Source: Fervidobacterium sp.
Lineage (GTDB): Bacteria > Thermotogota > Thermotogae > Thermotogales > Fervidobacteriaceae
NCBI GenBank assembly: GCA_026419195.1
Contig: JANZZV010000007.1
Coordinates: 29,078 to 93,077 of the forward strand
Direction: 5' to 3'
Length of the DNA stretch: 64,000 nt
Part shown: positions 1 to 64,000 of the stretch, piece after piece
How positions within the stretch are numbered: the stretch's first letter is position 1
Layout: every line of letters begins with the position of its first letter
Translations under genes and position numbers: made by a program
The notes under the pieces: generated by a model
What the model was told of the DNA's origin: nothing
Seen by the model: only the letters and a program-made list of their open reading frames with translations
The model's database searches: none

Positions 1-1
1 G

Positions 2-556
2 GCCTTTTCTTATCTTTATTTTGATTCAATTTTACCAGTTAGAAAGGAAGATCTGGGTAATATTTTTTTAGATGTTGGGACTGGTGGTGGTGTACCTGGT
101 GTTTTCCTTTCAATCGAATTTAATGTAAGAGGTGTTTTGATAGATAGTGTATGCAAAAAAATTGAATATGTAAGTAAAATTTGCAAGGAGTTGGAGATTT
201 GCAACATAGAGTTTATTTGCACACGAGCAGAAGAATTAAAAAGTATCGGTAATTACCGGGATTATTTTGATTCAGCCACATCACGAGCAGTCTCCAAAAT
301 CGCTACTGTGCTCGAACTCACAGCTGCATATGTTAAGATAGGTGGAAGGATATTAATATATAAAGGACCGGGTTACAACGAAGAACTTGGTCAATCAATA
401 AATGCCATGAAAGAGCTTGGCGTAAGACTAAAAGAAGTTAGAAATTATAACATAAAAGGTAAAGACAGATATCTGCTTGTATTTGAGAAGGTAAACTATA
501 CCCCGGATAAGTATCCAAGAAGAAGTGGTATACCTGAAAAGAGGCCAATAAAATAA
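2..556 (+). CDS. rsmG: 16S rRNA m7G527 methyltransferase RsmG, 3' part
   Basis: The reading frame is open from the window edge, so the N-terminus lies outside; about 184 residues remain. Near the start is the SAM-binding motif DVGTGGGVPG, typical of the RsmG (GidB) family, which methylates N7 of G527 in 16S rRNA. A later segment reads FDSATSRAV, matching the conserved family block (normally D.v.sRAVa), and the C-terminus YLLVFEKV also fits. A rho-independent terminator follows ten bases after the stop, so this is the last gene of its transcript. The identification is firm; only the start is missing. Confidence 0.93.
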   Translation, partial: AFSYLYFDSILPVRKEDLGNIFLDVGTGGGVPGVFLSIEFNVRGVLIDSVCKKIEYVSKICKELEICNIEFICTRAEELKSIGNYRDYFDSATSRAVSKIATVLELTAAYVKIGGRILIYKGPGYNEELGQSINAMKELGVRLKEVRNYNIKGKDRYLLVFEKVNYTPDKYPRRSGIPEKRPIK

Positions 557-565
557 ATCAGCTCA

Positions 566-600
566 GATTCCGGAATAAATCATCCGGAATCTTTTATTTT
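566..600 (+). terminator. Rho-independent terminator after rsmG
   Basis: An 8-bp perfect stem GATTCCGG/CCGGAATC (566-573 with 584-591) with a 10-nt loop is followed directly by CTTTTATTTTTTC. It lies ten bases after the rsmG stop codon. Confidence 0.9.
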
Positions 601-668
601 TTCTAATTTTGTCATACAACATCTCTCGTTGGCTTAAAGTAAATACCGATAAATACCGAATTAACATG

Positions 669-697
669 TTGAGCAAAGTAGGCTCTGGTGATATAAT
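669..697 (+). promoter_or_regulatory. Sigma-70-type promoter for the oxidoreductase/queD pair
   Basis: TTGAGC at 669-674 and TATAAT at 692-697 are separated by 17 bases, and TGA precedes the -10, giving an extended -10 element. Transcription should begin near 704, about 50 bases before the first start codon. Confidence 0.8.
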
Positions 698-708
698 CAT
701 AGCGTATA

Positions 709-729
709 TATTCATTCACTGAATGAATA
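709..729 (+). promoter_or_regulatory. Perfect inverted repeat just downstream of the promoter, candidate operator
   Basis: TATTCATTCA and TGAATGAATA form a perfect 10-bp inverted repeat around one central C. It begins about five bases after the expected transcription start. It is AT-rich with no U-tract, so it suits a protein-binding site better than a terminator. No regulator can be named from sequence. Confidence 0.55.
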
Positions 730-753
730 GACAAAGAAGGGAGAGATGTTATT

Positions 754-1848
754 ATGTTGAGAATGGCGCTAATTGGTTGTGGAAGAATAGGTTCAACAAA
801 GCATGTTGAAGCAATGATAAAGAACAGTGATGTTCTGAAAGTTCAAGCGTTTTGTGATATAGTAAGAGAGAGAGCGGAAAGCTGTTGTGAAAAGATAAAC
901 AAACACTTAGGTTACAAACCATCAGTTTATACTGATTACAAACGGATGCTCCGAGAAGAAAAGCTTGATTTTGTTGTTATAGCCACGGAAAGTGGATTTC
1001 ATTACGAAATTACCATGGAAGCCTTAAGAAATAACGTGAATGTGCTTGTTGAAAAGCCAATGGCTTTATCTACATTTCACATTGATGAAATGATAAATAC
1101 TGCAAAGAAGAATAACTTAAAACTTGGGGTATGTTTTCAAAACCGTTTTAATCCGCCAATAGTTGAGCTTAGAAAAAAGATTGATTGTGGAAGTTTCGGA
1201 AAAATAAATTACGGTGTGGCAAGTATTAGATGGAACAGGGACAAGAATTATTATGATCAAGCAAAATGGCGTGGTAGTTGGAGATTAGACGGGGGAACTT
1301 TGATGAATCAATGTACACACAATATTGATTTGCTTCAATGGATGCTCGGAGGAGAGATAGATGAGGTATATGGGGTAATAAGAAACTTTCAGCATCCTTA
1401 TATCGAAGCAGAGGATTTTGGAGGGGCGATAGTGAAATTTGCAAACGGTAGTGTTGGTATAATCGAAGGTACATCTACAATTTATCCGAAAAATTTAGAG
1501 GAGACTCTCTCGATATTTGGTGAAAAAGGTACTGTTATTATCGGAGGTCTAGCAGTTAACAAAATACAGGTTTGGCGTTTTGAGAAAGAAGACTCACACC
1601 CATTTATGAATCTTCCAGATCCGGATACTGTTTACGGTTCAGGGCATGTACCTCTTTATAGAGATTTTTGTAATGCTGTTGTAGAAAACAGAGAGCCAAA
1701 AATAAACGGTGAAGAGGGTAAGAAAGCCGTGGAGATAGTGTTAGCTATATATAAATCAGCACTTGAAAACAAACCTGTGAAATTTCCGTTTGATTTTAGC
1801 TCAGAAGATATGTTAGGTTGGAGTGATCATTATGTTGTGCGTGGTTAA
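754..1848 (+). CDS. Gfo/Idh/MocA-family NAD(P)-dependent oxidoreductase
   Basis: This 364-residue protein starts with a Rossmann nucleotide-binding segment, LIGCGRIGSTKH, and has the family motif EKP (VEKPMAL) whose lysine takes part in catalysis. A GGTLMNQCTHNIDLL segment carries the histidine typical of the active site. The family oxidises or reduces sugar hydroxyls or related substrates using NAD(P). The EKPMAL and QNRFNPPI segments recall dehydrogenases of UDP-amino-sugar acids (WlbA type), but the substrate cannot be fixed. The ATG has AAGGGAG upstream and follows a clear promoter and palindrome. The 3' end overlaps the queD-like gene by 17 bases, so the two are co-transcribed. Confidence 0.85.
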   Translation: MLRMALIGCGRIGSTKHVEAMIKNSDVLKVQAFCDIVRERAESCCEKINKHLGYKPSVYTDYKRMLREEKLDFVVIATESGFHYEITMEALRNNVNVLVEKPMALSTFHIDEMINTAKKNNLKLGVCFQNRFNPPIVELRKKIDCGSFGKINYGVASIRWNRDKNYYDQAKWRGSWRLDGGTLMNQCTHNIDLLQWMLGGEIDEVYGVIRNFQHPYIEAEDFGGAIVKFANGSVGIIEGTSTIYPKNLEETLSIFGEKGTVIIGGLAVNKIQVWRFEKEDSHPFMNLPDPDTVYGSGHVPLYRDFCNAVVENREPKINGEEGKKAVEIVLAIYKSALENKPVKFPFDFSSEDMLGWSDHYVVRG

Positions 1849-2188
1849 AGAATTTACTTTTGATGCTGCACATAATCTTGTTGAATATCATGGAAAATGT
1901 GAAAAACTTCATGGTCACACTTATAAATTGCAAGTGGTTGTCTGTGGTGAACGTGACAAAGAGGGTATGGTCATAGATTTTTTGGAGTTGAAACAAATAG
2001 TCCAAAACGAGGTGTTAAATGTATTAGATCATTCTTATATAAATGATATCATCCCTCAACCATCTGCTGAGAATATAGCAGAATGGATTTGGAATCGGTT
2101 GAAAGATAGGTTACATACTGAAAGATACAAACTCACCGAAATAAGACTTTGGGAAACACCGACTTCGTTTGTTGTTTACAACGAATAA
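1832..2188 (+). CDS. queD: 6-carboxy-tetrahydropterin synthase / PTPS family protein (QueD-like)
   Basis: A 118-residue protein of the 6-pyruvoyl-tetrahydropterin synthase family. It has the zinc-binding histidine in DAAHNL and the CxxxHGH block (C, then HGH) that supplies the catalytic cysteine and two zinc ligands. PSAENIAEW and LWETPTSFV match the conserved C-terminal blocks. QueD makes 6-carboxy-tetrahydropterin in the 7-deazaguanine (queuosine) pathway. ATG 1832 is preferred over GTG 1823 because TTGGAG ends eight bases before it. No other queuosine gene is next to it, so the pairing with the sugar-type oxidoreductase is unexplained; a pterin role is an alternative. Confidence 0.85.
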   Translation: MLCVVKEFTFDAAHNLVEYHGKCEKLHGHTYKLQVVVCGERDKEGMVIDFLELKQIVQNEVLNVLDHSYINDIIPQPSAENIAEWIWNRLKDRLHTERYKLTEIRLWETPTSFVVYNE

Positions 2189-2310
2189 ACTTATGCAACT
2201 TTTGATATTGTTTTGCACTTCCCTTTCAGCGAGATCAAATTGTGAACACTGGCATCTTTTCTGGTTTTATTTGTTTCTCTTGTGTTTTTGGCTTTGAATT
2301 ACAATAAATG

Positions 2311-2319
2311 TGATATAAT
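2311..2319 (+). promoter_or_regulatory. Extended -10 promoter for the ferric-type ABC operon
   Basis: TGATATAAT is an extended -10 (TG at 2311-2312, TATAAT at 2314-2319). The -35 is poor; CTTTGA lies 16 bases upstream. The remaining 120 bases between queD and this site show no other feature. Confidence 0.6.
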
Positions 2320-2379
2320 TGAATATATTTGTGCCAAATATAAAAGACGTTGTTAAATCTCAGTATGGAGGTGAGACAT

Positions 2380-3366
2380 ATGAAAGGTTTTTTGAGTATT
2401 TTGGTTGTATTTCTTTGTGCTGCGTTTGTAATAGCAGCAAATTACGTGAATGTTTATACAACACTTGAAGAACCGTTAGCAAGAGTACTGTTTGCGGAGT
2501 TTGAAAAAGAAACAGGAATCAAAGTTAACTGGGTAAGATTGTCTACAGGTGAGGTACTTGCAAGATTAGAAGCTGAAAAAAACAATCCACAAGCTTCTAT
2601 TTGGGTTGGTGGGGTTGGAGTCTTTCATGTTGAGGCAAAGCTGAAAGGACTAACTACACCTTATAAGGCTCCTTATAGTCAGTTTATAGATGAAAAATTT
2701 AAAGATCCTGATGGGTATTGGATAGGTTTATATGTTGGTCCACTTGCATTTGCAACAAATAAAAACAAGGCTAAAGAACTTGGAATTACCCCACCTGTAA
2801 GTTGGGCTGACTTGTTAAAACAAGAGTACAAAGGATTGATAAGAATGGCAAATCCTAATACTTCTGGTACAGCATACAATGTTATTACAACTCTTGTTAA
2901 TATTTACAAGAGAGACGAAAACAAAGTTTTTGATTACCTTAAAAAACTTGACGTAAACATAAACATGTACACAAAGTCTGGCTCTGCTCCTGGCAAAGAT
3001 TGTGCAATTGGAGAAACAACAATAGCAATAGGTTATCTTCATGACCTTGTAAAACTTCAAAAAGAAGGTGCTCCCATTGTAATAACACTTCCACGAGAAG
3101 GTAGTGGGTATGAAATCGCTGCAATGTCGTTAATAAGGGGCGGGAAAGAACCAGTAGAAGCAAAAAAACTTTACAATTGGATACTTGGAGATAAAGCTCA
3201 AACAATTATTGCAAGCTGGTATGTTATTCCACTTTCACCTAAAGCGCCTAAAAATAAGTTGGTTTATAAGCTGGAAGATGTAAATCTCATTCAACAAGAT
3301 TTGCTCTGGGAAGCCCAAAATAGAGAAAGGTTAGTGGAAAGATGGAACAAAGAAATTGGAAAATAG
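2380..3366 (+). CDS. ABC transporter extracellular binding protein, ferric-iron type (family 1)
   Basis: This 328-residue protein begins with a clear signal peptide (MKGFLSILVVFLCAAFVIAA) and then NYVNVYTTLEEP, the usual first strand of family 1 binding proteins such as FbpA/AfuA. A central GYWIGLYVGPLAFATNKN segment and NPNTSGTAY match this family, which binds Fe3+ or small anions outside the cell. There is no lipobox cysteine, so it would be free or anchored by the uncleaved signal. GGAGGTG stands six bases before the ATG. The gene overlaps the permease by 25 bases. Iron is the likely substrate from the operon type, but 2-aminoethylphosphonate or another ligand is possible. Confidence 0.82.
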   Translation: MKGFLSILVVFLCAAFVIAANYVNVYTTLEEPLARVLFAEFEKETGIKVNWVRLSTGEVLARLEAEKNNPQASIWVGGVGVFHVEAKLKGLTTPYKAPYSQFIDEKFKDPDGYWIGLYVGPLAFATNKNKAKELGITPPVSWADLLKQEYKGLIRMANPNTSGTAYNVITTLVNIYKRDENKVFDYLKKLDVNINMYTKSGSAPGKDCAIGETTIAIGYLHDLVKLQKEGAPIVITLPREGSGYEIAAMSLIRGGKEPVEAKKLYNWILGDKAQTIIASWYVIPLSPKAPKNKLVYKLEDVNLIQQDLLWEAQNRERLVERWNKEIGK

Positions 3367-5483
3367 TAAAATTCATATCTGTTTTAATCATAGTTTTTTC
3401 TATACTTTTCTGGATTCGGACAACTGTGAAAAATGAATTCTCCCGCATTACGCGGGAGAATTTGGTCAATCTAAGTAGGTTAATTTCTTTAAGTGATATT
3501 TACAGTTTAAAAGAAAAATTTCCAAGTGTTGAGTATTGTATATTTGATCTAAAGGATAACAATTTTCAAACAGTTGAGAACTTATGTGAGATAATTAAGA
3601 AACTTCCGGACTATTCATATGGAAAGGAACATGCAATGTATGAGGAAATATACATTTCAAATAAGACAGTTAAACTAAATTCTAGTACTTACTATGTTGT
3701 TTTTGCTCCAATTATGGAAGATTATGAACTGAAAGGAATAATAGTACAATTGCATGATGCTGCTGATACCTTGAAATTAATGAACACAGTGGATGTCATG
3801 TTTATAATCCTTTTTGCACTTTTTACACTTGGTTTCTCAGTAGCAATTTTTTCCGTTGACCCAGTTACAACGTATGCAATATTAATTACCTTTGCAGTTG
3901 TATTCACTTTTATTGTATATCCATTATATGAAGCTGTGAAACTTACTTTCATGCGAACAGGCACGTTCACACTAAATGTGTGGAAAGTTATACTCACTGA
4001 GAAAAACTACATCAAAGCGCTATACAACAGTATAATACTTGGTGTGTTAACAGCTACGACTTCGACTATTATAGGTTTTTTGTTTGCCTTTATCGTTACG
4101 CGAACGACTATTCTTGGTAAGAGATTTATTTCTATTGTAGCTACTTTGCCAGTTATATCACCACCATTTTCACTTACATTATCCCTAATTTTGCTTTTCG
4201 GTTCAAACGGGCTAATAACAAAACAACTTCTGCGATTGAATTGGGATGTATACGGTCTTGACGGACTTGTCCTAGCTCAAACAATGGGAATGTTTCCAAT
4301 AGCTTATTTGACACTCTTAGGTGTTCTTGACTCGATAGATAGCACCCTTGAAGAAGCTGCAATGAACATTGGAGCAAGTAGATGGAAAGTTTTTAGAACA
4401 ATAACACTTCCTTTATCAACGCCAGGTATTTTTAGTTCCTGGTTGCTTGTGTTCACAAATTCAATAGCTGATTTTGCTAATCCTTTAATGCTTGGTGGAA
4501 AATTTAATGTACTCTCGGTTACAGCTTATCTTGAAGTTACAGGAATGAACAGGCTTGATAGAGGAGCAGCTCTCTCTTTACTCTTACTTTTACCTACCCT
4601 TACTGCTTTTTACCTTCAAAGATATATTGTAAATAGAAAATCTTACGTGACCATTACTGGAAAACCGAGCGGGAGAATTGTTGAAGTAGTGGAACCAAGA
4701 ATTAAGAAAATACTAACAATATTGGTCTATTTTATAATAATTTATCTTATCGGATTGTATTCGACTATATTTATGGGATGTTTTGTAAAGAATTGGGGAA
4801 TAGATTATACGTTTACATTGGATAATATAAAAGAAGCACTTCAAAGAGGAAAAGAAGCACTCGCTGATACAACTCTTTTAGCAAGTATTTCAATGCCAGT
4901 TGCAGGTGTATTCTCGATGGTGGTGGCTTTTTTGTTCGTAAGAAAAAAATTTCCCGGAAAAAAATTGCTTCAAGGATTAGTTCTTCTTCCATTTTCAATT
5001 CCAGGCACGCTTATAGGCATTAGTTATGTCATTGCGTTTAACAAACCACCTTTGTTACTCGTTGGTACTGCTATCATCATAGTCATAAATTATGTGATTC
5101 GTGAGTTGCCAGTTGGAGTAGAAGGAGGCATAGCAACTTTGAAGCAAATAGATCCATCTATTGAAGAAGCAGCGCAAAATCTGGGAGCGAACCCGCAAAC
5201 AGTATTTACAACAATAGTACTTCCACTTATACGTCCAGCTTTTATATCAAGTTTATCGTATACTTTTGTCAGAGCAATGACTGCGGTCAGTGCTGTTGTA
5301 TTTTTGGTATCAGCAAAATGGTATCATATAACTATGCAGATTTATAACTTTTCTGAGAATCTAAGATTCGGTTTGGCAAGCGTACTTTCGTCTGTGCTGA
5401 TAATAATTGTGCTAACAGTGTTCGGTATTCTTAGACTACTTGTTAAAAAAAGTGAATACCTGGAAAAAACAATTGTTCAGTGA
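3342..5483 (+). CDS. ABC transporter permease, two fused FbpB-type domains with an extra sensor-like N-terminal region
   Basis: This 713-residue membrane protein holds both halves of the channel in one chain. Two EAA loops contact the ATPase: LEEAAMNIGASRWKVF in the first half and IEEAAQNLGANPQTVF in the second. Fused permeases are normal for the ferric (FbpB) group. Unusual is the N-terminus: one membrane helix (about 9-27), an exported region of about 115 residues containing STYYVVFAPIMEDYELKGI, and a second helix (about 148-168) before the usual permease begins near residue 178. That part resembles the topology of small Cache-type sensor domains. The start ATG lies inside the preceding gene. 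Function as importer is sure; the extension's role is unknown. Confidence 0.87.
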   Translation: MEQRNWKIVKFISVLIIVFSILFWIRTTVKNEFSRITRENLVNLSRLISLSDIYSLKEKFPSVEYCIFDLKDNNFQTVENLCEIIKKLPDYSYGKEHAMYEEIYISNKTVKLNSSTYYVVFAPIMEDYELKGIIVQLHDAADTLKLMNTVDVMFIILFALFTLGFSVAIFSVDPVTTYAILITFAVVFTFIVYPLYEAVKLTFMRTGTFTLNVWKVILTEKNYIKALYNSIILGVLTATTSTIIGFLFAFIVTRTTILGKRFISIVATLPVISPPFSLTLSLILLFGSNGLITKQLLRLNWDVYGLDGLVLAQTMGMFPIAYLTLLGVLDSIDSTLEEAAMNIGASRWKVFRTITLPLSTPGIFSSWLLVFTNSIADFANPLMLGGKFNVLSVTAYLEVTGMNRLDRGAALSLLLLLPTLTAFYLQRYIVNRKSYVTITGKPSGRIVEVVEPRIKKILTILVYFIIIYLIGLYSTIFMGCFVKNWGIDYTFTLDNIKEALQRGKEALADTTLLASISMPVAGVFSMVVAFLFVRKKFPGKKLLQGLVLLPFSIPGTLIGISYVIAFNKPPLLLVGTAIIIVINYVIRELPVGVEGGIATLKQIDPSIEEAAQNLGANPQTVFTTIVLPLIRPAFISSLSYTFVRAMTAVSAVVFLVSAKWYHITMQIYNFSENLRFGLASVLSSVLIIIVLTVFGILRLLVKKSEYLEKTIVQ

Positions 5484-5546
5484 AAGAAGACATCAGCCCT
5501 ATGTTTTAATTTGGAATTATGTTTACAAAAGGAGAGTGCATGTGCT

Positions 5547-6614
5547 GTGAAACAAGTCTCCCTCAAACTAGAAAACGTTTCAAAAATATTCAAAGATTTT
5601 AGAGGAACGGAAATTAAAGCTGTAAATGAAATAACCTTCACGGTAAAACCAGGTGAGTTTGTAACATTACTTGGACCGTCTGGATGTGGGAAAACGACAA
5701 CGTTAAGAATGATTGCTGGCTTTGAAAAACCAACGAGTGGTAGAATACTCATAAACGATGTGAACGTAGTGGATATTCCGCCATGGAAAAGAGATACGGC
5801 TATGGTTTTTCAAAGTTATGGGCTATTTCCTCATATGAACGTAAAAGAAAACATAGCTTATGGTTTAAAAATGAGAAAACTACAGAAAGAGGAAATAGAA
5901 AGGAAAGTAGAAGCTATACTAAAAATAGTTGGATTAGAAGGTTTTGGTGAAAGGCCGCCATCGAGCCTTTCCGGTGGTCAGCAACAAAGAGTTGCTCTTG
6001 CGAGAGCACTTGTGGTTGAACCAAGCGTGCTTTTGTTTGATGAGCCACTTTCTAATCTCGATGTTTTGTTAAGGGAACAAATGCGTATTGAAATAAAGAG
6101 GATACAAAAAGAAGTCGGGATAACTGCAATATATGTTACTCATGACCGAACAGAAGCATTAACTTTATCAGACAAAATAGTTCTTATGAACACTGGCAAG
6201 ATAGAGCAAACTGGCTCACCCGAAGATATTTATGAAAGACCTGTTAGTAAATTTGCTGCGGAATTTATGGGTAAGATTAATTTTTTTCCGATAGAAGTTG
6301 TTGAGAAATCATCTGAATGTACATATATAAATTTGAATGGCAAACGTTATAAAATACCTTCTCTACCTACAGCAAAAGGCGAGAGATTTGTTCTTGGATG
6401 CAGACCAGAAGGATTGAAAATTTCTGAAGATGGACCTATTTCGGGAAGAATAAGGACAATAGTTTATCTTGGCAACTTTTGTGAGTATTATGTTGATACT
6501 GATTTTGGAGAGGTAATGATTAAAATTCTCCCGCCATTTGACAAAAATCTCGTAGAAGGAATGGGTGTAAAAATTAACATTGTACCAGAGATAGCCAAAA
6601 TAATCCCTTGGTAA
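5547..6614 (+). CDS. ABC transporter ATP-binding protein, ferric/spermidine type
   Basis: A 355-residue ATPase that powers the preceding permease. It shows Walker A GPSGCGKTT, the signature LSGGQQQRVALARAL, Walker B VLLFDEP, the D-loop SNLD and the switch histidine in VTHDRTEA. The region after about residue 240 is a TOBE-like regulatory domain, as in FbpC and PotA. The start is taken as GTG 5547, ten bases after GGAGAG; an upstream TTG at 5511 has no ribosome binding site. It ends 52 bases from a convergent gene, and no clear terminator is visible between them. Confidence 0.9.
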   Translation: MKQVSLKLENVSKIFKDFRGTEIKAVNEITFTVKPGEFVTLLGPSGCGKTTTLRMIAGFEKPTSGRILINDVNVVDIPPWKRDTAMVFQSYGLFPHMNVKENIAYGLKMRKLQKEEIERKVEAILKIVGLEGFGERPPSSLSGGQQQRVALARALVVEPSVLLFDEPLSNLDVLLREQMRIEIKRIQKEVGITAIYVTHDRTEALTLSDKIVLMNTGKIEQTGSPEDIYERPVSKFAAEFMGKINFFPIEVVEKSSECTYINLNGKRYKIPSLPTAKGERFVLGCRPEGLKISEDGPISGRIRTIVYLGNFCEYYVDTDFGEVMIKILPPFDKNLVEGMGVKINIVPEIAKIIPW

Positions 6615-6666
6615 AAATGTGCTTTTGTTGAAACACCTATCATTTATGGCTCGCTTTCTGAATTAT

Positions 6667-7173
6667 TTAAAAATAATCTGTCAGTTCTGGATGTATTTGT
6701 ATGTCGTAGTCGTCTTCTTTGAATTCTTCGCCAAAATAGATTTCAAATAGCTTTTTCAACGTGAGCTTAACAAGTTTTTCTATTGTGAGATCCTTTGAAC
6801 TATCTTTGTTGATTATCGAATAAATTTTGTATTGTTCGACCACGATGGACTGAATGATATCTGTTTTGCTAATCTCTATGATTTCCGTGTCTACTACGTG
6901 AAATGTTTCGTTGAAAATGATTTCGGATTGGTTATCTTGTTCCATTAACCAGTCGATTGGATTTTCGTGTGTGAGAAATCCTGTGAGTTTTATTGTGGGT
7001 AATTTGTCGGATGGTTCGTAAAATTCTATCCTGTAGTGTCCATAGTATCTGCTATTAATAGGTTGGAACTCGATTTTTGTTCCAATTTTTGCAATTTCTT
7101 TACTTAGTTTTGATAAACTATTCTTCTCGCTTTTCAATACATACGTTACACTCACACCATCAAGAAATTTCAT
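6667..7173 (-). CDS. Hypothetical protein, last gene of the cinA operon
   Basis: I do not recognise this 168-residue protein. It has no signal peptide or membrane segment. It is rich in charged residues and predicted strands, with SRYYGHYRIEFYEPSD and a C-terminal helix LVKLTLKKLFEIYFGEEF. ATG 7173 is chosen because AGGAGG ends seven bases upstream; TTG codons just before it are too close to that site. The gene follows the YdjM-like gene by 20 bases and is probably co-transcribed with the operon that begins at cinA. Confidence 0.75.
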   Translation of the reverse strand: MKFLDGVSVTYVLKSEKNSLSKLSKEIAKIGTKIEFQPINSRYYGHYRIEFYEPSDKLPTIKLTGFLTHENPIDWLMEQDNQSEIIFNETFHVVDTEIIEISKTDIIQSIVVEQYKIYSIINKDSSKDLTIEKLVKLTLKKLFEIYFGEEFKEDDYDIQIHPELTDYF

Positions 7174-7193
7174 CAACAATCCTCCTTGTGAAA

Positions 7194-7748
7194 TTAGTAG
7201 AATTTAAATATTTTTACTGGATTCTTCCAGTAATCTGCTATCATATGACTCATAACACCTGCAAAAGCACTTATTCCTAAGAATACAGGATCATTCGTGT
7301 TGGTTGAAAATAAATATATAATAAATCCATAAATTCCGGCGAATGTAATCGAGTGAGCAAAACCTCTGTGAGAAAATATTGGCATTGATAAAAACAAGTT
7401 TATTAACCCAGCACCTATCAACATAGATATTGAAAGTGCAATCGGTATTACAAGAACCTTAGGAATTGTTATTTGTTGGATAAGTTTGATTTTTTCTGCA
7501 AGGTAAGGTGTGAAAATGTAAATTGAAAAACCAAGAGAAAGTGCTTTTGTGAAAGTTCTTAGAGGTGCGTTAGTACTATCCAAATCTGGTAAATCACTTC
7601 CTATTATGTAAAAGAGATATGACATGGCTAGCTCGACAGTGCTAGGCGAGAAATTTCTCCTAAGGCTTGTACAAATGATTATATAAACAAGTAAATAAGC
7701 GGGATAAGAAATCATACCAAATTTTAGATGGCTCAATAAATTGGGCAT
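7194..7748 (-). CDS. YdjM-like (DUF457) membrane-bound metal-dependent hydrolase family protein
   Basis: This 184-residue protein has about four to five membrane helices. It carries the family marks GSDLPDLDS early, FSHRGFAHS in the middle and SHMIADYW near the end. These Asp and His residues are the presumed metal ligands of the YdjM/DUF457 group of inner-membrane proteins. The biochemical role of the family is not established. The ATG follows GAGGTG at about nine bases. It lies between the M48 protease gene and a small unknown, all on the same strand. Confidence 0.75.
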   Translation of the reverse strand: MPNLLSHLKFGMISYPAYLLVYIIICTSLRRNFSPSTVELAMSYLFYIIGSDLPDLDSTNAPLRTFTKALSLGFSIYIFTPYLAEKIKLIQQITIPKVLVIPIALSISMLIGAGLINLFLSMPIFSHRGFAHSITFAGIYGFIIYLFSTNTNDPVFLGISAFAGVMSHMIADYWKNPVKIFKFY

Positions 7749-7768
7749 TTATTTGTTCACCTCTTTTT

Positions 7769-8725
7769 TCATTGATTTTCTAGATTTTTTAAGAACTCTA
7801 TCCTTTCATCAATCGAGGGGTACGTCTCTATTATTCTGTTTGGCCTTTTTGATACATCTTTACAGTTTGGGTGAGTAAAAAAAAGATGTTTCATAAAGTA
7901 ATAATTAACTTCAAAGCTTTTGCAGTTGAGTTTGACTTTCTCAAAAAGTTTAATCATTTCATCTAAGCTTGTGTTTTTGCTTGCAAATACATCTGCATCA
8001 AATTCTTTTTTTACACTAACAAAAATATTGGTTAATAAGGAAAGCGGAAGGAGGATAAAAGATGCTATGCTTATAAACCACAAAATAAAGAAGTTTTTGT
8101 AAAACTCTGTATTTGAGAGTTTATTTTTGTTTTTCAACAGACGTTTCAGGTTGCGATTTGATATTGTAAAGAACAACATCGGACTTCCAAACGAACCACT
8201 TACTGTTGTTAAATAATCTGTGTCACCATTTATTATGTGAAATATTTCATGATAAAATAATGCTTTAAGTTCACCATATTCAAGCTTCTCCAAAGCACCT
8301 ATCGTGATACATATTTTGTGATCATGCTTTAGCCTCCCGATAGATATTGCGTTTATTGTTTGCGAATCAACCAAGAAAAGTTCTATATCTTCTTTAAGGT
8401 CAATTTGTGAACTTGTGTTTTTAAAAAGCTCTTCGATTACTTTTAAATCAACCCTAAGATCACCTTTGTTAAATAGGTTAACTGGCTGGGCTTCGAGAAG
8501 GTTTATTATAACCCTTCCAACGATCGACATTCCAAATAGGGTTTGCAATAATGAAAATATTAAGAACAATATTGAAAATAATCCGTTGGTTTTAAACAGT
8601 AAGTCAAGCAAAAATCCGAATAGCAATGAAAAAGAGATAAAAATTCCCAGGACAACATACATAGAAATTTTATTCACGGTTTCCCTGCTCAATTTTATTA
8701 TATTTTCATGAATTTTAATCTTCAT
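7769..8725 (-). CDS. M48-family (HtpX-like) membrane zinc metalloprotease
   Basis: A 318-residue protein with two N-terminal membrane helices (about 22-45 and 48-75), a HEIFH zinc motif at residues 159-163, another hydrophobic stretch near 211-238 and a third zinc ligand Glu241 in KEFDAD. This arrangement is that of HtpX/M48 proteases, which degrade or process membrane proteins during envelope stress. ATG 8725 has GAGG eight bases upstream; GTG 8734 is an alternative. Its start overlaps the end of ddl by 11 bases, so it is translated with the cell-wall gene. Confidence 0.83.
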   Translation of the reverse strand: MKIKIHENIIKLSRETVNKISMYVVLGIFISFSLLFGFLLDLLFKTNGLFSILFLIFSLLQTLFGMSIVGRVIINLLEAQPVNLFNKGDLRVDLKVIEELFKNTSSQIDLKEDIELFLVDSQTINAISIGRLKHDHKICITIGALEKLEYGELKALFYHEIFHIINGDTDYLTTVSGSFGSPMLFFTISNRNLKRLLKNKNKLSNTEFYKNFFILWFISIASFILLPLSLLTNIFVSVKKEFDADVFASKNTSLDEMIKLFEKVKLNCKSFEVNYYFMKHLFFTHPNCKDVSKRPNRIIETYPSIDERIEFLKNLENQ

Positions 8726-9698
8726 TTGAAGCACCTCGGTTTTTTGAAAAAGAGGGTGGACTATTGTAAGCTTCTTTTGCTATTATGTCTACAAGTTCTT
8801 CGAAGTTAATCCCATAAGCTTTTGCTGACATTGGTAAATCGCTTAATTCAGTCATCCCTGGTAGTGTGTTTACCTCCAAAAAGTAGAACTTTTCGTCTTT
8901 TACAATCCCATCTACTCTTGCAAAATGTTTGCAGCCTATTGATTCGTAAATATTTAATGCTAAATTGCTAATTTTCATTGACAATTCATTATCTAACTCT
9001 GCAGGAAGAACAAATTCTGTCATCCCATCGGTATATTTGGCTTCGTAATCATAAAACAACTTTTTTGGTCTTAACTCAAGTATGGGTAAAACTGTAGATT
9101 TTCTATTGATGTCAATTATGGATATAGTTATCTCTTTTCCTTTGATGTACTCTTGAACTATGGCCTCACCGTAGTTTTCAAGTACTTGCTTTAACGCATT
9201 TTTGAGTTCATCGATACTAAAACAAATATGGGTCCCTATACTTGAACCTTCGTTTCTTGGTTTTACAACGCAGGGTAATCCAGGAAATTTTTCGATACGT
9301 GATAGTGTATTCTCAGTAAATTGCTCTTTTCGAATCAGTAAAAATCCTGGGACAGACAAAATATCTGAGTAAACGCTAGAAAGTTTTTCAACGTACAAAT
9401 TACATAGATATTTGTCAAACGCAAGCACACTTGTTTCAACACCGGAACCAGTGTAAGGTATACCTATAATGTCCAAAATTGACTGCATTCTTCCATCTTC
9501 ACCGAATGTTCCGTGGAGTATGTTGAAGGCAACATCGTATTTTTTTAATAAGGCAACCTTGTAAATGAAATCTTCTCTAACATCTATTTCATCAACTTCA
9601 TGCCCTACCTTTCTAAGTGCTTGAACGATACGTTTCCCACTTCTAATTGATATCTCTCTTTCCTTAGAAATCCCACCGAGCAAAACTGCTATCTTCAT
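8715..9698 (-). CDS. ddl: D-alanine--D-alanine ligase
   Basis: This 327-residue ATP-grasp enzyme joins two D-alanines for peptidoglycan synthesis. It has the N-terminal block VLLGGISKEREIS, the HGTFGEDGRMQ loop, the nucleotide-binding VKPRNEGSSIG segment, and a metal-binding end VNTLPGMTELSDLP. Length matches the family. A TAGGGGGT ribosome site precedes the ATG. It sits 34 bases after the LacI-type regulator and overlaps the protease gene downstream. Confidence 0.95.
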   Translation of the reverse strand: MKIAVLLGGISKEREISIRSGKRIVQALRKVGHEVDEIDVREDFIYKVALLKKYDVAFNILHGTFGEDGRMQSILDIIGIPYTGSGVETSVLAFDKYLCNLYVEKLSSVYSDILSVPGFLLIRKEQFTENTLSRIEKFPGLPCVVKPRNEGSSIGTHICFSIDELKNALKQVLENYGEAIVQEYIKGKEITISIIDINRKSTVLPILELRPKKLFYDYEAKYTDGMTEFVLPAELDNELSMKISNLALNIYESIGCKHFARVDGIVKDEKFYFLEVNTLPGMTELSDLPMSAKAYGINFEELVDIIAKEAYNSPPSFSKNRGASNED

Positions 9699-9732
9699 CT
9701 ATAAACCCCCTACGAAAGTTCTGTGATTGTGA

Positions 9733-10734
9733 CTAAGTTGATCTTATCACAATCTCTGGTTTGAGTACGTATTTTTTTACCTTTTCTTTAAGCTTGCCGT
9801 TTATTCTTTTCATAAGTAGCTCAGCTGCAAGTTTTCCCATTTCAAATATTGGTTGTTTAATAGTTGTTATTTCAAGTATTTGTGCAATGGGCAAGTCGTC
9901 AAATCCACATACTCTAACATCTGTTCCCACCTTTAGCCCCATCGTTCTTGCAACTTCGATGATGGGAACGGCTAAATAATCAGTCGTTGTAAATATTGCG
10001 CATCTTTTGTATCTTGAAAAAATACGTCTTGCAACTTCAAACGTACTTTCCCAATCAAGTGGGACATAATAAATTTTGTCTATATTCCTTCCTTTTCTTT
10101 CAAGTGATTCTTGAAACCCTTCAAGTCTTTCGTCAAAAACAGTGCTCTCAAGTTCATGTGCCTTTCGATGTGTTACAACAAATATATCCATGTCAAAATT
10201 TGAGAAATAATCACCGGCAATTACCCCACCATAGTAATTGTCCACTATCACAGAATCATACTTTTCAGAGTCTTGCTCAATGCAAACAACGGGAGTTTGA
10301 GGGCTTACAAGATTTGACAGTAACTTATCGACGCTAACACCGTCCACTATTATTCCGTCAGTAGATAACAATATGTCTGAAGATTTTCTTAATGCCTCGA
10401 ATTTCTTTTGATTGTATAGTGGATATAAAAAAGATGAATAACCATTTTTTATTAATACCTCATCGATAGCAGACATTAGTATTTGATAGAAATCACCTTT
10501 CATTTCTGGAGTAATCACTGTTACAAGGTTGCTTTCACCAGTAGAGAGCCGTCTTGCATGAGGATTTGGCGCATATCCAAGCTTTTTGATTGCGTCTAAA
10601 ACCTTTTGTTTTGTCATAGCATCAACGTGTGGGTTATTATTCAGAACTCTCGACACAGTTCCGACTCCAACACCGGCGTATTCAGCTACGTCTTTTATGG
10701 TAACTCTTTGAAATTTTTTCTTTAGCCTTGGCAT
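9733..10734 (-). CDS. LacI-family transcriptional regulator
   Basis: A 333-residue repressor-type protein. Residues 11-60 form the LacI helix-turn-helix and hinge (VTIKDVAEYAGVGVGTVSRV, then YAPNPHARRLSTGES), followed by a periplasmic-binding-protein-like ligand domain ending with TTIKQPIFEMGKLAAELL. These regulators normally control sugar use. Here the gene lies inside a housekeeping operon and overlaps the end of cinA by 13 bases, so its own targets are probably elsewhere. No LacI-type CG-centred operator was seen at its own promoter. Confidence 0.92.
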   Translation of the reverse strand: MPRLKKKFQRVTIKDVAEYAGVGVGTVSRVLNNNPHVDAMTKQKVLDAIKKLGYAPNPHARRLSTGESNLVTVITPEMKGDFYQILMSAIDEVLIKNGYSSFLYPLYNQKKFEALRKSSDILLSTDGIIVDGVSVDKLLSNLVSPQTPVVCIEQDSEKYDSVIVDNYYGGVIAGDYFSNFDMDIFVVTHRKAHELESTVFDERLEGFQESLERKGRNIDKIYYVPLDWESTFEVARRIFSRYKRCAIFTTTDYLAVPIIEVARTMGLKVGTDVRVCGFDDLPIAQILEITTIKQPIFEMGKLAAELLMKRINGKLKEKVKKYVLKPEIVIRST

Positions 10735-11948
10735 CTAAGAATCCCTCTCCTTAACATGTCTAAAGCTAACAAAGTTGTTCTTGCTCTAATCATTTGTCGA
10801 TCGCCGCGTAGATTGTATGTTTCAGATGCTAAGTCATTTTCCGAAGCAAAGGCGATACAAACAGTTCCCACTGGCTTTTCCCTTGTTCCGCCACTTGGAC
10901 CGGCAATACCCGAGACAGCTACTGCATAATCAACCTTGAATATATTTCTTGCATTCATTGCCATCTCTCTTACACATTCTTCACTAACAGCTCCATATTT
11001 ATTAATTGTTTCTTCTTTCACGCCAAGAAGTTTTATTTTCGATTCGTTTGAATAAGCTACTATAGTACCTTTATAAACGGAAGATATGCCAGGAACATCG
11101 ACAAGTGTTGAGGAGATCATTCCGCCTGTACATGACTCAGCAAAAGCTACCGTTTTTTGCTTTTCAAATAATAATTTGAAAATCACATCTTTCATTTCAT
11201 CATCGTCAGTAGCGTACACATAATGTCCGAGTATTGATACAAGTTTTTGGATTAAACCATCAATTTCACTTTTTAATTCAACAGAACCAGTAAGACGTAT
11301 TTCAACACCTCGTTCGTATGAAGCCATCGTAGCAACAGTAATATCTTTATTCGAATATATTATTTCTTTATAATCTTCCATTAGAACAGCTTCAGGGATA
11401 CCTATGGTTTTTATCCTCCTTGTGTAAAGTGCCTCTTCTGTCTTGATACTTTCAACTATGTTCTCAAAGATTGGTATTAACTCAACCGGTGGACCTGGTA
11501 GAAGTATAATTTTCTTATCTTCATATTCAATATACTGACCAGGAGCAGTCCCGACAGGATTATCAATTACCAAAGCACCTTCTATTACCATGGCTTGTTT
11601 CAAAACACTTTGTGGGGTCCTCTTATAATATTTCAACGCTTTTTCCATAATCTTCTCTGCTAATTTTTCGTTTTTCAGAAGTTTTCTATTAGTACAATAT
11701 GCAATAGCTTCACGTGTTAAATCGTCTTCTGTGGGTCCTAAACCACCAGTTGTAACAACTAAATCCGCTTCGTTTATCGCGCATGATATTCTATCGACTA
11801 TTATATCCAACCGATCTGGAACAGTTTCTGTACGGATTACATAATAACCAATATTCTTCAACTTTGAACTCAAGTATTTAGAATTTGTATCAACTATTAG
11901 ACCTTCAACCAATTCGTTTCCTATGGCAACAATAATAGCCCTTTTCAA
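10722..11948 (-). CDS. cinA: CinA-like competence/damage-inducible protein
   Basis: This 408-residue protein has an N-terminal molybdopterin-binding-like domain with GGLGPTEDDLT and a C-terminal CinA domain (about 250-408) with AESCTGGMIS and VSGIAGPSGGT. In the family the C-terminal part is an NMN deamidase and the N-terminal part an ADP-ribose pyrophosphatase. The start is TTG 11948, five bases after a GGGGGGA ribosome site. It is the first gene of a six-gene leftward operon, with an extended -10 promoter about 115 bases upstream. Confidence 0.93.
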   Translation of the reverse strand: MKRAIIVAIGNELVEGLIVDTNSKYLSSKLKNIGYYVIRTETVPDRLDIIVDRISCAINEADLVVTTGGLGPTEDDLTREAIAYCTNRKLLKNEKLAEKIMEKALKYYKRTPQSVLKQAMVIEGALVIDNPVGTAPGQYIEYEDKKIILLPGPPVELIPIFENIVESIKTEEALYTRRIKTIGIPEAVLMEDYKEIIYSNKDITVATMASYERGVEIRLTGSVELKSEIDGLIQKLVSILGHYVYATDDDEMKDVIFKLLFEKQKTVAFAESCTGGMISSTLVDVPGISSVYKGTIVAYSNESKIKLLGVKEETINKYGAVSEECVREMAMNARNIFKVDYAVAVSGIAGPSGGTREKPVGTVCIAFASENDLASETYNLRGDRQMIRARTTLLALDMLRRGILRCQG

Positions 11949-12061
11949 GAAAATCCCCCCGCTATGACAGAAAAATACATCAATATTTAGATATGGTTTT
12001 TTATCAGACCAATCACCTTTTTTAGAAAGTTATACACTTTTTGTTCTCAATTCAATTTATC

Positions 12062-12070
12062 ATTATACCA
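12062..12070 (-). promoter_or_regulatory. Extended -10 promoter for the cinA operon
   Basis: On the minus strand the sequence reads TGGTATAAT, an extended -10. Its -35 region falls inside the tRNA terminator hairpin, so the two elements overlap. It is the best promoter candidate in the 131 bases before cinA. Confidence 0.6.
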
Positions 12071-12071
12071 C

Positions 12072-12111
12072 AACAAAAAACAAAAGCTACACGATAATGT
12101 GTAGCTTTTGT
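12072..12111 (-). terminator. Terminator of the tRNA transcript
   Basis: A perfect 13-bp stem (12080-12092 with 12099-12111, arm ACAAAAGCTACAC) with a six-base loop is followed on the minus strand by TTTTTTGTTG. It lies 40 bases past the 3' end of tRNA-Arg. Confidence 0.88.
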
Positions 12112-12151
12112 TTTATAAAAAGAAAAATTTAAACAACTTCTTGATGTATTC

Positions 12152-12228
12152 TGGCGTGCCCGGCGGGAATCGAACCCACAACCTCCAGATCCGCAGTCTG
12201 ACGCTCTATCCAATTGAGCTACGGGCAC
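12152..12228 (-). tRNA. tRNA-Arg (anticodon GCG)
   Basis: The minus strand folds into a complete cloverleaf: acceptor GTGCCCG/CGGGCAC, anticodon arm TCAGA-CTGCGGA-TCTGG and T-arm GTGGG-TTCGAAT-CCCGC, with discriminator G and an encoded CCA. The anticodon GCG reads CGC and CGU. Most bacteria read these with an ACG (inosine) tRNA, so this is the GNN type. It shares a transcript with tRNA-Ser. Confidence 0.97.
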
Positions 12229-12260
12229 ATAATATTTGATATGTTATAGTACCAAAATAT

Positions 12261-12348
12261 TAATCGGTGATCAGTAACCAGTGATCAGTGTCAAGGACAA
12301 TTGTTATTTGTTTTCATGCACCGATCACCACTCACCAACCACCGATTA
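12261..12348. repeat. Imperfect 30-bp inverted repeat between two tRNA genes
   Basis: The 30 bases at 12261-12290 match the reverse complement of 12319-12348 at about 22 of 30 positions. Both arms are built from the unit GGTGATC(A/G)GTG. It lies in the spacer between tRNA-Ser and tRNA-Arg and could fold into a long hairpin in the tRNA precursor. Confidence 0.7.
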
Positions 12349-12355
12349 CCAAAAT

Positions 12356-12445
12356 TGGCGGAGAGAGAGGGATTCGAACCCTCGGTGGAGAAACCTCCAC
12401 ACTTGCTTAGCAGGCAAGCGCCTTCGACCACTCGGCCATCTCTCC
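12356..12445 (-). tRNA. tRNA-Ser (anticodon GCT)
   Basis: A class II tRNA on the minus strand with acceptor GGAGAGA/TCTCTCC, anticodon loop CTGCTAA (anticodon GCT, codons AGC/AGU), a long variable arm (TGTGGAGGTTTCTCCACC), a normal T-arm, discriminator G and encoded CCA. Confidence 0.97.
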
Positions 12446-12464
12446 GTATACATTCCGCTTAAAG

Positions 12465-12492
12465 ATTGTACCATATACTTTTAAAATTTCAA
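12465..12492 (-). promoter_or_regulatory. Promoter for tRNA-Ser and tRNA-Arg
   Basis: On the minus strand TTGAAA (12487-12492) and TACAAT (12465-12470) are 16 bases apart. The -10 ends 20 bases before the mature tRNA-Ser 5' end. Confidence 0.82.
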
Positions 12493-12563
12493 GGGGTTAT
12501 TGAACGTTTATTAACTTAACGAAAGATTCGATTTTGAAATCCTTTCCGTATTCATTTGTTATA

Positions 12564-12572
12564 TGTTATAAT
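12564..12572 (+). promoter_or_regulatory. Extended -10 promoter for the CotH operon
   Basis: TGTTATAAT forms an extended -10; no good -35 is visible 17 bases upstream. It lies about 35 bases before the first start codon of the four-gene operon. Confidence 0.6.
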
Positions 12573-12608
12573 ACTATATGTAAATCTTAAAAAAGGAAGG
12601 TGAGTTCT

Positions 12609-13292
12609 GTGAAAAAACTGTATTTTTTAATTTTAACCGTTATTTTTGTGAGGTTGTTTGCCTATACAAATACTTACGCTGACTGGTACGGTGTATGTTT
12701 AACAGAACCAAGTCATGGTGCAAGGTATTTTGCTCAAATTTCAGAGAAGGAAATAGATTTATTTGATAAGTTGCTTGCATGTTATACATTTGAGTACAAT
12801 GCAAATCCAAGACAACCGTCTGTTCTAACAAGTGGTTTTACTTACTACAGCACAATAAAAAGTATATTACCTTCCACGTTTAAATACCGCGTAAACGGGT
12901 TTGATTATAACCTTTCAGCAAAACTTTTTGGAATAAGGCTTGGAAACTCATCAGCGGAAACAATTATAGGTTTTGGTGGTGCTATTGGACTGAATTTGGA
13001 AACAATTGAACTTTTTTTAGGAAGTTCAAATTCTTCTACAGATTTTAAGAATGTTGATTTCAAACATTTCAACTCAGTCCATTTTTTGAATATAATCGGA
13101 ACATTGAGAGCTTCCATTGAAGTTCCTTTGAATTTCCACAATTTTCCAGTACTTGCGTATATTTTTAACTATCATATAGGAATTACTGTATTTGGTCCGT
13201 TCCTCCCAAACTTTGAAAGTGTATCTTCAGCCAACTTCGAAAAGACATTTTCAATTTTTAGTCACAACATTTCTATCAAACTGAAGTTTTGA
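12609..13292 (+). CDS. Exported hypothetical protein, first gene of the CotH operon
   Basis: This 227-residue protein starts with a signal peptide (MKKLYFLILTVIFVRLFAY) and then alternating hydrophobic/aromatic segments suggesting beta structure, ending in SIKLKF. A C-terminal Phe after such strands resembles outer-membrane barrel proteins, but the evidence is weak. GTG 12609 is chosen because GGAAGG ends eight bases upstream and the signal peptide then starts correctly; GTG 12600 overlaps the ribosome site. It is followed 21 bases later by an ABC-2 permease. I do not recognise the family. Confidence 0.72.
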   Translation: MKKLYFLILTVIFVRLFAYTNTYADWYGVCLTEPSHGARYFAQISEKEIDLFDKLLACYTFEYNANPRQPSVLTSGFTYYSTIKSILPSTFKYRVNGFDYNLSAKLFGIRLGNSSAETIIGFGGAIGLNLETIELFLGSSNSSTDFKNVDFKHFNSVHFLNIIGTLRASIEVPLNFHNFPVLAYIFNYHIGITVFGPFLPNFESVSSANFEKTFSIFSHNISIKLKF

Positions 13293-13313
13293 TATCTCAT
13301 AGGAGTGATCAAG

Positions 13314-14453
13314 TTGCAGCTTTTGATCTTTGAATACAAAAAACTTTTTTCCAAGCCTTCGACTTATGTGGTATTAATCCTCGTTCCTTTTATTTTTGTA
13401 TTCATAAATCTTGTTTTTTTTAGTTCTGTGAGTACTACAAAATTAAGTATAGGGGTCTACAGTAAAGATAGGTCTCCTCTTTCTAAATTTACAGTTGGTG
13501 TGGTTGTCTCTCTTTTTCGCGGTGGTACAATAAAATATGTTGATGAGAATTACCAGGAAAAGCTAAGAAGTGGGGAACTCAACGCAGTTGTTGTGATACC
13601 AGAAGATTTTACCAGTTCTCTATTTTCCGGCAAGAAGACAAAGCTCAAGTATATACCAAGTCCGATTAACACAGAATTGTCAGTTGCAGCCTATATTGTG
13701 TTTAGGCAGATGTTTGAGGATCTTGGTGGTGGTCCGTTTTTCAATCCAAAAGTTTTACGCGAGATGTATACAGCTTCGAATGTACCTGCGCCTGAACTCA
13801 CTACAGATAAAACACTTGATTTTTCACATGCTTTTGCACCAAGTATGATTTTTATAGTTACAATGTTTGTTGGTTTGGTAATTGGTTCTGGACTAATTTC
13901 TCGTGAAAAAGAAGCAGGTATATTCAGATTATTGGCTTTATCTAAAATTAAAATTTCATCCTACTTTTTCTTAAAATTTTTGGTTTTATTTTCTTTAAGC
14001 ACAACATCAGGCTTGATTTCTTATCTCATATTCTATTTTCTTGGTTTAAAGATTAATTTTATCTATTTCTTAATTTTAGTACCAATAAACGCAATTTTTT
14101 ATACCTTATTTGGTTTGTTAATTTCCGTGCTAGCACCTAACAGTCTGTCCTCAAACTTGATTGGTTCAACCTTGGCTGTAGTATTTTTACTTTCAAGTGG
14201 TACTCTTGTATCTGTGAATCAAATACCTGAATCTTTTAAACATTTTGTTACGTATTCAATAATCTACAAGAGTACTTATATAGTAAGAAATATTCAATTT
14301 TTTGGGAGAAGTAATGACGTTATCAAATTGATTTTTGAACTTCTTTCATTTTCTATCATATCATCCTTGATTATTTGTGTAATAAGTATAATTGCTCTAT
14401 TTACTTGTCTTGGACCAGACAATCTACCTGGGGTTAAGAATCTTTGGACGTAA
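13314..14453 (+). CDS. ABC-2 type permease subunit
   Basis: This 379-residue membrane protein has the layout of the ABC-2 exporter permease group: one N-terminal helix (VVLILVPFIFVFINLVFF), a large external region of about 150 residues (about 38-170), then five or so helices near the C-terminus with ISREKEAGIFRLLALS before the second one. TTG 13314 is chosen, eight bases after GGAG; GTG 13305 overlaps that site. No ATPase gene is next to it, so the partner must be elsewhere or the protein acts differently. Its neighbours suggest a role in exporting or assembling a surface component. Confidence 0.82.
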   Translation: MQLLIFEYKKLFSKPSTYVVLILVPFIFVFINLVFFSSVSTTKLSIGVYSKDRSPLSKFTVGVVVSLFRGGTIKYVDENYQEKLRSGELNAVVVIPEDFTSSLFSGKKTKLKYIPSPINTELSVAAYIVFRQMFEDLGGGPFFNPKVLREMYTASNVPAPELTTDKTLDFSHAFAPSMIFIVTMFVGLVIGSGLISREKEAGIFRLLALSKIKISSYFFLKFLVLFSLSTTSGLISYLIFYFLGLKINFIYFLILVPINAIFYTLFGLLISVLAPNSLSSNLIGSTLAVVFLLSSGTLVSVNQIPESFKHFVTYSIIYKSTYIVRNIQFFGRSNDVIKLIFELLSFSIISSLIICVISIIALFTCLGPDNLPGVKNLWT

Positions 14454-14474
14454 ATTTCAAAAGAGGTGAGTATC

Positions 14475-15158
14475 GTGAATTCATTGACAAAATTTATAGT
14501 TCTGAGCATACTTTTTGTTATTATTCTTTTCTTATCTTTAAAAGCCAACAGAGTTATTGATTTCGACTATTCAGACCAAATTACTGAAGAGGCGAGTTAC
14601 AATGGCTTCCAAAAGAGTGAAAGTTCTCAGGTACCAGTGAAAAAATCAGATGATGAAGGTAGTATTATCTTGTCTGAGAATACAAAGACCAGCTCATCGC
14701 TTGAAACACAAACAGATTTCATCAAGAGGAATGAGAGAAAACTTTCAGCGAAAGAAATGTCAGAACCGCCAAGCATTATAGAAACCTATTCTGAAACAAA
14801 CGTGAAAATGGATTTTGAAAGTACGCCAGTACAATCTGGAACTTCTTTCGAGGAATCGGCTGACAAAATTTACTCTGAGATATTAGAATTTGAGCAGTCT
14901 GTTAGAAAATACATAAGCAAGGGTTATAGGATATCTACGTTGAATAGCGAGAACGTTAAGAATGCAGGGTTGGCAGATGAAACGTTGGCTGAAAGGTACG
15001 AAGTTACGTTTAGAGTATCGGGTGAAGGATACGAGATAATAATTACTCCAAAGTATTCTATGAATGAAGAAATAAAGGTTCAGTTAGCGAGAAATAAAGG
15101 TATAGACTTGAAGGAAGGGATTCTGAGTTATAGGTTTTGGATAAAAGCTTATAGATAA
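14475..15158 (+). CDS. Membrane-anchored hypothetical protein with acidic/Ser-rich linker
   Basis: This 227-residue protein has one N-terminal membrane helix (about residues 6-25), a low-complexity segment rich in Ser, Glu, Lys and Thr (about 30-120) and a folded C-terminal part (about 130-227) with TLAERYEVTFRVSGEGYEII. It would be anchored with its C-terminal domain outside the cell. GTG 14475 follows GAGGTG by six bases. It lies between the ABC-2 permease and the CotH gene, in one operon. I recognise no family. Confidence 0.72.
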   Translation: MNSLTKFIVLSILFVIILFLSLKANRVIDFDYSDQITEEASYNGFQKSESSQVPVKKSDDEGSIILSENTKTSSSLETQTDFIKRNERKLSAKEMSEPPSIIETYSETNVKMDFESTPVQSGTSFEESADKIYSEILEFEQSVRKYISKGYRISTLNSENVKNAGLADETLAERYEVTFRVSGEGYEIIITPKYSMNEEIKVQLARNKGIDLKEGILSYRFWIKAYR

Positions 15159-15159
15159 A

Positions 15160-15174
15160 GGGGGGATATATATT
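15160..15174 (+). promoter_or_regulatory. Ribosome binding site that points to an ATT start codon
   Basis: GGGGGG at 15160-15165 stands six bases before ATT 15172. No ATG, GTG or TTG lies in this frame at a suitable distance; the next in-frame candidate is TTG 15208, which has no ribosome site. Confidence 0.7.
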
Positions 15175-16749
15175 AGAAAACTTGTTCTTAGTATTTTAGT
15201 TGCTAATTTGCTATTAATATTTCGGATAGAAAGTATCCATGCTCAGCTTTTTGTTTCTCATGAATCTGGTTTTTACGATGAAACAATTACGGTTAGTATC
15301 TTTTCCACAGTTGGTGGAGACATATACTATACTATCGATGGTTCAGTACCAGCTCCTGGGAAAGAAGGAACATACAAATATTCTTCCCCAATAACCTTTC
15401 AGAAAAACTACGCTAACAAACTTATGTTCATTCCTACATCTCCAACATGGCAAGAACCTAAAGAATTATTTCCAAAGGCGACCGTTATCAGAATCGTGGA
15501 AGTTAAGGACAGCAAAGTGATAGATACAGCTGTCCGAACTTATTTCGTAGGTATTAGACATTCGTTACCTGTGGTCTCGATAATTGTCGATCCTCAAGAC
15601 CTTTTTGATGATGGTAAGGGAATATATGTTCCTGGAAAACTTTTTGATCCTTCAAATCCGTATTGGACTGGGAATTATCACCAAAGGGGAGAAGCTTGGG
15701 AACGTCCTGCAATTTTTGAGTATTTCGAGAATAACAATCTAAGGTACAGAACCGAAATTGGAGTCAGGATTCATGGAGAATTTTCAAGAAGCTTCCCAGT
15801 AAAATCTTTAAGACTTTACGCGCGTAACAAAGAAAAGGAGTTTACTTATCCATTTTTCGGAAGAAGTGGGTACAAAAAGCTGCTATTACGAAATTCTGGA
15901 AATGATTGGGAATACTGTTACATGAGGGATGCAGTTGCGCAGAATATTTTTAAAGCTTTGGGATTTGATACTCAAGATAATTATCCTGTTGTTCATTACA
16001 TAAATGGTGAATACTGGGGAATTGTTTATCTGATGGAGTATTACGATTTGAGATATTTGCAAATAAAGTATGGGGTAAGTGAAAAAAATACGGTTATTAT
16101 AAACTACGATTTAACTATTCAAGATGGAAAAGAAGGTGATCAACAAAGTTTTGTAGAGCTTCTTAATTTTGTTAGAGAGAATGACCTTTCGATCAAGAGT
16201 AATTACGAAAAAGTTTGTAACCTAATTGATATTGACAACTTTATCAATTTTAAGTTATCAGAAATTATAGCTGCAAATAACGATTGGCCCGGTAACAATG
16301 AAAGAATGTGGAGGGTCTTAAAAATCGAGGACAATACATATGCGGATGGAAAATGGCGTTGGATGATGTACGATATGGATAATTCTCTCTGGATACCTGA
16401 ACATAACACCTTGACCGTCGCTATTTTTGGTGACCCAAACGTACCATGGACTATGACAGATGAAGCAACACTACTTCTGCGAAAACTGTTAAAAAACGAG
16501 GAATTCAAAAAGAAATTTGTTGAGAGATTCTACTATATTATGAGCAATGTCTTCATTCCTGAGCGCATAAACACAATTGTAGAAAATTATATTAATCTTC
16601 TTAAGGATGAGATGGTACTTCATAGCAATAGATGGGGAAAGCCGGATGCTGAGTTGTGGAAAGAGGACTGTTTGTGGTTGAGTAATTTTGGATATCTTAG
16701 AAAAGAATTCATCGAGAATATCTTCAAAAACTTTTTTGAGAGTGAGTAA
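15172..16749 (+). CDS. cotH: CotH-type protein kinase family protein, apparent ATT start
   Basis: From ATT 15172 this encodes 525 residues beginning MRKLVLSILVANLLLIFRIE, a proper signal peptide; the first standard start codon (TTG 15208) would cut the signal in half. Residues about 30-110 resemble the chitobiase C-terminal type domain (GGDIYYTIDGSVPAPG). The main part is a CotH kinase domain: GVRIHGEFSRSFPVKSLRL, LLLRNSGNDW, HYINGEYWGIVYLMEYYD and WRWMMYDMDNSLW, whose DMDNS carries the presumed metal-binding Asp. CotH proteins phosphorylate surface or spore-coat proteins. Here it would act outside the membrane, perhaps on the other exported proteins of its operon. Confidence 0.88.
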   Translation: MRKLVLSILVANLLLIFRIESIHAQLFVSHESGFYDETITVSIFSTVGGDIYYTIDGSVPAPGKEGTYKYSSPITFQKNYANKLMFIPTSPTWQEPKELFPKATVIRIVEVKDSKVIDTAVRTYFVGIRHSLPVVSIIVDPQDLFDDGKGIYVPGKLFDPSNPYWTGNYHQRGEAWERPAIFEYFENNNLRYRTEIGVRIHGEFSRSFPVKSLRLYARNKEKEFTYPFFGRSGYKKLLLRNSGNDWEYCYMRDAVAQNIFKALGFDTQDNYPVVHYINGEYWGIVYLMEYYDLRYLQIKYGVSEKNTVIINYDLTIQDGKEGDQQSFVELLNFVRENDLSIKSNYEKVCNLIDIDNFINFKLSEIIAANNDWPGNNERMWRVLKIEDNTYADGKWRWMMYDMDNSLWIPEHNTLTVAIFGDPNVPWTMTDEATLLLRKLLKNEEFKKKFVERFYYIMSNVFIPERINTIVENYINLLKDEMVLHSNRWGKPDAELWKEDCLWLSNFGYLRKEFIENIFKNFFESE

Positions 16750-16888
16750 AAAGTAGCTTTTTATTCGAGAGTATTTAACAAAAAAGATAGTTAAAACACG
16801 GAAAAAACTTATAAGTTTCGTTAGTTTCACAAACTTTTGTTTTGTAACATCAATTAACTAGAAATTACCATTTCGATTAATTTTAGTC

Positions 16889-16917
16889 TTGATTAACTTT
16901 TCGTAGTATGATAAATT
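16889..16917 (+). promoter_or_regulatory. Probable promoter for the NSS transporter
   Basis: TTGATT (16889-16894) and TAAATT (16912-16917) are 17 bases apart, with TGA before the -10. The rest of the 300-base gap between the CotH gene and the transporter shows nothing I can name. Confidence 0.5.
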
Positions 16918-17051
16918 TTTTGTGTTAGTTATCATTAAGAATGAGATAACTGGCAAAGTGAATAGTCATCCGTCTATTTGTGCATTATTTTTGTTTTTAT
17001 TTTATGTTCTTTATATTCTATATCCCTAAATTTTCTTGGGAGGTGGCCTTT

Positions 17052-18611
17052 GTGGAGAAGAGAGAACACTGGGGTAGCAAACTTGGTTTGATATTAGCTA
17101 TGGCAGGAAACGCTATAGGTCTTGGAAACTTCTGGAGGTTTCCGTATCAAGCGGCGAAGAACGGTGGCGGAGCCTTCATGATCCCTTACTTTGTTGCCTT
17201 CCTGTTCATGGGTATTCCTCTTCTAATTATCGAATGGTCTCAAGGTAGATATGGAGGTAAGTACGGGCATGGTACTATAGGCCCCATGATATATTTGCAA
17301 GCAAGAGATAGCATTGGACACAAAGCTGCGAAAATTTTTGGAGCTTTATCTGGAGCTATTGCACTCTCTGTGGTTATTTTACTAAATTCCTATTATAATC
17401 ATATTATCGGCTGGACTCTTGGATATTCATGGGAAACGGCAATCGGTAGTTATATGGACAAATCGATTGATACAGGTTCTTATTTCGTTGGTTATATTCA
17501 AAGTCCGTACAAAGTATTTCTCTTCTGGATTGTAACACTTGCAATATTGTGGTACATAACGACCAAAGGTGTTAACAAAGGGCTTGAAACTCTTGCAAAG
17601 ATTGCCATGCCAGCTATCTATATATTTTCACTTGCTCTTTTGATAAGGGCTCTTACTCTTGGTTCTCCAGTTAACCCTGATTGGACACCCATAAAGGGAT
17701 TGGATTTCCTCTGGTCACCAAGATGGAACGAACTTAGTTGGTCTTCAACTCTTGCTGCTGCTGGACAAATTTTCTTTACACTTTCCCTTGGAATGGGAAT
17801 TATACAAAATTACGCGTCTTATCTTAAAGATGAAGATGATATTGTTGCTTCAGCGACAGCAACAGCTTCTTTGAATGAAGTAGCAGAAGTTATTTTAGCT
17901 GGAACCATAGTAATTCCTATAGCGTTTACATTTCTTGGCACGGAAGGGTTAAAAAGTGGTGTAGGATTATCTTTTATCGCTTTACCTAACGTCTTTAGAA
18001 CGATGGTAGGTGGGCCCATTTTTGGTACATTATGGTTTCTGTTACTATTCTTTGCTGGAATTACAAGTTCAATAGCCATGTTTAATTACTTAACAGCATT
18101 TTTAGAAGAGGAATTTGGGATCCAAAGAAAGAAAGGTTCAACTTTTGTTTTTATTATGTATATAATTGGTGGTTTACCTATAGCACTTGAACCGATACTA
18201 ACAAAAACAGCTGATTTGATGTATTTGACTGAACTTGATAACTGGGTAGGTACTTATTTCCTTGTTTTGCTTGGACTACTTGAAATAATCGCAGCCGTTT
18301 GGTTGTTCAAGTCAAAAGGACTGGAGGAAATAAATAAAGGTAGTTACTGGAAAATCCCAAGCTGGTTTTATAAGATAATAATGAGCTTTATTACACCTGC
18401 TTTTATAATAATACTACTTGTTTTCTCCACTATTGATTATGCAAAGAACGGTTATTTCAAATTAATACCAGATTTTGCACTTAACACTCCTAAACTAATT
18501 CCTTGGGTAATTGCCGCAAGGGTTGTACTGGTAACAGTATTTGTGTTGAGTTTTATTTTAACTTACAAGAGTATATCTCAGAAACTTGATAAGGCAAATG
18601 GAAGGAAGTGA
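17052..18611 (+). CDS. Sodium-dependent transporter, NSS/SNF family
   Basis: This 519-residue protein has about 12 membrane helices and the family's first-helix signature AMAGNAIGLGNFWRFPYQAA followed by NGGGAFMIPY. NSS proteins of the LeuT fold import amino acids with Na+. GTG 17052 is chosen with GGAGGT seven bases upstream; a longer upstream frame lacks a ribosome site. Six bases after its stop is a 34-residue membrane peptide of the MetS type. That partner places it in the methionine/alanine importer (MetP-like) subgroup, which is an inference about substrate. Confidence 0.92.
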   Translation: MEKREHWGSKLGLILAMAGNAIGLGNFWRFPYQAAKNGGGAFMIPYFVAFLFMGIPLLIIEWSQGRYGGKYGHGTIGPMIYLQARDSIGHKAAKIFGALSGAIALSVVILLNSYYNHIIGWTLGYSWETAIGSYMDKSIDTGSYFVGYIQSPYKVFLFWIVTLAILWYITTKGVNKGLETLAKIAMPAIYIFSLALLIRALTLGSPVNPDWTPIKGLDFLWSPRWNELSWSSTLAAAGQIFFTLSLGMGIIQNYASYLKDEDDIVASATATASLNEVAEVILAGTIVIPIAFTFLGTEGLKSGVGLSFIALPNVFRTMVGGPIFGTLWFLLLFFAGITSSIAMFNYLTAFLEEEFGIQRKKGSTFVFIMYIIGGLPIALEPILTKTADLMYLTELDNWVGTYFLVLLGLLEIIAAVWLFKSKGLEEINKGSYWKIPSWFYKIIMSFITPAFIIILLVFSTIDYAKNGYFKLIPDFALNTPKLIPWVIAARVVLVTVFVLSFILTYKSISQKLDKANGRK

Positions 18612-18616
18612 AAATC

Positions 18617-18721
18617 ATGTCGTCATCGGCAATAATGTTTATGGTATTCAGTTGGGGAAGCATAATTGTGCTTTCTACATTTTCGATAGGAACAATTATG
18701 AAAAATTCAAAGAAGAAGTAA
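18617..18721 (+). CDS. metS: MetS-type small subunit of the NSS transporter
   Basis: A 34-residue protein: MSSSAIMFMVFSWGSIIVLS, then TFSIGTIMKNSKKK. It has a short polar start, one membrane helix and a lysine-rich cytoplasmic tail, which is the pattern of the small subunit (MetS) found beside NSS methionine/alanine importers. GGAAG lies eight bases before the ATG, and the gap from the transporter stop is six bases, so translation is probably coupled. A larger overlapping frame (18586-18774) has no ribosome site and no membrane helix and is taken as a shadow. A terminator hairpin follows eight bases later. Confidence 0.85.
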   Translation: MSSSAIMFMVFSWGSIIVLSTFSIGTIMKNSKKK

Positions 18722-18729
18722 AAACATTT

Positions 18730-18755
18730 GGATCCCAGGAATTTCCCTGGGATCC
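18730..18755 (+). terminator. Terminator hairpin after the NSS transporter pair
   Basis: A perfect 10-bp stem GGATCCCAGG/CCTGGGATCC with a six-base loop is followed by AGTCTTTAAATC, a weak U-tract. It is 6 bases from the convergent priA stop and may serve both directions. Confidence 0.7.
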
Positions 18756-18760
18756 AGTCT

Positions 18761-21088
18761 TTAAATCTCCATAGGATTAACCTTTATGGTCCAATCCCCT
18801 GGATAATTTGAAATTACTTTTTTGATTATCTCTAAGCTTCTTTCAACCTTATTTGTTTTCAAAAAAACTTGATACCTGTATTTGTTTGCTAGTTTAAATA
18901 TGGTATGTTCTGAAGGTCCAAGTAATTCTACGTAATTATTGTTGACGTTATAAAAGTCCTCTGATTTGATTATTCTTTCTAATTCATCAACCACAGTTTC
19001 CATTGTTTCTCTTGCTGTTTTTGAATCCAAATTTGAGTACATCAACTGAATAACATCTGCAAATGGTGGATAATTAAGTTCTTTTCTCAACTCAAGCTCC
19101 CTTTCGTAAAATCCTTCCACATCTTGGTTGGATGCATAGAAAATTATAGGACTTTCTGGATTATAAGTCTGGATTATTGCTTTTCCTTTTTCCCTTCTTC
19201 CTGCTCTACCTACAACTTGAACTAACATTTGAAAAGTTCTGAGTGGTGCGTTAATATCAGGATATGATATAAGAGCATCTATATCGATAACACCTACAAG
19301 TCCTATTTTATAAATGTCGAGTCCTTTTGTTATCATCTTCGTTCCGACAACGATTTCCAATTCTCCTACTCTTAAAGAGTCAAAAAATTTTTTGAGCTTT
19401 TCTGGATTATCAACTACTTCTGCATCAATTCTTCCAATATTCCTAGCTGGAAATAGTATTCTAAGTTCCTTTTCAACTTTTTCCGTGCCCGTACCTTTGT
19501 CAATAAACAAGGTAGCTTGGCAATTTGGGCATTTGCTTATTAAATTTTTTTCCCCACCACAAAGATGACATTTTAATTTATCTCTTTCAATATGGTAAGT
19601 CATGCTAACATCACAATTATCGCATTTTAGTATGTAACCGCAGACGGCACATTGTACACGTGAAAATCCTTTTCTCCTTGTAAAGATAAGTACACTCTTT
19701 TTCATCTGAAGTGTTTCGTCTATGGCTTTGTAAAGCTTCTCGGAAATAGAAGAGGTTAATCTCTTCTCTTTTCTCATGTCCACAACTTCGACATCTGGTA
19801 AAGATGAACTATAACGTTTTGTAAGCTTATTGTACACATAAACTTTATCTTTTGCATTCTTTAGAGTCCCTAAGGATGGTGTAGCGGAGCCATAGATTAC
19901 TGTTACAGGTAAAAATTCTAAGAAATCGCGCAAATCGTAGAAAGGCTCTGAATCGTTGTAATAACTCTCGTCATGTTCTTCATCAATAACTACAAGCCTC
20001 AAATCCTTTAACGGAATAAATGCTGCACTTCTTGGTCCAACAAGGATACTAATTTCACCCTTGATTGCTTTCGCCCAAACTTCGACACGTTTAGATGTTG
20101 TAAGATAACTATTGTAAGTTTCTATAGGCACATCAGGAAATCTTTTTCTAAGCCTTGCTATAGTTTGTTCTGTAAGTGATACTTCTGGAATTAAGTAAAG
20201 TACATTGCCAAAGTATAAGTATTTTTCGATAACTTCCATGTAGATTTCTGTTTTACCACTACCTGTAGGACCAAATATAAGATGTTTTTTTGGTTTGTTC
20301 ATATCATACGACAGTATGTTATTTACGACTTGCTTTTGTTCGTCTTCAAGTACTACGGTTTGTTTCCGTTGCTCTGTTTCAACTATATGATCCAAAAATT
20401 CAATTATTCCCCTGTTTTTCAATTGTACAATAGCATCTCTTTTTACCTTAGTATCTTCTATTAGAGTATGCAATTTTACGCAATCATTTAACAAAAGATA
20501 GTTGACGACCATACATTGATCAGAAGTAAATTTGAGTTTAGAAATTTCATCATAAGACACTTTTAATCTAACAAAAATCTCTTTTGACCTTGGTTTAGGT
20601 ATATTGACTTCGAAATCTCTATACACCCTCACAACACCGTTTAGGATGTATTGCCTATAATTTTTTAGTTTTTTGAATTCTTCATAAGGCATTTTTGGTA
20701 TGTTTACCAAGGGATTAACACTCTCAACAAATAATGAAAAGTAATTATCGAAACCTGGTGGAAATGATATATCAAAATATTGGCCAATACCTGAACCAAA
20801 CCTTTTAGCAAGTTTTAATAGAGCTTCTACTCTTGAAGGTTCTAAGAATGATCTGTAGTCCAATCTATCTGAAATTTGACAAACATCCTCTAATGTTTCA
20901 TTTAAAATGACCGAACTTGTATCTTCAGCGAAATCATTCAAACCATTTGCTTTGGAAACTACGTAACCTTTCATTTTTTTTTCCTTGTATCTTATAATCA
21001 CTCTCTCACCGATTTCTATATCTTCTAAGGACTCACAAAGCAAAAGTTTGCTTAGGGCAGAATTGGAAAGAGCTATTGCATAGAACAA
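18761..21088 (-). CDS. priA: Primosomal replication-restart helicase PriA
   Basis: This 775-residue protein is the superfamily 2 helicase that restarts stalled replication forks. It shows Walker A GPTGSGKTEIYM, the DEEH box in VIDEEHDESY, a zinc-binding region with paired CxxC motifs (CAVCGYILKCDNCD, CHLCGG, CPNCQ) and the helicase motif VGRAGRREKGKAIIQTYNP. The start is TTG 21088, with GAGGTGAT upstream. It lies 43 bases after the metF-like gene on the same strand. Confidence 0.95.
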   Translation of the reverse strand: MFYAIALSNSALSKLLLCESLEDIEIGERVIIRYKEKKMKGYVVSKANGLNDFAEDTSSVILNETLEDVCQISDRLDYRSFLEPSRVEALLKLAKRFGSGIGQYFDISFPPGFDNYFSLFVESVNPLVNIPKMPYEEFKKLKNYRQYILNGVVRVYRDFEVNIPKPRSKEIFVRLKVSYDEISKLKFTSDQCMVVNYLLLNDCVKLHTLIEDTKVKRDAIVQLKNRGIIEFLDHIVETEQRKQTVVLEDEQKQVVNNILSYDMNKPKKHLIFGPTGSGKTEIYMEVIEKYLYFGNVLYLIPEVSLTEQTIARLRKRFPDVPIETYNSYLTTSKRVEVWAKAIKGEISILVGPRSAAFIPLKDLRLVVIDEEHDESYYNDSEPFYDLRDFLEFLPVTVIYGSATPSLGTLKNAKDKVYVYNKLTKRYSSSLPDVEVVDMRKEKRLTSSISEKLYKAIDETLQMKKSVLIFTRRKGFSRVQCAVCGYILKCDNCDVSMTYHIERDKLKCHLCGGEKNLISKCPNCQATLFIDKGTGTEKVEKELRILFPARNIGRIDAEVVDNPEKLKKFFDSLRVGELEIVVGTKMITKGLDIYKIGLVGVIDIDALISYPDINAPLRTFQMLVQVVGRAGRREKGKAIIQTYNPESPIIFYASNQDVEGFYERELELRKELNYPPFADVIQLMYSNLDSKTARETMETVVDELERIIKSEDFYNVNNNYVELLGPSEHTIFKLANKYRYQVFLKTNKVERSLEIIKKVISNYPGDWTIKVNPMEI

Positions 21089-21131
21089 AACAGCATCACC
21101 TCATGAAAAAATTTTGAAATCACTAAAATTT

Positions 21132-21983
21132 TTAAAGCAAATCACTTATGGCTTTTATAACTTCAAGATCTTTTGTTGTTGATGTCAAATAAAAACCATG
21201 AACATATTGTGATAATTTTTCGACAACTACCGCTGCTCTTGTCAAAGAGTAGTTTTTGATATCAACATCCGTCTTTTGCCTAAAATATTCTTTTGGAACA
21301 AATACACCAGGAACTTTTGAAAAATATTCAAGTTGTTGAAGTGATTCAAACACCATTATAGCAACATATATTTTTGTAGATTTATAAAGTTCCTCGTCGG
21401 CCTCAAGAAATTTTAAAATAGTTTCTTCACTAAAAACTGGTTGTGAGACAAAAAACTTACACCCATTTTCCATTTTCAACCTCATTCTTTCGATTGTTTG
21501 TTTGTAGTCTTTTTCAAAAGGACTGAATACCCCGCCAGAGTTGAATGAAAATTTCCCGTGTATCTTTACTCCTACAAGGTCTTCTCCTTTTTCGTTTAGT
21601 AACTTCGTTAATCGAAAAACATCGTAGATACTAAAATCTTCTATACTTGAGGAAAACGGATACGTACCAACACGTGGGTCATCTCCAGAAAGAATAAGCA
21701 AATTTCTAATTCCAAGCATATGAGAAGCTATCAAATCTCCTTCTATTCTTATCGCATTTCTCGTTGTCCTTGAAAAATGCATTAGTACCTCAAAACCGTT
21801 TTCTAACAACATGTGTGCTGGTGCTATTGGGGAAACTCTGGTGCTTCCCATCGGTAAATCTGTTACGGCAATTACTTGTGCCCCACTTTCGTGTGCCTTA
21901 GTACAGAATTCCATATACTTTTGAATATCTGTACCTCTTGGTGGTAGAGTTTCCAATATAAATCGATTTTCAAAAAATTCCAT
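21132..21983 (-). CDS. metF: Methylenetetrahydrofolate reductase-like protein (MetF)
   Basis: A 283-residue TIM-barrel protein of the 5,10-methylenetetrahydrofolate reductase family. It shows ETLPPRGTDIQKYM at the start, AVTDLPMGSTRVSP, LILSGDDPRVGTYP and FFVSQPVFSEETI, all typical of MetF flavoenzymes that supply methyl groups for methionine. AGGTG lies six bases upstream of ATG. Some clostridial-type homologues act with a partner (MetV) instead of NADH; no such partner is next to it here. Confidence 0.88.
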   Translation of the reverse strand: MEFFENRFILETLPPRGTDIQKYMEFCTKAHESGAQVIAVTDLPMGSTRVSPIAPAHMLLENGFEVLMHFSRTTRNAIRIEGDLIASHMLGIRNLLILSGDDPRVGTYPFSSSIEDFSIYDVFRLTKLLNEKGEDLVGVKIHGKFSFNSGGVFSPFEKDYKQTIERMRLKMENGCKFFVSQPVFSEETILKFLEADEELYKSTKIYVAIMVFESLQQLEYFSKVPGVFVPKEYFRQKTDVDIKNYSLTRAAVVVEKLSQYVHGFYLTSTTKDLEVIKAISDLL

Positions 21984-22062
21984 TTCAACACCTCACAAGC
22001 TAACCTTTTTACTTTTATACTGGATTTTAGAAGAAATTTTAAAAACCTTTCCTTTGTGAAAG

Positions 22063-22345
22063 CTAAATACTTGAAAACGTAAGATCTTTAGCTTTTTTCA
22101 AGAAACTATTGTTTTGCTTATACCTTGCATAAGCTGTTTTCCCTATTTTCTTGCTTTGGTTGAAAAGTTATAATCTTTATCTATTTGACATGTACAGCAA
22201 CCAAAATTTTTCTTAAGAAGTTTCTTGGCCTATTAGAATATATTTCAATGCCTGTATGTTTTCAGCATTCTGTTCTATATGACTTTCTATACGATTTCTA
22301 ATTGCATCAAGCATAATTTCACCAAATTTTTCTACTATTTAAAAA
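22063..22345 (-). pseudogene. Possible decayed gene between metF and pelE
   Basis: The 470-base gap holds no intact gene, but two stretches on the minus strand read like protein. One is about 40 codons with FGEIMLDAIRNRIESHIEQN and then NIQALKYILIGQ, ending in a stop; further left another frame reads SKKIGKTAYARYKQNN and FLKKAKDLTF, ending in a stop. They are in different frames with stops between them, as expected of an old frameshifted gene. No family can be named. Confidence 0.3.
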
Positions 22346-22453
22346 TTTAGAGTCGTTTCTCGACAAACAACGGGACGGGAAACTTGAGCGAAATTTCATA
22401 GTGTTGTGTCAACCTAAGGTAGTTCTGTTGCTTTTCAAGCAGTTGAAGTATAA

Positions 22454-23317
22454 TTAACCAAGATTTTTCAGACCATTGTTTCTATAAGCAGTATGCACTT
22501 GGCTGTAATTTCCTTTCCTGAGATTTTCAATTAGATACTTTTTTAGTAGTTCCTGATTTTTAGTTTTTCTAAATCCATCAATAAGTATATTCAAATCTCC
22601 TTTCAAATAGTACATCATCTCATAGTATATCTGAACTCTGTCTGTCGTAAATTTAAGTTTGTTTAAAAGTAATTCTTTAAGTTGTTCTTCGATAACACCC
22701 TTAGGTATTCTTGTACGAAGATAGTTATAGATGTGCAAACATGATGTTATCGAATTATCCTGTTTCGTTTTTGAAATATTTGTCTCAAAGTAATTCTCAA
22801 TATCCTCCAAAGCCTGGCTGGCGTAAAGAGCTACGTCCATGTGTGGATCTTTCAATAATGCTCTTAAATAGTTCATGTTCTTTTCTATGTCTATTCCTTT
22901 AGTGACGTAGGTAACTATAGTCTTTGTGAGTAATTTTTTTTCAGATGGTCTGCCTATCAAAAGTAAAGTTTTTACCGGTAAAGCGTTCATTATTTCATCT
23001 TCTATCTTAACGGTAATTTCAGGTGGTATAGGAACGTTAAAGAAGTCCTCAATTTCCTGAGTTTTTGTCGGTATCAGCAAGAGCCAAGATAAAGGATACG
23101 AAAGAATGAAAATGATACTCTCTGGGATATTTTTTCTTGTTAAATAGTAAATAAAGGCTGATAAAAGGCATACCACAAAGTTTGGAATCCTTAGTCCCTG
23201 TAGGAACATCATAACAGTATTTATAATTATCAGAGCTGCGTTTAAGATGTCAACGAATATGTAAACAAAACTTTTCTTATCCTCCATAATGGATCTTTTA
23301 GCATGTTGATATTTCAT
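22454..23317 (-). CDS. pelE: PelE-like membrane protein of Pel polysaccharide export
   Basis: This 287-residue protein has two or three N-terminal membrane helices (about 17-95) and then a helical region (about 130-287) with repeated helix pairs such as LRALLKDPHMDVALYASQAL and LHIYNYLRTRIPKG, like the TPR part of PelE. Sequence alone would leave it unnamed; the call depends on its place directly after PelD and PelG-like genes, where PelE is expected. In known Pel systems PelE supports the PelD/PelF/PelG inner-membrane complex. It overlaps the end of pelD by 20 bases. Its length is near that of known PelE (about 330). Confidence 0.65.
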   Translation of the reverse strand: MKYQHAKRSIMEDKKSFVYIFVDILNAALIIINTVMMFLQGLRIPNFVVCLLSAFIYYLTRKNIPESIIFILSYPLSWLLLIPTKTQEIEDFFNVPIPPEITVKIEDEIMNALPVKTLLLIGRPSEKKLLTKTIVTYVTKGIDIEKNMNYLRALLKDPHMDVALYASQALEDIENYFETNISKTKQDNSITSCLHIYNYLRTRIPKGVIEEQLKELLLNKLKFTTDRVQIYYEMMYYLKGDLNILIDGFRKTKNQELLKKYLIENLRKGNYSQVHTAYRNNGLKNLG

Positions 23318-24539
23318 ACTTTTTAGTCAACCTCTCCAATACCTTCCTTTTTCCAAGTTCATCACACACGGGCAGTAAGGCCTTTGTTGTTACAAAATTA
23401 CCACTTTCTTCAGAATACAAAATATCTGAGCTTCTAAATTCTTTAACTATGTTTTCATGGTACACTCTCGGGTACTTAAAACAAATTTCTTTAAATTGTA
23501 TACCAAAGCGTTCTTTTCTCTTTTCAAAGATAGACTTCTTTTTTGTGTAATACTCTGCCTCCCAAGTACCATCTGGCTTTCTGTACTTTTCAACAAGCAA
23601 TGCTTCTTGTTCGCTTATTATTTTCATGTTGGCATGAAACCAAGATGCAATGGCTCTTATGTATTGCACAAGTATTTCTGAAAAATTCTCAGGTTGAATA
23701 TCCTCAACAACAAGAACACCTGATAAATCACCTTGTCTTCCAATCGCAACGCAGAACCAAGGTTCAAAAGAGTCAATTTCACTTTCCAATATGATTTCTG
23801 GAAGAGTACTATATCCTTTTTCGATGGCCTTTAAAATAACCTTAGATGTATCAACAGCCAACGAGTTTGGTAATTTACGAGTTCCGACACCGTTGACAAA
23901 TCGTAAGAAGTTTTTTTCTACACGATAGAGTTGAAGATTCGTAAGTTGAAAAAAGTCGGCAACTATTTCAACAAATCTTGTTAATATCTCATCTAAGTCA
24001 AGTACTTCAAGTTCTTTTAGACGTTCAAGTAGATTTATCAATCCTTCTCCTTCGAAAAAAACCCTTAACCGCAATTGATTAACAACTGATTGCAAATTAC
24101 TTAGGCTCTCTATTAAGTTGTGATTCTCAAGTTCTAACTTTTCATTTTCGTTTTTGATGGTTTTAATTTTTCTATTTAGGATTTCTCCTACTATTCCAAG
24201 CGCAAGTCCTACTGTTATTGTATAAATCGATAGTACGTTGGCGTCCAAGCCTAATTCTTTATTTCTGTAGAAGTAGGTAATTATGATTTGGAAAAGTGAT
24301 ACTGAAAAAAGGAAAGGTAACAGGCCGTATCTTGCCGACCAGATAAAAATGAAAGTCATGATAAGAATAGTTGACGTTATTGGTTCAATTACAGAAAATA
24401 TTTCAAGTATGATGATTATAAGAAATACAATCAGAAGTTCTACTATCTGCACACCGATGTGCTTTTTTACATTTGTAAAGGAAAACTTCATATAATTAAA
24501 AATAATTGAGAGTCTATCGAACAATTTGTTTGTTCTCAT
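23298..24539 (-). CDS. pelD: PelD-like c-di-GMP receptor of Pel polysaccharide export
   Basis: This 413-residue protein has four membrane helices (about 28-120), a coiled coil, a GAF-like domain (about 175-290) and a C-terminal degenerate GGDEF domain. In the last, RSSD (residues 369-372) is followed by five residues and then ESGNF where active diguanylate cyclases have GGDEF. The spacing is exactly that of the inhibitory c-di-GMP site (RxxD-x5-GGDEF), so it should bind but not make c-di-GMP, as PelD of Pseudomonas does. ATG 24539 is used; TTG 24545 is possible. It overlaps pelG by 26 bases and pelE by 20, so the three genes form one unit. Confidence 0.8.
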   Translation of the reverse strand: MRTNKLFDRLSIIFNYMKFSFTNVKKHIGVQIVELLIVFLIIIILEIFSVIEPITSTILIMTFIFIWSARYGLLPFLFSVSLFQIIITYFYRNKELGLDANVLSIYTITVGLALGIVGEILNRKIKTIKNENEKLELENHNLIESLSNLQSVVNQLRLRVFFEGEGLINLLERLKELEVLDLDEILTRFVEIVADFFQLTNLQLYRVEKNFLRFVNGVGTRKLPNSLAVDTSKVILKAIEKGYSTLPEIILESEIDSFEPWFCVAIGRQGDLSGVLVVEDIQPENFSEILVQYIRAIASWFHANMKIISEQEALLVEKYRKPDGTWEAEYYTKKKSIFEKRKERFGIQFKEICFKYPRVYHENIVKEFRSSDILYSEESGNFVTTKALLPVCDELGKRKVLERLTKKYEISTC

Positions 24540-25920
24540 GAACAATTAACTCCCTTCGCGCAATCAGAAGCTTACTTCTTGTAAACTCAAATCTTATAAG
24601 ATCTGAGTAAATTTTTCTGAAAGAAAGGAAAGCATAGATCGTTGAAAAACAAAAGCCGATTAGGAACCCGAGTCCAGGATAAATCCTTATAGTTAATATG
24701 GAAGTAATAATATTAATCGAGAAAGCCATTATCGCTCCTTTCATGGGTATATCGGGCAAATCAAAATAATGTGCTATGAGTGAGATATATAAAAATATAC
24801 CATTTAGAGCGGCACCAACGATACCAAATCTAAGAGTCTTTAATCCATATTCATCAAGTAATAATAAGTTAGCTAGTTTATCTGAAAGAATTAATCCAAC
24901 AAGCATAAATGAAAATTGAATCGATAGGACAGATTTTGTTGTTGAATGTAAAACATCATCAAGACCTGATTTAGCAAGTCGTATGAATTTGAATGTTCTG
25001 TTTTCTTCGATTGATCTGTAAAATAGTCTGTAGTGATTGTAAAAATCAGTTTCTAAGATCAGTACAAAAAGTGAGAGAGTTGGAATAATGAACAGGTAAG
25101 AAATAAACATCGGAATATCGTATTGTGGAGCGAAGACAAAACCTTTTGAAATTGAATATTTGAAATACGCCCACGCTATAAAATCATCAACCCAAGCTGC
25201 CAAATATGTGAAAATCCCCGCTATTGTTTGTATTTTATACTTTTTTATTGCTTCAATAAATAAATCGGTTCCTGATCTATGTTCATTCTTAGTGTATAGA
25301 TGACTCTTTATAACAGTCTGTAATAACACCATGATCGTCATTAGACCCAAGTTGAAACCAAAGTAAGCATAGTATTCTCCAAAGGTTTTAAAGAGAATTA
25401 ACGTAAATATAAGACTAATTGAACCTCCGATGAGGAAAGTGCTGACAACTGGAAAAAATTTTCTGATGGACGATATGAAAACTATCTGCACCCATATTAC
25501 GGTTAATACTGTTAGAGAATAAGAGAAAAGTCCTATCTTGACAACATCAAAAATGCGATTCGTTGTGAAGAAAATAACCAAAAAAACAGCTGAAGACAAA
25601 AGAGCATAGTTTACACTAGATATATAGAGTTGATATATCTTTTGAAAATCTTTTTTATATATCAGATCTGAAAGATAACGTGTTACGGAAGTTGAAACAC
25701 TACCAAATAATATGGTGGAGAATATAAATGTGTATATTATGCCGGAAATAAGAAACGGAATTTTTTCTTGTGGAATAAGCAATTGTATTAGAAATACCGT
25801 GATTGAAGATATAATCCACGGGCCAGCTGAAATGTTAGCCGAATAAAAAAATGCAAATATATCCGAAAAAAAGGAATTTCTTCTCAGTAATTTATTAAGT
25901 TCGAAACCTATACCAGCCAC
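24514..25920 (-). CDS. pelG: PelG-like polysaccharide export membrane protein
   Basis: A 468-residue protein with about 12 membrane helices, starting MAGIGFELNKLLRRNSFFSD, which is the characteristic PelG beginning. FYSANISAGPWIISS near residue 26 and YLAAWVDDFIAWAYF in the middle also match. PelG is a flippase-like protein of the polysaccharide transporter superfamily that moves Pel polymer across the inner membrane with PelD, PelE and the glycosyltransferase PelF. The start is GTG 25920 with a weak GGTGAT site. No pelF, pelA, pelB or pelC lies nearby, so the operon is incomplete at this locus. Confidence 0.87.
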   Translation of the reverse strand: MAGIGFELNKLLRRNSFFSDIFAFFYSANISAGPWIISSITVFLIQLLIPQEKIPFLISGIIYTFIFSTILFGSVSTSVTRYLSDLIYKKDFQKIYQLYISSVNYALLSSAVFLVIFFTTNRIFDVVKIGLFSYSLTVLTVIWVQIVFISSIRKFFPVVSTFLIGGSISLIFTLILFKTFGEYYAYFGFNLGLMTIMVLLQTVIKSHLYTKNEHRSGTDLFIEAIKKYKIQTIAGIFTYLAAWVDDFIAWAYFKYSISKGFVFAPQYDIPMFISYLFIIPTLSLFVLILETDFYNHYRLFYRSIEENRTFKFIRLAKSGLDDVLHSTTKSVLSIQFSFMLVGLILSDKLANLLLLDEYGLKTLRFGIVGAALNGIFLYISLIAHYFDLPDIPMKGAIMAFSINIITSILTIRIYPGLGFLIGFCFSTIYAFLSFRKIYSDLIRFEFTRSKLLIARRELIVHENKQIVR

Positions 25921-25984
25921 AGGATCACCAACCAGACTTTTTTCAAATTAAGAAAAGTAAAGTCACATTTTCTAAGTTATTATA

Positions 25985-25993
25985 ATTATAACA
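25985..25993 (-). promoter_or_regulatory. Extended -10 promoter for pelGDE
   Basis: The minus strand reads TGTTATAAT, an extended -10, ending about 65 bases before the pelG start. It lies just downstream of the terminator hairpin described next, so pelG can be transcribed independently of that hairpin. Confidence 0.6.
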
Positions 25994-26004
25994 TTTTTCT
26001 TTAG

Positions 26005-26038
26005 AAAAACAAAAAATCCCCCGGACGTTTTCCGGGGG
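26005..26038 (-). terminator. Terminator upstream of pelG
   Basis: An 8-bp stem CCCCCGGA/TCCGGGGG (26018-26025 with 26031-26038) is followed on the minus strand by ATTTTTTGTTTTT, an excellent U-tract. On the plus strand there is no U-tract. No gene on this strand lies upstream of it before the divergent rnfB-like gene. Confidence 0.85.
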
Positions 26039-26089
26039 TACTTGAAAAAGTTTCTCAACTCTTCCAAGGGGGGATAGGGGGGTCGCTGC
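26011..26089 (-). ncRNA. Candidate small RNA or attenuated pel leader
   Basis: A strong minus-strand promoter should start an RNA near 26089 that ends at the hairpin, about 75-80 bases. It begins with two runs of six C (26077-26082 and 26068-26073). Either run could pair with the GGGGG arm of the terminator and prevent it from forming. This fits either a free small RNA or an attenuator in front of pelGDE. There is no open frame of note inside it. Confidence 0.4.
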
Positions 26090-26095
26090 AGTACA

Positions 26096-26124
26096 TTTAT
26101 ACATGTAATTATGTAAATTTTCAA
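26096..26124 (-). promoter_or_regulatory. Strong promoter reading toward pelG
   Basis: On the minus strand TTGAAA (26119-26124) and TATAAA (26096-26101) are exactly 17 bases apart. It drives the C-rich RNA that ends at the hairpin upstream of pelG. Confidence 0.75.
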
Positions 26125-26201
26125 GTTTTACAATGTTAATTCAATGAAACGAATGAATCAATAGAGTTTTTACTACAGAAAAAATCAACGCGAGTTTATG
26201 A

Positions 26202-26231
26202 TTTGCATTTAAACACAATTTAAGATATAAT
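26202..26231 (+). promoter_or_regulatory. Promoter for the rnfB-like gene and dprA
   Basis: TTGCAT (26202-26207) and TATAAT (26226-26231) are 18 bases apart; the first start codon is about 70 bases downstream. Confidence 0.75.
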
Positions 26232-26299
26232 AAATTCAAGAAAGCAAAGTTCTTTAATCAACATTGAATCCAGGGCTGGTTTTGTTGGAGGTGAACTGC

Positions 26300-26587
26300 G
26301 TGGTCGTTGTGTATTCTGCTGTTTTACTTGGTGGTATAGGATTTGTTTTTGGACTATTCTTGTCTTTTGTGAGTGAAAAGTTCAAAGTTGAAGAAGATGC
26401 AACAGTTAGATTAATACTAGAAGCATTACCTGGTATAAACTGCGGTGCTTGCGGTTATCCTGGTTGCGAGGCATACGCAAAAGCGGTAGCAAAGGGGGAC
26501 AAACCGGACAAGTGCTTGCCTGGGAAAAAATCTGGGGTAGAAGAGGCGATAAAAGAAATACTTTCGAAGAATAAGAAAGTTTCTTGA
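26300..26587 (+). CDS. RnfB N-terminal-like membrane iron-sulfur protein, single domain
   Basis: This 95-residue protein has one N-terminal membrane helix and then the four-cysteine cluster motif seen in RnfB: C-x2-C-x4-C-x16-C in CGACGYPGCEAYAKAV through DKCLPG. It ends shortly after, so the ferredoxin-like 2[4Fe-4S] domain that completes normal RnfB is absent. GTG 26300 follows GGAGGTGA by five bases; an upstream TTG frame lacks a ribosome site. No other rnf gene is nearby, and dprA follows 37 bases later. It may be a stand-alone electron carrier anchored in the membrane. Confidence 0.8.
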   Translation: MVVVYSAVLLGGIGFVFGLFLSFVSEKFKVEEDATVRLILEALPGINCGACGYPGCEAYAKAVAKGDKPDKCLPGKKSGVEEAIKEILSKNKKVS

Positions 26588-26624
26588 AATTATAACTATA
26601 TTTTACATTTAAAAGAGGAAATTT

Positions 26625-27623
26625 ATGAAAAGTTCCGAATTGGTAGCGTATTGCAAGTTGTTTAAGAAAAACCTTTCGGAAATTGAAGAGTTTCTGTCTT
26701 ATGGAAAATCTATAAGTACCAGCAGATCTTTGCCTTCCGAATTTAAAGAATTGGTTTCAAAGATTGAGGAAAGGTTATCAAAAAAGGATATTTATCTTAT
26801 TACTTACTGGGATGAAGAATATCCGGAGGTTCTTAGAAATATCTCCGATCCTCCGGTTTTTTTGTTTGTGAAAGGCAAAGTTGATTATTTAGCTTACAAC
26901 CTTTTTGCTGTTGTTGGAACACGAAAAATGAGTAGTTATGGTAAACAAGTCACGGAACAGTTTGTTAAAGAACTGACAAAATATTTTGTTATTGTCAGTG
27001 GAATGGCGTATGGAATAGATAGTGTTGCTCATACGACGGCTTTGAATTCCGCAGGACGTACAATTGCTGTTTTAGGTTGCGGAGTTGATGTTGTTTACCC
27101 GAAATCCAATGAGTTACTTTACAAAGAAATTATCAAAAAAGGATGTGTTGTGAGTGAATATTTGCCTTGGGAAAGACCCCAAAAATACACATTTGTAGCA
27201 AGAAATAGAATAATATCTGGCTTATCGCAAGGTGTGTTGGTAACAGAAGCGGGCATAGACAGCGGTGCACTCATAACAGCTAAATTTGGTTTAGAACAAG
27301 GGAAGGACATATTCGCAGTTCCTGGAGATATATATAAACCCTCGTCTGAGGGAACAAACTACCTCATACAAAATGGCGCATTTTTGGTAACTAATCCATA
27401 TCAAATACTTGAATATTATGGATTTAAAGAGCACAAAAAACTGGTAGAATTATCTGAGGAAGAAAAGTTAATTATAGATATTTTGTCTACTGAACATACT
27501 GTGGAAGAAATTTTGGAAAAAACGTCAAAAGATTTTTCAGAAATAATGGTACTACTTACAATTCTTGAGCTCAAGGGACTTATTTATAGAACTGAGTCAG
27601 GAATGTATGCAAAAGCAATTTGA
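26625..27623 (+). CDS. dprA: DNA-processing protein DprA
   Basis: A 332-residue protein with the DprA Rossmann-like core: FAVVGTRKMSSYG, VSGMAYGIDSVAHTTAL, GRTIAVLGCGVDVVYP and ALITAKFGLEQGKDIFAVPG. A C-terminal winged-helix-like part (about 280-332) is present. DprA binds single-stranded DNA and loads RecA during natural transformation. The ATG has AAAGAGGA upstream. With cinA elsewhere in the window it hints at DNA-uptake ability, though no uptake machinery is seen here. Confidence 0.95.
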   Translation: MKSSELVAYCKLFKKNLSEIEEFLSYGKSISTSRSLPSEFKELVSKIEERLSKKDIYLITYWDEEYPEVLRNISDPPVFLFVKGKVDYLAYNLFAVVGTRKMSSYGKQVTEQFVKELTKYFVIVSGMAYGIDSVAHTTALNSAGRTIAVLGCGVDVVYPKSNELLYKEIIKKGCVVSEYLPWERPQKYTFVARNRIISGLSQGVLVTEAGIDSGALITAKFGLEQGKDIFAVPGDIYKPSSEGTNYLIQNGAFLVTNPYQILEYYGFKEHKKLVELSEEEKLIIDILSTEHTVEEILEKTSKDFSEIMVLLTILELKGLIYRTESGMYAKAI

Positions 27624-27678
27624 TAACATTTGACTTATTCATGTTATAAACCTTTCAACCTAAAAAGGAGGATTTTTT

Positions 27679-28515
27679 ATGAGACTTGTACACACAATTG
27701 CAGAGATGAAAAAAATTTCAAGTGATATACTCGAACAAAAGAAAAGTATTGGATTTGTACCTACTATGGGATATCTACATGACGGACATCTAAGCTTAGT
27801 TCAGAAGGCGCGTGAAGAAAACGATATAGTTGTTGTGAGCATTTTTGTAAATCCGACTCAATTTGGGCCAAACGAAGATCTTGATAGATATCCGAGAGAT
27901 CTCGAGCGAGATTTAAGGTTGCTTGAACCTTTAAATGTGGATTTTGTATTTTATCCAACTGTGGAAGAAATGTATCCACAAAATTATTCTGTTTATGTTG
28001 ATGAAGTAGAACTTTCTAAATATCTTTGTGGTGCGAAAAGGCCTGGACATTTCAGGGGAGTATGCACGGTTGTTACTAAGTTGTTTAATATAGTAAAACC
28101 AACAAGGGCATATTTTGGCCAGAAAGATGCTCAGCAGTTCAGAATTTTACGTAGAATGGTACAAAATTTGAATATGGATGTCCAGATGATAGAGTTACCA
28201 ATTGTACGTGAAAGAGATGGTCTTGCCATGTCTTCGAGAAACGTTTATTTGAACCAGGATGAAAGGGAACAAGCTACAAGATTATATAAATCTTTATTAA
28301 AAGCTAAGGAACTAATAGATAACGGTCAAAAAAATATTGAGGTTATAAAACAGGCTATGCACAAAATTTTAGATCATCCTCTAATTAGAATAGATTATGT
28401 TGAAATAGTAGATGAAGAAACTTTAGTTCCCGTAGAAAGGATAGAAAAAAAAGTGATAGTGGCAGTTGCTGCCTTTGTTGGAAAAGCGAGATTGATAGAT
28501 AATATAATAGTATGA
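27679..28515 (+). CDS. panC: Pantothenate synthetase (pantoate--beta-alanine ligase)
   Basis: This 278-residue enzyme condenses pantoate and beta-alanine using ATP to form pantothenate. It carries the nucleotidyltransferase HIGH-like motif ([16 protein letters not shown]), [27 protein letters not shown] and the MSSRN block. Length is normal. AAAAGGAGG precedes the ATG. Confidence 0.96.
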
Positions 28516-28582
28516 AACAACTTTAAGTATTTGCAAAGTATTTGGAAATAAAGAACTCTGAACTTCGAATGGAGGTATTACT

Positions 28583-30721
28583 GTGGTCTACAGACTCACA
28601 TATTTTCTCCCAGATGTAGACAGTGAAGCAGTCGTTAGAAATTCTTTTATTGATGCCAAGCCAAGACAATTTGCTGATCTGTTCGAGGATATATACTTAG
28701 GTCGCGAAGAAGGTTTGCTAGTGTTAAAAAGGCTATCAAAATCTGATGGACACTATTTTGGATTTGGGGACAAGGTTGGTCCATTAAACAGAAAAGGACG
28801 TAAATATACATTTTGGAATACAGACAATTTTACGCACCATCCTTCAGCAGATCCTTTATACAAAAGTTTTCCATTCTTCATATTTGTTTCCAATGATTTA
28901 GAAACAGTTTATGGTTGCTTTACAGACTATCCTGGGTGGATGGAGATTGATATAGATTCTGACAATAATAGGCTGTTGACTTACAAAATAAAAGGCTCTG
29001 GATTTTTTCAATACATAATTACAGGTGAAGACATAAAGGATATTCTAGCTCAATACATAAATCTAACAGGAAAGAACGTAGCATTTCCAATTTGGGCATT
29101 TGGATATCAACAGTCAAGATGGAGTTATTTTAATGAAGAAGAAGTGATAAACGTTGCTGCAAAGCTTAGGGAGAAGAGAATTCCCTGCGATGTTATTTAT
29201 CTTGACATCGATTATATGGAGCAGTATAAAGTTTTCACATGGAACAGCAAAAACTTTCCACATTATAAAAATATGCTTGAGAAACTTCACAGTGAAGGTT
29301 TTAAGGTGATATCTATACTCGATCCCGGTGTCAAGGTTGAAAATGGTTATGAAATTTTTGAAAAAGCAAAGGGTAAGTATTTCTTGAAAGATAAAAACGG
29401 GAAAGATTTTGAAGGAGCAGTCTGGCCTGGTAGGGTAAGATTCCCAGATTTTAGAGCAGCAAAAGTGCGTAGATGGTGGTCGAAAAATGCAAGAAAGTAC
29501 CTTGAAGAAGGGATTGATGGTTTTTGGAACGACATGAACGAAATAGCCATATTTGCTACTGAAAAAGATTTGAGAGAAGCTCGTGAATGGCTCGAAAGCG
29601 CAAGTTTGGAAGATGGAATAAATCTTGCAAGTACACTTGGAAAAATCGGAGAAATTGGTCGAAAGGGTCACGGAGACGAGATATTCCATATCGACGGAAC
29701 ACCACACTGGAAGGTTAGAAATACGTATGGCTTAAATATGACAAGAGCCACAAGTGAAATGATTCAAAAACAGCACAAGAAACGACCTTTCCTGATAACG
29801 CGGTCTGCTTATTCTGGAATACAACGATACGGTGGTGTCTGGACTGGGGATAACCACAGTTGGTGGGAACATATTCTTCAAGAAGTGATTCGAATTAATT
29901 CTTTGAGCTTGTGTGGGGTGTTTTATTCCGGGTTTGATGTAGGAGGGTTCGGCGGTGATGTAAATGCACAAATGTTAATAAGATATATGCAGCTTGGTTT
30001 GTTCAGCCCAATGTTTAGAAATCATTCAGCAATAGGTACAAAAAGGCAAGAACCATGGGAGTTTGGAAAAAGTGTTGAAAATATATTGAGAAGCGTTATA
30101 GAATACAGATATCGCCTGATACCATACATATATACACAGTACATGGTTGGATTAATGAAGAATGTTCCATTAGTTAGACCAATGGTTTACGATTTCAAAA
30201 GAGCTGAAGCGCTTTCTATAGAAGATCAGTTCATGTTTGGTGAAGCAATAGTTGTTGCGCCAGTTTACAGACCCGATGTGCAAAAAAGACTTGTTTGGTT
30301 ACCCAACAAAGCCATAAATATCTTCGATGGAAAAATATATAAAAAGGGGTGGAATGTGGTAGATACTCCGATTGAATATATACCTGCATTTCAGCTTATT
30401 AACACGGCAATTCCAACTGCACAGCCACAACAATTTGTCGAGTTTGAAAAAATTGATAAAATAGTTTGGAATGTTTTCTTAGGTAAACGAGCAAAAACAT
30501 GGTTTTATGAAGATGACGGAGTAAGTCTGGACTACAAAAAGGGAATTTACAACTTGAAAAAGATAATTGTAAGTGATAAATATATTGAAATTCAGACCGT
30601 TAAAAATGCTTATGAGACTCGAAAAAGATTGTGGGAATTTAGGATAATCGACAAGAGGGGAGAAATGAAAACAAAGTATATTGAGGTTGGTAGCGATGGA
30701 AAGTATACCATTCAAATATAA
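28583..30721 (+). CDS. GH31-family alpha-glucosidase
   Basis: A 712-residue glycoside hydrolase of family 31. The nucleophile region is GFWNDMNE with Asp317; the acid/base Asp423 lies in VWTGDNHSWWEH, and PIWAFGYQQSRWSY marks the start of the barrel. No signal peptide is seen, so it acts in the cytoplasm, releasing glucose from alpha-glucosides such as maltodextrins. The GTG start has GGAGG seven bases upstream. Its end overlaps xseA by 26 bases, which is an odd pairing of functions. Confidence 0.92.
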   Translation: MVYRLTYFLPDVDSEAVVRNSFIDAKPRQFADLFEDIYLGREEGLLVLKRLSKSDGHYFGFGDKVGPLNRKGRKYTFWNTDNFTHHPSADPLYKSFPFFIFVSNDLETVYGCFTDYPGWMEIDIDSDNNRLLTYKIKGSGFFQYIITGEDIKDILAQYINLTGKNVAFPIWAFGYQQSRWSYFNEEEVINVAAKLREKRIPCDVIYLDIDYMEQYKVFTWNSKNFPHYKNMLEKLHSEGFKVISILDPGVKVENGYEIFEKAKGKYFLKDKNGKDFEGAVWPGRVRFPDFRAAKVRRWWSKNARKYLEEGIDGFWNDMNEIAIFATEKDLREAREWLESASLEDGINLASTLGKIGEIGRKGHGDEIFHIDGTPHWKVRNTYGLNMTRATSEMIQKQHKKRPFLITRSAYSGIQRYGGVWTGDNHSWWEHILQEVIRINSLSLCGVFYSGFDVGGFGGDVNAQMLIRYMQLGLFSPMFRNHSAIGTKRQEPWEFGKSVENILRSVIEYRYRLIPYIYTQYMVGLMKNVPLVRPMVYDFKRAEALSIEDQFMFGEAIVVAPVYRPDVQKRLVWLPNKAINIFDGKIYKKGWNVVDTPIEYIPAFQLINTAIPTAQPQQFVEFEKIDKIVWNVFLGKRAKTWFYEDDGVSLDYKKGIYNLKKIIVSDKYIEIQTVKNAYETRKRLWEFRIIDKRGEMKTKYIEVGSDGKYTIQI

Positions 30722-32189
30722 CGATTCACAGATTATTGAATTTTCAACACTAAGAGATTTTATGGAGTACGTTGAATCCAGACTCAAAGAAACAGATTTT
30801 ATGAAAACAAGATACAAATTTTCTGCAGATGTGGTTAAGGTAAAACCGTATAATGGTTCACTTTATATAACTGTTTCCCAAGAAACAACAGACGGCAAAA
30901 AGACAGAGTTAACTGTTATAATATGGAAAAACCTTACGCGTACGATTTTAGATACACTGGGTTTAAAAAGTCCAGATGAGTTGGAACACAAGAAATGGGA
31001 ATTTCAAGGAAGGTTGTCATTTTACTCTGATAGAGCCCAACTTAGTTTTTGGGCAGATTCTGTACTACCACAAGGAGAATCTGATATACTGAAAAGAAGA
31101 CAAAAGATAAAGCAATTGTTAAAAAAAGAGGGATTATTAACGGAAGTCCTACATGAATTAACCGAACTTGAACCAATTAAATGTATAGCCGTGATTTCAT
31201 CTAAGACAGCACAAGGATATTTTGACTTTTTGTCTAACCTCCTTGTGCCTGATACTATGCGTCCTGTTGTACACTTGTACGAATCTTCGATGCAAGGTGC
31301 AACCACCGCTGAGGAAGTAATCTCGGCATTGAATAGGATAGAATTGTTTTGCAGAGAATCTATGATAAAATATGATGTTATAGTTATAATTCGTGGTGGT
31401 GGTGGTCCAAGCGATTTGATGTACTTTGACGACTATAACTTGGCACGTCGTATTGCTTATATGAATGAATTTATTCCGGTACTGACCGGAATAGGACATG
31501 AAAAGGATGAAACGATACCAGATTTTGTCGCTTGGCGCAGGTTCCCTACACCAACAGCGGTTGCAAAAGAAATATCAAATCAGTTAAAAGGTTACCTTAA
31601 CCTGACAGAAACAAACTACAGAGAAATAAGGCAATTAATTCTCAACAGAATAGAAGTTGTAGCAACAAGAATTGGTAGAGATACCAAGACAGTTCTCGAA
31701 GATATATTTAATAAAAATCTTGCCAAAATGTATAAAGAGCTAGCAAAAGACAGTGAAACAATCTATAACTTGTTTTCTATAAGTGAATACGAAAAGTTGC
31801 TTTCAAAAAACTTTTTAGAATCATTATCTAATAACATAGATTTCCATATTGAAAAGATAAACAAAACATTTAAGCAGGACAGTGAATTATTATCAAGGAC
31901 CATACAAATGGAAATCCAACTACAAAAGCAAAGAATTGACAATTTACAAAGTCTATCGGAAATTCTTGAAAAAACATACGTTTCTACGATGAGTGTAATT
32001 GAAACTCAGAGGGAAGATTTGATGAAAATAGGTGGGCCATTTTCAGCATTCTTATTTGGTGGAGCTGTGGTTACAAAAGATGGGACAATTGTACAAGGCA
32101 AAAAGCATTTATCACAAAATGATCTTGTGATACTTAATTTCTTAGACGGTAGTGTTGGTGCTAGGATTGAAAAAATCAATAGAGATTAA
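30696..32189 (+). CDS. xseA: Exodeoxyribonuclease VII large subunit
   Basis: A 497-residue protein. The core is the exonuclease VII large-subunit domain: CIAVISSKTAQGYFDF, VVIIRGGGGPSDLMYFDDYNLAR, PVLTGIGHEKDETIPDF and PTPTAVAKEI. A long coiled-coil region (about 320-440) follows, and RLSFYSDRAQLSFW closes the N-terminal OB-fold region. ATG 30696 has GAGGT eight bases upstream, inside the GH31 gene. The small subunit follows 48 bases later. Confidence 0.93.
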   Translation: MESIPFKYNDSQIIEFSTLRDFMEYVESRLKETDFMKTRYKFSADVVKVKPYNGSLYITVSQETTDGKKTELTVIIWKNLTRTILDTLGLKSPDELEHKKWEFQGRLSFYSDRAQLSFWADSVLPQGESDILKRRQKIKQLLKKEGLLTEVLHELTELEPIKCIAVISSKTAQGYFDFLSNLLVPDTMRPVVHLYESSMQGATTAEEVISALNRIELFCRESMIKYDVIVIIRGGGGPSDLMYFDDYNLARRIAYMNEFIPVLTGIGHEKDETIPDFVAWRRFPTPTAVAKEISNQLKGYLNLTETNYREIRQLILNRIEVVATRIGRDTKTVLEDIFNKNLAKMYKELAKDSETIYNLFSISEYEKLLSKNFLESLSNNIDFHIEKINKTFKQDSELLSRTIQMEIQLQKQRIDNLQSLSEILEKTYVSTMSVIETQREDLMKIGGPFSAFLFGGAVVTKDGTIVQGKKHLSQNDLVILNFLDGSVGARIEKINRD

Positions 32190-32237
32190 ATATTATTTTT
32201 GTCATTTGAAGAGCAATTTGATTAAGGAGGAATAGTC

Positions 32238-32501
32238 ATGGAGTTAAAGGATATACAGGATGTGTTAAAGCTCAAAGAAGAAGATATAGATAAGCTTCAA
32301 TTTAGAGAACTTTTAGAAATTGTTGAGTTCATAAAATCAAAGTTTTTGTCTTCTGAACTTGAAATAGAAAAGCAAATGCAACTTTACTCTAAGGCTATAA
32401 CGTTACTGATGAAAGCAAGAGAAAAACTTTCGTTGATAAAAAAAGAAAAGGAAGAAATAGACAGAAAGTATGAAGAGTTCATTAAAAATATCGAAGAATA
32501 A
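32238..32501 (+). CDS. xseB: Exodeoxyribonuclease VII small subunit
   Basis: This 87-residue all-helical protein matches the XseB plan: LQFRELLEIVEFIKSKFLSS, then EKQMQLYSKAITLLMKAREKL, where the family has a conserved LE-x-IV helix and an LY-x-x-x-x-x-L helix. It partners the XseA subunit encoded just upstream. GGAGGA precedes the ATG. Sequence is divergent, so the call leans on context. Confidence 0.82.
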   Translation: MELKDIQDVLKLKEEDIDKLQFRELLEIVEFIKSKFLSSELEIEKQMQLYSKAITLLMKAREKLSLIKKEKEEIDRKYEEFIKNIEE

Positions 32502-32534
32502 GATACGGAACTTAACTGAAAAAGGGGGATATTG

Positions 32535-33272
32535 ATGAAAACGGATAAAGATTTTTTTCTACGTTTTCCGGTAGGTGCTATCTTTGGTACAATAGTTGGA
32601 ATCATATTGTTAAGTATTTCAATTGACTTCCTTGGTTACATTGATTTTCTTAAAGAATTTCTCTTTATACTAAAATTTATAAAAAATGCCTTTGGAATTG
32701 TTGTCTTGTTATATTTCTCATTTGAGATTTTAATCTACCTTCTGAGATTTTCTCCATCGAAAAAATTTGAGAGTCATTTATCTGAAATTAGAAAAGCATT
32801 TTTAGAAGACGCAACAAAAGACGGTTCCATACTAATTGGAGACTTTATATCGTTCAGGCCGTGGATGGAAGATGAATTCTATGTAAAATCAAAAAAAGGA
32901 ATTCCAAAAATCTTTATTCCAGTTTATTTGGTCGCTTTTACCATTAAGGATGATGTAATTTATATCCAAGAAGCAAAAGCACAAATTCAGAGCAAAACGT
33001 ATTTGTTAACTGGATACTATGTCGTACCAACTAAAATCATCTTATCAGCAAGTTTTTCACAAGAGCGAATTTTATTCCCAACCAAATCCGGTGAAATTGG
33101 TGCAACAAGCTATTCCATTCAAATTAGAACAAGTGGTGGAGAGGTTAAAGTTGAACTTTTTGAAGAAGAAATCTTATCAAAATATGGTAACATAAGCAAT
33201 CTTAGGGAAGAATTCGTGACAAAGGTAATGATGACTATAAGAATGTTGAATAGGAATTACCAAAATAAATGA
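32535..33272 (+). CDS. Hypothetical membrane protein after xseB
   Basis: I do not recognise this 245-residue protein. It has two N-terminal membrane helices (about 12-35 and 45-70) and then a cytoplasmic or exported beta-rich domain with ILIGDFISFRPWMEDEFYV and YLLTGYYVVPTKIILS. ATG 32535 follows GGGGGAT. It lies 33 bases after xseB and is the last gene before the next promoter. Confidence 0.7.
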   Translation: MKTDKDFFLRFPVGAIFGTIVGIILLSISIDFLGYIDFLKEFLFILKFIKNAFGIVVLLYFSFEILIYLLRFSPSKKFESHLSEIRKAFLEDATKDGSILIGDFISFRPWMEDEFYVKSKKGIPKIFIPVYLVAFTIKDDVIYIQEAKAQIQSKTYLLTGYYVVPTKIILSASFSQERILFPTKSGEIGATSYSIQIRTSGGEVKVELFEEEILSKYGNISNLREEFVTKVMMTIRMLNRNYQNK

Positions 33273-33414
33273 GACCAACTCTGAAAAATGTATTTTAAAT
33301 TTTCTGACATAAGCGAATGTACAATATCTACAACATAGATGAGGTTAACAAAAAAACATTTAAAATAAGAGAGAAACTCACAAAGTTTTCAAAAATATTC
33401 AAAAAAAGAAGGTA

Positions 33415-33444
33415 TTGTTTCAAAACATAAACTTGTGTTATAAT
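33415..33444 (+). promoter_or_regulatory. Promoter for the peptide/oligosaccharide ABC operon
   Basis: TTGTTT (33415-33420) and TATAAT (33439-33444) are 18 bases apart, with TGT giving an extended -10. The leader before the first gene is about 120 bases and contains CCCAATTTCCAAACTGGG, a short imperfect hairpin. Nothing else is seen in the 300-base gap. Confidence 0.72.
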
Positions 33445-33571
33445 TTCTAACAGTCAATTGATTGTATCAAATCCGACAACTTGTTATTACTTCCCAATTT
33501 CCAAACTGGGATATGTGCAAAATCCTTGGAGTAATAGAAATAGACAAAATTACAAAGGAGGCTTGGTAGTT

Positions 33572-34570
33572 TTGGAATCCATACTCAGCGTTAGAAATCT
33601 GAGCACCTGGTTTTATTTGGAAGAAGGTGTGCTTAAAGCAGTCAACGATGTATCGTTCGAACTTTCGGAAAATGAAGTTCTTGGAATAGTTGGAGAGACA
33701 GGCTCTGGTAAGAGTATAACGGTTAGAAGTATTATGCGACTGATTCACTATCCTGGTAAAATCGTTGGTGGGCAAATAATTTACAAAGGCCGCGGTAAAG
33801 AAGAAGATATAGTTAAGATGGATGAAGATCAATTGACAGAAATAAGAGGGAAAGAGATTTCTATGATCTTCCAAGATCCATTAACATCTCTTAACCCTCT
33901 TTACACAATAGGTGACCAATTGATGGAAACTATTATGCAACATCAAGATGTCGATAGACCAACAGCTTGGAAATTAGCTGTGGAGATGCTTGATAAAGTT
34001 CAGATTCCGGAACCAGAGAAGAGGATGAATTCTTATCCCTTTGAATTCAGTGGTGGTATGAAACAAAGGGTTGTTATTGCTATAGCACTTTCATGTAATC
34101 CGAAGATATTGATTGCGGATGAACCAACTACAGCACTTGACGTTACGATACAGGCTCAGGTACTGGAATTAATGAAAAACCTGCAAAAAGAACTGAAAAC
34201 AGGTACAATATTTATAACACATGATCTTGGCGTGATATCCGCGATGGCGGATAGAGTTATGGTTATGTATGGTGGAAGACAAATGGAGCTTGCCCCTGCA
34301 GAAGAACTTTTCCACCAACCAATGCACCCGTATACAAATATGCTTCTTAAGTCTATACCAAGGGTTGATATTAAACAAGAAAAATTAGAATCGATACCTG
34401 GCCAACCACCGAGAATGATAGATGTTCCAGATGTTTGCCCATTTGCACCAAGGTGTCCAAGGAGACTTGATAGGTGTTCAAAAGAATTACCAAAATTTGA
34501 AGAACTACAACCAGGTCACTATGTAAGGTGTTTTAACCCTGTAGAGGCTGGAGGGGATGTAAATGCCTGA
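33572..34570 (+). CDS. Oligopeptide-type ABC transporter ATP-binding protein (OppD/DppD)
   Basis: A 332-residue ATPase with Walker A GETGSGKSI, signature FSGGMKQRVVIAIALS, Walker B LIADEPTTALD and the switch histidine in FITHDLGV. The C-terminal cysteine pattern CPFAPRCPRRLDRC is the OppD/DppD iron-sulfur-type motif. TTG 33572 is chosen ten bases after GGAGG. It overlaps the second ATPase by eight bases, and both energise the permeases encoded downstream. Confidence 0.92.
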   Translation: MESILSVRNLSTWFYLEEGVLKAVNDVSFELSENEVLGIVGETGSGKSITVRSIMRLIHYPGKIVGGQIIYKGRGKEEDIVKMDEDQLTEIRGKEISMIFQDPLTSLNPLYTIGDQLMETIMQHQDVDRPTAWKLAVEMLDKVQIPEPEKRMNSYPFEFSGGMKQRVVIAIALSCNPKILIADEPTTALDVTIQAQVLELMKNLQKELKTGTIFITHDLGVISAMADRVMVMYGGRQMELAPAEELFHQPMHPYTNMLLKSIPRVDIKQEKLESIPGQPPRMIDVPDVCPFAPRCPRRLDRCSKELPKFEELQPGHYVRCFNPVEAGGDVNA

Positions 34571-35567
34571 TAAAGCAAACGAAACAATCATAAGAGTTGA
34601 AAAGTTGAAAAAGTATTTCCCAATATACAAAGGGTTTCTAATAAAAAAGCACGTTGCAGACGTAAAGGCAGTCGATGAAGTTTCTTTCGAAGTTAAACGT
34701 GGTGAGACATTTGCCCTTGTTGGAGAATCTGGATGTGGTAAGACAACAACGGCAAGAACAATGTTAAGATTGATAGATCCTACTGATGGAAAGATAGAAG
34801 TTCTTGGAAAAGATATATCTAGACTTTCAAGAGAAGAATTATTACCGTTTAGGAGAAAGATGCAGATAGTTTTCCAAAATCCAATAGGTTCGCTAAACCC
34901 AAGAATGACCGTAGGACAGATCTTGACAGAGCCGATGTTGTTTCATAAAATTGTACAAAACCAACAAGAAGCAAATGATAAGGCTGTAGAGCTACTAAAA
35001 ATGGTTGGACTAAAACCATTCCATATGGATAGGTATCCACATCAATTCAGTGGTGGACAAAAACAGAGAATAGCTATTGCACGAGCTTTGAGTGTTGATC
35101 CTGAAATAATTTATCTTGACGAACCTACTTCTGCACTTGATGTTTCAGTTCAGGCTCAAATAGTGAACCTTTTACTCAAATTCCAAGCTGATTTGGGGTT
35201 AACCTACGTTTTCATTTCGCACAACTTGGCACTTGTTAGATTTATAAGTCACAAAGTCGCTGTTATGTATTTAGGAAAGATAGTCGAAATGGGAGATGTA
35301 AATGAGGTATTTGATAACCCAGTTCATCCGTACACAAAGGCGTTGTTATCTGCTTCACCAATACCTGATCCAGCAATTGAAAAGAAAAGAAAAAGAATAA
35401 TACTTACTGGAAACGTTCCAAGTCCAATAGCAAGGCCAAAGGGATGTTTCTTCCACCCAAGATGTCCATTTAGAATGGATATATGTGATAAAGAATATCC
35501 TGAGATGAAAGCAATTTCTTCAAATCACCAGGTTGCATGTTACCTGGTAGATAAAAGGGAGGTGTAG
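34563..35567 (+). CDS. Oligopeptide-type ABC transporter ATP-binding protein (OppF/DppF)
   Basis: A 334-residue ATPase, the partner of the preceding one. It has Walker A GESGCGKTTTARTML, signature FSGGQKQRIAIARALS, Walker B IYLDEPTSALD, ISHNLALV with the switch His, and the C-terminal CFFHPRCPFRMDIC cysteine motif. ATG is preceded by GGAGGGG. The binding-protein gene starts three bases after its stop. Confidence 0.93.
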   Translation: MPDKANETIIRVEKLKKYFPIYKGFLIKKHVADVKAVDEVSFEVKRGETFALVGESGCGKTTTARTMLRLIDPTDGKIEVLGKDISRLSREELLPFRRKMQIVFQNPIGSLNPRMTVGQILTEPMLFHKIVQNQQEANDKAVELLKMVGLKPFHMDRYPHQFSGGQKQRIAIARALSVDPEIIYLDEPTSALDVSVQAQIVNLLLKFQADLGLTYVFISHNLALVRFISHKVAVMYLGKIVEMGDVNEVFDNPVHPYTKALLSASPIPDPAIEKKRKRIILTGNVPSPIARPKGCFFHPRCPFRMDICDKEYPEMKAISSNHQVACYLVDKREV

Positions 35568-35569
35568 GT

Positions 35570-37306
35570 ATGAGGAAGGTTCTCGTGACACTTTTAGTTT
35601 CTCTATTTGTTTTCTTCGCATTTGCTAACTACATCGGATTTGATGCAACAGGAAAAAAAGGTGGTACACTCATCATTCCAACACTCAGCGGTCCGAGAAC
35701 AGTTAACGACACTGTATCAAAAGAAACAAGTTCTTCAGATGTTATTTCACTTTTCATGGGTTGGGGCGGTGTACTTATTGAAAGATCAGCCATCGATGGG
35801 GAATTTTACCCGGCACTTGCTGAAAAATGGGTTGGCCCACGTCTAACAAAAGATGGTGGCATGGAAATTATTTGGTACCTTAGAAAAGGTGTAAAATGGA
35901 GTGATGGAACACCATTTGATGCTGATGATGTTGTTTTCACATTAAACGAAATCTACACAAACCCAGATATCCCAAGTTCATTCAAAGACATTATCAAAAG
36001 TACAAATGGTTATTTACCAAAAGCTACAAAGATTGATGATTACACAGTAAGAATGTACTATCCAGAACCATTTAGGCTTGCTCTCAGATACCTTGGAGGA
36101 ATGTACATATTCCCGAAACACAAAGCTGAAAGTTGGGTTAAGAACAAAAAGTTTGCTGAGTTCTGGACAGTGGACGCAATAAATAAAAAAGAAATCGTTG
36201 GCTTGGGACCATTTATTCCTGTGGAATACGTCCCAGACCAATTTGTCAGATTTGTAGCCAATCCAAATTACTGGAAAAAGGACAAAAACGGTCAACAACT
36301 TCCTTACTTAAAGGAAGTAGTGTACAAGATTATTTCCTCCCAAGATGCACAAAAGCTTGCATTTGAAAAAGGTGAAGTTGACATTTACTCACCAAGGGGA
36401 ACGGAATTCAACTACTTCAAGGAAAATGAAAAGAAATTCAACATAACAGTCCTTGCTTACGGTCCAGCTTACGGTACACAATTTATCACATTCAACTGGA
36501 ACAACAAAGACGAGGCAAAGAGGGAATGGTTTAGAAATCCAAATTTCAGAAGAGCAGTTGCTTATGCAATGGATAAGAAAAAGATGATTGATACACTCTT
36601 CAATGGTCTTGCTGTAGAACAATGGTCACCAGTATCAATGGCTTCTCCATTTTACAATGAAAAAGTCTCCGTCAAATATCCATACGATCTTAACAAGGCA
36701 AGGGCAGAACTTAAACTTGGTGGATTCAGCTGGGACAAAAACGGTAAACTCATCGATAGCAAAGGCAGACCAGTCAAATTTGTTATTGAAACGAATGCTG
36801 GAAATACAATTCGTGAAGGTATGGGTAATATCATAACAGCTGCTCTTAAACAACTCGGTATGGATATTACATTTGTTCCTGGAGACTTCAACACACTTGT
36901 CAACAGAATGCTTAATGTTGGTGATTGGGATGCAATAATCATCGGATTAACAGGTTCTGACGAACCGCAAGGTGGAAGAAACGTTTGGGCTGTCGATGGT
37001 TCATTGCATTTCTGGAATTTGTCACCTAACGTAGCAAGCTGGGTTGATGCGAAAGCTTATTTCTTACCAGACTTTGAAAAGGAAATCGACAAGATATTCA
37101 GGGAAAATGTGAGGATACTTGATAACGAAGTTGTGAAAGACTACTGGGCAAAATTCCAAAAACTTGCATCTGAAAACTTACCACTTATCTACACGGTTAA
37201 TAGCTTAAGGCTTTTTGCATGGAGAAACACAGTAAAGAACGTTAGGATAACAATGCTTGGTGGAACCACTTGGAACATCGATTGGCTCTATAAGGACGAA
37301 AACTGA
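35570..37306 (+). CDS. ABC transporter extracellular binding protein, family 5
   Basis: This 578-residue protein starts with a signal peptide (MRKVLVTLLVSLFVFFAFA) without a lipobox cysteine, so it is probably a free exported binder. VKWSDGTPFDADDVVFTLN and the AVAYAMDKKKMIDTLFNG segment are the family 5 marks. Family 5 proteins in the Thermotogota bind peptides or oligosaccharides (cello-, manno- or xylo-oligomers), so the Opp label does not settle the ligand. A strong hairpin follows the stop, and the two permease genes come after it. Confidence 0.9.
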   Translation: MRKVLVTLLVSLFVFFAFANYIGFDATGKKGGTLIIPTLSGPRTVNDTVSKETSSSDVISLFMGWGGVLIERSAIDGEFYPALAEKWVGPRLTKDGGMEIIWYLRKGVKWSDGTPFDADDVVFTLNEIYTNPDIPSSFKDIIKSTNGYLPKATKIDDYTVRMYYPEPFRLALRYLGGMYIFPKHKAESWVKNKKFAEFWTVDAINKKEIVGLGPFIPVEYVPDQFVRFVANPNYWKKDKNGQQLPYLKEVVYKIISSQDAQKLAFEKGEVDIYSPRGTEFNYFKENEKKFNITVLAYGPAYGTQFITFNWNNKDEAKREWFRNPNFRRAVAYAMDKKKMIDTLFNGLAVEQWSPVSMASPFYNEKVSVKYPYDLNKARAELKLGGFSWDKNGKLIDSKGRPVKFVIETNAGNTIREGMGNIITAALKQLGMDITFVPGDFNTLVNRMLNVGDWDAIIIGLTGSDEPQGGRNVWAVDGSLHFWNLSPNVASWVDAKAYFLPDFEKEIDKIFRENVRILDNEVVKDYWAKFQKLASENLPLIYTVNSLRLFAWRNTVKNVRITMLGGTTWNIDWLYKDEN

Positions 37307-37322
37307 TACTAACAACCTGCTT

Positions 37323-37354
37323 CCGGACTCCGGAATCCGGTTTCCGGAGTCCGG
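37323..37354 (+). repeat. Strong hairpin between binding-protein and permease genes
   Basis: A perfect 13-bp stem CCGGACTCCGGAA/TTCCGGAGTCCGG with a six-base loop. There is no U-tract, so it is not a classic terminator. Its place right after the binding-protein stop suits an RNA stabiliser or partial terminator that keeps the upstream genes more abundant than the permeases. Confidence 0.8.
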
Positions 37355-37441
37355 TTAACTTAAATATTGATGAATTACAATTCATTTTTATATGTTTAAC
37401 CATCTGATGAAGTCATACTAAAGAGGGAGAGGTGAATAGGT

Positions 37442-38407
37442 TTGATCAAATATATTGCACGAAGACTAATAATAATGCTGCCAGAATTATGGATAATAAC
37501 GATTATTGTCTTCACACTTATGCAGTTATCACCGGGTACATTTTTGGATCAGTACAAACTTGATCCGTCGATTTCTAAGGAGACTTTACAATCGATGGCA
37601 AAAGAACTTGGATTGGATAAACCTGCCGTTGTTCAGTATTTTTATTGGTTTGGCAAACTACTCAGACTGGACTTTGGTTATTCATTTTATTACAGAAGAC
37701 CTGTTATAGATTTGATTTCGGAAAGATTACTTGGTACGTTTGTACTTTCATTGTATTCATTTGTTCTTTCCTGGATTATAGGAATCGTTCTTGGTGTGCT
37801 TTCAGCACTGAAAAAGTACACTACAACTGATAAAATACTCACAGTTGTTGCATTCAGTGGGTTGGCACTGCCAGGATTTTTCTTGGCTTTACTTTTACTC
37901 TACATGGCAGCGCGTACTGGATGGTTCCCCGTAGGTGGTATGTATAGTCCAGAAACTGTTAGACTCGATGTATGGAATGCATTTAAAGACATATTCTGGC
38001 GATTACAACTTCCAGCATTCACGTTAACATTCGGTGGATTTGCAGGATTGATGAGGTATCAAAGAGGTACTCTACTCGATGTTCTCAACGAAGATTACGT
38101 TGAATTTGCAAGAGCGAAAGGAATGCCCGAAAGGGTTGTCATATACAAGCATGCATTAAGAAATGCCATTAACCCGCTTGTTACAATGTTTGGAGGAAGT
38201 TTAGCTGGTTTGCTCAGCGGTGCGGTAATCACAGAAACGATATTTTCCTGGCCAGGTCTTGGAAGGCTTACTTATCAAGCTCTTCTCCAAAAAGATTATT
38301 ATGTTGTCATGGCAAGTACGGTCATTAGTGTTGTGTTATTAGTACTTGGTAATCTTGTCGGTGACATACTACTCGCAGCAGTAGATCCAAGAATTAGATA
38401 CGAATAA
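37442..38407 (+). CDS. Oligopeptide-type ABC transporter permease (OppB/DppB)
   Basis: A 321-residue permease with about six membrane helices. It has the OppB start region (ARRLIIMLPELWIITIIVFT), LGLDKPAVVQYFYW and the ATPase-contact loop FARAKGMPERVVIYKHALRN, ending with NLVGDILLAAVDPRIRYE. The start is TTG 37442 with AGAGGTGA upstream. It pairs with the longer permease that follows 15 bases later. Confidence 0.92.
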   Translation: MIKYIARRLIIMLPELWIITIIVFTLMQLSPGTFLDQYKLDPSISKETLQSMAKELGLDKPAVVQYFYWFGKLLRLDFGYSFYYRRPVIDLISERLLGTFVLSLYSFVLSWIIGIVLGVLSALKKYTTTDKILTVVAFSGLALPGFFLALLLLYMAARTGWFPVGGMYSPETVRLDVWNAFKDIFWRLQLPAFTLTFGGFAGLMRYQRGTLLDVLNEDYVEFARAKGMPERVVIYKHALRNAINPLVTMFGGSLAGLLSGAVITETIFSWPGLGRLTYQALLQKDYYVVMASTVISVVLLVLGNLVGDILLAAVDPRIRYE

Positions 38408-38422
38408 GGAGGGCTTGAAAAA

Positions 38423-40120
38423 ATGAGCGAAGAAAAGAGAAAAATCAATCAACAAAACATTCCAACAGACGAAAGTGGTGCAATAGATTTTGAAGAAGTA
38501 TATCTAACAAGAGGACAATTAATGTGGCGCGCTTTCAAAAAAAATAAACTTGCAATGTTCGGCTTGTGGGTGCTTATAATAATGTACATTGCAATGATAT
38601 TTGCTGATTTCTTGGCTCCTTATAATCCATTTACACAAAACCTGAATCACTCTCTTAAAAAGCCAACAGCTGTTTTAACAAAGTATCAAGTAAATGACTT
38701 GAAGACAAGATTATCTCCATACGTGCTGCCCGAAATAAGTTATATAGATAAATTGGACTATACACAAAATTTTAGAATGATGCTTTTTCCAAGTAGAATA
38801 AAAGTTAAATACAATAGCGGGGAAGAATTATCTATAATTGATAAGCACGTTGTTGAAATCAGAAGCGATGGAACGATTGTTCCAAAGTATCTTCCAAAAG
38901 GTAGAGAACTAGATGATAAGTTTGTTCTTGCTCAATCGATAAAACTGGTTGTCAGAACTATAAAACATGCACAGATTGATGGCGAATGGAAACAATACAG
39001 CGACGAAACAGAGACTGTTAATTCACTTGTTTTTGGTGTTGATAACGAAATATTAGAAAAGGGCAAAAACATAAGAACAACGACTTCAAGAACCGCTCGT
39101 TCGTTTGTTGCACAAAATGAGGGATGGAAAATAGGATTTTATGCAATGAACGAACAAGAAGCGATGGAAAGACTTACCGCAATCAAACTTGAACAAGACC
39201 TTGTAGGGATAAAATATTACGATGAACAAGGCAATGAACATGAAATTTCATTGGATGAGGCAAAAATAGTCTCTTATGATTACAAGTTCTATCCAATCAA
39301 ATTTTTTGTAAGATCATGGGGACCAAACGACACAGACCCAGAAAGAGTTGGATATCTATTTTGGTTAATTCCACTACATTATCATCTCTTCGGCATTGAA
39401 AATTATGATAACAACGAGTATGCCTCTATTAATATCTTTGGCTCAGACAGATATGGTAGAGACGTTTGGAGTAGAATTATATTTGCTTCACGTATTTCAC
39501 TGACAATAGGATTTATAGGATTATTCGTTACACTTGTACTTTCGCTCTTTTTTGGGGCAATCGCAGGATTTTATGGTGGTTTGGTAGATGAACTTATAAT
39601 GAGATTTTGTGAAATTCTAATGGCTATTCCTGGATTTTATTTACTACTTTTGTTGCGTGCAATTCTTCCAATTGATATCCCAAGTTCAACAACATACATG
39701 TTACTGATATTCATACTCGCATTCCTTGGTTGGCCTGGAAGAGCAAGAATCATAAGAGGACAGATACTTGCTGAAAGGCAAAGGGAGTATGTTGAAGCTG
39801 CAATTGCACTTGGTTACCCAGACATGAGAATCATGTGGCGTCACATTATACCAAATCTTGCAACTTACATAATAGTTAGTTCTACACTTGCAATTCCTGG
39901 CTACATCCTTGGTGAAGCTGGACTTTCCTATCTTGGACTTGGTATAAGAGAACCTTCGGCATCCTGGGGTAACATGTTGACAGCTGCTCAGGACGTGTAC
40001 ATTCTTGAAAAAGCCCCATGGTTACTTATACCTGGTGCATTCATATTCATTGTTGTTCTCTCTTTTAACTTCATTGGAGATGGACTTAGAGACGCTTTTG
40101 ATCCAAGGGCACTTAGCTAG
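38423..40120 (+). CDS. Oligopeptide-type ABC transporter permease (OppC/DppC) with a large external insertion
   Basis: This 565-residue permease is nearly twice the usual OppC length (about 300). The first helix (about 42-62) and OppC_N region are followed by an extra exported segment of about 240 residues (roughly 75-315) before the normal block FGSDRYGRDVWSRIIFASRISL. The rest is regular: ATPase-contact loop EAAIALGYPDMRIMWRHIIPN and GLGIREPSASWGNMLTAAQ. The inserted region is charged and shows no cysteine or known motif; it could contact the binding protein. A terminator follows, ending the operon. Confidence 0.9.
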   Translation: MSEEKRKINQQNIPTDESGAIDFEEVYLTRGQLMWRAFKKNKLAMFGLWVLIIMYIAMIFADFLAPYNPFTQNLNHSLKKPTAVLTKYQVNDLKTRLSPYVLPEISYIDKLDYTQNFRMMLFPSRIKVKYNSGEELSIIDKHVVEIRSDGTIVPKYLPKGRELDDKFVLAQSIKLVVRTIKHAQIDGEWKQYSDETETVNSLVFGVDNEILEKGKNIRTTTSRTARSFVAQNEGWKIGFYAMNEQEAMERLTAIKLEQDLVGIKYYDEQGNEHEISLDEAKIVSYDYKFYPIKFFVRSWGPNDTDPERVGYLFWLIPLHYHLFGIENYDNNEYASINIFGSDRYGRDVWSRIIFASRISLTIGFIGLFVTLVLSLFFGAIAGFYGGLVDELIMRFCEILMAIPGFYLLLLLRAILPIDIPSSTTYMLLIFILAFLGWPGRARIIRGQILAERQREYVEAAIALGYPDMRIMWRHIIPNLATYIIVSSTLAIPGYILGEAGLSYLGLGIREPSASWGNMLTAAQDVYILEKAPWLLIPGAFIFIVVLSFNFIGDGLRDAFDPRALS

Positions 40121-40170
40121 TTTATAACTTTTAATATCAACTAATATCAATGTTTGAATTGAGATATGAG

Positions 40171-40204
40171 AATCAGTGGTGGTCTAAGACCACCACTGAT
40201 TTTT
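40171..40204 (+). terminator. Terminator of the ABC operon
   Basis: A 13-bp perfect stem ATCAGTGGTGGTC/GACCACCACTGAT with a three-base loop (40172-40184 with 40188-40200) is followed by TTTTATG. It lies 50 bases after the OppC-type stop. Confidence 0.9.
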
Positions 40205-40371
40205 ATGTTGCTTCAAACTGCGAAAATGTATTGGAATCAAGAGAATTAGATTCTTAACCGGAAGGTTTATGTTAAATAAATTATCGGCTTTTTTAGTTTA
40301 TCATTCTTGATAACAAACTTTGGTTTCAAATTTGGAGTTTTGAAAAAAGTATTGCATAACTTAAAATCTGT

Positions 40372-40389
40372 TGTGATATAATAATCACA
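40372..40389 (+). promoter_or_regulatory. Extended -10 promoter overlapped by an inverted repeat
   Basis: TGATATAAT (40374-40382) is an extended -10; TTGCAT 19 bases upstream is a possible -35. TGTGAT (40372-40377) and ATCACA (40384-40389) form an inverted repeat directly over the -10, so it may be an operator for the gene below. The remaining 165 bases between the terminator and this site show nothing else. Confidence 0.55.
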
Positions 40390-40441
40390 GAAGGATTTTT
40401 ATATTGTGCGAATACTATTTACAGAAGGGGGGAAAACTTTT

Positions 40442-43400
40442 ATGCGCAGATCTACCATGTTTTTTTTGGTTTGTGTCTTTCTGCTTTTTTCGTTTGTCAG
40501 CTTTGCTCAAAACCCACAAATGACACCTTTGTCAAAACTGTATCACGAACTCAAGGCCTTATTAGAAAAACCTGGTATTGACTTAAACAAGGCTCTCAGC
40601 GAGCTTTTGGAGAAATACGCACCTATAGTTCAACCAATATTACCTCCCGGACAGTACGAAGAGTATTCTCTCACGTTATCAGAGCTTGACAAGGCACTTC
40701 TAGATCTCGGCATTTGGATTACAAGGGCAACTGTAGAAATATTTAACCAAGAAGTTGTAGAAGGACCTTTTGAATTGAATTACAACAGAGATACGGGAGA
40801 AGCCACAGGACTTATAACAAAGCTAAAAACTGGAAAATACAACGTTATTGTTAAGGTTTTTGGAATTATCGATAACAAAGATGAGAGAATAGTTGCTTAT
40901 GGTAGAAAGGATGCTGTTGAGGTTGTAAGAGATAAAATATCCCTTGCAAACATTCCACTAAAAGTAATAATAGGAACAGGAGCCGTACTTGTTAATGCCT
41001 TGTTAGATTTCCAAAATTCGGAATTTATACCAGGTGAGGTTGCTTTAATAGAACCTGAAAATGGACAACGTGATGTCTTGCCCAACGTTACTTTGAAATG
41101 GGATTCATTACGAGCCAAGATGTTCGATCTGTATTTCGGAGAAGAAGGAGACTTAAAACTTAAAGAAACAAATTATTTTGACAAGCAATACACAGTGGAA
41201 GATTTGAAGCCTGGAACGATATATCAGTGGAAAATAGTTGCTAAAAATGCATTCGGTCAAGCTGAGAGTCCGGTCTTTTCATTTAGAACGGGAGACGCAC
41301 CCACGACACCGGAAAATCCTGTACCACACGATGGAGCAAAGAAAGTTTGGGTTGAACCTGTCCTCTTATGGGAATCTGAGAGAGCATCTGAGTTTGACAT
41401 CTACTTTGGCAAGAACGCCTCTGACCTGTCGTTAATAGGTTCATCCCTTGAGAATAGTTTTGAGTTACCAAGACTCGAACTTGGAACGACTTATTATTGG
41501 AAAGTTATTGCGAAGAATGCCTATGGTGAAACAGAGGGACCTGTTTGGTCATTTACGACTGGCGATATACCAACTAAACCAATTCTTAAAGAACCTATTG
41601 GTGACAAAATTCGGTTACAACCTACTTTCAAATGGGAAAGTGAAGAGGCTTACGAGTACGACTTGTACCTTGGTGAAACGTACGATAGCATGGAGTTGAT
41701 AGCAACGACTACTGAACAAGAATACGCATTACCATACAACCTTCCAATGGATACAACTTACTTTTGGAAAGTCGTTGCTAAAAATGATTTTGGTGAAAGC
41801 ATTAGCGACGTAGAGATGTTTAAAACAGGAAAAGCACCGGAATTGATTGGTGTTGTTCAGCCATTTGATGGTGAAGAAGATGTGTGGAAATCGCCAATAC
41901 TTGAATGGGAATTTGAATGCGCAGATAACTACGACGTTTACCTTGGTAAATCAGCGGACGAACTTGAGCTTGTTGCCGAGAACATTACTGAGAACACACT
42001 CAAACTTGAAGAGCTTGAACTCGGTGTGACATATTATTGGAAAGTTTTAGCCAAGAACGAATTTGGTGAAACAGAGAGTCCAGTTTGGAAGTTCACCGTA
42101 GGTAACGTACCAGCAGTACCGTTCAATCCAGAACCACCTGATGGTGCAACTGACCAATTCAACAGATTGGTACTCAGGTGGGAAAGCTCCAAAGCTGAAA
42201 GTTACGATCTGTATATAGGATTTGCTCCGGACAAACTCGATTTACTTGAAGGTGACATCAAACTGAGCGCTGTGGAATTTTACGACTTACTATTCGGGAC
42301 AACATACTATTGGAAAGTTATAGCAAAGAACAGGTTCGGTAATAGTGAAGGACCAATCTGGAAATTTACAACTGGCCAAATTCCAGAAAAACCGGTAGCA
42401 ATATATCCAAAAGATGGTGATAAAGAGGTACCACTTGATGTAACACTTAAATGGAAGAGTGAACGAGCAGAGGAATTTGATCTTTTCTTTGGCACAATGC
42501 TACTTGAACCACTTGGTACTCTTACATCACCAGAGTATACCTTACCAAAATTGCACTATGGAACATGGTACAATTGGAAGGTCATAGCAAGAAACAAATT
42601 TGGAGAGATAGAGAGTGAATTCAAGTTTAGAACTAAGCTTCCAACAATAGATAATCAAAAATCTCTTGGCGGTACTAAGGCTGATGGTGGTAAAGCAATT
42701 GCCAAGACCTCAGATGGTGGTTACATAATCGTTGGTAACACTCAGTCTTCAGAGTTACCAGGATTCAAAGGTGAATCCGATATAATTGTGGTTAAATTAA
42801 GCAAAAACTTAGACGTTGAATGGATAAAACTTATCGGTGGGAACGGTTGGGAAGAGGCATCTGATGTAATAGAAACAAAGAACGGTTACATTGTTTTGGG
42901 CTACACGGCCTCCACAGAAGTTGATGGTCAGAAAGGTAAAGGTGGATGGGATTACCTTGTAACGATGCTTGATAAGTCAGGCAACACGTTGTGGACGAAA
43001 TTGTACGGAGGAACAGGTAACGATTTAGCTTACAAAGTTATTCAAACTTCAGATGGTAATTATCTTATAGCTGGTACAACAAATTCTGTTAACGGAGATA
43101 CTGGTGGCAATATAGGTACATGGGATGCGTGGATAATCAAAATTGATCCAAAAGGTAACTTGTTAACTGGCAAAACATTTGGTGGTCTTGACAGGGATAA
43201 AGCCATTGATTTAATCGAAGTGGATGATGGATACATTATAGCTGGTGTTACCTATTCACTTGAAGGAGATATTCCATACAACCATGGAAGCTCCGATATC
43301 TGGTTGTTTAAAGTAACTAAAGATCTCAAGAAGATAACACTTAACAAAGCATACGGCGGTAGTGATCAAGACGAAATTTCCAAACTACTTAGAACAAGAG

Positions 43401-43837
43401 ACGGAAATCTCCTGCTGATAGGTTATACGACTTCTGTTGATGGTGATGTGCAAAAGAATGCTGGTTATTGGGACTTCTGGATTGTAAAAGTTGACATGCA
43501 AGGTAACATAATATGGCAAAAGACATACGGTGGAGTTGAAGAAGATGTTGCTTACAGTGCTGCCGAGTTCTCAGATGGTGGATTTATGATAGTTGGACAT
43601 ACATTATCTAAGTTTGAAGGTCACAAAGGAGGAGTAGATATACTTGTAGTCGATATAGATGAACTTGGAAACCTCAGATGGTATAAGACATACGGTGGCA
43701 CGCTTGCCGACTATGCATACGACATTCACTTAGAAGAAGATGGAACAGCGGTAATTATTGGCACATCCTTCTCAAAAGACATTGACATTGGTAAAAACAT
43801 AGGCGGCAGTGACATTTGGATATTCAAAGTGAAATAA
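40442..43837 (+). CDS. Large secreted protein with six fibronectin-like repeats and a seven-repeat beta-propeller
   Basis: A 1131-residue exported protein with a signal peptide ending near SFVSFAQ. After an N-terminal region of about 200 residues come six repeats of about 90 residues (nucleotides about 41030-42640), each with a pattern such as L.WES..A..FDIYFG and TTYYWKVIAKN.FGE, resembling fibronectin type III modules. The last 390 residues hold seven repeats with GG...D.A..V..T.DGGYIIAG.T.S, as in propeller blades. Such proteins occur on Thermotogota cell surfaces and may bind polymers or other cells. ATG 40442 follows AAGGGGGGA. No catalytic domain is visible, and the function is unknown. 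Confidence 0.85.
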   Translation: MRRSTMFFLVCVFLLFSFVSFAQNPQMTPLSKLYHELKALLEKPGIDLNKALSELLEKYAPIVQPILPPGQYEEYSLTLSELDKALLDLGIWITRATVEIFNQEVVEGPFELNYNRDTGEATGLITKLKTGKYNVIVKVFGIIDNKDERIVAYGRKDAVEVVRDKISLANIPLKVIIGTGAVLVNALLDFQNSEFIPGEVALIEPENGQRDVLPNVTLKWDSLRAKMFDLYFGEEGDLKLKETNYFDKQYTVEDLKPGTIYQWKIVAKNAFGQAESPVFSFRTGDAPTTPENPVPHDGAKKVWVEPVLLWESERASEFDIYFGKNASDLSLIGSSLENSFELPRLELGTTYYWKVIAKNAYGETEGPVWSFTTGDIPTKPILKEPIGDKIRLQPTFKWESEEAYEYDLYLGETYDSMELIATTTEQEYALPYNLPMDTTYFWKVVAKNDFGESISDVEMFKTGKAPELIGVVQPFDGEEDVWKSPILEWEFECADNYDVYLGKSADELELVAENITENTLKLEELELGVTYYWKVLAKNEFGETESPVWKFTVGNVPAVPFNPEPPDGATDQFNRLVLRWESSKAESYDLYIGFAPDKLDLLEGDIKLSAVEFYDLLFGTTYYWKVIAKNRFGNSEGPIWKFTTGQIPEKPVAIYPKDGDKEVPLDVTLKWKSERAEEFDLFFGTMLLEPLGTLTSPEYTLPKLHYGTWYNWKVIARNKFGEIESEFKFRTKLPTIDNQKSLGGTKADGGKAIAKTSDGGYIIVGNTQSSELPGFKGESDIIVVKLSKNLDVEWIKLIGGNGWEEASDVIETKNGYIVLGYTASTEVDGQKGKGGWDYLVTMLDKSGNTLWTKLYGGTGNDLAYKVIQTSDGNYLIAGTTNSVNGDTGGNIGTWDAWIIKIDPKGNLLTGKTFGGLDRDKAIDLIEVDDGYIIAGVTYSLEGDIPYNHGSSDIWLFKVTKDLKKITLNKAYGGSDQDEISKLLRTRDGNLLLIGYTTSVDGDVQKNAGYWDFWIVKVDMQGNIIWQKTYGGVEEDVAYSAAEFSDGGFMIVGHTLSKFEGHKGGVDILVVDIDELGNLRWYKTYGGTLADYAYDIHLEEDGTAVIIGTSFSKDIDIGKNIGGSDIWIFKVK

Positions 43838-43853
43838 ATATCGTCATTAATCC

Positions 43854-43888
43854 AAGGTGGCTCTTAGAAAGAGCCACCTTCTTTTTTT
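43854..43888 (+). terminator. Terminator after the large secreted protein, overlapping the dinB end
   Basis: A 12-bp perfect stem AAGGTGGCTCTT/AAGAGCCACCTT (43854-43865 with 43869-43880) with loop AGA is followed by CTTTTTTT. The right arm and U-tract also encode the last codons of the convergent dinB gene. Confidence 0.92.
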
Positions 43889-44988
43889 CTTTTCAATGTA
43901 AGAAAACCAGCAAAGTACAGATTATTAATATTAATACTTGCCAAATTTTCAAATTTTCTTGTTATATCATCCCAAAATAAACTTTCTTGAAAATTCTCAA
44001 TCAATTTTAAATTATTCAAGCTTAGCCCAATTTTACTAACTGGTTTCCCTGAGAACAAACCTTTGTACAAATCATCTAAAATTTTCGAAATTAAAACATA
44101 ATCCTTAGAATAAAACCATAGGCTTTTTGAGGATGAAAAATTACCAAAGCTATCCTTTAAATAGGCAGATAAAGTCTTTACACCAAGTCTGTATCTTAGC
44201 AATCTTGAGTATAAACCAAAAAGAAGATATCTACCAATTTCCAAAATTTCCTCTAAATTGTCTAATTTCTCATCTAATGTAAGATAGTGTCCAATACTCC
44301 TTGGAATATTAATTTTGAAAAATTCAGGTTCTGTGTAATCTTTTAGAATACAAATTCTTAGTTTGTCAAAAAGATAATGAATCTCTTTGCGATTTAAAAA
44401 ATCTTTTAAAGTGCAAACATTGTATTCATTAAGCAATTTAATACTCTTTTGACCTATTCCGGGTACAAAGTTTATACTTACCAGGTTTGAAAATTTATCA
44501 AAATCATCCACTATAAGAAAACCATCCGGCTTTGCAAATTCGCACGCAATCTTTGCGATTATAGGATTTTTAGCGACTCCCACAGTACAGCTAAGCGAAA
44601 GCTTTTCTTTTATCTCATCTTTTAGATCCATTAATCTCTTTATTGGCTGGTCCGTATTATCCAAAGCAATATAAAATTCATCTATGCTCGCCTCTTTATA
44701 AATTGGAAAGTATTTATCTATAATACTAACGATTTTCAACGTGGTGAATTCGTAATAAGAAAAATCAGCCTTTAGAAATAATATGTTACGGCAAAGATTT
44801 TTTGCTTCCTTTAATCCCATTCCAGCTTTTATACCAAAAGCTTTCGCTCTGTAATTTACGCTCGTGACAACAGGATTTTTACCATTTCCCACAACTGCAA
44901 TAGGGTAATTGTTTAATCTTGGATTCTTAACGCATTCAATGGATGCAAAGTAAGAATCCATATCCAAAAGTGCAATCTGCTTGAACAA
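43864..44988 (-). CDS. dinB: Y-family DNA polymerase IV (DinB)
   Basis: This 374-residue protein begins with ALLDMDSYFASIE, holding the first catalytic Asp, and has ASIDEFYIAL with the other acidic residues, plus VTSVNYRAKAFGIKAGM and the hairpin FVPGIGQKSIKLL. It is an error-prone lesion-bypass polymerase. The TTG start lies seven bases after GGAGGT. Its last codons (KRKKEGGSF) are the reverse complement of the neighbouring terminator. A small palindrome overlaps its -10. Confidence 0.9.
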   Translation of the reverse strand: MFKQIALLDMDSYFASIECVKNPRLNNYPIAVVGNGKNPVVTSVNYRAKAFGIKAGMGLKEAKNLCRNILFLKADFSYYEFTTLKIVSIIDKYFPIYKEASIDEFYIALDNTDQPIKRLMDLKDEIKEKLSLSCTVGVAKNPIIAKIACEFAKPDGFLIVDDFDKFSNLVSINFVPGIGQKSIKLLNEYNVCTLKDFLNRKEIHYLFDKLRICILKDYTEPEFFKINIPRSIGHYLTLDEKLDNLEEILEIGRYLLFGLYSRLLRYRLGVKTLSAYLKDSFGNFSSSKSLWFYSKDYVLISKILDDLYKGLFSGKPVSKIGLSLNNLKLIENFQESLFWDDITRKFENLASININNLYFAGFLTLKRKKEGGSF

Positions 44989-45081
44989 CTCCTACACCTC
45001 CTTGATGTTTTAAGTATTTATAAACAATAATGCATGACCTCTTCATAAAACAAAAATACAGAAAGGCACAAAACAAAAATG

Positions 45082-45101
45082 ATACTATACATTAGTATAC
45101 C
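45082..45101 (-). promoter_or_regulatory. dinB promoter -10 overlapped by a small inverted repeat
   Basis: The minus strand reads TGGTATACT, an extended -10, at 45094-45102 region, and the palindrome ATACTA-TACAT-TAGTAT (45082-45087 with 45093-45098) covers it. It may be the operator of a damage-type repressor, but it is not a form I can assign to LexA. The rest of the dinB-flagellin gap (about 150 bases) shows no clear sigma-70 promoter; AAAG-N15-GCCATAAC near 45190 is a weak sigma-28-like candidate for the flagellin. Confidence 0.4.
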
Positions 45102-45255
45102 ATAATTTTTCTTTGAAAGTCAAAAAACTTTTGAACGATTTCAAGATTTATAAAGTCTAATATAAAATGAATGAGGAAAAAGCAATGAACCGATCTTGCC
45201 ATAACTCCTTTTCTCCTTGTAAACCTTCGTCCGTGCTTATCGGGAGGGATAACCG

Positions 45256-46059
45256 ATGCGTATAAGTAATAACGTTAGTATGTGGGCGATAAGATATCTT
45301 CAAAATTTTCAAACACAACAAGGGTTACAACAACAGAGCATAGCACAAGCTACTATACCATTTAGGCAAGATATATCTTCAAGTGTTATAGGTGAGAGAA
45401 TACGCTCACAAATTAATGGTTATCGTGAAGCAATGGTGAGCACCTATAATGCGATAGGTGTGATGAATGTTGCTGAAGGAGGTATTCAAAGTATTACAAC
45501 CAATTTACAAAGGATGCGTGAGCTTGCAGTTCAGGCTTCAAATAGTACACTGAGTGAAAATGAGAGAGCAGCTTTACAACGAGAGTTTTCAGAACTTTCT
45601 CAAGGGATCAATAAAGTTGTACAGCAAACAACTTACAACAACAGGCAAGTACTTGGCGGTGATATAAGAAATATGGAGGTCCAACTTGGTCCAAATCAAG
45701 GTCAAAAAATGACGGTTACCCTCCCAAGCATGGACATTAGGTCCTTAGGACTCGAGAATGTTAACATAAACAGTACAGAAAACGCACAAAACGCTTTGAA
45801 AACATTAGACCAGGTAATTTCCAATGTATCAAATACCAGGAGTTATATAGGTTCAACTGTAAACAGACTTGAGAGTGCAGCAAGAAATTTAAGTGAAACT
45901 ATGCTGAATCTTACTTCCTCGGTAAGTGTATTAACAGGCACAGATATGGCACGCAGTATTATGGATTGGGTGAGAAACAGACTTCAAATACAAGCAACAG
46001 CTGGTGTAATTTCTCAATCGAATGTCAATAGTTTAAACGTTTTGAGGTTGCTTGGATAA
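45256..46059 (+). CDS. Flagellin, atypical short form
   Basis: This 267-residue flagellin has the coiled N-terminal core with AEGGIQSITTNLQRMRELAV and QASNSTLSENERAALQREFS, and a C-terminal core with SNTRSYIGSTVNRLESAARN ending NVLRLLG. The central variable domain is very short. The N-terminus is unusual: instead of the conserved block with LSSG and ADDAAGLAIS it reads QSIAQATIPFRQDISSSVIG. GGGAGGG precedes the ATG by eight bases. It may be a minor or structural filament protein, not the main one. Confidence 0.88.
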   Translation: MRISNNVSMWAIRYLQNFQTQQGLQQQSIAQATIPFRQDISSSVIGERIRSQINGYREAMVSTYNAIGVMNVAEGGIQSITTNLQRMRELAVQASNSTLSENERAALQREFSELSQGINKVVQQTTYNNRQVLGGDIRNMEVQLGPNQGQKMTVTLPSMDIRSLGLENVNINSTENAQNALKTLDQVISNVSNTRSYIGSTVNRLESAARNLSETMLNLTSSVSVLTGTDMARSIMDWVRNRLQIQATAGVISQSNVNSLNVLRLLG

Positions 46060-46076
46060 GTCAAAAATCAAAAGAA

Positions 46077-46120
46077 AATCAAAAAGTGCGGTGTTTTTTC
46101 ACCGCACTTTTTGATTTTTA
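46077..46120. terminator. Bidirectional terminator between flagellin and tRNA-Leu
   Basis: A perfect 17-bp stem (46077-46093 with 46100-46116) with a TTTTTT loop has GTGCGGTG/CACCGCAC at its core and T-rich sequence on both sides. It ends the flagellin transcript on the plus strand and the tRNA on the minus strand. Confidence 0.92.
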
Positions 46121-46125
46121 TCATC

Positions 46126-46213
46126 TGGTGCCGAGGGCGGGACTTGAACCCGCACGGAGCCTAGCTCCTGTTGATTTTGAGTCAACCGCGTCTGCCAATT
46201 CCGCCACCTCGGC
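46126..46213 (-). tRNA. tRNA-Leu (anticodon CAA)
   Basis: A class II tRNA on the minus strand: acceptor GCCGAGG/CCTCGGC, anticodon arm GTTGA-CTCAAAA-TCAAC (anticodon CAA, codon UUG), long variable arm, T-arm GCGGG-TTCAAGT-CCCGC, discriminator A and encoded CCA. Confidence 0.97.
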
Positions 46214-46241
46214 ATTATTTGACAATTGCCTGACAATAAAT

Positions 46242-46270
46242 ATTTTAGCATGGAACCTATTTCATTTCAA
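46242..46270 (-). promoter_or_regulatory. Promoter for tRNA-Leu
   Basis: On the minus strand TTGAAA (46265-46270) and TAAAAT (46242-46247) are 17 bases apart, 28 bases before the mature tRNA end. Confidence 0.82.
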
Positions 46271-46291
46271 GTACCTTTTTTTCTCAATTAA

Positions 46292-46319
46292 TTGTTCACA
46301 AGTTTCGATAGTTTATGAT
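46292..46319 (+). promoter_or_regulatory. Probable promoter for the phosphofructokinase
   Basis: TTGTTC (46292-46297) and TATGAT (46314-46319) are 16 bases apart, giving a leader of about 55 bases. It lies back to back with the tRNA-Leu promoter. Confidence 0.55.
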
Positions 46320-46381
46320 AAAATTAAAAAATGAAAGTTCTTAGAACAGAACGAACACCGGCGATAAGGAGGGTCAATCGT

Positions 46382-47551
46382 ATGCGAGCACTTTACGCAC
46401 AATCAGGAGGAGTTACAAGTGTTATTAATGCAAGTGCATATGGAGTTATTGATGAGGCAAGAAAAAATGGTCTTGAGATACTTGTCGGTATTAATGGTGT
46501 GACGGGGATACTCAAAGAGAAATTCCTCGACGCAACAGAGTTGGATATTGAGTTTCTTAGGTATACACCCGCGGGAGCGTTTGGTTCTTGTAGAAAGAAG
46601 ATGAAAAGTGATGCTGATATAGAGAAGTTATTTGAAATACTGAGGAAGAATGATATTAAGTATTTTTTTTACAACGGTGGTAACGATTCAATGGACACAG
46701 CATGGCGTGTACAAGTGGAGGCTCAAAAACGAGGTTATGAACTCAAAGTTGTTGGTGTTCCAAAAACGATAGACAACGACCTACCTCACACTGATCATTG
46801 TCCGGGATATGGTTCTGCAGCAAAGTATATCGCTATAGCGATGATGGAAGCCTCTCTTGATTTAAGAAGCATGTATGTCGATTCAACCCAGGTTTTTGTT
46901 ATGGAAATAATGGGTAGACATGCTGGCTGGCTGGCTGCTGCAGCAGGACTTGGATGGATAAATGGCATAGGGGCTGATGTTATTTTGTTGCCAGAAAAGC
47001 CATTTAATAAAGATGAATTTCTTGGTGCTGTAGAAAAGGTAATTTCACAAAAGGGCTATTGCTCGATCGCCGTGGCTGAGGGGCTCAAGTATCCAGATGG
47101 TTTCTTTGTATCTGATATGGGATACACTGATAGTTTTGGTAACAGACAACTTGGAGGTGTAGGTTTTACAATTGCTGGAATGGTTAGATCAGAGCTCGGG
47201 CTAAAGACCCACGTAGCTATCCCTGACTATTTACAAAGAAGTGGTCGACATATAGCAAGTGCTGTTGATTTGCATGAAGCAGAAATGTGTGGAAGAATGG
47301 CCGTAAAATATGCGTTGGAAGATAATTATGGTGTAATGGTAACTATGGAACGTGTATCTAATAGTCCATATCAAATAAAGTATGGTTCTGTTCCATTAAA
47401 CCTTGTAGCAGAACAAACGAGAGAACTCTCAAAAGATTTTTATGATGGCTATATGATAACAGATAAATTTTTCTCTTATGCATTGCCTCTTATCGAAGGT
47501 GAAGTTTATCCACCTTTTAAAAATGGATTACCGGAATATAGGATTTTATAA
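46382..47551 (+). CDS. Pyrophosphate-type 6-phosphofructokinase
   Basis: This 389-residue enzyme phosphorylates fructose-6-phosphate. YAQSGGVTSVINASAYG replaces the ATP-enzyme start GGDAPGMN; GGNDSMDTA stands where ATP enzymes have GGDGS, and VPKTIDNDL has Lys in place of the Gly of PGTIDND. These changes mark the PPi-using group. MGRHAGWLAAAAGL is the conserved substrate-binding block. ATG 46382 has GGAGGG eight bases upstream. An earlier in-frame ATG at 46331 is too near the predicted transcript start. A second, ATP-type enzyme may exist elsewhere. Confidence 0.9.
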   Translation: MRALYAQSGGVTSVINASAYGVIDEARKNGLEILVGINGVTGILKEKFLDATELDIEFLRYTPAGAFGSCRKKMKSDADIEKLFEILRKNDIKYFFYNGGNDSMDTAWRVQVEAQKRGYELKVVGVPKTIDNDLPHTDHCPGYGSAAKYIAIAMMEASLDLRSMYVDSTQVFVMEIMGRHAGWLAAAAGLGWINGIGADVILLPEKPFNKDEFLGAVEKVISQKGYCSIAVAEGLKYPDGFFVSDMGYTDSFGNRQLGGVGFTIAGMVRSELGLKTHVAIPDYLQRSGRHIASAVDLHEAEMCGRMAVKYALEDNYGVMVTMERVSNSPYQIKYGSVPLNLVAEQTRELSKDFYDGYMITDKFFSYALPLIEGEVYPPFKNGLPEYRIL

Positions 47552-47740
47552 TATTTGATTGAAAAGTCATATACAACTTTACAAAAATAATAAACGTTTT
47601 GATTTTATCACCATTGCTGGAATTTTTGGTATACCTTTTGTCTTTCCAAAAAAGATAATAACATCTCGCTATTACCATTATCAAGAAGTTTACTAATCAT
47701 TTTAATTGGCAAGTTAGATAATTTATGAGGTACTTGAACA

Positions 47741-47777
47741 AATGGGCATAATTTATTGTGCCCATTTTTTCTTTTTT
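47741..47777 (+). terminator. Terminator downstream of the phosphofructokinase
   Basis: An 8-bp stem AATGGGCA/TGCCCATT (47741-47748 with 47759-47766) is followed by TTTTCTTTTTT. It lies 190 bases after the stop codon. The gap between holds no gene that I can see. Confidence 0.85.
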
Positions 47778-47873
47778 ATAGTTTTGGGAAAGCTTCTTCA
47801 ACTTGAACCGCTCTTTCGCAAAACACATCTTTGACTTCTAGACTACCCCTTTTTTATTTTAAAAAGTATAAAA

Positions 47874-48210
47874 CTCCCAAGAAGAGCTATAAGCCGGATT
47901 CTGTCTTAAGCAGGCATCTGTCTATGCGGTCTACCCGGGGGAATATGGGTGGGACCGCCCACCCCCTGCTTGACCTTGCTCCGGATGGGGGTTGCCAAGC
48001 CAGTGCATCACTGCACTGCTGGTGAGCTCTTACCTCACCTTTCCACCCTTGCCTTACTCAGTTAAAAACCTTTCAGGCGGTTTCCGTTTCTATGGCCCTG
48101 TCCGTAGCTCACGCTACCTGACCGTTGGTCAGCATCCTGCCCACGGAGTCCGGACTTTCCTCGGGAAAACCTCGTACGGTTATCCCGCGCCTGCCCGCTC
48201 TTCTTGGGAG
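47874..48210 (-). ncRNA. rnpB: RNase P RNA, bacterial type A
   Basis: The minus strand carries the universal RNase P elements: GAGGAAAGTCCGGACTC near the 5' end and ACAGAATCCGGCTTAT near the 3' end. The 14-bp P1 helix CTCCCAAGAAGAGC/GCTCTTCTTGGGAG (48197-48210 with 47874-47887) closes the molecule, giving about 337 nt, similar to the Thermotoga RNA. This RNA is the catalytic subunit that trims tRNA 5' ends. P1 is followed by a T-rich run that probably terminates transcription. Confidence 0.95.
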
Positions 48211-48247
48211 TATTTGAAAAACTTTCGGAACTTTTTGCTGCTTTGAT

Positions 48248-48276
48248 ATTTTACTACTATTCCGAATATATTTCAA
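48248..48276 (-). promoter_or_regulatory. Promoter for rnpB
   Basis: On the minus strand TTGAAA (48271-48276) and TAAAAT (48248-48253) are 17 bases apart, giving a precursor about 30 bases longer than the mature RNA. Confidence 0.8.
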
Positions 48277-48295
48277 TTGTTTATTAACGAGATAC

Positions 48296-48324
48296 TTGAA
48301 TATAATGAAAGCATATGTTAAAAT
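48296..48324 (+). promoter_or_regulatory. Promoter for the MATE exporter
   Basis: TTGAAT (48296-48301) and TAAAAT (48319-48324) are 17 bases apart, with TGT before the -10. The start codon is about 48 bases downstream. Confidence 0.75.
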
Positions 48325-48371
48325 TGTTCGTATAGCGAATTAATTTCATTTTTGAGAAGAGGGGTTATGGT

Positions 48372-49718
48372 ATGGCAAGGGTAGATGTTCTTAACGAAAG
48401 AATTGAATACTCTATATTTCATTTAGCTTGGCCTCTTGTGATTTCAAATGCATTTCAGACATTGTACAATATAGTGGATTCCTATTTTCTTGGGAAGCTT
48501 GGATCAGTTCAATTCTCAGCTTCTACAATAACGTGGCCGGTTATCTTTACCTTTATCTCATTGGCGATTGGCTTTTCAAATGCAGGTATTGCCATAGTTG
48601 CCCAAAATTATGGAAAACGGGATATTGACGCCGTAAGGAAATCTATAGGACAGTTATACATTGTTACAATTGCTATTGGTGTGTTATCAACTGTATTAGG
48701 TATTGCATCTGCGTCTTTTATAGTAAAAACTATAGCAGGTAGCAAGAGTTATTCGGTTATTCCATATGCAAAAGCTTACTACATAGTGGACATGTTGGGC
48801 TTACCATTAGTTTTTATTATAAATGCTACAACCTCTACTATGAGGGCAGTTGGAGATTCGCAGTTTGGCATGAGAATTACACTTTATATGAATTTGCTTA
48901 ACATACTCTTTGATCCAATATTGATCTTTGGAATAGGACCGTTCCCAAAACTTGGAGTTGAGGGAGCTGCTTGGGCAACCAACATTGGAAGATTTGTAGC
49001 AGCGCTGATTTCGATTTATCATGTTGTCTCAAAAAAAGCCGTTGTTAGTGTATCAAGAAAGGATTTAAAGCCTGATTGGAAGATAATAGCGCTGATCTTT
49101 AAACTAGGATTACCTAATGCACTCGGTATGTCTATTACCTCTGCAGGCTTTGCTGTGATTATGAAGTATGTTGCTATGTTTGGACCGGCTGTTATAAGTG
49201 CTTATGGAATTGGCAACAGAATTATAAATCTTGTTTCAATGGTATCCTTTGGGTTAGCTGGGGCAGTCTCTACGATGGTTGGACAATTTGTGGGGGCAAG
49301 AAGATTCCAAGATGCTGAAAAGACAGTTAAAACGGCGTTTTTATGGAATGTTGTTATCATCGGTATATTATCCACGATTACGTTTATTTATGGTAAACAA
49401 GTCACAAGATTTTTTATCAATGACTCGGAAGTTATTACTATGGGTGAGATATTTTTCAAGTATATATCTTTTTCCATGCCGATATTCACTGCATACATGA
49501 TTTATAATAATGCACTCATAGGAGCCGGTAAGACATTTTTGACCATGATAGGAGATGTACTCAGACTTTGGGGAATTAGAATACCAATAATCGCCTTTCT
49601 TTCTATGACGCTTGGTTTTAAAGGGGTATTTATAGGAATGATCATAAGTAATCTCATTGTTTTTTTGATAACCTATCTGTTTTTCAAACTCTCTAATTGG
49701 AGAAAAGTTGTGGTATAA
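48372..49718 (+). CDS. MATE-family multidrug efflux transporter
   Basis: A 448-residue protein with 12 membrane helices in two similar halves. LAWPLVISNAFQTLYNIVDSYFLGKLG and the second-half LGLPNALGMSITSAGF with GNRIINLVSMVSFGLAGAVSTMVGQ are typical of MATE proteins, which export drugs or metabolites in exchange for H+ or Na+. GAGGGG precedes the ATG. It stands alone between rnpB and fmt. Confidence 0.92.
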   Translation: MARVDVLNERIEYSIFHLAWPLVISNAFQTLYNIVDSYFLGKLGSVQFSASTITWPVIFTFISLAIGFSNAGIAIVAQNYGKRDIDAVRKSIGQLYIVTIAIGVLSTVLGIASASFIVKTIAGSKSYSVIPYAKAYYIVDMLGLPLVFIINATTSTMRAVGDSQFGMRITLYMNLLNILFDPILIFGIGPFPKLGVEGAAWATNIGRFVAALISIYHVVSKKAVVSVSRKDLKPDWKIIALIFKLGLPNALGMSITSAGFAVIMKYVAMFGPAVISAYGIGNRIINLVSMVSFGLAGAVSTMVGQFVGARRFQDAEKTVKTAFLWNVVIIGILSTITFIYGKQVTRFFINDSEVITMGEIFFKYISFSMPIFTAYMIYNNALIGAGKTFLTMIGDVLRLWGIRIPIIAFLSMTLGFKGVFIGMIISNLIVFLITYLFFKLSNWRKVVV

Positions 49719-49759
49719 TGAGTGTTGACTTAATAACTCTGATTGGTAGTTAATCAAAT

Positions 49760-49788
49760 TTGAAATTGTTCTAGATAGCGTGTAAAAA
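49760..49788 (+). promoter_or_regulatory. Promoter for fmt
   Basis: TTGAAA (49760-49765) and TAAAAA (49783-49788) are 17 bases apart; the start codon is about 47 bases downstream. Confidence 0.55.
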
Positions 49789-49834
49789 TTTTATTGTTTT
49801 TGGATTTATAATTCCGCACATAGGAGGTTTATCT

Positions 49835-50785
49835 ATGCGGATCTTATTTATGGGGACTCCAGAATTTGCCGCTGAATATTTACGTTATCTCTTAGTAAAC
49901 AAGTTTAACGTAGTAGCGGTTATTTCACAAAAAGACAAACCAAGGGGTAGAGGGCTAAAATTATTACCAACACCTGTTAAAGAAGTGGCTTTGCAATATC
50001 ATATCCCTGTTTTTCAACCGGCGAATTTGAATAAAGAAGGTTTAGAGATAATAAATGAATATAAACCAGATATAGGTATTGTAGTTGCTTATGGAAGGCT
50101 TATAAAAAGCCCTTTTCTTGACACAATTCCACTGTACAATGTACATACTTCCCTCCTCCCAAAGTACCGAGGACCCGCACCTATGCAGAGAGCTATCGAG
50201 AACGGTGACAGAGTAACAGGAGTTACTATATTTAAAATAAACGAAGGAATGGACGAAGGAGATATTGCTTTGCAGGAAGAATTTGAAATCGGAGATTGTG
50301 AGACCTTTGGGGATCTATACAAGAGATTCATAGATATTGGTACCAAGCTTCTTGGGAGATTTTTGAATTCTTATCCAGTTGCACTTAGACCTCAAGAACA
50401 CTCAAAAGCTACATATGCACCAAAAATAGAAAAGGAAGATCTATACATTGATTTTTCAAAAACAGCTTGCGATGTCAGAAATAAGATACGCGCTTACGAT
50501 CCATCCCCAGGTGCTAGGTGCATTTTAAACAATGTTGAAGTTAAATTATTTGGAGCCTGTAAAACAGAAAGCACGTCGGAACATATATTAGAAGATGAAG
50601 AGCCAGGAACAATTGTAAGGATTGATAAATCAACAGAAGAAGGGGTACTAAGAGCTAAGGATGGTTATGTACATGTGAAATACATACAGTTTCCTGGAAA
50701 AAATAAAATCACTTTCTATGCGGCGAAAAATGGTGGGGTTGTAAAAGAAGGAATGTGTTTTTTAAGTCAGGTTTTTGGAGAATAA
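49835..50785 (+). CDS. fmt: Methionyl-tRNA formyltransferase
   Basis: A 316-residue enzyme that formylates initiator Met-tRNA. ILFMGTPEFAAEYL at the start, HTSLLPKYRGPAPMQRAI and GVTIFKINEGMDEGDI carry the folate- and substrate-binding residues of the formyltransferase fold, followed by the C-terminal OB-fold domain. AGGAGG precedes the ATG. def, usually adjacent, is not in this window. Confidence 0.96.
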   Translation: MRILFMGTPEFAAEYLRYLLVNKFNVVAVISQKDKPRGRGLKLLPTPVKEVALQYHIPVFQPANLNKEGLEIINEYKPDIGIVVAYGRLIKSPFLDTIPLYNVHTSLLPKYRGPAPMQRAIENGDRVTGVTIFKINEGMDEGDIALQEEFEIGDCETFGDLYKRFIDIGTKLLGRFLNSYPVALRPQEHSKATYAPKIEKEDLYIDFSKTACDVRNKIRAYDPSPGARCILNNVEVKLFGACKTESTSEHILEDEEPGTIVRIDKSTEEGVLRAKDGYVHVKYIQFPGKNKITFYAAKNGGVVKEGMCFLSQVFGE

Positions 50786-50837
50786 AAAAATCCCCGCGTT
50801 TGCGGGGATAATGTTTTAATAGGGGGTGGGGAGGGGG
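50783..50837 (-). terminator. Terminator with C-rich approach, minus strand
   Basis: An 8-bp stem ATCCCCGC/GCGGGGAT (50790-50797 with 50802-50809) is followed on the minus strand by TTTTTTTATT. Just before it that strand has C-runs of 5, 4 and 5 (50822-50837). It ends the long chemosensory transcript. The same arrangement occurs upstream of pelG. Confidence 0.88.
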
Positions 50838-50852
50838 AGAACTTTTTATTTT

Positions 50853-51221
50853 TTACCTGCTGTTGTTCATTCTAAAGTAATCAAGATTTTCGTCATGCTC
50901 TATCTTTTTGTATCTGTGCAATGCACTTTCGTACATGCGATTTATGATGGCTTTTAAATCACTACTTTTTCCTAGATCATCTATTAATTTTTGAAGTTCT
51001 CCGGTAAATTCAAATTTGAACTCTTTGTCTTCGAATTTTATGTACTCCACTAATGACAAAGAAACTTCTGGAACTATCCTTTTCAAAAGCTTTATCAAAA
51101 ATTCTGAAAACACATCACGAACATCGCTTTTACGTTTTGCATCGGAAAGTTTTTCTCTGTACTCATTTTCAAGTTCACGTTCGTATTTTACGTAACTCAC
51201 CATCTTTTCAGCTCTTTCCAT
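50853..51221 (-). CDS. Hypothetical small charged protein
   Basis: This 122-residue protein is helical and highly charged, starting MERAEKMVSYVKYERELENEYR. I recognise no domain. ATG 51221 is chosen because AAGGGGGGA lies just upstream; a longer frame to 51293 lacks a ribosome site. It follows lgt by about 80 bases and is the last gene before the C-rich terminator. Confidence 0.72.
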   Translation of the reverse strand: MERAEKMVSYVKYERELENEYREKLSDAKRKSDVRDVFSEFLIKLLKRIVPEVSLSLVEYIKFEDKEFKFEFTGELQKLIDDLGKSSDLKAIINRMYESALHRYKKIEHDENLDYFRMNNSR

Positions 51222-51302
51222 ACAATCCCCCCTTATGGTGAAGGTCAGTAACAAGTTATAATTCGTTCCATAGCTATGCATACATTTAGACATCTATAGT
51301 TT

Positions 51303-52199
51303 CTATTTCGTTTGATCTTTTTCTTCTCTGTTTGATTTGCGCGATCTTCCAAGGATGTAACCGTACCATGAGGCACCTATTCCAATTAACACAAGACTTA
51401 CAAGTTGGGCTGCCCTCATTCCACCAGCCATCAAGCTGTCAAGTCTTAACGATTCTATCAAGAACCTTCCCAAGGAATACAGAATTAAATATAGCGCCGT
51501 TGTTTCTCCGTATTCTCGTTTCTTTTTCTCGGCAAAGAAATACAAAAACACGAAGATTGATAGATCCCATAAACTTTCATACAAAAATGTAGGATGAAAA
51601 AACTCTGCCGTATCAAATCCAGGAATTCTTTTTTCCGGTGGTATATACATCCTCCATGGTAAATTTGTTGGTCTTCCGTATGCTTCATAATTAAAGAAAT
51701 TTCCCCACCTACCAATTGCTTGCCCTAGTGGTAAGACAGAAGTAAACAAGTCTGTTGCATGAAAAAATGTAAAATATTTCTTTATCTTCGAATAGATAAA
51801 TATCATTAACAACACACCAAATATTGCACCATGAATTGCCAATCCACCATGCCATATTTTCCAGATTTCTGATGGATATTTTGAATAATATGACCAGTTA
51901 AAGGCAACGTAATAAGCTCTTGCACCTATAATACCGGATATGATACCCCAAAATAACCCCTCATCAAGGTCTTCATCTTTAATAGGATAGTTTTTTAATC
52001 TCCTTTTTGCCAACACATAGGATGTCAATATTCCTGTAGCAATACATAAACTGTACCACCTTAACTGAAATTTACCTACTTGGAATATATATTCTCTAAG
52101 TATAACTCTACCAGAAAAGACCTCACGTAAAAAGAAAAATAACCCTATAGCGATGGCTATAGAGATGATAATTGAAAATGTTACAATTTTGCTTTTCAC
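51303..52199 (-). CDS. lgt: Prolipoprotein diacylglyceryl transferase
   Basis: A 298-residue membrane enzyme with about seven helices that attaches diacylglycerol to the lipobox cysteine of prolipoproteins. The signature GRWGNFFNYEAYGRPTNLPW and HPTFLYESLWDL are present. The GTG start has AGGAGG upstream. None of the binding proteins in the window has a lipobox, so its clients are elsewhere. It is the penultimate gene of the chemosensory block. Confidence 0.95.
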   Translation of the reverse strand: MKSKIVTFSIIISIAIAIGLFFFLREVFSGRVILREYIFQVGKFQLRWYSLCIATGILTSYVLAKRRLKNYPIKDEDLDEGLFWGIISGIIGARAYYVAFNWSYYSKYPSEIWKIWHGGLAIHGAIFGVLLMIFIYSKIKKYFTFFHATDLFTSVLPLGQAIGRWGNFFNYEAYGRPTNLPWRMYIPPEKRIPGFDTAEFFHPTFLYESLWDLSIFVFLYFFAEKKKREYGETTALYLILYSLGRFLIESLRLDSLMAGGMRAAQLVSLVLIGIGASWYGYILGRSRKSNREEKDQTK

Positions 52200-52221
52200 T
52201 TTAAATTCCTCCTTTGCCCAT

Positions 52222-53529
52222 TTACAAATTTTCTTTTTGCCTTCTTCTCAAATCCTTCTCCCAAAGCTGTTGATAGATATAACTCACCTTTGAAAGTCTT
52301 TCTTTGATAGAATCATCAAAAGGAACATACCGCCAAAAAATCTCACGAATTGGTTTTTCCAATTTTTGTATACCTTGTACTTCCTTTGTTGCCCAAAGCA
52401 CGTAATCTTTAACGAAATATTCAGCGGGATTACCTTTAAGCTTGTTGTTCTCAAGATATCTGTAATACTCACCTGTTAATCCTTCTTCCATCCATCGTCC
52501 AAAAGACAATTCTTTTTCAAGTTTCCAACGATATTCACCAAACGCCTGATAGAATGGATCTTCACCCTTTCTTGAGAATATGGGTATTACAATTCTTCCT
52601 CTACCGTATATATTGGTACCTTCAATTGGTTCCCAACAAAAACCATTTTCTCCGTATCCTGGTAGAAGAATCACGTACGGTGGTAAAAAGACCTCCGTCC
52701 CACGTATACTTCTATTGAATACAGTTGGATCAATTTTTTTTAGTTTTTCCAAAAGGTTCTTTACAAATTGTTTTGAAAGTATTTTGTTTGTTTCCTTCAA
52801 ATAACTCGACGTTAAGGCTGGATATTGAATTCCTACCTTTCCAACTATTTTCTTAACCATTTGTTTTATGACAAGATGTTCGGTAAATTGTTTTTCTACT
52901 GATTTTTTCGGAGAAACTGACTTTTGCTGTTCACTGACTTTATCAACTGTTTCCTTTAGGTTTTTGATATCACTATCGATCTTTTTTAACTTTCCTATGG
53001 ACCTTATTATTTCGTCGAAAATAGCATACACTCCTTTTGAGTACGGTCCTTTACCTTGTACACCTTTAACAAGATCTTTCAGTCTTTCTTCCTCCACCGT
53101 CCTTTCAAACAATTTTCTTTCATATTCTTTTTCTATCCAAGTAACGTCAAAAAAGCGTTCCTGTTTTGCTTCTTGTATTACATCTTCAAAAGTCGAAGGG
53201 AGTATTTTACCCTTCTTTACATTTATTATCCACTCGTCTGCATAGAAAATCACATCATCTTCTTCAGACCTCAAGACCTCCTTTATACGTTCAATATCTT
53301 CTTTTGTCATATATCTAGGATCAACAATCCCAGCCCTTATAAAAAATCTTTGTTCCAGCGGACTGTTATCATCGAGTAACTCGGCAATGCTTAGGTACAA
53401 ATCCCAGAAGGTCTCCGAAAAGCTGTCTTTATTCTCATTAAAATTTTCTTCTTGAAGTCTTTTTCTTTTGAAAAATTCCTCTTTCAAACCCTCATCCACA
53501 CCTTGGAACAACTTTTCAAAATATTCCAA
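52222..53529 (-). CDS. Hypothetical protein with central coiled coil
   Basis: I do not recognise this 435-residue protein. It has no signal peptide or membrane helix. An acidic helical N-terminal region is followed by a coiled-coil segment (about 175-215; IRSIGKLKKIDSDIKNLKET) and a C-terminal half rich in aromatic residues with VFLPPYVILLPGYGENGFCW and GRWMEEGLTGEYYRYLENN. The TTG start follows AAGGTG. It lies 30 bases after the second receptor gene and just before lgt, so it is co-transcribed with the signalling genes and may be an output or scaffold protein. Confidence 0.75.
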   Translation of the reverse strand: MEYFEKLFQGVDEGLKEEFFKRKRLQEENFNENKDSFSETFWDLYLSIAELLDDNSPLEQRFFIRAGIVDPRYMTKEDIERIKEVLRSEEDDVIFYADEWIINVKKGKILPSTFEDVIQEAKQERFFDVTWIEKEYERKLFERTVEEERLKDLVKGVQGKGPYSKGVYAIFDEIIRSIGKLKKIDSDIKNLKETVDKVSEQQKSVSPKKSVEKQFTEHLVIKQMVKKIVGKVGIQYPALTSSYLKETNKILSKQFVKNLLEKLKKIDPTVFNRSIRGTEVFLPPYVILLPGYGENGFCWEPIEGTNIYGRGRIVIPIFSRKGEDPFYQAFGEYRWKLEKELSFGRWMEEGLTGEYYRYLENNKLKGNPAEYFVKDYVLWATKEVQGIQKLEKPIREIFWRYVPFDDSIKERLSKVSYIYQQLWEKDLRRRQKENL

Positions 53530-53559
53530 GATATCACACCTTTCAACATGATAAATAGT

Positions 53560-55362
53560 TTAAAGCTCAAGCTTCCTAAAAGCTTCGATAATCTCTTTAA
53601 AAGACTTTGAAAGATTCTCTATTTCTACTTTTATGTTCACAATGGATTCTTCAAGCTGTTCAACACCACCGTACATTTGTTCGACAGAGTTGTGGGTGGT
53701 TTTTGAGATTTTAATCAACTTTTCCACATTTTGCGTCAATGCTGACGTTACGTTTGAAATCAAGTCAAGAGAATCTCTGACACCAGTTAGATCCTTTATT
53801 ATCTTTTCAGTTACTAAGACTGTATTGGTTACTGTCTTTTCAACACTGTCCAAAGATATTTTAGATTCCTTGGCAAGTGTTCTTGAGGCATTTGAGAGTT
53901 CCATTATCATCTCAGCAATTCTTGAAAGTCCATCCCTGTCTATCATTTGCTTACTTGTCTCTATAGAGGCGTTTATCGCAAGAACGGTTATATTATCAGC
54001 TATTTCCGTTATCTTTTCTGCTAAATTGCCAAGTGTTTCTACAAGGTCTGTAAGTTGTGAATAAGAAGTTGTTATTTTTTCTATGGTGTCTGTAAAGTCT
54101 TTAATTTTTTGAACCGTTACCTCAACTTCTGCTCTGCTTTCTTGAAGATACGCAGCAAATTCTTCGATTGATTTATCAAGCTCTATGGATGCTTTCTCAG
54201 TATTTTCACTCATGGCCATGATTTCCGATGCAGAAGAAGCTGCTGCAACAACATTTTCGGAAATTTTTGACAATTGTATATCTTTGCTGATACTCCTATT
54301 TGTAAGCTGTTTTATCTCACTGAGTATCATTTTCAGCTTTTCTGTTGCGATCCTAATGTTCTCTCCCAAATTCGATATCTCATCGTCAGTTTTAAAACTT
54401 AGCTCCAAATTTAAATTTCCCTCGGAAATTTTATGAACCTCTGAAACTAAATGCTGTAACCTTTTTTCGAAGTTTTTCGCGATTTTTCTACTCAAATAGA
54501 TGGAAAGGATTAGTAACGCTAAGCTTACCGATACAGTGATTACAGTGTTCACCTGAATATGTCTATGGAGGCTTTTTGCATCGATCTTCCTGTAAAAGGC
54601 TGCAAAAACATCTCCGTTGTAATCTTTTATAGGAAAAGATATATAAACATATCCACCTTTCATAAATTTTATTATTTTGCCTTCAAGAATTCTCTTTTCG
54701 TCGAACAGTGTGGTGAAGTCTTCCATGTCTTGACGGGATTTATTCACTAAATCTACTTTATTTTTGTTTTCATCAAAAAAGAGTTTTATTATTACATCAC
54801 CAGAAAATTTTTGTGCGAAAGTTTTCTCAATTTTGACATTCGCTTCAACGCTTCCTATGTATTTTTTCTCAACTATTACAGGTACTATGTATCTTATCAT
54901 AGCTCCCATCGCACCTACGGATATTGAGTAAACGGGCTGCTTAGTTTCTTTTACCCTTATTATGTCTTTCCTATAGCCTTTTAGATCGTCTCCGTATTTC
55001 TCCAAGTTAGATGTTCTTAGAAAAGATACCACATTTTCATCGTGAAAGTGGATCTGATAGATTCCGGAATCTTTATAAATTTCAGCATAAGACATTACAT
55101 ACTCTATAAGTTTTTGTCTGTCCTTTTTCTCGAAAGCTTCTAAAATGTTTTTGTCTTTCAATAAAGTTTTTACTACTATTTCTGCTTTTTCTTGTTCAAG
55201 CAACACCTTAGATTCAAAGTCACTTTTCAGTTCATTTTCCAGGAAATTCATCCAGTTAACCATGGTAAATTGGTGAATTGTTAAATTCATAAATAAAAGC
55301 AAAGTCACAACAATGACTATTAACAACGGATAGAAAAAAACCAAGACGGTTCTTATTTTCAT
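53560..55362 (-). CDS. Methyl-accepting chemotaxis-type receptor with diverged signalling tip
   Basis: A 600-residue receptor: membrane helix (about 5-28), external sensor region of about 250 residues with a Cache-like pattern (YAEIYKDSGIYQIHFHD, VYSISVGAMGAMIRYIVP), second helix, HAMP segment, then a cytoplasmic coiled coil. The tip reads DNITVLAINASIETSKQMID and RDGLSRIAEMIMELS, aligning without gaps to the normal QTNLLALNAAIEAARAGE..GRGFAVVADEVR block but with most contact residues changed (Arg to Lys, Phe to Leu, the last Glu/Arg to Met). ATG 55362 is used, eight bases after GGGGG. It probably signals only to the CheW/CheA of this operon. Confidence 0.88.
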   Translation of the reverse strand: MKIRTVLVFFYPLLIVIVVTLLLFMNLTIHQFTMVNWMNFLENELKSDFESKVLLEQEKAEIVVKTLLKDKNILEAFEKKDRQKLIEYVMSYAEIYKDSGIYQIHFHDENVVSFLRTSNLEKYGDDLKGYRKDIIRVKETKQPVYSISVGAMGAMIRYIVPVIVEKKYIGSVEANVKIEKTFAQKFSGDVIIKLFFDENKNKVDLVNKSRQDMEDFTTLFDEKRILEGKIIKFMKGGYVYISFPIKDYNGDVFAAFYRKIDAKSLHRHIQVNTVITVSVSLALLILSIYLSRKIAKNFEKRLQHLVSEVHKISEGNLNLELSFKTDDEISNLGENIRIATEKLKMILSEIKQLTNRSISKDIQLSKISENVVAAASSASEIMAMSENTEKASIELDKSIEEFAAYLQESRAEVEVTVQKIKDFTDTIEKITTSYSQLTDLVETLGNLAEKITEIADNITVLAINASIETSKQMIDRDGLSRIAEMIMELSNASRTLAKESKISLDSVEKTVTNTVLVTEKIIKDLTGVRDSLDLISNVTSALTQNVEKLIKISKTTHNSVEQMYGGVEQLEESIVNIKVEIENLSKSFKEIIEAFRKLEL

Positions 55363-55385
55363 CCAGCTCGCCCCCTTTTGTAATT

Positions 55386-55997
55386 TCAACCCCTCCATAT
55401 TAATCTTAACCTGTCTTTCAGAAATTCAACCGTGTAAACGTTTTTAAATCCGTGTTTCAGCGCTTTTTCCATCATTGTTTCTGCATTTTTAAAGGATGCT
55501 ACAATTACAGCATCTACTTGGATCAAGGTGTTTAGTGACAAAATTGGTATTCCCTCAATCTTTTTACCTATTTTTTCATTGTCTTCATCAAGAAAGGCTA
55601 CCAAATTGAATTTTTCTTTGTTGGCAAGTAATGTAAAAATCATTTTACCAACAACACCGGCACCATATATACATATGTCTCTTTTTCCAACAAGTTTTAG
55701 AAAGATATCTTGGAATTTGGTCTCAATATCCTTGTATAAATTTGATATTTCAGAAAGATAAGCTAAACGGAGGTAGTTCAGCTTGATTATACCTTGTGAA
55801 GTTAATTTGTATTTCCCTCTTTCCTTTTTCACTAATTCTTCATTTAAGAAGTCTCTCAGATATTTGTTAACAAGCGAAGGAACAATACCTGCCTTTAGTG
55901 CAATCTCGCTGTGCGATGTCAAACCTTCTGACAATGCTTGCAATATCATCATCTGTCTGAAAAGGGGCGAATATTCAAAGAATTCAAATCCTTCCAT
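55386..55997 (-). CDS. Winged-helix protein fused to a Rossmann-like domain
   Basis: This 203-residue protein has a winged helix at 15-75 (LQALSEGLTSHSEIALKAGI, VPSLVNKYLRDFL) and, after a helix, a Rossmann-like domain starting ICIYGAGVVGKMIFTLL with FLDEDNEKIGKKIEGIPILS. That second part resembles the nucleotide-binding domains of sugar-nucleotide-modifying or CoA-binding proteins. It may be a regulator that senses a nucleotide-type ligand. It lies between the two receptor genes, with 19 bases to one and 23 to the other, so it belongs to the operon. The ATG is preceded by GTGGTGAT. Confidence 0.78.
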   Translation of the reverse strand: MEGFEFFEYSPLFRQMMILQALSEGLTSHSEIALKAGIVPSLVNKYLRDFLNEELVKKERGKYKLTSQGIIKLNYLRLAYLSEISNLYKDIETKFQDIFLKLVGKRDICIYGAGVVGKMIFTLLANKEKFNLVAFLDEDNEKIGKKIEGIPILSLNTLIQVDAVIVASFKNAETMMEKALKHGFKNVYTVEFLKDRLRLIWRG

Positions 55998-56016
55998 CGT
56001 TTATCACCACTCAGAT

Positions 56017-57270
56017 TTAGAATTTTATCCCTTTAAACATATTACCGAATTTTTCTATTTCCAATTTTATCCCATTAACAGCTTCTTCAAGCTGTTCAAC
56101 ACCTGCGTAAAGTTGTTCAACAGATTCGTGAGTAGCCCTTGAGATTTTTGATAACCTTTCTGTATTTTGCGTTGATGCCTGTGTTATTTGATTTATAAGG
56201 CCAAGAGATTCTCTGACTTGGTTCAAATCTTTTGATATCTTCTCGGTTACAAATACCGTTGATGCTACAACCTTTTCCACATCTTTTAAAGAATTCTTGG
56301 ATTCTTTCGCGAGTGAACGTGTTGAATTTGAAAGTTCCATGATCATTTCTGCAATCCGTGATAAACCCTCTCTATCAATGCTCTCCTTACTTGTTTCTAT
56401 AGATGCATTAATCGCAAGCACAGTAATATTGTCAGAAACTTCAGTTATCTTTTCGACAAAACCAGTTATTGACTCTACTAGTTTTGTGAGTTCAGTGACG
56501 GAGTGTGTTATTTCTTCAATTGTGTTCGTAAAATCTTTCAATTTGTACAAAGTAGTTTCAATCTCTGCTCTACTTTCCTCAAAGTATGCGGCGAATTCTT
56601 CTACTGCTTTGTCTAACTCTAGGGATGCCATTTCTGTGTTTTGGGCCAATGATTTAATTTCAGCAGTTGAAGAAGCAGTTGAAACTATGTTTTCTGAAAC
56701 GTTCCTCAATAAATTGTTCGTTGCTAAGTATTGTCTCTTAGTTGGTTTGAGAAGTAGTTCGCCAAAAAAGTAGCCAATTGCGAGAGAAGATATTATAGAA
56801 ATTGGTAAAAATAAGCTAAGAATTGTTGAATTTATCTTTTTTAGCCCCTTGAAGAGATCGTCTTCTGTTGCCGCGTGGGCAAGGTATTTTTCTCCATCGT
56901 AGGTAAATGCTATGTATCTTTTTATATTTTGATATACATAAGAATATATACCTTCCTTTTTTTCTTTCATATACTCAAAGAGTCCAGGTACTGAAGTTTT
57001 GGCATCTATACCGATTTTCGACGAATCAGTATGTTGAACGGTTATTCCCTCATTGTCCAATACGTAGTAATATCCGAAATGAGGTTTTCCAGTGAACAAA
57101 AAGTCATAATTTTTTAACTTCGCAAACGATTTTATCTCACTTAGAAAGCTTGTTAGCGCAATGTCCTCAATTATATTAGCCACATGTGGCATTAAAAATA
57201 AGAGTAATGTTCCAATACTTCCAAATATAAGCGCTGCAATAATGAATGCATATTTCAGATTCAACTTCAC
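56017..57270 (-). CDS. Second methyl-accepting-type receptor with the same diverged tip
   Basis: A 417-residue receptor: two membrane helices (about 8-32 and 151-172) flanking a small external domain of about 115 residues (single-Cache-like: FGYYYVLDNEGITVQHTDSS), followed directly by a coiled coil without a clear HAMP. The tip DNITVLAINASIETSKESID and REGLSRIAEMIMELS is nearly identical to that of the other receptor in this operon. The GTG start follows GGGGGAG by seven bases. The absence of HAMP and the shared tip suggest the two receptors form mixed arrays. Confidence 0.87.
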   Translation of the reverse strand: MKLNLKYAFIIAALIFGSIGTLLLFLMPHVANIIEDIALTSFLSEIKSFAKLKNYDFLFTGKPHFGYYYVLDNEGITVQHTDSSKIGIDAKTSVPGLFEYMKEKKEGIYSYVYQNIKRYIAFTYDGEKYLAHAATEDDLFKGLKKINSTILSLFLPISIISSLAIGYFFGELLLKPTKRQYLATNNLLRNVSENIVSTASSTAEIKSLAQNTEMASLELDKAVEEFAAYFEESRAEIETTLYKLKDFTNTIEEITHSVTELTKLVESITGFVEKITEVSDNITVLAINASIETSKESIDREGLSRIAEMIMELSNSTRSLAKESKNSLKDVEKVVASTVFVTEKISKDLNQVRESLGLINQITQASTQNTERLSKISRATHESVEQLYAGVEQLEEAVNGIKLEIEKFGNMFKGIKF

Positions 57271-57296
57271 AAATATCTCCCCCTTTTTGTTGACTG

Positions 57297-58604
57297 TTAT
57301 AATTTCTCCATAATTTCACCAAGTGTTTCACCGTTCCACTCGACTATAGAACATTCAAATTCGAGTTTGAGGTTATCAAAATTTACTAAAATTTCTTTTA
57401 TCTTTTCTATGCTCTCTTGTTTTTGAAGTTCTGCTCTTTGTTTATTCGAACCAAGCAAAATGCATACAAATTGGTCTGAGCTTAGTCTTGCTGATAAATC
57501 TGGTACCTTTTTACTAAAATAATTTCCGATTTCCCTTAGCAAACGATTTGTGAACATTTCACCATGTGCTGCGCTTATATCTTTTAGATTCTTCAATTTT
57601 ACCTTTGCAAAAGTCAACGGTATGTTATTCCGCTTAGCAAAATCTAAAGCATACATTACCTTTGCTCTGAAAGCGGTTTCGTTGTAAAGCCCCGTTACTT
57701 CGTCAATTTCTTTACCAGCGGAAAGATTTTTATAATCGTTCAACAGCGTGAAAAGTACGCCAAGCGGTGTGTTTATCATCGAGAGTATTTGTTGCGTTAC
57801 CTCGATAATATGCGGCTCTTCTATGATTATGAAACCTACGGGGGCATCTTTTTGGTAGATTATTTCTATCATGAATTTATCCGAAAGCTTTCGCTTGCCA
57901 TCAAAATAAGTTTCAACATGCGAATAATATTTTACCCCAGTGAAATTTGAGACAACTGAATAGACCTCTTCTGGAGCAGCTGGTTCCTTTGAGAAGCTGT
58001 ATAGTCTTAGCTCTGAAAGCACGGAAACTCCAATGTATAAACTTTTGTATTCAAACAATTCGCTGAATAGTTCATGAAGTTTTCTTAGTACAAGTTCCTC
58101 ATCGTAAATAAATTCAGAATAACTTATGATCTCACGAACTAAAGTTGATTCCTTCAAACTTTCTTCTATTATATCCACGAGCTCACCATACGGTTCGAGA
58201 TGAATCTTATATATTTCTCTCGACCACTCAATATTAAATGGTTGGTTTATAAAGTTCAATATCGTTCTTTCTATTTCGTCTTGTGGAGCAGTTTTCTTTA
58301 AAAACAAGTCAACTCCGCTCTTTTTTGCCCAGAAAGGATTCACAGTCTCTTCTGCACCAGTTAGCATAAGTACTCCGACATTTCGAGCAGCTCTGTAGCT
58401 TCTTATAAACCTTGTGAAGTGTATACCATTCAACTTTGGCATTACATAGTCAACTATAACAATATCTGGCAAAAACGAAAAAAATTTGTTTATTCCATCA
58501 AGACCGTCTTTGGCTACTTCTACACTGTGGCCTTTAGCTTCTATAAAGTTTTGGAGAAAATTCCGCCATACGGTTGAATCATCTATTACAAGTACTTTTT
58601 TCAT
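57297..58604 (-). CDS. Response regulator with degenerate GGDEF domain
   Basis: A 435-residue protein. Residues 1-120 are a full receiver domain with the acidic pair DD (8-9), phosphoacceptor Asp52 in VDYVMP, Thr82 and Lys103. A middle region (about 150-285) resembles a GAF or PAS sensor. The C-terminal part starts IDEVTGLYNETAF like a GGDEF domain, but where the catalytic GGDEF should be it reads SSDQF (375-379), and no RxxD I-site lies upstream. It should neither make nor bind c-di-GMP in the usual way. It is the likely phosphorylation target of the CheA encoded two genes upstream. Confidence 0.87.
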   Translation of the reverse strand: MKKVLVIDDSTVWRNFLQNFIEAKGHSVEVAKDGLDGINKFFSFLPDIVIVDYVMPKLNGIHFTRFIRSYRAARNVGVLMLTGAEETVNPFWAKKSGVDLFLKKTAPQDEIERTILNFINQPFNIEWSREIYKIHLEPYGELVDIIEESLKESTLVREIISYSEFIYDEELVLRKLHELFSELFEYKSLYIGVSVLSELRLYSFSKEPAAPEEVYSVVSNFTGVKYYSHVETYFDGKRKLSDKFMIEIIYQKDAPVGFIIIEEPHIIEVTQQILSMINTPLGVLFTLLNDYKNLSAGKEIDEVTGLYNETAFRAKVMYALDFAKRNNIPLTFAKVKLKNLKDISAAHGEMFTNRLLREIGNYFSKKVPDLSARLSSDQFVCILLGSNKQRAELQKQESIEKIKEILVNFDNLKLEFECSIVEWNGETLGEIMEKL

Positions 58605-58626
58605 ATAGTATCCCCCCGAACTTTTT

Positions 58627-59190
58627 TCAAATTTTATGCCTAAGTTTTGTATTTAAATTCTTTATTACATCGATTATCTCTTCTATTTCAAGTTTTTCAT
58701 ATCGCATATCTAGCTCTTTTGAAATATTCTCAGGTAAGTATGGAAATCTTGGTGATTTTTCAATAATAAATCTAACACCTTTATCTTTTAAGATCTTTGC
58801 ATATTCCCTTCCATCATCACCAAGCCCGCCAAGTACTATTATTGTTGTATTATTGCTTCCGTACTTGACGAGTGACTGAAATAACTTAGATATGGAAGGA
58901 TGTACAGTTTTTTCACTTTCAACAGAATTTACAATGTTTTCAGAAAGAAAGATTAAATCCTTTCCACCTTCAGGTAAATAAATTCCGGGTTTCAGTTCCG
59001 TTGGTTTTTGAACTACGATCACGTTATGACCGGTTTCTAAGATTATGTGGTTTGCAAACGTTTCCATAGCACTTCCAGTAAAATGAATACAAACTATGAT
59101 AGGTATGTTCAAAACCATGTCTATTTTAACTATGCGAATTGCCACATTAGGACTTCCTGCTGAACCCACTACAATTACTTTATTCAACAT
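58627..59190 (-). CDS. CheB-like methylesterase domain protein lacking the catalytic serine
   Basis: A 187-residue protein with the CheB esterase fold and no receiver domain. Three landmarks can be aligned: VGSAGSPNVAI at the site of IGAStGG, where the catalytic Ser is replaced by Ala11 (ungapped alignment); VCIHFTGSAM with the catalytic His36; and GGLGDDGREYA with the catalytic Asp126. With one of the three lost it is probably inactive as a methylesterase, though neighbouring Ser10 or Ser13 might substitute. ATG 59190 lies five bases after GGAG. Its place between the CheA-type kinase and the response regulator suggests a binding or scaffold role. Confidence 0.8.
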   Translation of the reverse strand: MLNKVIVVGSAGSPNVAIRIVKIDMVLNIPIIVCIHFTGSAMETFANHIILETGHNVIVVQKPTELKPGIYLPEGGKDLIFLSENIVNSVESEKTVHPSISKLFQSLVKYGSNNTTIIVLGGLGDDGREYAKILKDKGVRFIIEKSPRFPYLPENISKELDMRYEKLEIEEIIDVIKNLNTKLRHKI

Positions 59191-59220
59191 TATCACTCCA
59201 TATTATTGTTTTTAAACTTG

Positions 59221-60990
59221 TTAATCTGAAACATAAACTCCGGAAACCAATTTTTCAATCAACTTAAGTAATCTTTCAGGTGTTTCGTCTTTAGATATAT
59301 ATGCATCAGCGCCAACTTCCATGCCCTTGGATAGTTGTTCATGGGACAGTGTGCTGAACAATATTACAGGTATGTTTGGCATTATTTTTTTAATTTGTCT
59401 TGTGGTTTCAAATCCATCTATGTCTGGCATTTCCACATCGCATACAACCACATCCGGCTTTTTTTCTATAAGTTTTATAGCCTCCATCCCATTTTTTGCT
59501 TCGATAACTTCGTAACCAAAAGTCCTCAACAGCTTGGAGACAACATTTCTTGTTACAAAAGAGTCGTCGACCAATAGTACGCTTCTTTTTTCCACCTTCT
59601 TCCTTTCGTACTGAACAAAATTCTCCACATCGATGACAGGCAAAGGGTATACGTATACATTTTTCACAAAGCCTTTGATAGATGGATACTTTTCTCCACT
59701 AATTTGTCCATCAAATGTTCCAACAATGTTATCTATAAGCACAGCTTTGTAGTTTTTTGTTATAACACCGAATCTTGGTTGAGTCGAACTATAAATGATG
59801 TCACAGAATTTATCTTTGTATTTTACCATTCCATCAAATATCTGAGCCTTTGAGATTATTTCAATTATGTCGGATGTACTGATACAAAACTGTTGTCCAT
59901 CACCTTCAACTACGAGGACACGCACTAAGAAAGACTTAACAGGAAAATGTATTACGAATTTTGTCCCTTTTCCTGGTTCCGTCACAAGTTCTACATCACC
60001 ACCTCGTGCAGTAGCGAAACTCTTAACTGCATCTAATCCCACACCTCTGCCAGATGTGGTATCAACATTATCTTTTGTAGAAAATCCAGGAACAAAGATA
60101 ATCTCCTCAGGCCTCATATAACCTAAGTTCATTTCAGCTGCTTTTTTCCTGACTTTCTCAAAATCAATACCTTGTCCGTCATCTTCTACTTCAAGATAGA
60201 TTTCGTTGTTCATAATATAACTTCTTATAGTTATATTACCAATTTCCGATTTTCCCAAATCTTTTCGAATCTCTGGTTTCTCTATACCATGTGCAATTGA
60301 ATTTCTGACAAGGTGTACAAGCATATCAATAAGTGATTGGGAATCCTTTTTCTCTACCATTTCATCTCCAACTTTTACATGAAGTTTAACTTTCTTCTTA
60401 GCCAGAGTTGCTTCTTGTATCACGAGTGTATCAAAGTTCGAAAGTAGCGTCCTCAGTTTCACATAGTACATTTCTTGCATCGTAGAGGTTAGTTTGCTCT
60501 TTATAATCCTGATATTACGTAACGCGCTTCTGATATCGTTTCGCATCAGACTATTTTCAACAGTAAGAACTGTAGAGAGAAATTCTTGGATAAATTCAGG
60601 TGATACCATTTGAACGCTGTAAGGTAATACTACACTTTCCATTTCTTTTTTACCTTCGAGCTTTGCTATAATCTCTTTTACTTCTTCCTCCGAAATGTCG
60701 CTGCTTCTCTCCGAGATACTTGGAAGTACTGAGAGCAATTTAGCGAGAAACTCTTCGGAAAGTTCATATTCTCCGGTAGAGTAATTCCTAAAATAATCTT
60801 CCATCTTGTGAAAAAGTTCTTTGTACCCTACAAGTCCTACCAAACTTGCAGAACCTTTAATTGTATGAAAAATCCTGTAAATTTCGTTAATTAGACTTCC
60901 CTGTTTGGTTTGTAGAAAAGATTTTATTAGCTCAATTGATTCTTGACCTTTTTCTTTGAGTTCTTGGAAAAATATTTCAAGAAAATCCAT
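59221..60990 (-). CDS. CheA-type histidine kinase with C-terminal receiver domain
   Basis: A 589-residue kinase. An N-terminal phosphotransfer domain contains FHTIKGSASLVG with phosphorylated His42. The catalytic domain has the N-box HLVRNSIAHGIE, G1 EDDGQGID, VPGFSTKD and G2 GRGVGLDAVK. A CheW-like domain follows, then a receiver (about 465-589) with DD, phosphoacceptor Asp518 in VCDVEMP and Lys in YISKDE. This CheA-receiver hybrid resembles FrzE/WspE-type kinases of non-motility chemosensory systems. All catalytic residues look intact, unlike its partner CheB-like protein. Confidence 0.92.
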   Translation of the reverse strand: MDFLEIFFQELKEKGQESIELIKSFLQTKQGSLINEIYRIFHTIKGSASLVGLVGYKELFHKMEDYFRNYSTGEYELSEEFLAKLLSVLPSISERSSDISEEEVKEIIAKLEGKKEMESVVLPYSVQMVSPEFIQEFLSTVLTVENSLMRNDIRSALRNIRIIKSKLTSTMQEMYYVKLRTLLSNFDTLVIQEATLAKKKVKLHVKVGDEMVEKKDSQSLIDMLVHLVRNSIAHGIEKPEIRKDLGKSEIGNITIRSYIMNNEIYLEVEDDGQGIDFEKVRKKAAEMNLGYMRPEEIIFVPGFSTKDNVDTTSGRGVGLDAVKSFATARGGDVELVTEPGKGTKFVIHFPVKSFLVRVLVVEGDGQQFCISTSDIIEIISKAQIFDGMVKYKDKFCDIIYSSTQPRFGVITKNYKAVLIDNIVGTFDGQISGEKYPSIKGFVKNVYVYPLPVIDVENFVQYERKKVEKRSVLLVDDSFVTRNVVSKLLRTFGYEVIEAKNGMEAIKLIEKKPDVVVCDVEMPDIDGFETTRQIKKIMPNIPVILFSTLSHEQLSKGMEVGADAYISKDETPERLLKLIEKLVSGVYVSD

Positions 60991-61008
60991 AATCTCACTC
61001 CCAAAGAT

Positions 61009-61758
61009 TTATTCTATCATTTCATACGTACCACTATCTGTCTCAACAAGTTTTTTACCAGACTGTTCGTGTACAAGTATTTTTCCAGAAGAGAGTCGAA
61101 CTTTGCTAGTTTGATATGCTTCGGTTTCTAAAACCACGACAAAACGTCCACTATCTATCATCTTAACAGGTATTATTCCCTTGTAATCCACAAAACCGTC
61201 CACACCGTGGAATTTGTACGGTGTAACTAAATCAGATTGAAGAATAGTCTTTACAGATTCTTTCCTTACAGCATACTTTTCCCCTATAATCAAAAAGTTA
61301 GGTATTTCTTCTTTACCTCTGGTTTTTGGTGAATCCTTCTCTGAGGTTACAATCTCTGCATCAAGAGGCATTTTTACATAGTGGATATTGTAAACGTAAT
61401 AAATCTCCCCTGAAAGCTGAATAATGCCTGTATATTCCGAAATAGATTCAAGCCCTGATCCATGTGAAATTTCGACGGTTGGTGATATTTGAATAGTTTC
61501 TGCTTCAACTTCTTCTATTATCCTTGTAACCCCGAATGCGTATTTTGGTAATATGAGAAAGTATTTCAAAATTGGATTTGTAACTTTTGAATGTGTAACA
61601 ACGGGGTATAGGTACTCTCCATATTTTGAAAAACCAATAAGCTCGCTTTGATTTGGGCCAGGATAAAACTTCGTACTGATTCCTAATACTTCACTTTTTA
61701 GAATTGCTATGTTAACCTTTCCCGCTTGATGTTCTATCTCACAGGTATAAAACCTCAT
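61009..61758 (-). CDS. Tandem CheW-like coupling protein
   Basis: A 249-residue protein that seems to hold two CheW-type folds. The first (about 1-130) has YFLILPKYAFGVTRIIEEVE and TGIIQLSGEIYYVYNI, following the CheW pattern of hydrophobic strands and a GVI-L-G block. The second (about 150-249) has FLIIGEKYAVRKESVKTIL and DGFVDYKGIIPVKMI. Sequence is very divergent. CheW proteins link receptors to CheA. It lies directly between the CheR and CheA genes. ATG 61758 is chosen; GTG 61767 overlaps the preceding stop. Confidence 0.68.
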   Translation of the reverse strand: MRFYTCEIEHQAGKVNIAILKSEVLGISTKFYPGPNQSELIGFSKYGEYLYPVVTHSKVTNPILKYFLILPKYAFGVTRIIEEVEAETIQISPTVEISHGSGLESISEYTGIIQLSGEIYYVYNIHYVKMPLDAEIVTSEKDSPKTRGKEEIPNFLIIGEKYAVRKESVKTILQSDLVTPYKFHGVDGFVDYKGIIPVKMIDSGRFVVVLETEAYQTSKVRLSSGKILVHEQSGKKLVETDSGTYEMIE

Positions 61759-61763
61759 ATTGC

Positions 61764-62894
61764 TCACCCCTTGAACTTCTCGATTCTTTCAATAAAGTGC
61801 CTAATTTGTAATAATTCATCGTCGTGATGGTTTAAAAAGAAAGCTTTTTTCAAAGATTTTTTCGCTTCATCTTTCATCGATAATTCAATTTCTAAAAGTG
61901 CTTTGTATTTCCATACTAAATATTCCGTGGGATACCTTAAAGCTAAGTCCTTTGCTCTTTCGTACGCTTGCTGGTATATTCTGTTTTCCAACATACTTTC
62001 AAGTATTTTTATTTCCTCCTCAAAACTTTTTGATATCACAAGTGGAATATGCTTCTTCTCATGGGTGCGTGGACTTGGAATGTTTGCCAAAGTGCCGTCG
62101 TAAGAACCTTTAGATGTTTCATACTTTTTTTTGAATTCAGGTAATTTTTTAGGTATGCTGCTTTTAGTGACTTTTCTGAATATGCAACCTATATCTTGGT
62201 AAACAACATCAAAGTGATCGTAAACTTCCGGGAAATACTCACCACTACCCGTTATTAAATAACCATCGTCTTCTAATAAGTCGTACAGTTTTCTGAGGAT
62301 GTATCCAGTATTCTCAACATATAATAAAACCCTTCTAACAAATATTATATCAAATTTACCTTCATGTACGATTTCACAGCTGTTTATGTTACACTGATAG
62401 AAGAAAACATTATTTTTGAACTCTTCTTTTATACAATATTTATCATCCTTTTTTGTAAAATACTTATCGATTTCTTCATCGGTTAAAAATCTCAAACTCC
62501 AGAACCTATAACATCCATCTCTTGCTTCACTTATTCTTTGATGATTCACATCTATGCCAACGACTTTGCATTTGACACCTATTTCTTTTGAAATTATCGC
62601 CATTGTATAAACTTCTTCTCCTTTGGAACAACCTACGGAGAGTACGTTCCATTCTGGTTTTCTTGTCATTATTTCCTTTAGTCTTTCAAATGTTTTCCTA
62701 TCCCTAAAAAAATAAGATTCTCCGATTGTGAGATTTTCAATAACAAGAAGTTCTACTAATTCATCTGGCATGTCGACTATTGGTAGGTCTTGTATATTTT
62801 CTAAAAATCTTTTTAAACGACCTTCTTCAATTTTCAAACCATGCCTTTTTACTACTCTCAAAACTTTCTCTCTAATTATGTCAAATTTTGGCAT
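61764..62894 (-). CDS. CheR-type receptor methyltransferase with TPR tail
   Basis: A 376-residue protein. The first 250 residues are a CheR methyltransferase: GESYFFRD (substrate loop), VLSVGCSKGEEVYTMAI (SAM-binding), and FDIIFVRRVLLYV, matching the D-IFCRNVLIYF block. After a linker, residues about 290-376 form a helical repeat (LESMLENRIYQQAYERAKDL, YLVWKYKALLEIELSM) of TPR type. It should methylate Glu residues on the two receptors. It is the first gene of the block, with an extended -10 promoter about 55 bases upstream. Confidence 0.9.
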   Translation of the reverse strand: MPKFDIIREKVLRVVKRHGLKIEEGRLKRFLENIQDLPIVDMPDELVELLVIENLTIGESYFFRDRKTFERLKEIMTRKPEWNVLSVGCSKGEEVYTMAIISKEIGVKCKVVGIDVNHQRISEARDGCYRFWSLRFLTDEEIDKYFTKKDDKYCIKEEFKNNVFFYQCNINSCEIVHEGKFDIIFVRRVLLYVENTGYILRKLYDLLEDDGYLITGSGEYFPEVYDHFDVVYQDIGCIFRKVTKSSIPKKLPEFKKKYETSKGSYDGTLANIPSPRTHEKKHIPLVISKSFEEEIKILESMLENRIYQQAYERAKDLALRYPTEYLVWKYKALLEIELSMKDEAKKSLKKAFFLNHHDDELLQIRHFIERIEKFKG

Positions 62895-62948
62895 GTGCTG
62901 TCATTCCTTTTTTCATAGATTTAAAATCATATTGTCATTTTCTTTTAT

Positions 62949-62957
62949 ATTATAGCA
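62949..62957 (-). promoter_or_regulatory. Extended -10 promoter for the chemosensory operon
   Basis: On the minus strand TGCTATAAT forms an extended -10 with no good -35. It is the only clear candidate in the 131-base divergent gap before the CheR gene. Confidence 0.55.
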
Positions 62958-63025
62958 CTTTTTATATTACATATGCTATACTTATAACAGAACATCAAAA
63001 ATAGATATTACAAGGAGATGATGAA

Positions 63026-63565
63026 ATGTTGGAATCTTTGAAAAGGCAAAATAAGATAGGAGTTATTGGTTATTCTGGAGATATTAATTCAGAGCCTATA
63101 AGTTCATTATACGATTTTTGCATAAGTCTTGGTAGAGAACTTGGCAAAAGGTATGTAGTTTTCACAGGCGGAAGAGATGGTGTGATGGAGCTTGTTTGTA
63201 GAGGTGTAGCCGATGTTAATGGACTTTCCGTAGGTGTACTTCCTTGGGAAGGTACTGACGCAAACAGATACAATTCCTTAGTGATTAATACGGGTCTTGA
63301 TTTTCAAATGAGGTCATTTATACTTGTAAAGAGTGTAGATGTTATTGTATCCGTCGGTGGTGAGATAGGAACAGGATTGGAAATACTCGCAGCTTATGCA
63401 AATAAGAAACCAGTTGTATTAGTAAGAGGTACTGGTGGATGGACAGATAGAATTGCTGAAGTGCTTATTGATGGCAAGTATTTGGACAATAGAAAATTAG
63501 TTCCTGTATATCAGGCACACAACATTGAGGAAATAATCAAACTAATACAAGAAATTTTAAAATGA
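63026..63565 (+). CDS. SLOG/LOG-like family protein (TIGR00725 type)
   Basis: A 179-residue protein with the SLOG-type Rossmann fold: VVFTGGRDGVMELVCRGVAD and VDVIVSVGGEIGTGLEILAAYANKKPVV. These fit the nucleotide-binding group related to DprA and LOG proteins; members of this subfamily are mostly uncharacterised. AAGGAGATGATG precedes the ATG. Its last codons overlap an ATG of the next gene. Confidence 0.85.
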   Translation: MLESLKRQNKIGVIGYSGDINSEPISSLYDFCISLGRELGKRYVVFTGGRDGVMELVCRGVADVNGLSVGVLPWEGTDANRYNSLVINTGLDFQMRSFILVKSVDVIVSVGGEIGTGLEILAAYANKKPVVLVRGTGGWTDRIAEVLIDGKYLDNRKLVPVYQAHNIEEIIKLIQEILK

Positions 63566-63582
63566 TAAGAGGGGTGGAGCAT

Positions 63583-64000
63583 TTGAATAGATACTTCAAA
63601 TATATCCCAGTAATGGTTGTAACTATTTTTTGGGGAATGTCTTTTGTTGCAACCAAATTTGTTGTGAATGTCTTTGCCCCACTTCCTGCAGCATTTTATA
63701 GGTTTTTGATTGCTTTAGTTGTTTTGTTTCCGTTTTCAAAAAATAGGAAAATATTTGATTTCAATGCTTTCTGGTCTGGCTTTTGGGGTATTACGATGTA
63801 CTTTGTTTTTGAAAACACTGCTCTTGTTTACACAAATCCCACAAACACTGCTGTAATTGTTTCAAGTGCACCGATTTTGTACGTAATATTCACACATATA
63901 TTCCACAAACAAAAGACGAATTTCTTTCACTATATCGGTTCTTTAACAGCATTTTTCGGCGTAGCACTTGTTATAATAAATGGTAGAATTTTGAAATTAA
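63583..64000 (+). CDS. EamA-family (DMT) transporter, 5' part
   Basis: The frame runs past the window end, so about 139 residues are seen. They form three or four membrane helices with the EamA start pattern VVTIFWGMSFVATKFVVN, PLPAAFYRFLIALVVLFPF and YTNPTNTAVIVSSAPILYVI. These drug/metabolite exporters carry amino acids or other small molecules. TTG 63583 follows GGGGTGGAG; ATG 63562, which overlaps the upstream stop as ATGA, is possible. Confidence 0.85.
   Translation, partial: MNRYFKYIPVMVVTIFWGMSFVATKFVVNVFAPLPAAFYRFLIALVVLFPFSKNRKIFDFNAFWSGFWGITMYFVFENTALVYTNPTNTAVIVSSAPILYVIFTHIFHKQKTNFFHYIGSLTAFFGVALVIINGRILKL

Follow-up and report, generated by a model that had tools for sequence, protein, structure and literature searches.

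Predicted Gram-positive-type Pel genes divided between unlinked loci in Fervidobacterium, a toga-bearing thermophile

The pel gene sets closest to the one analyzed here are pelABCDEFG of Pseudomonas aeruginosa, pelDEADAFG of Bacillus cereus ATCC 10987 (PMC7112168, PMC13254593), and a cluster on plasmid p1 of Cetobacterium somerae, which is also a diderm and whose cluster is without PelB and PelC. A Pel set free of PelB and PelC was defined in PMC7112168. Thermotogae were named among the carriers of pel operons in 2020 (PMC7112194), and because the passages found in that paper report the same system in the same phylum, the novelty of the present findings is modest; the original prediction, which implied that Pel in the Thermotogota is surprising, claimed more on this point than the literature allows. 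The division of the genes in Fervidobacterium and the problem posed by its toga are not described in the main-text passages found in that source. As far as our searches show, the new elements are this split and its site of relocation, the joint loss of its two parts, and the position that TM1410-like and DUF2194 proteins take in the system.

The window, meaning the whole 64-kb stretch of DNA that was analyzed (C7:29078-93077 of a 2.06-Mb genome in 118 contigs), holds pelG, pelD, and pelE as its sole pel genes (Table 1), three open reading frames of which each overlaps the next, as originally described. Taken together with the rest of the genome, they very probably encode, to judge from sequences and structure models, one half of a complete Gram-positive-type Pel synthase, for which pelF and a PelADA-type deacetylase (ADA) would supply the unlinked half and a GH191-type endo-galactosaminidase a third part. 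Fervidobacterium and B. cereus ATCC 10987 have in common PelD, PelE, a separate ADA, PelF, and PelG, together with the RxxD I-site of PelD, the lack of a recognized PelB or PelC, and a stand-alone PelAH-like hydrolase, but in Fervidobacterium the order and partner genes differ and the set is split into two unlinked loci of a diderm thermophile. The single operon of Gram-positive-type Pel is thus not found in the genus, and this arrangement is an organizational feature, not a functional requirement. The Cetobacterium somerae cluster likewise contains GH114, PelD, DUF2194, a gene in the PelE position, PelF, and PelG, but forms a single cluster, has a longer PelG (703 aa), and reaches only 20-38% identity in alignments of PelD, PelF, and the deacetylase. 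With P. aeruginosa the common elements are the PelD fold and I-site, PelE, PelF, and PelG, whereas PelC is absent from the Fervidobacterium pel loci and the deacetylase and hydrolase are separate genes in place of a fused PelA.

Table 1. Coordinates of the pel genes and adjoining features; positions are those of the window unless a contig (C11, same genome) is given
Feature	Position	Strand	Description
metF-like gene	21132..21983	-	immediately downstream of pelGDE
pelE	22454..23317	-	287 aa; two membrane helices and a helical (TPR/HEAT-like) repeat domain
pelD	23298..24545	-	415 aa; mechanical TTG start at 24545, ATG 6 bases in
pelG	24514..25920	-	468 aa, GTG start; polytopic membrane exporter, PelG family
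TATAAT, candidate extended -10 of pelG transcript	25985..25990	-	downstream of the small RNA terminator
small RNA gene	26007..26089	-	5' tail GCAGCGACCCCCCUAUCCCCCC, 12-bp hairpin, terminator hairpin (26018-26038)
candidate small-RNA promoter	26096..26124	-	TTGAAA (26124-26119), 17-base spacer, TATAAA (26101-26096); compared in 8 congeners
pelF	C11:58152 onward		DUF3492 (PF11997), E 2e-77, and GT4 domain
predicted DUF2194 deacetylase (PelADA-type, ADA)	C11		737 aa, E 1.8e-170; overlaps pelF by 4 bases
GH114-family hydrolase (GH114/GH191, PelAH-like)	C11:31084		303 aa

The 468-residue protein is PelG, as had been proposed, matching Pfam PF16933 (E 2e-102) over residues 1-443 (443 residues) and sharing 53-67% identity with the PelG of congeners and of the sister genus. 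Divergence puts PelD and PelE beyond recognition by direct BLAST or Pfam, neither having a significant match of its own in Pfam or NCBIfam, and their identities were established through profile, structure, and neighborhood. The AlphaFold model of PelD (pLDDT 83) consists of N-terminal membrane helices, a long coiled coil, a GAF domain, and a short degenerate GGDEF domain. A direct phmmer search against PDB sequences returned nothing for PelD and a profile search gave weak matches only, mostly to coiled coils; the assignment was settled by a Foldseek fold search, in which all five best PDB matches were P. aeruginosa PelD (E 6.6e-9 to 1.4e-7), the c-di-GMP complex 4dn0 among them. The I-site is kept as R371-S-S-D374, and in an alignment of 19 sequences that took in the Azospirillum, Caballeronia, Pseudoalteromonas, and Cetobacterium pel-cluster PelD, the only invariant columns were L158, R371, and D374. 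In B. cereus PelD, residues R363, D366, and R395 are required for biofilm formation (PMC7112168), and R405 of the present protein, 31 residues past D374 and invariant in the Thermotogota set, is a candidate for the third residue of that set, the spacing being about right. The pelD product is thus a predicted membrane-anchored c-di-GMP receptor, and the presence of c-di-GMP in the cell is plausible given the 20 GGDEF domains encoded in the genome.

The identification of PelE also held. A Thermotogota PelE profile aligned with proteobacterial PelE at E 6.8e-8 (hhalign), and in most members of the window's genus and of the sister genus, as in a Pseudothermotoga, pelE comes directly after pelD and the two genes share about 20 bases. 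The PelE model, in which a pair of membrane helices precedes helical repeats, gave generic helical repeats only and no significant match among PDB folds, and the assignment therefore rests on the profile match and the gene position.

The absence of pelF and pelA noted in the original prediction is correct for the window but not for the genome, where family searches, the means of gene finding used genome-wide, located PelF (GT4), a deacetylase, and a hydrolase on a single other contig. The missing glycosyltransferase, which was expected to be elsewhere or replaced, is elsewhere and has not been replaced. The glutamates of its EX7E motif (E367/E375), together with R287 and K292, are invariant in 12/12 aligned sequences spanning Thermotogota, a fusobacterium, and Proteobacteria. 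The adjoining DUF2194 protein retains invariant DDF and HGYNH motifs and a late histidine (H620), and its sequence places it as a predicted deacetylase like PelADA of B. cereus; its closest solved structure (PDB 9zau, E 2e-32) is probably a PelADA-type protein, the entry title being generic. The hydrolase gene lies 27 kb from pelF, and its product matches structures of TM1410 (E 1.7e-36), the Thermotoga maritima enzyme with which GH191 was defined. GH191 is related to PelAH and is reported to be active on galactosamine polymers (PMC12054363); that the hydrolase belongs to the Pel pathway rests on its neighborhood in other genera. On the same contig, 7 kb upstream of pelF (L063:2261-7594), a run of genes encodes three membrane-anchored proteins that are related to one another, one being 912 aa long, together with a CsgG-like protein whose match (E 0.0019) falls short of the cut-off. 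No other Pfam matches were obtained there, and these proteins could be envelope or export components.

By analogy with characterized Pel systems, the inner-membrane synthase would consist of PelD, PelE, PelF, and PelG. Diguanylate cyclases would raise c-di-GMP, which would bind the RxxD I-site of PelD, and PelD and PelE would then switch on the cytoplasmic PelF to polymerize a UDP-activated amino sugar (GalNAc in other Pel systems). PelG would move the chain across the inner membrane, outside of which the deacetylase would render the polymer cationic and the hydrolase would trim it.

Gene order across the Thermotogota places the isolation of pelG-pelD-pelE in context. Wherever seen in the window's genus, FKBP-pelF-ADA occupies one site and pelG-pelD-pelE another, 0.85-1.0 Mb apart in the complete genomes (G003, G005, and G007), and in the sister genus FKBP-pelF-ADA-pelG-pelD-pelE forms one run in G013, an order that G009 fits with breaks at contig ends. 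The sister-genus run ends with a gene (c12) that also stands at the end of the pelF-ADA locus in the window's genus, another gene (c34) lying in between in the relatives inspected. Elsewhere the order is F-G-D-E in a Pseudothermotoga-like genome (G028), ADA-G-D-E with pelF convergent and the hydrolase often present in family f3, and D-E-x-F-G-ADA, usually followed by the hydrolase, in Thermosipho-like genomes; in several genera a hydrolase of the GH191/TM1410 kind adjoins the deacetylase gene. Two f3 genomes (L088 and L095) carry two adjacent sets of pelG-pelD-pelE and pelF with one deacetylase and one hydrolase, which suggests tandem duplication. The neighborhood survey that had been suggested thus finds G-D-E usually linked to F or ADA, so that its isolation here is probably derived. 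In trees of PelG, PelF, and ADA, the window's genus, the sister genus, and G028 (where present) form one fully supported clade, outside of which the Thermosipho type falls. The branching order within that clade is not settled by these trees, and the direction favored, from joined to split, comes from neighborhood parsimony.

Patterns of presence and loss appear to tie the two loci together. PelG was found above the cut-off in 30 and PelF in 31 of 61 Thermotogota genomes, and PelF is present in 30/30 of the genomes with PelG. One congener (G001) is without both pelF-ADA and pelGDE. At its FKBP site a deletion scar remains (L149:3687-4119) in which PelF residues 1-56 are fused to ADA residues 645-727. 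At its other site metF comes immediately after the small RNA described below, which identifies this position as the vacant pelGDE site. The loss of two unlinked loci from the same genome, on top of their co-occurrence, argues for one function, and the loci probably act as one system. A different outcome is seen in G008, where a 424-aa RRXRR/HNH (IscB-like) gene (L079:7742-9016) takes the place of pelD and of portions of pelG and pelE, and pelF-ADA is intact. The set is not indivisible, as two Pseudothermotoga-like genomes (G028 and G038) have PelF and PelG with no match to the DUF2194 deacetylase anywhere in either genome; these possibly make Pel that is not deacetylated or is deacetylated by a different enzyme.

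These observations bear on whether the genes in the window belong to a Pel system at all. PelG is part of a wider flippase-like world, and with PelD and PelE lacking Pfam matches when taken alone, the 468-residue protein could be read as an ordinary Wzx/MATE-type flippase for some other polysaccharide, surrounded by unrelated sensors. Such a reading is scarcely credible, being refuted by the strength of the PF16933 match and by the co-occurrence of PelF, to which the conserved G-D-E linkage across the Thermotogota and the fold and I-site of PelD can be added. Grouping of the protein with Wzx flippases, named in the original prediction as the result that would count against it, did not occur, and no flippase family is among the PelG family matches listed at E up to 1 in Pfam and NCBIfam. 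It is also highly improbable that pelGDE is what is left, in decay, of a Pel operon that was lost, with pelF-ADA as an independent relic. Decay does take place within the genus, as the pelF-ADA scar of G001 and the IscB-like replacement in G008 attest, but all six genes in the window's genome are full length with their catalytic residues kept, and both loci are likewise intact in other members of the genus, at least in G003, G005, G006, and G007.

It is unlikely that a Pel-like machine here builds some other polymer, such as a toga-associated or cell-wall polymer of amino sugars that is retained in the cell envelope. Such a product would fit with the cell having an outer toga while neither PelB nor PelC is recognized in any Thermotogota pel locus. 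For PelC, none was found in the window or in the 34 Thermotogota stretches searched as pel loci, in agreement with the original prediction and with a working control in which three proteobacterial PelC find one another; the PelB queries have no match in the genome and miss even one another. Against a different polymer stands the TM1410-kind GH191 gene, placed beside the deacetylase gene in several genera and belonging to a family linked to galactosamine polymers (PMC12054363). We put forward only tentatively that a complete c-di-GMP-controlled Pel machine of monoderm composition operates in a toga-bearing diderm thermophile without PelB and PelC, so that the polymer either stays between the inner membrane and the toga or exits via an unrecognized toga exporter. 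How a toga-bearing cell exports a cationic polysaccharide without PelB and PelC is the question that this system poses. The findings further imply that the two halves of a Pel system can come apart in the genome and yet be retained, and lost, as a unit, and they connect the TM1410/GH191 structure, as well as the DUF2194 family, with a Pel pathway in the Thermotogota.

Between pelG and a divergent FeS gene lies a C-rich, unannotated small RNA gene. A terminator-like hairpin about 100 bases upstream of pelG had raised the suspicion that the pelG leader contains a pel attenuator or a riboswitch for c-di-GMP, an idea that was rejected: a search of the window with Rfam 15 at gathering thresholds gave no match at the small RNA, and the hairpin belongs to a separate gene. 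Its presence in pel-less genomes, including G001, and upstream of a dnaB-like gene in nine genomes indicates that it is neither a pel leader nor pel-specific. The pelG TATAAT occurs at the same place in all pel-carrying congeners inspected, mostly preceded by TG, and the pel-less G001 has TGATACAAT at that position, before metF. The first 35 bases of the small RNA (GCAGCGACCCCCCTATCCCCCCTTGGAAGAGTTGA) are present as a single copy with at most one mismatch in 8/9 genomes of the genus and occur nowhere else in the survey. A covariance model recovers the RNA at E <1e-7 in almost all genomes of the family, the exceptions being G002 (none) and G009 (weak match only), and six family f2 genomes give matches at E ~1e-4 to 1e-5. 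Pairing is kept in 98.5% of cells and six pairs change on both sides, compared with at most two in slid controls, in an alignment that was fitted to the model and is thereby biased towards it. The small RNA clearly qualifies as a candidate new family. Pairing with G-rich ribosome-binding sites has been proposed for other C-rich small RNAs, and our guess is that the unpaired C-runs of this one pair with such sites.

Follow-up and report, generated by a model that had tools for sequence, protein, structure and literature searches.

C-rich motifs aimed at Shine-Dalgarno (SD) regions occur in the RoxS/RsaE and LhrC RNAs of Firmicutes, and a C/U-rich element of the Helicobacter RNA RepG is said to target a homopolymeric G-run, with few targets reported. 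Regulatory small RNAs (sRNAs) usually evolve fast and cannot be recognised beyond a genus or family. To our knowledge, almost nothing is known about sRNA regulation in Thermotogota. C-rich unpaired regions of IsrR in Staphylococcus and FsrA in Bacillus have been reported to pair at SD sites (PMC9410917), and anti-SD pairing of such regions has been proposed for the cuckoo RNAs (PMC10746234). For Thermotogota, a T. maritima transcriptome paper reports 13 putative ncRNAs.

How does the present locus compare with these RNAs? On the minus strand of the window, the whole 64,000-nucleotide stretch of Fervidobacterium DNA analysed here, the original prediction had described a promoter, two C6 runs and a strong terminator with no gene in between, and all of these are found where it placed them (Table 1). 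The second promoter that it suggested past the hairpin corresponds to a TATAAT, for which such a role is possible. It had passed over two features, a near-invariant 28-nt block and a 28-nt hairpin that follows the C-runs and precedes the terminator. The sequence GCAGCGA lies between the -10 TATAAA and the first C6 tract, and the terminator stem-loop (26038-26018) has eight pairs, seven of them G-C, followed by ATTTTTTG. Judged from these elements, a transcript of about 80 nt would run along the minus strand from about 26089, the probable 5' end, to about 26010. Its predicted fold is better than that of shuffled sequences (z -3.4); the C-runs are almost free in the minimum-energy fold, and the C-core is mostly unpaired, with predicted means of 0.71-0.73 at 37 C and 0.78-0.89 at 65 C. 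Scans with consensus patterns returned chance numbers, both for promoters (7 promoter-like sites versus 8.1 expected, the promoter of the locus not being among them) and for terminators (1 versus 1.0 expected), and the case therefore rests on conservation. The divergent gene on the other side of the locus encodes an RnfB-type Fe-S domain (PF04060). The two genes behind pelG (window 22454-24545), named pelD and pelE in the original prediction, have no Pfam match at E 0.001.

Table 1. Positions of the putative sRNA gene, its neighbour and candidate target genes in the window.
Feature	Position	Strand	Remarks
Putative sigma-70-type promoter TTGAAA-17-TATAAA	26096..26124	-	predicted from sequence and conservation
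-35 TTGAAA	26124-26119	-	
17-bp spacer	26118-26102	-	TTTACA/TNTAACA box at its start, recurring in relatives
-10 TATAAA	26101-26096	-	
Near-invariant core GCAGCGACCCCCCTATCCCCCCTTGGAA of type A sRNA, probable seed	26062..26089	-	few or no changes in most type A copies of Fervidobacteriaceae and the Pseudothermotoga family
First C6 tract	26077..26082	-	
Second C6 tract	26068..26073	-	UAU separates both C6 tracts
First hairpin, 28 nt, CUUGGAAGAGUU-GAGA-AACUUUUUCAAG	26041..26068	-	position kept, sequence differs in many relatives
Intrinsic terminator, probable sRNA 3' end	26010..26038	-	stem sequence differs in relatives
TATAAT, possible separate pelG promoter	25985..25990	-	consensus match only
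pelG, neighbour outside the RNA gene	24514..25920	-	PF16933, E 7e-104
Response-regulator-like gene, SD cggggggatactatATG	57297..58604	-	candidate target; complementarity only
Small conserved gene, SD taaggggggattgtATG	50853..51221	-	candidate target; orthologue in G005 also has G6
CinA-like gene, SD gcggggggattttcTTG	10722..11948	-	candidate target; complementarity only

Queried with the 350-base intergenic region, 33 of 61 relatives gave matches. Within the genus the alignment extends over about 150 bases at 77-85% identity, while in other families little is left beyond a core of 26-28 nt, which is 91-100% identical in the copies that we call type A. The 28-nt core GCAGCGACCCCCCUAUCCCCCCUUGGAA recurs with almost no letter changed in other Thermotogota, as a rule in a single copy per genome and with a terminator. 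The copies inspected have the core, a hairpin or short stem, and a terminator-type hairpin, the sequences of which differ. An exact 18-mer of the core, searched in 84,980 species genomes, was found in Thermotogota only, apart from one cyanobacterial and one clostridial match, both of which lack this context and are due to chance; a 17-mer match in a viral contig was likewise dismissed as chance. The core has no match in Rfam 15 at gathering score, either at the locus itself or at the loci of eight relatives, and its sequence was not found in the literature searched.

Most genomes also carry a second locus, type B, with the consensus C5-UAU-C5-UUGAGAUACACCCCCCACGG followed by a terminator (also written C5-UAU-C5-UUGAGAUACACCCCCCACGGCUUU); the core is common to both types, and other orders carry B with the same core. 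When searched as a 14-mer with no more than one mismatch, the core shared by A and B was found in 88 of 103 Thermotogota genomes. Only B was found in the Thermotoga-like genomes of family f3, whose genus g7 is probably Thermotoga itself, and a search for a divergent copy in the f3 genomes lacking the core found none. In Thermotogales the 5' 40 nt of B hardly vary, while the terminator stem is wholly changed yet still paired. UAUC is often paired with GAUA on either side, which places the C-tract in a loop, as in GGAUA-C6-UAUCC and CUAUCC-CCCCUU-GGAUAG. The B copy of the window's own genome (L071) lies at G000:C1:302838-302856, on that contig's minus strand; this locus has three C-tracts and a terminator, and adjoins an mnmE-like gene. 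In promoters of type A and B copies a TNTAACA box recurs directly after the -35 (for example at loci L021, L014 and L049). The region from -35 to -10 also contains a dyad in several genera, either TAACA-N7-TGTTA, seen in Thermosipho, or GATACA-N7-TGTTATC. The dyad is possibly the operator of a regulator; Fervidobacterium and type B deviate from box and dyad, so no factor is named.

Is this a gene in its own right or the leader of the gene behind it? The next genes include pelG, dnaB-like, mnmE-like, miaB-like and S4-domain genes (names other than pelG being our reading of the sequences), in either orientation and often convergent. The flanking genes thus vary by lineage and the next gene is often on the opposite strand; therefore, we regard type A as a free-standing sRNA gene, a conclusion that we hold with high confidence. 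The promoter, C-runs and terminator are kept phylum-wide whatever the neighbouring gene, in line with the small RNA that the original prediction had offered as one of two readings, and the C-runs, whose lack of conservation in relatives was to count against it, turned out to be conserved. As in trans-acting C-rich anti-SD sRNAs, the locus appears to have its own promoter and intrinsic terminator, independent of its neighbours, and a conserved, accessible C-rich seed. The other reading, a cis-acting attenuator or riboswitch for pelGDE in which the C-runs compete for the G5 arm of the terminator, draws on the position of the locus, which lies some 100 nt in front of pelG and is read in the same direction, and on the ability of a C-run to pair with the G5 arm. 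However, in other genera the same core precedes unrelated or oppositely oriented genes, and its terminators lack G5 (stems such as GGAUCC, GGGUCUC and AGGAGCC occur beside unchanged C-runs), so the proposed antiterminator is not conserved. Moreover, a -10-like site of pelG's own follows the terminator, and no Rfam riboswitch model matches, including GEMM-I and GEMM-II, in agreement with the original view that this is not a c-di-GMP riboswitch. A constant controlled gene together with a conserved terminator/antiterminator pair, as an attenuator would have, is not what was found. Context thus largely refutes the cis-acting reading, which we regard as very improbable. A short polyproline leader peptide (DPPIPPW or RPPYPPL) acting by ribosome stalling appears more improbable still. 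Both the window and the Pseudothermotoga family do have a short frame, D-P-P-I-P-P-W, that passes through the C-runs, but no start codon or Shine-Dalgarno sequence is conserved in the few nucleotides between promoter and core, and the C-runs differ in length between species (6/6, 5/6 or 6/7 in type A), which breaks any reading frame; coding is therefore not conserved, and the peptide is rejected.

What might such an RNA do? We propose that A and B represent two related C-rich sRNA families across Thermotogota, transcribed in response to some presumed inducing signal. Each transcript would expose a mostly unpaired C5-6-UAU-C5-6 core. In this genus a hairpin comes next, and the RNA would end at the intrinsic terminator, whose U-rich tail would be suitable for Hfq. 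The C-tracts would pair in trans with the G5-G6 Shine-Dalgarno sequences of a set of mRNAs, hfq mRNA being among the candidates, and ribosome binding would be blocked. Sites of this kind were counted in G005, a genome of the window's genus (1.95 Mb of joined stretches, genes called with a simple script). GGGGGG lies within 25 nt of the start in 57 of its 1,759 genes, and SD G-runs of length 4, 5, 6 and 7 number 153, 97, 53 and 4, with a sharp drop after 6. Using 296 reciprocal-best pairs between G005 and 400 kb of G015, which belongs to the same family but to a Thermosipho-like genus, we found that the G6 SD is conserved in the same genes: 7 pairs share it, 5 have it on one side and 5 on the other, and 279 have it on neither (OR 78, p 1.6e-8). 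Where upstream genes are at least 18 nt away, the counts are 3/0/0/88 (p 8e-6), and exact G4 is also conserved in that set. Between genera, GAGGG, GGGAG and AGAGG SDs, which are variants of similar frequency, show no such conservation (OR about 1-1.5), and GGAGG gives an OR of 4.4. G6 SD sites are equally numerous in genomes without detectable A or B (for example g12, g14 and g8 of family f3); their occurrence is thus independent of the RNA, which is a real weakness of the target model. AAGGGGGGATA..ATG sites are also present in genomes of this kind, and the ATA flank that follows G-runs is also common after GAGGG. A control with the reversed core gave nearly as many short complements. In nearly all of the 103 Thermotogota genomes, GGGGGG is in excess at 4-7 nt before ATG relative to a reversed-pattern control, so the G6 Shine-Dalgarno looks like a phylum trait.

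Candidate targets in the window are listed in Table 1; the best predicted sites, AAGGGGGGAUAG, are fully complementary to CUAUCCCCCCUU over 12 nt. In G101, a Rho-N-like gene that follows a type B-like copy at a distance of 0.2 kb is preceded by AAGGGGGGAUAGGG, and such perfect sites fit the core over 12-14 nt. At L264, L265 and L114 (G101 and G102), the SD of the Rho-N-like gene, AAGGGGGGATAGGG, could pair with 14 nt of the RNA core, and orthologues of this protein in G005 and G015 have G6 SDs. The start of a prepilin-like gene of G005 (G005:C1:101460-101975) is preceded by TGTATCTCAAGGGG, which is perfectly complementary to type B over 14 nt. A G6 stands just upstream of the hfq start in G005 and in G034, a genome of another family. 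Of 30 genomes searched for Hfq, 29 have it. The candidates have no clear functional theme. N-terminal hydrophobic segments are found in 35% of G6 genes versus 23% overall in G005 (p 0.03); this envelope-protein theme is absent in G015 and so is not claimed. A full-length antisense target was also sought: the 14-nt core pattern with at most one mismatch has two matches in the window's genome, both of them the sRNAs, so there is no second locus with the full complement on its transcript.

Because G6 abundance is independent of A and B and the reversed core has nearly as many complements, we hold the sRNA gene far more firmly than its pairing: that it acts in trans, with its C-tracts pairing to G6 SDs, we consider reasonably probable. 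Could the invariant C-tract of a stand-alone sRNA instead bind, and so sponge up or titrate, a protein (Hfq, a KH or cold-shock protein, or Rho)? A core that is all but invariant throughout a phylum and the existence of two paralogous RNAs fit a protein ligand, as does a G6 SD abundance that does not follow the presence of the RNA. However, the invariance, UAU included, is stricter than known C-rich protein sites generally require, and the G6 sites are conserved in the same genes across genera; we consider a protein sponge unlikely. It is quite unlikely that the RNA serves a few, different mRNA targets while G6 SDs are kept for unrelated translational reasons. Such an RNA would agree with the occurrence of G6 SDs where neither A nor B is detected and with conservation of other G-run SDs (G4, GGAGG) between genera, but not with the very strong gene-specific conservation of G6 or with the sharp cut-off at length 6, equal to the length of the C6 tract. 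Beyond the trans-acting pairing that we favour, A, B and Hfq might together form a global translation regulator that reads a dedicated G6 SD code, preserved in individual genes throughout Thermotogota, and hfq as a member of the regulon would close a feedback loop; this extension is speculative and, on balance, doubtful.

IsrR and FsrA resemble the Thermotogota RNA as small trans-acting RNAs with single-stranded C-rich regions. Both are Fur-controlled and have Fe-S enzyme targets, and the Thermotogota RNA differs in having its two C-tracts in one rigid C5-6-UAU-C5-6 block kept over a phylum. RoxS/RsaE and LhrC are alike in the aim of their C-rich motifs, but belong to another phylum, have another architecture and yield no Rfam match. 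Unlike the Thermotogota RNA, RepG is not known to be phylum-wide. Among the IsrR, FsrA, RsaE/RoxS and alpha-r14 families, those with an Rfam covariance model have no match at the locus or at the loci of eight relatives. The alpha-r14 'cuckoo' sRNAs (NfeR1, Rhizobiales) share an ultraconserved, unpaired pyrimidine anti-SD motif amid diverging stems (PMC10746234). Their motif is CCUCCUCCC in three hairpins, an arrangement not found at the window locus, whereas the Thermotogota RNA has CCCCCCUAUCCCCCC, which fits G6 and not GGAGG. If true, a near-invariant core in two copies across a phylum of thermophiles would make this an unusually old sRNA, and it gives a testable link between C-tracts and G6 ribosome-binding sites where pairing must hold at 60-80 C. 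As a mechanism, it would join the C-rich anti-SD sRNAs, its phylum-wide depth being the unusual feature.
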